A stretch of 7,837 bases of DNA, taken from the NCBI GenBank assembly GCA_024278345.1, contig JAJRTK010000394.1, forward strand, positions 1 through 7,837, given 5' to 3'. Each line of letters starts with the position of its first letter. Position 1 is the stretch's first letter. A program made the position numbers and the translations under genes. Positions 1 through 7,837 of the stretch are shown here, piece by piece. The DNA comes from a bacterium. GTDB taxonomy: Bacteria; CSSED10-310; JAJRTK01. Below the pieces are notes generated by a model, which worked only from the letters and a program-made list of their open reading frames with translations, did not search any database and was not told the origin of the DNA.

Positions 1-15
1 CGGCCCCGGTCCCCG

Positions 16-153
16 GCAGGGCTTTGCCCTGCACCCACCAGGGAGCTCGCTCAACTTCCCGTTGCAACGAAGGGCAACGGGATCCCTGCCCACATTCATG
101 TACGACGCGTTGCGTCTTGGTTTTGGCGTGTGTCCCGGCTTACGTTGATACCC
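16..153 (+). repeat. Dispersed hairpin repeat, copy A
   Basis: This stretch shares four ordered blocks with 6993-7183. They are ACCAGGGAGCT (37-47), a hairpin with 9-bp arms TCCCGTTGC (57-65) and GCAACGGGA (74-82) around an 8-nt AACGAAGG loop, CCCACATTCATGTACG (89-104) and TGTCCCGGCTTACGTTGATA (131-150). Copy A has extra structure: a GCAGGGC/GCCCTGC hairpin at 16-32, and CAGGGA (39-44) pairing with TCCCTG (83-88) to enclose the main hairpin. It lies just past the 3' end of the Bax inhibitor gene, where it could also help end transcription. It may extend left beyond the window. Confidence 0.65.
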
Positions 154-242
154 GGGCGGACCCACCGACCGCGTCAAGTGGATCCTGGGCGACGGAATCC
201 GGTGGCAAGCTTCGTCGGAAACATGCCGCCGGACGGAGCGCG

Positions 243-923
243 TCACCTCCGGTCAAAGACCCGGAGAAGCATCAGGAAGAGATTGATGAAGTCCAGGTAG
301 AGAGTCAAGGCACCCATAACGGCAGCTTTCTTGCCCCTTTCAGACCCTGGATCCACAGAGTCCGCCATTTTCATCAGCTTCTGGGCATCGTAGGCCGTCA
401 AGCCGATAAAGACGATGACCCCGATGAAGGAAATCGCCCAGCCCATGGCACTGCTTCCGATGAAAATATTCACGACGGAAGCAATAATGACCCCGATGAG
501 CCCCATCATGCCCAGGCTTCCCACCGACGTCAGGTTCTGCCGGGTGGTCAGTCCATAGAGGCTCATGGCTCCGAAGGTGCCCGCCGTGATGAAAAAGGTT
601 CGGGCAATGGACTCCTCGGTATAGATAAGGAGGAGAATGGAAAAGGTGAGTCCGTTGAGCGCCGCGTAGAAAACGAACATCAGAGCCGCCGCCCAGGCGG
701 GGAGCTTGTGAACGCTGGCGGACAAGATCCAGACCAACGCGAGTTCCCCTAGAAGAAGCGGGTAGAAGATACTCTTGACAGCCTGTAAGACTTCCGGGGA
801 CTGGACCGTCGTGTAGGCGACGGCCCCGGTCAAGGCAAGGCCTCCGGCCATCAAGCCATAGACCTTGGTAATGAACTCTTGGCTTCGCGTGTGAACGGCG
901 GGTTGTGCTTGTACCAGCACCAT
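243..923 (-). CDS. Bax inhibitor-1/YccA family integral membrane protein
   Basis: This 226-residue protein is almost entirely hydrophobic, with about seven membrane segments, and matches the Bax inhibitor-1 (UPF0005, YccA/YbhL/YetJ) family in length and pattern. Hallmarks visible are the N-terminal ITKVYGLMAGGLALTG stretch, the AYDAQK motif around D179 and the C-terminal LYLDFINLFLMLLRVF helix with D211. The family is known to include pH-sensitive calcium-leak channels (B. subtilis YetJ) and FtsH-interacting proteins (E. coli YccA); the two conserved aspartates correspond to the proposed pH-sensing pair, but the exact function here is inferred. The start is supported by GGGAGG five bases upstream of ATG on the minus strand. 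It lies downstream of the zinc-finger gene on the same strand, but a 293-bp gap with a candidate promoter and a MITE-like element suggests independent transcription. Confidence 0.95.
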   Translation of the reverse strand: MVLVQAQPAVHTRSQEFITKVYGLMAGGLALTGAVAYTTVQSPEVLQAVKSIFYPLLLGELALVWILSASVHKLPAWAAALMFVFYAALNGLTFSILLLIYTEESIARTFFITAGTFGAMSLYGLTTRQNLTSVGSLGMMGLIGVIIASVVNIFIGSSAMGWAISFIGVIVFIGLTAYDAQKLMKMADSVDPGSERGKKAAVMGALTLYLDFINLFLMLLRVFDRR

Positions 924-980
924 AACGACCTCCCAGTTGGGGAATGCGGGCTAGCGACGGCCCGAATAGCTTCGCGAAAC

Positions 981-1009
981 AGAGTATCAAAACGATGATG
1001 CAGTCTCAA
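981..1009 (-). promoter_or_regulatory. Candidate sigma-70 promoter for the Bax inhibitor gene
   Basis: On the minus strand TTGAGA (1004-1009, 5/6 to the -35 consensus) is separated by exactly 17 bp from TACTCT (981-986), which is preceded by TG in extended -10 position. The predicted transcription start is near 974, giving a leader of about 50 nt before the ATG at 923. The perfect 8-bp palindrome TTCGCGAA at 971-978 overlaps that start and could be an operator. The -10 match is modest, so this is a prediction only. Confidence 0.4.
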
Positions 1010-1104
1010 ACGGCCAAGAAACAGGGAGGGTTCCGTTGTATTTCAGGTTCGCCAGCTAAAAGTTGGAGGCGCAGGGTGAAACGCTTCCCTCTCCGGGTTG
1101 GGAA

Positions 1105-1196
1105 TAGACCCTATCGGAAAACCCAATATCCGATAGCTCCGACCCCCACGAACCTGACGCCGGTTCACGGCTGAGAGTATTTTCCGATAGGGTCTA
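1105..1196. mobile_element. MITE-like element with perfect 17-bp inverted ends
   Basis: TAGACCCTATCGGAAAA at 1105-1121 is the exact reverse complement of 1180-1196. The 58 bp between contain no plausible gene. If the outer TA on each side is a target duplication, this is an 88-bp non-autonomous element with 15-bp terminal inverted repeats beginning GACCCTATCGG, which is how IS630/Tc1-type MITEs look because those elements insert at TA. The core octamer TCCGATAG occurs a third time inside at 1129-1136, and a short GCCG/CGGC stem lies at 1159-1171. The element sits just past the 3' end of the zinc-finger gene and upstream of the Bax inhibitor promoter. The alternative is a long-stem transcription terminator or a regulatory hairpin, because read as RNA on either strand the two ends would pair. 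Confidence 0.55.
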
Positions 1197-1216
1197 ATAT
1201 ACGCCACCGCTGGAAG

Positions 1217-1498
1217 TTATAGGCGTAGGTTAAAACGGCCCGAGAAGAGCATCCCGACGAGGGCGCCTACGAGGCCTCGGCCTCGGCTTCCCCTTGAAAG
1301 CATGCTCTTTCCGATCTGGCTCATGACCTCGTTCCCGGTACCTCCGGTGGAGCCCTGCTTTTTCGCCATGGCTTCAAACTCGCCGGCATCGAGCCAGACA
1401 CCGTGTTCGTCGCAATAGTCGATCTCAAATCCCTGGGGCACATTTTCTTTCGCCATGGGTTGCGTGCAGACTGGACAATTAATGGTCTGAGTTGGCAT
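1217..1498 (-). CDS. Small zf-TFIIB domain protein
   Basis: This is a 93-residue protein with an N-terminal zinc-finger domain of the bacterial zf-TFIIB type. The ligand set is C8-x-x-C11 and C29-x-x-H32, followed by the family signature GVWLDAGEFEAM at 33-44. The common form is CxxC...CPxCGGxWLDxGEL, so a histidine replaces the fourth cysteine here, a substitution that still permits zinc binding. The second half is Gly/Ser/Arg-rich with a short hydrophobic stretch, LVGALVGMLFSG. A Shine-Dalgarno GGGAG lies about eight bases before the ATG. Proteins of this family are widespread and mostly uncharacterised, so no specific role can be given. The gene diverges from the metallopeptidase-like gene across only about 34 bp, which therefore must contain or overlap both upstream regions. 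Confidence 0.9.
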   Translation of the reverse strand: MPTQTINCPVCTQPMAKENVPQGFEIDYCDEHGVWLDAGEFEAMAKKQGSTGGTGNEVMSQIGKSMLSRGSRGRGLVGALVGMLFSGRFNLRL

Positions 1499-1501
1499 CC
1501 T

Positions 1502-1532
1502 GAATTCTCCCTTATTTGAAACTGGAATTCTC
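1502..1532. promoter_or_regulatory. Short divergent intergenic region with an 8-bp direct repeat
   Basis: GAATTCTC occurs at 1502-1509 and again at 1525-1532, 23 bp apart, in the 34-bp gap between two divergent genes. On the minus strand the first copy is part of the ribosome-binding region of the zinc-finger gene. No convincing -35/-10 pair is visible, so promoters may lie inside the neighbouring coding regions. The repeat could be a paired regulator site or chance. Confidence 0.2.
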
Positions 1533-2150
1533 TTGAGTAGTCCAGGGGCATTCTATCCAGATCGGTGGGATCCACCGCAAACGCAACTCGGCACTTTTTT
1601 TGAGCACGATTTCCATAACCACGGCCAAACGGTGATCAAGCCCAGTGGTGTTCCGGTGAAGATTCCGACTATCCGCCCAGAGAGTCCGTGCCTCCTGCCA
1701 GAGGAGCGATCTGAGATGGAACGCTTTTTCCAGGGCCGGATGGATCTTGGGCGGGTCCGGCTGGTGTTCGGGGGGATTTTGACCCTTGGCGGCTACGCCC
1801 GGACCCTGGGAAACACCATCGCGTTTCCCATGCGGTATTTGGGGGATTACCAGAGCCTTGACTCTCGGTGCTGGCTGGTCCACGAGCTGACCCACGTGTG
1901 GCAAAACCAAGTCCTTGGAAAGCGCTACATCCCCGGGGCATTGTGGGAGCATTTTTGGTATGCGGATCCCTATGCCTATGCCCTGGAGCCGGAGGCTCCG
2001 TTTTCGAGTTACGGGTATGAAGCGCAGGCGGCGCTGGTAGCGGATCTTTTCCGTTCGCGGGAGATGGGAGAATCAGGTTCGCGGCGGGAGATTCTCGAGG
2101 AGCGATTTCGGGAAATGGGGAGAATATGCGGCAGGCGCCGTTGGGCCTGA
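1533..2150 (+). CDS. HExxH metallopeptidase-like protein (DUF4157/Vgr-related type)
   Basis: This 205-residue protein carries HELTHVWQ at 117-124, the zinc-binding HExxH motif in the form typical of DUF4157 and so-called Vgr-related proteins. Other family-like segments are LLPEERSEMERFFQGRMDLGRVRLV (split here at 54-63 and 64-78), the NTIAFP stretch at 94-99, and YEAQAALVADLF at 162-173, where E163 is a plausible third zinc ligand. Catalysis is not established for this family; some members are toxin-like domains or occur near type VI secretion genes, but nothing in this window shows such a link. There is no signal peptide. The TTG start at 1533 is uncertain: no in-frame ATG exists before codon 62 and the ribosome-binding site is weak. 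A GTG at codon 34 is an alternative. The C-terminus is rich in Arg and Glu. Confidence 0.75.
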   Translation: MSSPGAFYPDRWDPPQTQLGTFFEHDFHNHGQTVIKPSGVPVKIPTIRPESPCLLPEERSEMERFFQGRMDLGRVRLVFGGILTLGGYARTLGNTIAFPMRYLGDYQSLDSRCWLVHELTHVWQNQVLGKRYIPGALWEHFWYADPYAYALEPEAPFSSYGYEAQAALVADLFRSREMGESGSRREILEERFREMGRICGRRRWA

Positions 2151-2342
2151 TCCCAGGGCTACGGAGGCCGGGTCGGGTGAGGGGGAAGAGCGGGGAAGGA
2201 AGGTGTGCGGTTTTTGGTCTTCGCTGGCGGTAAAAAGGGGCGAGTGGCGGCGGACGGATTGCCGCCGCCGGGAGCGGAAGCCAACCGGAAGAAAAGAAAG
2301 TGGTTTGCTTGAATTGTGTTCTTTGGGGAGTCCCGCGATGGT

Positions 2343-2374
2343 CTTTCGTTGCAACGCGTTGACTTCACTCTGGT
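2343..2374 (-). repeat. Degenerate copy C of the dispersed hairpin repeat
   Basis: On the minus strand 2343-2356 reads CGTTGCAACGAAAG, which fits the shared core CGTTGCAAYGAARG of copies A and B at all 14 positions. Upstream on the same strand ACCAG (2370-2374) occurs 13 bases before the core, compared with 18 and 16 in copies A and B. The closing GCAACGGG arm is lost or scrambled, so the hairpin is broken. The match is short, and chance cannot be ruled out. Confidence 0.35.
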
Positions 2375-2389
2375 AGCGTGGGATAGATT
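2359..2389 (+). promoter_or_regulatory. Weak candidate promoter of the four-gene operon
   Basis: TTGACT (2359-2364, 5/6 to the -35 consensus) is followed after 19 bp by TAGATT (2384-2389). The long spacer and 4/6 -10 match make this weak. It is placed 58-88 bp before the first start codon of the operon, which otherwise has no obvious promoter. Confidence 0.25.
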
Positions 2390-2446
2390 ATCTTGTGTAG
2401 GTAACCCCTTTCGTGGGGATGATTTTGAAACGAGGAGCGCGAGGAG

Positions 2447-3127
2447 ATGAAACTGCGACACCCCTGGAGGCTCCTGCTGGTCGTTCTTGCAGGCAGCGCA
2501 TCGATGGTCATGGCTCAGTCGGACGGTTCAGGTGCCGTGCAGAGTTTTCCGGTGAATCGTCTGTCGGCGGAGGCGGCTCGGCAGCAGTTTGCCAACGAGC
2601 CCACCTTGCAACAGGTTTTCCTTTTGGCGGCGGAGCACGCGGATCTTCGTGTGGATCGGATCCGTTCGTGGATGAAGAAGGCGAGCAAGCGAAACCTATG
2701 GCCGGAGCTGAAGCTCAACGCGGACTGGACGGGTCAGGACAATAAGTCGGTCTCGGATACTTATTCGATTCGTGAGGATCCGGATCGGACGATCATCGGG
2801 CCGCCAGATGCCACCATCGCGGACAATAACCGTTGGAATGTGGATCTCACCATGACCTGGGATCTGAATGCGATTATCTTGGATCGGGCAGCGGTGAAGG
2901 ACATGACGCTGACGGCCCAGCGGGTATTGAAGATGCGAAACGAGTTGTTGACACAGGTGAGCGGCCTCTATTCGGAGCGGCGGCGCCACCAGATCGAGCT
3001 TGCGATGCTGGCGCCCTCCGATGAGCTTGTGAAGGCGGAGAAACAGCTCCGGATCGATGAGCTGACGGCGCAGCTCGATGTCCTGACGGGCGGCAAATTC
3101 TCCAACATGACTGGAGGAGGCAGATGA
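2447..3127 (+). CDS. Exported half-length TolC-like protein
   Basis: This 226-residue protein has a clear Sec signal peptide (WRLLLVVLAGSASMVMA, probable cleavage before Q24). The mature part resembles one half of an outer-membrane efflux (TolC) protein. A helix at 53-82 is followed by the strand-like WPELKLNADWTGQD (85-98), a loop, a second strand WNVDLTMTWDLN (130-141), and a long amphipathic helix ending in the TolC-like EKQLRIDELTAQLDVLTGGKFS. Full TolC proteins contain two such repeats in 400 or more residues, so this is about half size, and channel formation would need more subunits or another architecture. GAGGAG at 2432-2437, nine bases before ATG, supports the start. Its stop overlaps the next start (ATGA), implying translational coupling. 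Outer-membrane or periplasmic location is inferred; assignment to TolC is by pattern only. Confidence 0.75.
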   Translation: MKLRHPWRLLLVVLAGSASMVMAQSDGSGAVQSFPVNRLSAEAARQQFANEPTLQQVFLLAAEHADLRVDRIRSWMKKASKRNLWPELKLNADWTGQDNKSVSDTYSIREDPDRTIIGPPDATIADNNRWNVDLTMTWDLNAIILDRAAVKDMTLTAQRVLKMRNELLTQVSGLYSERRRHQIELAMLAPSDELVKAEKQLRIDELTAQLDVLTGGKFSNMTGGGR

Positions 3128-3558
3128 AACGGGTGGCGAGATTTCTGGCGCTGGCTTTCTGCATGCAGGCCACGGTTGCGCTGGCGGATCTCATCGACAT
3201 CAACCGTGCGTCAAAGAGGGATCTGGAGTCTCTTCCCGGGATCGGCAGGGTTACGGCACAGAAAATCATTGAGCATCGGCCGTACCGGAGGGTGGATGAG
3301 CTTTTGGGGATCGGGCGCTTTGGCCGGAGCCGGCTGGATCGGATCCGTGCTCTGATTACCGTCGGCGACCTGTCGAGATTGCCTGCGCCCAGGCGAGAAA
3401 TCGTTGAGGAAGAAGCGCCGGCGCTTGGGCCGCCGGAAGGGATGGTGGCCATCACAAGCTGGACGACGGGAGAGGTTTTTTACGTGGAAGAGGGCACGAC
3501 GGAGGGTTTCTGTCCTTACACCGGCGTCCGGTGGAAGCTGAGTGGAGGTGGAGAATGA
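3124..3558 (+). CDS. Exported ComEA-like helix-hairpin-helix protein with degenerate ribbon tail
   Basis: The protein has 144 residues. A signal peptide ends at ALA before D22. Residues 25-80 are a tandem helix-hairpin-helix unit of ComEA type: DINRASKRDLESLPGIG, then QKIIEHRPYRRVDELLGIG, then LDRIRALITV. In ComEA this unit binds double-stranded DNA non-specifically during uptake; binding here is inferred from the fold. After a charged linker, the tail (109-137) ends in GFCPYTGVRW, closely matching the tail of the next protein but with Ser and Thr where that protein has its CxxC cysteines, so zinc binding by this copy is unlikely. GGAGG lies just before the ATG, which overlaps the preceding stop. 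The following gene begins in its final codons. No comEC or pilus gene is visible, so a competence role cannot be assumed. Confidence 0.88.
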   Translation: MKRVARFLALAFCMQATVALADLIDINRASKRDLESLPGIGRVTAQKIIEHRPYRRVDELLGIGRFGRSRLDRIRALITVGDLSRLPAPRREIVEEEAPALGPPEGMVAITSWTTGEVFYVEEGTTEGFCPYTGVRWKLSGGGE

Positions 3559-4262
3559 CGGGCCATGGGAGATGGATGCTCTTGTTCCTGGCCATGGGAA
3601 TCTGTTTCGTCGGTTCGGCGACGGGGCAAGAGTTGGAAGATCTGATCGATTCAGATGCTGGATCCGTCGGTGACGTGGATGCGGTCCTGGAAGGTGTTTT
3701 CGGTGGCAGCGGTGTACTGGAGCAACTGGATTCGGTGGACCCGGAAGATATTCTTTCGGAGATCGATGTGGATCGGCCGGATCCCAGTATCCGGTCGTAC
3801 ACTTCGTATGCACCGGTAGCGGGCATGAGCCAGAAGGCGGCGGCGCAGCACCACAAGTTGGTGAACCAGGCTCTCTACGCCCTGGATGCTCGAAAGCGGG
3901 CGTCAGCGGCCCGGGCATTGGGGCGGAACAACGATGTGGTGGCCGGGCCCGTGCTATTGGTGGCGCTTCTGGATCGGAATGCCGGTGTTCGGGAAGCGGC
4001 AGCGGAGGCGCTTCGCAATGTGGGGAACGCGGAGGCCATGGGTGCCCTGCGGTCTGCCTTGAGCCGCGAGGTTGACTCCAAGGCGGCGAAAGACATGAGC
4101 AAGGCGATGTCGGCGATCCTGGAACGGACGGCACCGGGCAAGCCGCTGCCGCAACCTCTGGTCATCGTCTGCCATAGTTGTGGCCGGAAGTTTGCTGTAA
4201 CGCGGGGAATCACGAGCGGCTATTGCCCTTATGACGGCGTGGCCTGGGCGATTGGAAAGTGA
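3555..4262 (+). CDS. Exported HEAT-repeat protein with C-terminal zinc-ribbon-like tail
   Basis: The chosen ATG at 3555 overlaps the previous stop and is six bases after GGAGG, which is better than the in-frame ATG at 3531. It gives 235 residues with a signal peptide (WMLLFLAMGICFVGSATG). Residues 26-75 are acidic and Asp-rich. Residues 104-190 form HEAT/PBS-lyase-type helical repeats, including RASAARALGRNNDVVAGPVL, then LLDRNAGVREAAAEALRNVG and EAMGALRSALSREV; these normally make protein-protein contacts. The tail at 203-231 has C206-x-x-C209 and C224-P-Y-D227, a zinc-ribbon-like pattern with Asp at the usual fourth Cys position. The tail is homologous to that of the preceding protein. A scaffold role in the envelope, alongside the other three products of the operon, is inferred. 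No member of known function is recognised. Confidence 0.85.
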   Translation: MTGHGRWMLLFLAMGICFVGSATGQELEDLIDSDAGSVGDVDAVLEGVFGGSGVLEQLDSVDPEDILSEIDVDRPDPSIRSYTSYAPVAGMSQKAAAQHHKLVNQALYALDARKRASAARALGRNNDVVAGPVLLVALLDRNAGVREAAAEALRNVGNAEAMGALRSALSREVDSKAAKDMSKAMSAILERTAPGKPLPQPLVIVCHSCGRKFAVTRGITSGYCPYDGVAWAIGK

Positions 4263-6949
4263 GCCAAATGCGAAGAGCGATTCTAGGGTCATGCATCATC
4301 TTGCTGGCCGCCGGTTGTGGAGACGACGTAGGCGACAAGCTTGCGGAGCCCGAGTCGAAAAGCGTCCAGGTGGAAAGCTTGCTGGAGGGACTGAGTTACC
4401 CCACGGCGGTAACGGTGGTGGAGTCCGTGGGCGGTGGGCTGGAGGCGGGGCAGGTTTTGGTGGGCTTGGCGGGCAGGACCGGCGCCAATGCCAACGCGAT
4501 TCTGGCCCTGTCTCAGGCCGGGGAATTGCGGAGGTTCGCGGATGGTTCGGTGCGGGATGGCAACGGGATTCCCGCAGTGGACAGGAGCGAAGCGCTGGAT
4601 GCAAGCGGCCCTTTCGTGTCCGTATCGAACTATGCTAACGCCTTGGGGTCAGTGGCTTTTTTCGACGGGAGCGGCGCAATCTCCACGGGAGTTATCAGTG
4701 GAGGAGTGCTAGACGCCAGCGATTTTGGGTTCTCGGTGACGGGCGTGAGGCCGCCCAACGGTTCCATCGTCAACCAGTTGAAGATCACGGCGCAGGTCTT
4801 TTTGTCGCAGCCCGTGGACCCCGAGACGGTGACGCCGATCCGTTTTTGGCTCGACCGGGTGGGCTCGACGCAGGATCCGGAGGGGACGATCTCTATTGCG
4901 GCGGATGGGAAGGCGATGTCCTGGACTCCCGACCAAAACCTGATTCCGGGGATCTCTTATAAGATCAAGGTGCGCACCTCGGTGAAGGACATTTTTGGTA
5001 ACGGGATGGACTCCGATCCTTTTACTCCGGGGCGGCAGCAATTCGAATCGCAGTTCCGGATTTCGGGATCGACGCCGGTCTTGCGGGTAAAGTCGGTGAA
5101 TCCGGAGCACAATGCCAAGAACGTGGCCCGAAATACGCGAGTCTTCGTCAAGTTTTCCACGGGGGTGGACCGAGCCACCGTCACGCCGGAGACTTACATC
5201 GTCTCCATGGGAGGCAAGCCATTGGATGGAGCGATCACGCTCTCTTCGGACAACACGGTGGCAATCTTCGCTCCCGGCGGCCAGTACAATGGGGGATCCA
5301 GGATCGACGTGCGGGTGACCACCGAGGTGACGGACCAGGCGGGCAACCCCTTGGACGCGGAGCCCGGAGGAGGGCCGGACGATTTCGTCAGCCGTTTCAC
5401 CACGGGCAGCGGTTCGGATACGACGGGGCCTGAGGTGGCATCGGTGGATCCCGCCAACGGTTCGACGGCGCCGCCTCAGACGACGGTATCCATCACTTTT
5501 TCCGAGCCTGTGGACCCCACGTCAGTGACAACGAGCGCCGTAAGGCTTGAGCAGGGGGGAACCCGTCTGAATGCAACGCTCAGTCTAAGCAGTGACAATC
5601 GGGTGGTGACGCTGAAACCGAGCTCGAAGCTGGCGGATGGCAAGACGTACGATGTCCTTGTGACAACCGATGTCTTGGATCTGGCGGCAAACTCCTTGAG
5701 CCCTACTTTTCAGTCTAGTTTCGACGTGGCGGCGACGCCGCTGGTCATCAATGAAGTGATCACTGATCCCCAGCGGGATTGGAATGACTCGGGCGGCGGC
5801 AATGGCGTGCCATTCGACGATCAACCGGGAAGCAATGCCGGAGAGATCGGGTCGGACGACGAATGGGTGGAGCTTTTGAACAGTGGCAGCGCCACCTTGA
5901 ACCTACGGAACTGGTCGCTGGAGTTTCGGGACACAAGCCCCAGCGCCCATACCTTGGGATCGGTGCCCGGCGGCACGTTTGAGGTTTATTCGGCCGGCTC
6001 GGTTTCGTCCTTTCCTCCGGGAGCCCGCGTGGTCATCGGCAACCCGTCGGGAACGCTGAACAACGACGTCTATATCGTGCTTCGGGACAACCAGGGAAAC
6101 GAGATTGACGACGTAGAGATCGGCGATGACCCGGAAAACGACGGGAACGGAGACGGCGCTCCGGGGAACGGCGATGGGAATGCCAACTCTACGGCGGATG
6201 AGGCAATCGCCCGGCGTCCTGACGGCATCGACACGAACAATGATGGCCGGGACTTCAACAAGCAGAGAGCGACCATCGGCTCGACGAACAACACCGGTCG
6301 AATGATAGGGGGACCATCTCTTCCGGGTCGAAGCGGAGGAGTCACCGGCATCGCCTTTGGCGGTGAGGCTCCCGACGCGCCAGCCCCGACGAGCCTTCTT
6401 TATTTTGTTTCCAACAGCAATACGGAAGGCGTCGTCGCCATCGACCTGAACGGAGAGGTTTACCAGATCAGCGATTTCCATGATCCTCGGGGCGTGGCTT
6501 GGGTTCCCGGAGAGAGCACTGGGCAGGGTTTTCTTTGGGTGGTTCACGGATCGAGCGAAAGTGGGAACTCGGGAGTCACGCGGATGCGGCTGGAGCCGGC
6601 GGGCAGTGTGGGCTCCGCTGGAACCCGCGTGGCGGTGGGAGCGCCGGACACGAATGCCATGCTGAGCTTCACGGGGCCAGCCTTCCGGGAGCCCGTGGGT
6701 ATTGCCTACGACGCTAGTTTAGGGGCGCTCTTCGTGGCGAATCGCGTCGATGGGACTGTCTTGGAAGTGGAACTTGACGGTAGCGTGAGCCGCATCTTCG
6801 AGACCGATGTCGGCCCCGACTCCCTTTCCTCCATCGCCGTGGGAGAATGGCAAGGCCGGCACGGGATTTTCCTCACGGACAGTGGCGGGGGCAATGTGGA
6901 TTTGGGGGATCCTCCCAGCGGTCGGTTGCTCTTCTTCCCGCTTCCATGA
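4259..6949 (+). CDS. Large lipoprotein with Ig-like, lamin-tail and beta-propeller-like segments
   Basis: This 896-residue protein starts at GTG (overlapping the previous stop) or, equally well, at ATG 4268, which lies eight bases after GGAAAG. The lipobox LAAGC puts the lipidated cysteine at residue 20. Three Ig-like domains of the SbsA/Big_5 type follow at about 157-268, 273-382 and 389-490, with repeated cores such as VDPETVTP, TITLSSDN-like strands and FSEPVDPTSVT. Residues 492-676 are a lamin-tail domain: LVINEVITDP, DEWVELLNSG, NLRNWSLEFRD, then ARRPDGIDTNNDGRDF. An acidic Asp/Gly/Asn stretch at 623-642 may bind calcium. From about 693 to the end, segments like PVGIAYDASLGALFVANR with GTVLEVELDGSVSRIF look like NHL/SMP-type propeller blades. 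A similar segment occurs at 44-95, before the Ig domains. No catalytic motif is seen. Surface or outer-membrane location is inferred. Confidence 0.85.
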   Translation: MSQMRRAILGSCIILLAAGCGDDVGDKLAEPESKSVQVESLLEGLSYPTAVTVVESVGGGLEAGQVLVGLAGRTGANANAILALSQAGELRRFADGSVRDGNGIPAVDRSEALDASGPFVSVSNYANALGSVAFFDGSGAISTGVISGGVLDASDFGFSVTGVRPPNGSIVNQLKITAQVFLSQPVDPETVTPIRFWLDRVGSTQDPEGTISIAADGKAMSWTPDQNLIPGISYKIKVRTSVKDIFGNGMDSDPFTPGRQQFESQFRISGSTPVLRVKSVNPEHNAKNVARNTRVFVKFSTGVDRATVTPETYIVSMGGKPLDGAITLSSDNTVAIFAPGGQYNGGSRIDVRVTTEVTDQAGNPLDAEPGGGPDDFVSRFTTGSGSDTTGPEVASVDPANGSTAPPQTTVSITFSEPVDPTSVTTSAVRLEQGGTRLNATLSLSSDNRVVTLKPSSKLADGKTYDVLVTTDVLDLAANSLSPTFQSSFDVAATPLVINEVITDPQRDWNDSGGGNGVPFDDQPGSNAGEIGSDDEWVELLNSGSATLNLRNWSLEFRDTSPSAHTLGSVPGGTFEVYSAGSVSSFPPGARVVIGNPSGTLNNDVYIVLRDNQGNEIDDVEIGDDPENDGNGDGAPGNGDGNANSTADEAIARRPDGIDTNNDGRDFNKQRATIGSTNNTGRMIGGPSLPGRSGGVTGIAFGGEAPDAPAPTSLLYFVSNSNTEGVVAIDLNGEVYQISDFHDPRGVAWVPGESTGQGFLWVVHGSSESGNSGVTRMRLEPAGSVGSAGTRVAVGAPDTNAMLSFTGPAFREPVGIAYDASLGALFVANRVDGTVLEVELDGSVSRIFETDVGPDSLSSIAVGEWQGRHGIFLTDSGGGNVDLGDPPSGRLLFFPLP

Positions 6950-7277
6950 AGGGGGGCTCCACGCAAAGCGGGACAATGTCGCCGGGGAAAAAACCAGGGA
7001 GCTGCCAAGGACCCGTTGCAATGAAAGGCAACGGGAGGGAACGGAGAAGAGGAAGCGTCCAGTGGACGGTTCCGCCGTTCCCCACCTTCTTGTACGGTAG
7101 GCCTCGCTGATGCTCGGCGTCTCGCGGCGCTTGGCACCACGTTTTCCCTTTTCCTGTTCTGTCCCGCCTTGCGTGGAGACGCCATGAAGGCAAGCCAGCT
7201 ACCGGCGGCCAGCCAAAGGCGGGCGCGAGCTTGACCGTCAACCTGAGCTGCTCATTGGACAGTGGTGGAAGAAACTC
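6950..7277. other. Non-coding gap between the large operon and the ACP operon
   Basis: These 328 bp contain no gene I can support. They are mostly copy B of the dispersed repeat. No T-tailed terminator follows the lipoprotein gene, so the repeat hairpins are the only candidates for ending that transcript. TTGACCGTCAA at 7231-7241 is an inverted repeat with 5-bp arms that could be an operator or a -35 region for the following genes, but no good -10 box is found at the right spacing. Confidence 0.55.
6993..7183 (+). repeat. Dispersed hairpin repeat, copy B
   Basis: Blocks shared with copy A occur in the same order: ACCAGGGAGCT (6993-7003), hairpin arms CCCGTTGC (7012-7019) and GCAACGGG (7028-7035) around an 8-nt AATGAAAG loop, CCCACCTTCTTGTACG (7081-7096) and TGTCCCGCCTTGCGTGGAGA (7160-7179). 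The loop differs from copy A at two positions while the stem is fully kept. Between blocks 2 and 3 copy B has an extra stem: GGGAACGG (7037-7044) pairs with CCGTTCCC (7075-7082), and a CGTCC-AGT-GGACG hairpin (7056-7068) is nested inside. The spacing after the main hairpin is about 38 bp longer than in copy A. Confidence 0.65.
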
Positions 7278-7292
7278 TTGGGAATTTTTTTC

Positions 7293-7538
7293 ATGGCGGA
7301 CTCTTGCGAAATCCTTGCGGCCATTCGGATGGAGCTCCAGAAAAAAGAAGGAATCCCGCCAGACAGAATCCGGCTGGAAAGCTCCCTGTTTGACTTTGGC
7401 TTGAGCTCGGTAAAGCTGGTGGAGCTTCTGATGGTGCTGGAAGAAAAGTTCGATGTGGAGCTTCCCGAGGAGGAAATGGTGGGCATTGAGATGGTGGAGG
7501 AGCTTGTGGCGGCGGTGAATGCGAGGATGAAATCGTGA
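7293..7538 (+). CDS. Acyl carrier protein
   Basis: This 81-residue acidic protein has the ACP four-helix pattern: an N-terminal helix, IPPDRIRLESSLFDFGLSS, the recognition helix VKLVELLMVLEEKFDVELPEE, and a final helix. The phosphopantetheine attachment serine is the second Ser of FGLSSVKLVEL (residue 39 from this start). The classical Asp before it (DSL) is Ser, and the Leu after it is Val, which suggests a specialised ACP rather than the housekeeping AcpP. ATG at 7293 is preceded by GGGAA and a run of T. A TTG at 7278 preceded by GGAAG would add five residues and cannot be excluded. Its stop overlaps the start of the ligase gene by one base (TGATG), so the two products should be made together. 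It likely carries the acyl group activated by that ligase. Confidence 0.92.
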   Translation: MADSCEILAAIRMELQKKEGIPPDRIRLESSLFDFGLSSVKLVELLMVLEEKFDVELPEEEMVGIEMVEELVAAVNARMKS

Positions 7539-7837
7539 TGAGGCGCACTTGGGCTCATGAAACGCTTGTGGAGGGTTTGGTGGGCGCCGCTTCGGAAGCA
7601 CCGGAACGTGGACTGACGTTTCTTCTTCCCGGCCGAGAAGCGGAACGAATCGGGTACGGCGAGCTCCTGAACCGTGCCAAAAAAGCCGCCAAATTCTTCT
7701 CTCAGTGGAAGATCGGACAGGGTGATCGAGTGTTGTTTCTCTCCGGAACGACGCCGGAGTTGGTGGCGGGGATTTTCGGGGCTCTTCTGTTGGGGGCGAT
7801 TCCATGTCTTGTGGCTCCGCCCTCCGGAATTGGTGCA
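7538..7837 (+). CDS. Fatty acyl-AMP ligase-type enzyme, N-terminal part (runs off the window)
   Basis: An open frame of 100 codons starts at ATG 7538, overlapping the ACP stop by one base, with GAGGA about ten bases upstream, and runs to the window edge without a stop. Its translation matches the N-terminus of AMP-forming adenylating enzymes: TLVEGLVGAASEAPERGLTF, then ERIGYGELLNRAKKAAKFF, GQGDRVLFLSGTTPELVAG and IFGALLLGAIPCLVAPP. The early segment and the FGALLLGAIPCLVAPP core resemble fatty acyl-AMP ligases, which activate a carboxylic acid with ATP and hand it to an ACP. Coupling to an ACP gene fits this. The adenylation motifs lie beyond the edge, so substrate and the choice between acyl-AMP ligase and acyl-CoA synthetase are undetermined. 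Confidence 0.88.
   Translation, partial: MRRTWAHETLVEGLVGAASEAPERGLTFLLPGREAERIGYGELLNRAKKAAKFFSQWKIGQGDRVLFLSGTTPELVAGIFGALLLGAIPCLVAPPSGIGA

Follow-up and report, generated by a model that had tools for sequence, protein, structure and literature searches.

A candidate outer-membrane port or anchor combining a single TolC-type repeat with an Ig/lamin-tail lipoprotein in candidate phylum CSSED10-310

TolC-type channels are thought to derive from internal duplication. The protomer of such OMF proteins (TolC/OprM) comprises two repeats with four transmembrane strands in total, each repeat containing two strands, each around a dozen residues in length, a helix H2, a long helix H3 and a helix H4 (PMC8277102). 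An OMF channel can also have a lipoprotein companion: the lipoprotein YbjP is reported to associate with the TolC channel in E. coli in a 3:3 stoichiometry (PMC13095208). Two further groups of described proteins bear on the locus presented here, namely ComEA, a small exported HHH_3 (helix-hairpin-helix) protein with an LPGIG first hairpin, and the bacterial surface proteins that feature Lamin Tail Domains (LTD) or Big_5 domains.

Results

The host genome is a 6.06-Mb MAG, 88% complete, which is placed with candidate phylum CSSED10-310, an uncultured group of which little is known. In the window (the whole analysed stretch of 7,837 nucleotides) four open reading frames confirm from the sequence the four-gene operon that the original prediction had placed at 2447-6949, with the following features:

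2447..3127, + strand: P1, 226 aa, signal peptide; exported half-OMF ('half-TolC') protein
~2705..2737, + strand: P1, amphipathic beta-strand 1, residues 64-74 of the mature protein (AlphaFold2 model)
~2825..2857, + strand: P1, amphipathic beta-strand 2, residues 104-114 of the mature protein (AlphaFold2 model)
3124..3558, + strand: P2, 144 aa, exported ComEA-like HHH_3 protein with a C-terminal ribbon-like tail
3448..3555, + strand: ribbon-like tail of P2, motif reduced to its CPYTG half
3555..4262, + strand: P3, 235 aa, exported HEAT-repeat protein with a ribbon-like tail
4143..4259, + strand: ribbon-like tail of P3, CHSCG...CPYDG with the fourth Cys missing
4259..6949, + strand: P4, lipoprotein; 896 aa if started at GTG 4259, 893 aa if at ATG 4268
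4346..4702 (approximate), + strand: P4, split NHL-type propeller, N-terminal part
4730..5707, + strand: P4, three Ig-like domains (Big_5) lying within the propeller
5708..6124, + strand: Lamin Tail Domain of P4
6341..6946, + strand: P4, split NHL-type propeller, C-terminal part

P1 and P2, and likewise P2 and P3, overlap by ATGA, each time with a good Shine-Dalgarno sequence (ctggaggaggcagATGA and gtggaggtggagaATGA, respectively), so that two of the three 4-nt overlaps reported earlier stand; the third is ambiguous, since the ATG at 4268 (MRRAILGSCIILLAAGC...) is no worse a start for P4 than the possible one in GTGA at 4259. Classical signal peptides begin P1, P2 and P3 and a lipobox, LLAAGC, is found in P4, so export signals are indeed present in all four products as judged by eye. 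Overlaps of 4 nt are commonplace among bacterial genes, and it is the conservation of this gene set elsewhere, in other genomes, that goes beyond chance.

The AlphaFold2 model of P1 (pLDDT 83) has the element order H-H-E11-E11-H41-H22, i.e. H2-like helices, two 11-residue strands and then helices of 41 and 22 residues, with the second strand adjoining the invariant Trp of the family. This topology, H2-strand-strand-long H3-H4, fits one OMF repeat, with weak scores and a shortened long helix (41 residues vs. 67 for the tunnel helix of OprM). OprM/TolC-type channels fill nearly all top ranks in Foldseek (best match 7akz, E 0.05, prob 0.99), and VIA-align superposes 151-175 residues on one half of OprM, TolC and others at Z ~5 and an rmsd of 5-6, scores that certain unrelated helical proteins equal. 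The match to Pfam OEP (PF02321) is sub-threshold (E 0.15, 12.3 bits vs. a 22-bit cut-off); weak OEP matches (E <0.1) occur in 7 of 74 family members, the best at 1.2e-3, with none shown to pass the cut-off, and the half-OMF profile found no match among PDB sequences. The family numbers at least 74 members from CSSED10-310, Omnitrophota, Nitrospirota, Myxococcota, Elusimicrobiota and others, and a single repeat per protein is seen in P1 and its 73 aligned homologues. Both the homologues and the model thus support the 'half-length TolC-like protein' recognized earlier, and we consider P1, as modeled, to be one un-duplicated TolC-type OMF repeat with a shortened helical tunnel, belonging to an undescribed family. 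It shares with OMF proteins an export signal and a strand pair flanked by H2, an H3-like long helix and an H4-like helix, and has them as its closest Foldseek neighbors; unlike them, it has one repeat and two strands, no Pfam match above cut-off and no MFP/pump partner nearby, and its relatives are fused to propeller or HHH domains.

P2 matches Pfam HHH_3 (PF12836) with an E of 4e-13, which bears out its earlier description as a ComEA-like helix-hairpin-helix protein. The HHH domain is closest to the Thermus ComEA-related protein 2duy (E 8e-10), with which it shares an indel that is not found in the fused HHH domains described below, and its first hairpin is a canonical PGIG (LPGIG). In contrast to ComEA, the second hairpin of P2 is changed to RFG, the protein ends in a ribbon-like tail and it is encoded with a half-OMF and an LTD lipoprotein; against the NCBIfam ComEA model TIGR01259 it scores 31 bits, far under the 152-bit cut-off. 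PsbU, which uses the same HHH fold for protein binding, is also among the matches. P3 matches Pfam HEAT_2 (E 1e-7), and its C-terminal ribbon-like tail is homologous to that of P2, which extends the earlier description of a HEAT scaffold with such a tail by a relationship that had been overlooked. Relatives' loci hold no counterpart of P3, only generic HEAT matches, and among the genomes searched the protein was found in this one alone.

P4 is an orthologue of CSSED10-310 lipoproteins of ~1,170 residues (32-39% identity), which carry five Big_5 domains vs. three in P4. Its three Big_5 domains pass the Pfam cut-off (E 3e-44), as does the LTD (41.4 bits vs. 34.3), whereas NHL leaves only a trace by Pfam. 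Because the Ig domains dominate the Foldseek list, VIA-align was used for the propeller: with a predicted model of moderate confidence (pLDDT 66), NHL propellers reach Z 21 over 226-236 aligned residues. The alignment spans model range 12-878 and the two termini would therefore form one propeller; in blade-to-blade HMM comparisons no significant match was obtained, the blades being unrecognizable to one another by sequence. P4 is thus modeled as a six-bladed NHL propeller into which the Ig-like and lamin-tail domains are inserted, and the large lipoprotein with Ig-like, lamin-tail and propeller segments is confirmed by Pfam for the first two and supported by structural match for the third. Like bacterial LTD and Big_5 surface proteins it exceeds the Pfam cut-offs for both domains and has a lipobox; unlike them it holds both inside the predicted propeller and represents a type of lipoprotein conserved beside half-OMF genes. 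The Ig array resembles S-layer proteins in both Foldseek and sequence.

Orthologues of P1 and P4 co-occur in seven of eight genomes of the phylum, and neither is present in the eighth (G003). The half-OMF gene lies upstream of the Ig/LTD/propeller lipoprotein gene in the operon and in CSSED10-310 relatives, a half-OMF followed by an Ig/LTD lipoprotein is found in 5/5 genomes of one Myxococcota class, and the pair recurs in two further unrelated genomes, G275 (with a 4-nt overlap) and G138, where P2 and P3 are absent. Many half-OMF genes of Omnitrophota and Nitrospirota have no adjacent lipoprotein. The comparison across genomes hence upholds the P1/P4 part of the predicted gene set, with P3 confined to this genome among those searched. 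In six relatives from the phylum HHH and half-OMF form one fused protein, which had been overlooked; such fusions are known from CSSED10-310 and Myxococcota genomes and usually adjoin a second, propeller-linked half-OMF gene. In the relatives the first half-OMF gene carries a BNR/Ycf48/PorZ-like propeller at its N-terminus, which is without counterpart in this operon: a propeller-linked half-OMF is absent from the contig and was not found in the rest of the 88% complete genome. For the GC-rich loci L114, L117 and L120, whose very long ORFs start in a spurious frame, the C-terminal parts alone were used. No T9SS genes, and no periplasmic adaptor, MFP/RND/ABC or export motor, were noticed in the neighborhoods inspected.

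Judged by these arrangements, the conserved core is a half-pore plus an Ig/lamin-tail lipoprotein, of which this operon is a rearranged version devoid of the propeller-linked partner. Origin of P1 from a propeller-linked half-OMF by propeller loss, which would preserve gene order, is doubtful, because the LYFxRRRLQ motif of the propeller-linked copies is degenerate while P1 keeps LYSERRRHQ; the tree leaves P1 unplaced (branch 2.43, no supported clade). Simple fission of an HHH-OMF into P1 and P2 is at odds with the reversed gene order in this operon, which calls for rearrangement or separate recruitment besides fission. MasABK of Myxococcus is unrelated.

Discussion

The coupled envelope operon with a joint function and an unfamiliar composition, as originally predicted, finds support in the co-occurrence of P1 and P4, the recurrent pair and the six HHH/half-OMF fusions. 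The literature covered on TolC/OMF variants and CSSED10-310, mostly non-subscription papers, holds no description of a half-OMF/LTD-lipoprotein system. We tentatively propose, at close to an even chance, that the four genes specify a port or anchor in the outer membrane together with a dedicated surface lipoprotein. The analysis shows the order of the genes, their homology, the fusions, the conserved adjacency and the folds as predicted; the oligomer, the topology, contact between P1 and P4 and a role in display or anchoring are what we infer. The single OMF repeats of P1 would oligomerize, most simply into a hexamer with a 12-stranded barrel, or into a 3+3 assembly where a second half-OMF gene is present, and the barrel would sit atop a short helical tunnel in the periplasm. 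P4 would be lipid-anchored at the outer membrane, where it may be displayed by, or cap, the P1 pore, and its Ig-like repeats, lamin-tail domain and propeller would bind an extracellular or neighboring partner. Such an arrangement would resemble TolC-YbjP (PMC13095208) in pairing a lipoprotein with an OMF channel, with P4 differing in being a large Ig/LTD/NHL-propeller protein. On the periplasmic side the modules may be interchangeable: in relatives the half-OMF is fused to a BNR propeller or to HHH, and here HHH (P2) and HEAT (P3) are separate proteins that probably dock to a common partner via their homologous tails.

A purely structural outer-membrane anchor or surface-layer system, with the half-OMF as a coiled-coil scaffold lacking an open channel and the lipoprotein as a surface or matrix adhesin, would account for the tunnel shortened to a 41-residue helix, the loci without transporter partners, the S-layer resemblance of the Ig array and the presence of LTD and propeller, both typical binding modules. 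We nevertheless regard it as rather unlikely, since the two amphipathic strands, the conserved Trp and the OMF topology suggest a barrel and the same repeat lines an open conduit in TolC-type channels. The distant relationship of P1 to OMF would also allow an ordinary efflux or type I secretion component with its pump encoded elsewhere in the genome, which is very unlikely given the one repeat, the short tunnel, the propeller and HHH fusions and the inspected neighborhoods, where MFP/RND/ABC genes were not noticed.

The periplasmic or surface DNA-handling complex suggested earlier, with P2 binding DNA like ComEA and the half-OMF acting as a DNA port, draws on the 2duy match and canonical PGIG hairpin of P2, the six fusions to HHH and the pseudopilin-like genes that lie beside four of the HHH-OMF fusion loci. 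Beyond P2, however, it is unsupported: most half-OMF proteins lack HHH, the GxG hairpins are lost in the myxobacterial fusions and partly changed in CSSED10-310, as is the second hairpin of P2, PsbU employs the fold for protein binding, no comEC-type gene was seen within the conserved stretch of the loci, and DNA-uptake genes do not flank this module. We therefore deem it improbable, and a surface or matrix-type role appears more consistent with the conserved Ig/LTD/propeller lipoprotein partner. Finally, P2 and P3 could be unrelated additions beside the P1/P4 pair, co-transcribed without forming one machine, as P3 has no counterpart elsewhere, the P2 indel matches 2duy rather than the fused domains and P1/P4-type pairs are known without either protein; with HHH fused to a P1 homologue in six phylum members, a tail module common to P2 and P3, and both genes inserted between P1 and P4 with overlaps, we give this little credence.

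Returning to the port or anchor, recurrence of the core pair in distant bacterial groups suggests that the genes did not cluster by chance but form a real cell-surface machine, one that has yet to be described. It is conceivable, if more speculative, that several uncultured phyla have a class of outer-membrane machine not described so far, in which an un-duplicated OMF repeat, by itself or as two paralogous half-subunits, forms a short pore displaying or gating a dedicated Ig/LTD/NHL-propeller lipoprotein; such a machine would also represent the state expected before TolC duplication. A one-repeat half-OMF family would define a new outer-membrane assembly and, being widespread and often present as paralogous halves side by side, would make the pre-duplication ancestor of TolC testable. 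The conserved lamin-tail/propeller lipoprotein provides it with a concrete partner and places bacterial lamin-tail domains in a conserved envelope context.

Operon Layout and Identity of P1

In the window, positions 2447-6949 hold four head-to-tail open reading frames whose products are P1, a candidate half-OMF (a single-repeat, or "half-TolC", relative of the TolC/OprM outer-membrane factor, OMF); P2, a ComEA-like helix-hairpin-helix (HHH) protein; P3, a HEAT protein; and P4, an Ig/LTD/propeller lipoprotein (LTD, Lamin Tail Domain). Of the three 4-nt overlaps originally predicted (ATGA, ATGA, GTGA), the first two stand and have strong ribosome-binding sites, while the P3/P4 junction is either GTGA at 4259 or a 5-nt gap with an ATG at 4268. 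By inspection, all four products carry N-terminal export signals, as had been claimed, and P4 a lipobox.

P1 matched no Pfam family above cut-off in a Pfam domain search. Profile A1, built from P1 and its phylum homologues, recovered 115 relatives from a collection of ~85,000 species genomes, in Omnitrophota, Nitrospirota, Myxococcota, other 'Deltaproteobacteria', Elusimicrobiota, one Planctomycetota-labelled bin and further lineages; the family is carried by 22 of 386 sampled genomes. Two loci on Klebsiella pneumoniae-labelled contigs (L087, L117) bear myxobacterial-type genes and are probably mislabelled MAGs. The AlphaFold2 model of P1 (alignment A4, 74 sequences; pLDDT 83) begins with helices, continues with two 11-residue strands separated by a long loop, and ends in helices of 41 and 22 residues; this is the element order of one of the two repeats of an OMF protomer (PMC8277102). 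OprM/TolC-type channels rank top, weakly, in Foldseek (E 0.05), and VIA-align matches the model to one half of such channels (Z about 5); on this model order, ranking and half-channel match we assign P1, with moderate confidence, as a half-OMF.

Companion Proteins and Gene Arrangements

A whole-genome search linked P2 and P3 through a common ribbon-like tail (E about 1e-4), which has three of the four expected cysteines in P3 and one in P2; a true zinc-ribbon motif, CESCG...CPYCG, elsewhere in the window's genome suggests the parent fold of this tail. Among the relatives searched, none has a counterpart of P3. Over its whole length, P4 is an orthologue of the CSSED10-310 lipoproteins (identity 32-39%) but has three Ig-like domains against their five. 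Its AlphaFold2 model, of moderate confidence (pLDDT 66), aligns with six-bladed NHL propellers in VIA-align (Z 20-21, 222-236 residues); since the match is spread across residues 12-878, the two ends of the chain are predicted to form one propeller, into which the Ig and LTD domains are inserted.

Gene arrangements in relatives and in the window (Big_5, Ig-like domain)
(i) BNR/Ycf48-like propeller fused to half-OMF, alone; Omnitrophota, Nitrospirota, Elusimicrobiota
(ii) propeller-OMF then HHH-OMF, adjoining guaA, often with a 4-nt overlap; Myxococcota-type genomes
(iii) propeller-OMF, plain half-OMF, Big_5/LTD lipoprotein; 5/5 genomes of one Myxococcota class
(iv) propeller-OMF, HHH-OMF, Ig/LTD/propeller lipoprotein of ~1,170 residues, often with a 4-nt overlap; six CSSED10-310 genomes
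(v) half-OMF directly followed by Big_5/LTD lipoprotein; genomes G275 (4-nt overlap) and G138, both outside the window's phylum
(vi) half-OMF, HHH-ribbon, HEAT-ribbon, Ig/LTD/propeller lipoprotein; window

HHH and half-OMF, fused in arrangements (ii) and (iv), are encoded in the window as separate genes in reversed order, and no propeller-linked half-OMF was found on its contig or in its 88%-complete genome.

In four genomes (L051-L054), the relatives' operon is bordered by GspH/PilW-type pseudopilin-like genes and a gene for an adenosine-specific kinase (PF04008). By inspection, two genes lie 5' of the propeller-OMF operon in the Myxococcota class (L064, L082), one for a ~1,020-aa ATP/ADP translocase-like membrane protein whose C-terminus is HEAT-like, the other for a cyclic-nucleotide-binding protein. 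In many Omnitrophota (L086, L089, L102-L104, L113, L131), again by inspection, a SpoVG-like gene lies directly 3' of the propeller-OMF gene.

Proposed Assembly and Alternatives

A function can be proposed by inference from the homologies, gene order, fusions and predicted folds: several half-OMF subunits would form an outer-membrane assembly, P4 would contact P1 and be displayed on or cap it, and its periplasmic modules may be interchangeable. That the assembly is instead a non-conducting anchor strikes us as rather unlikely. A DNA-handling complex, as the original prediction entertained, is improbable. The HHH of P2 resembles a Thermus ComEA-related protein (2duy), with one canonical hairpin kept and the other lost.

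An ordinary efflux component is very doubtful, every P1-family gene encoding one OMF-like unit. Just as implausible is a loose assortment of four genes. Half-OMF and LTD lipoprotein are the constant core of arrangements (iii)-(vi), and among the phylum's genomes searched, G003 is the sole member without the system, having neither half-OMF nor P4-type lipoprotein. The component folds of the proposed assembly are already known; searches of Pfam, NCBIfam and the literature found no description of a single-repeat OMF family or of its conserved association with an LTD lipoprotein, and both appear undescribed so far.

Host Genome and Flanking Sequence

The window is the entire contig C330 of a 6.06-Mb metagenome-assembled genome (550 contigs), grouped taxonomically with seven other sampled genomes in CSSED10-310, a rare uncultured candidate phylum described from Zodletone Spring and from the sediments of soda lakes (PMC8248873). 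On contigs G000:C47 and G000:C400, the same genome encodes giant proteins, in open frames of ~1,360-1,520 aa, that carry numerous lamin-tail-like repeats. Flanking the operon are:

58-81 and 7012-7035, palindrome CCCGTTGCAAYGAARGGCAACGGG, an interspersed REP-like element
1533-2150, 5' of the operon, gene whose product has an eCIS_core/DUF4157-type domain (E 1e-5) and a HELTHVWQ motif
7278-7837, acyl carrier protein gene, then an acyl-activating-enzyme-like gene cut off after its start by the contig end

A pattern search of the window's genome found 131 copies of the palindrome with <=2 mismatches, against 0 for the reversed control pattern.
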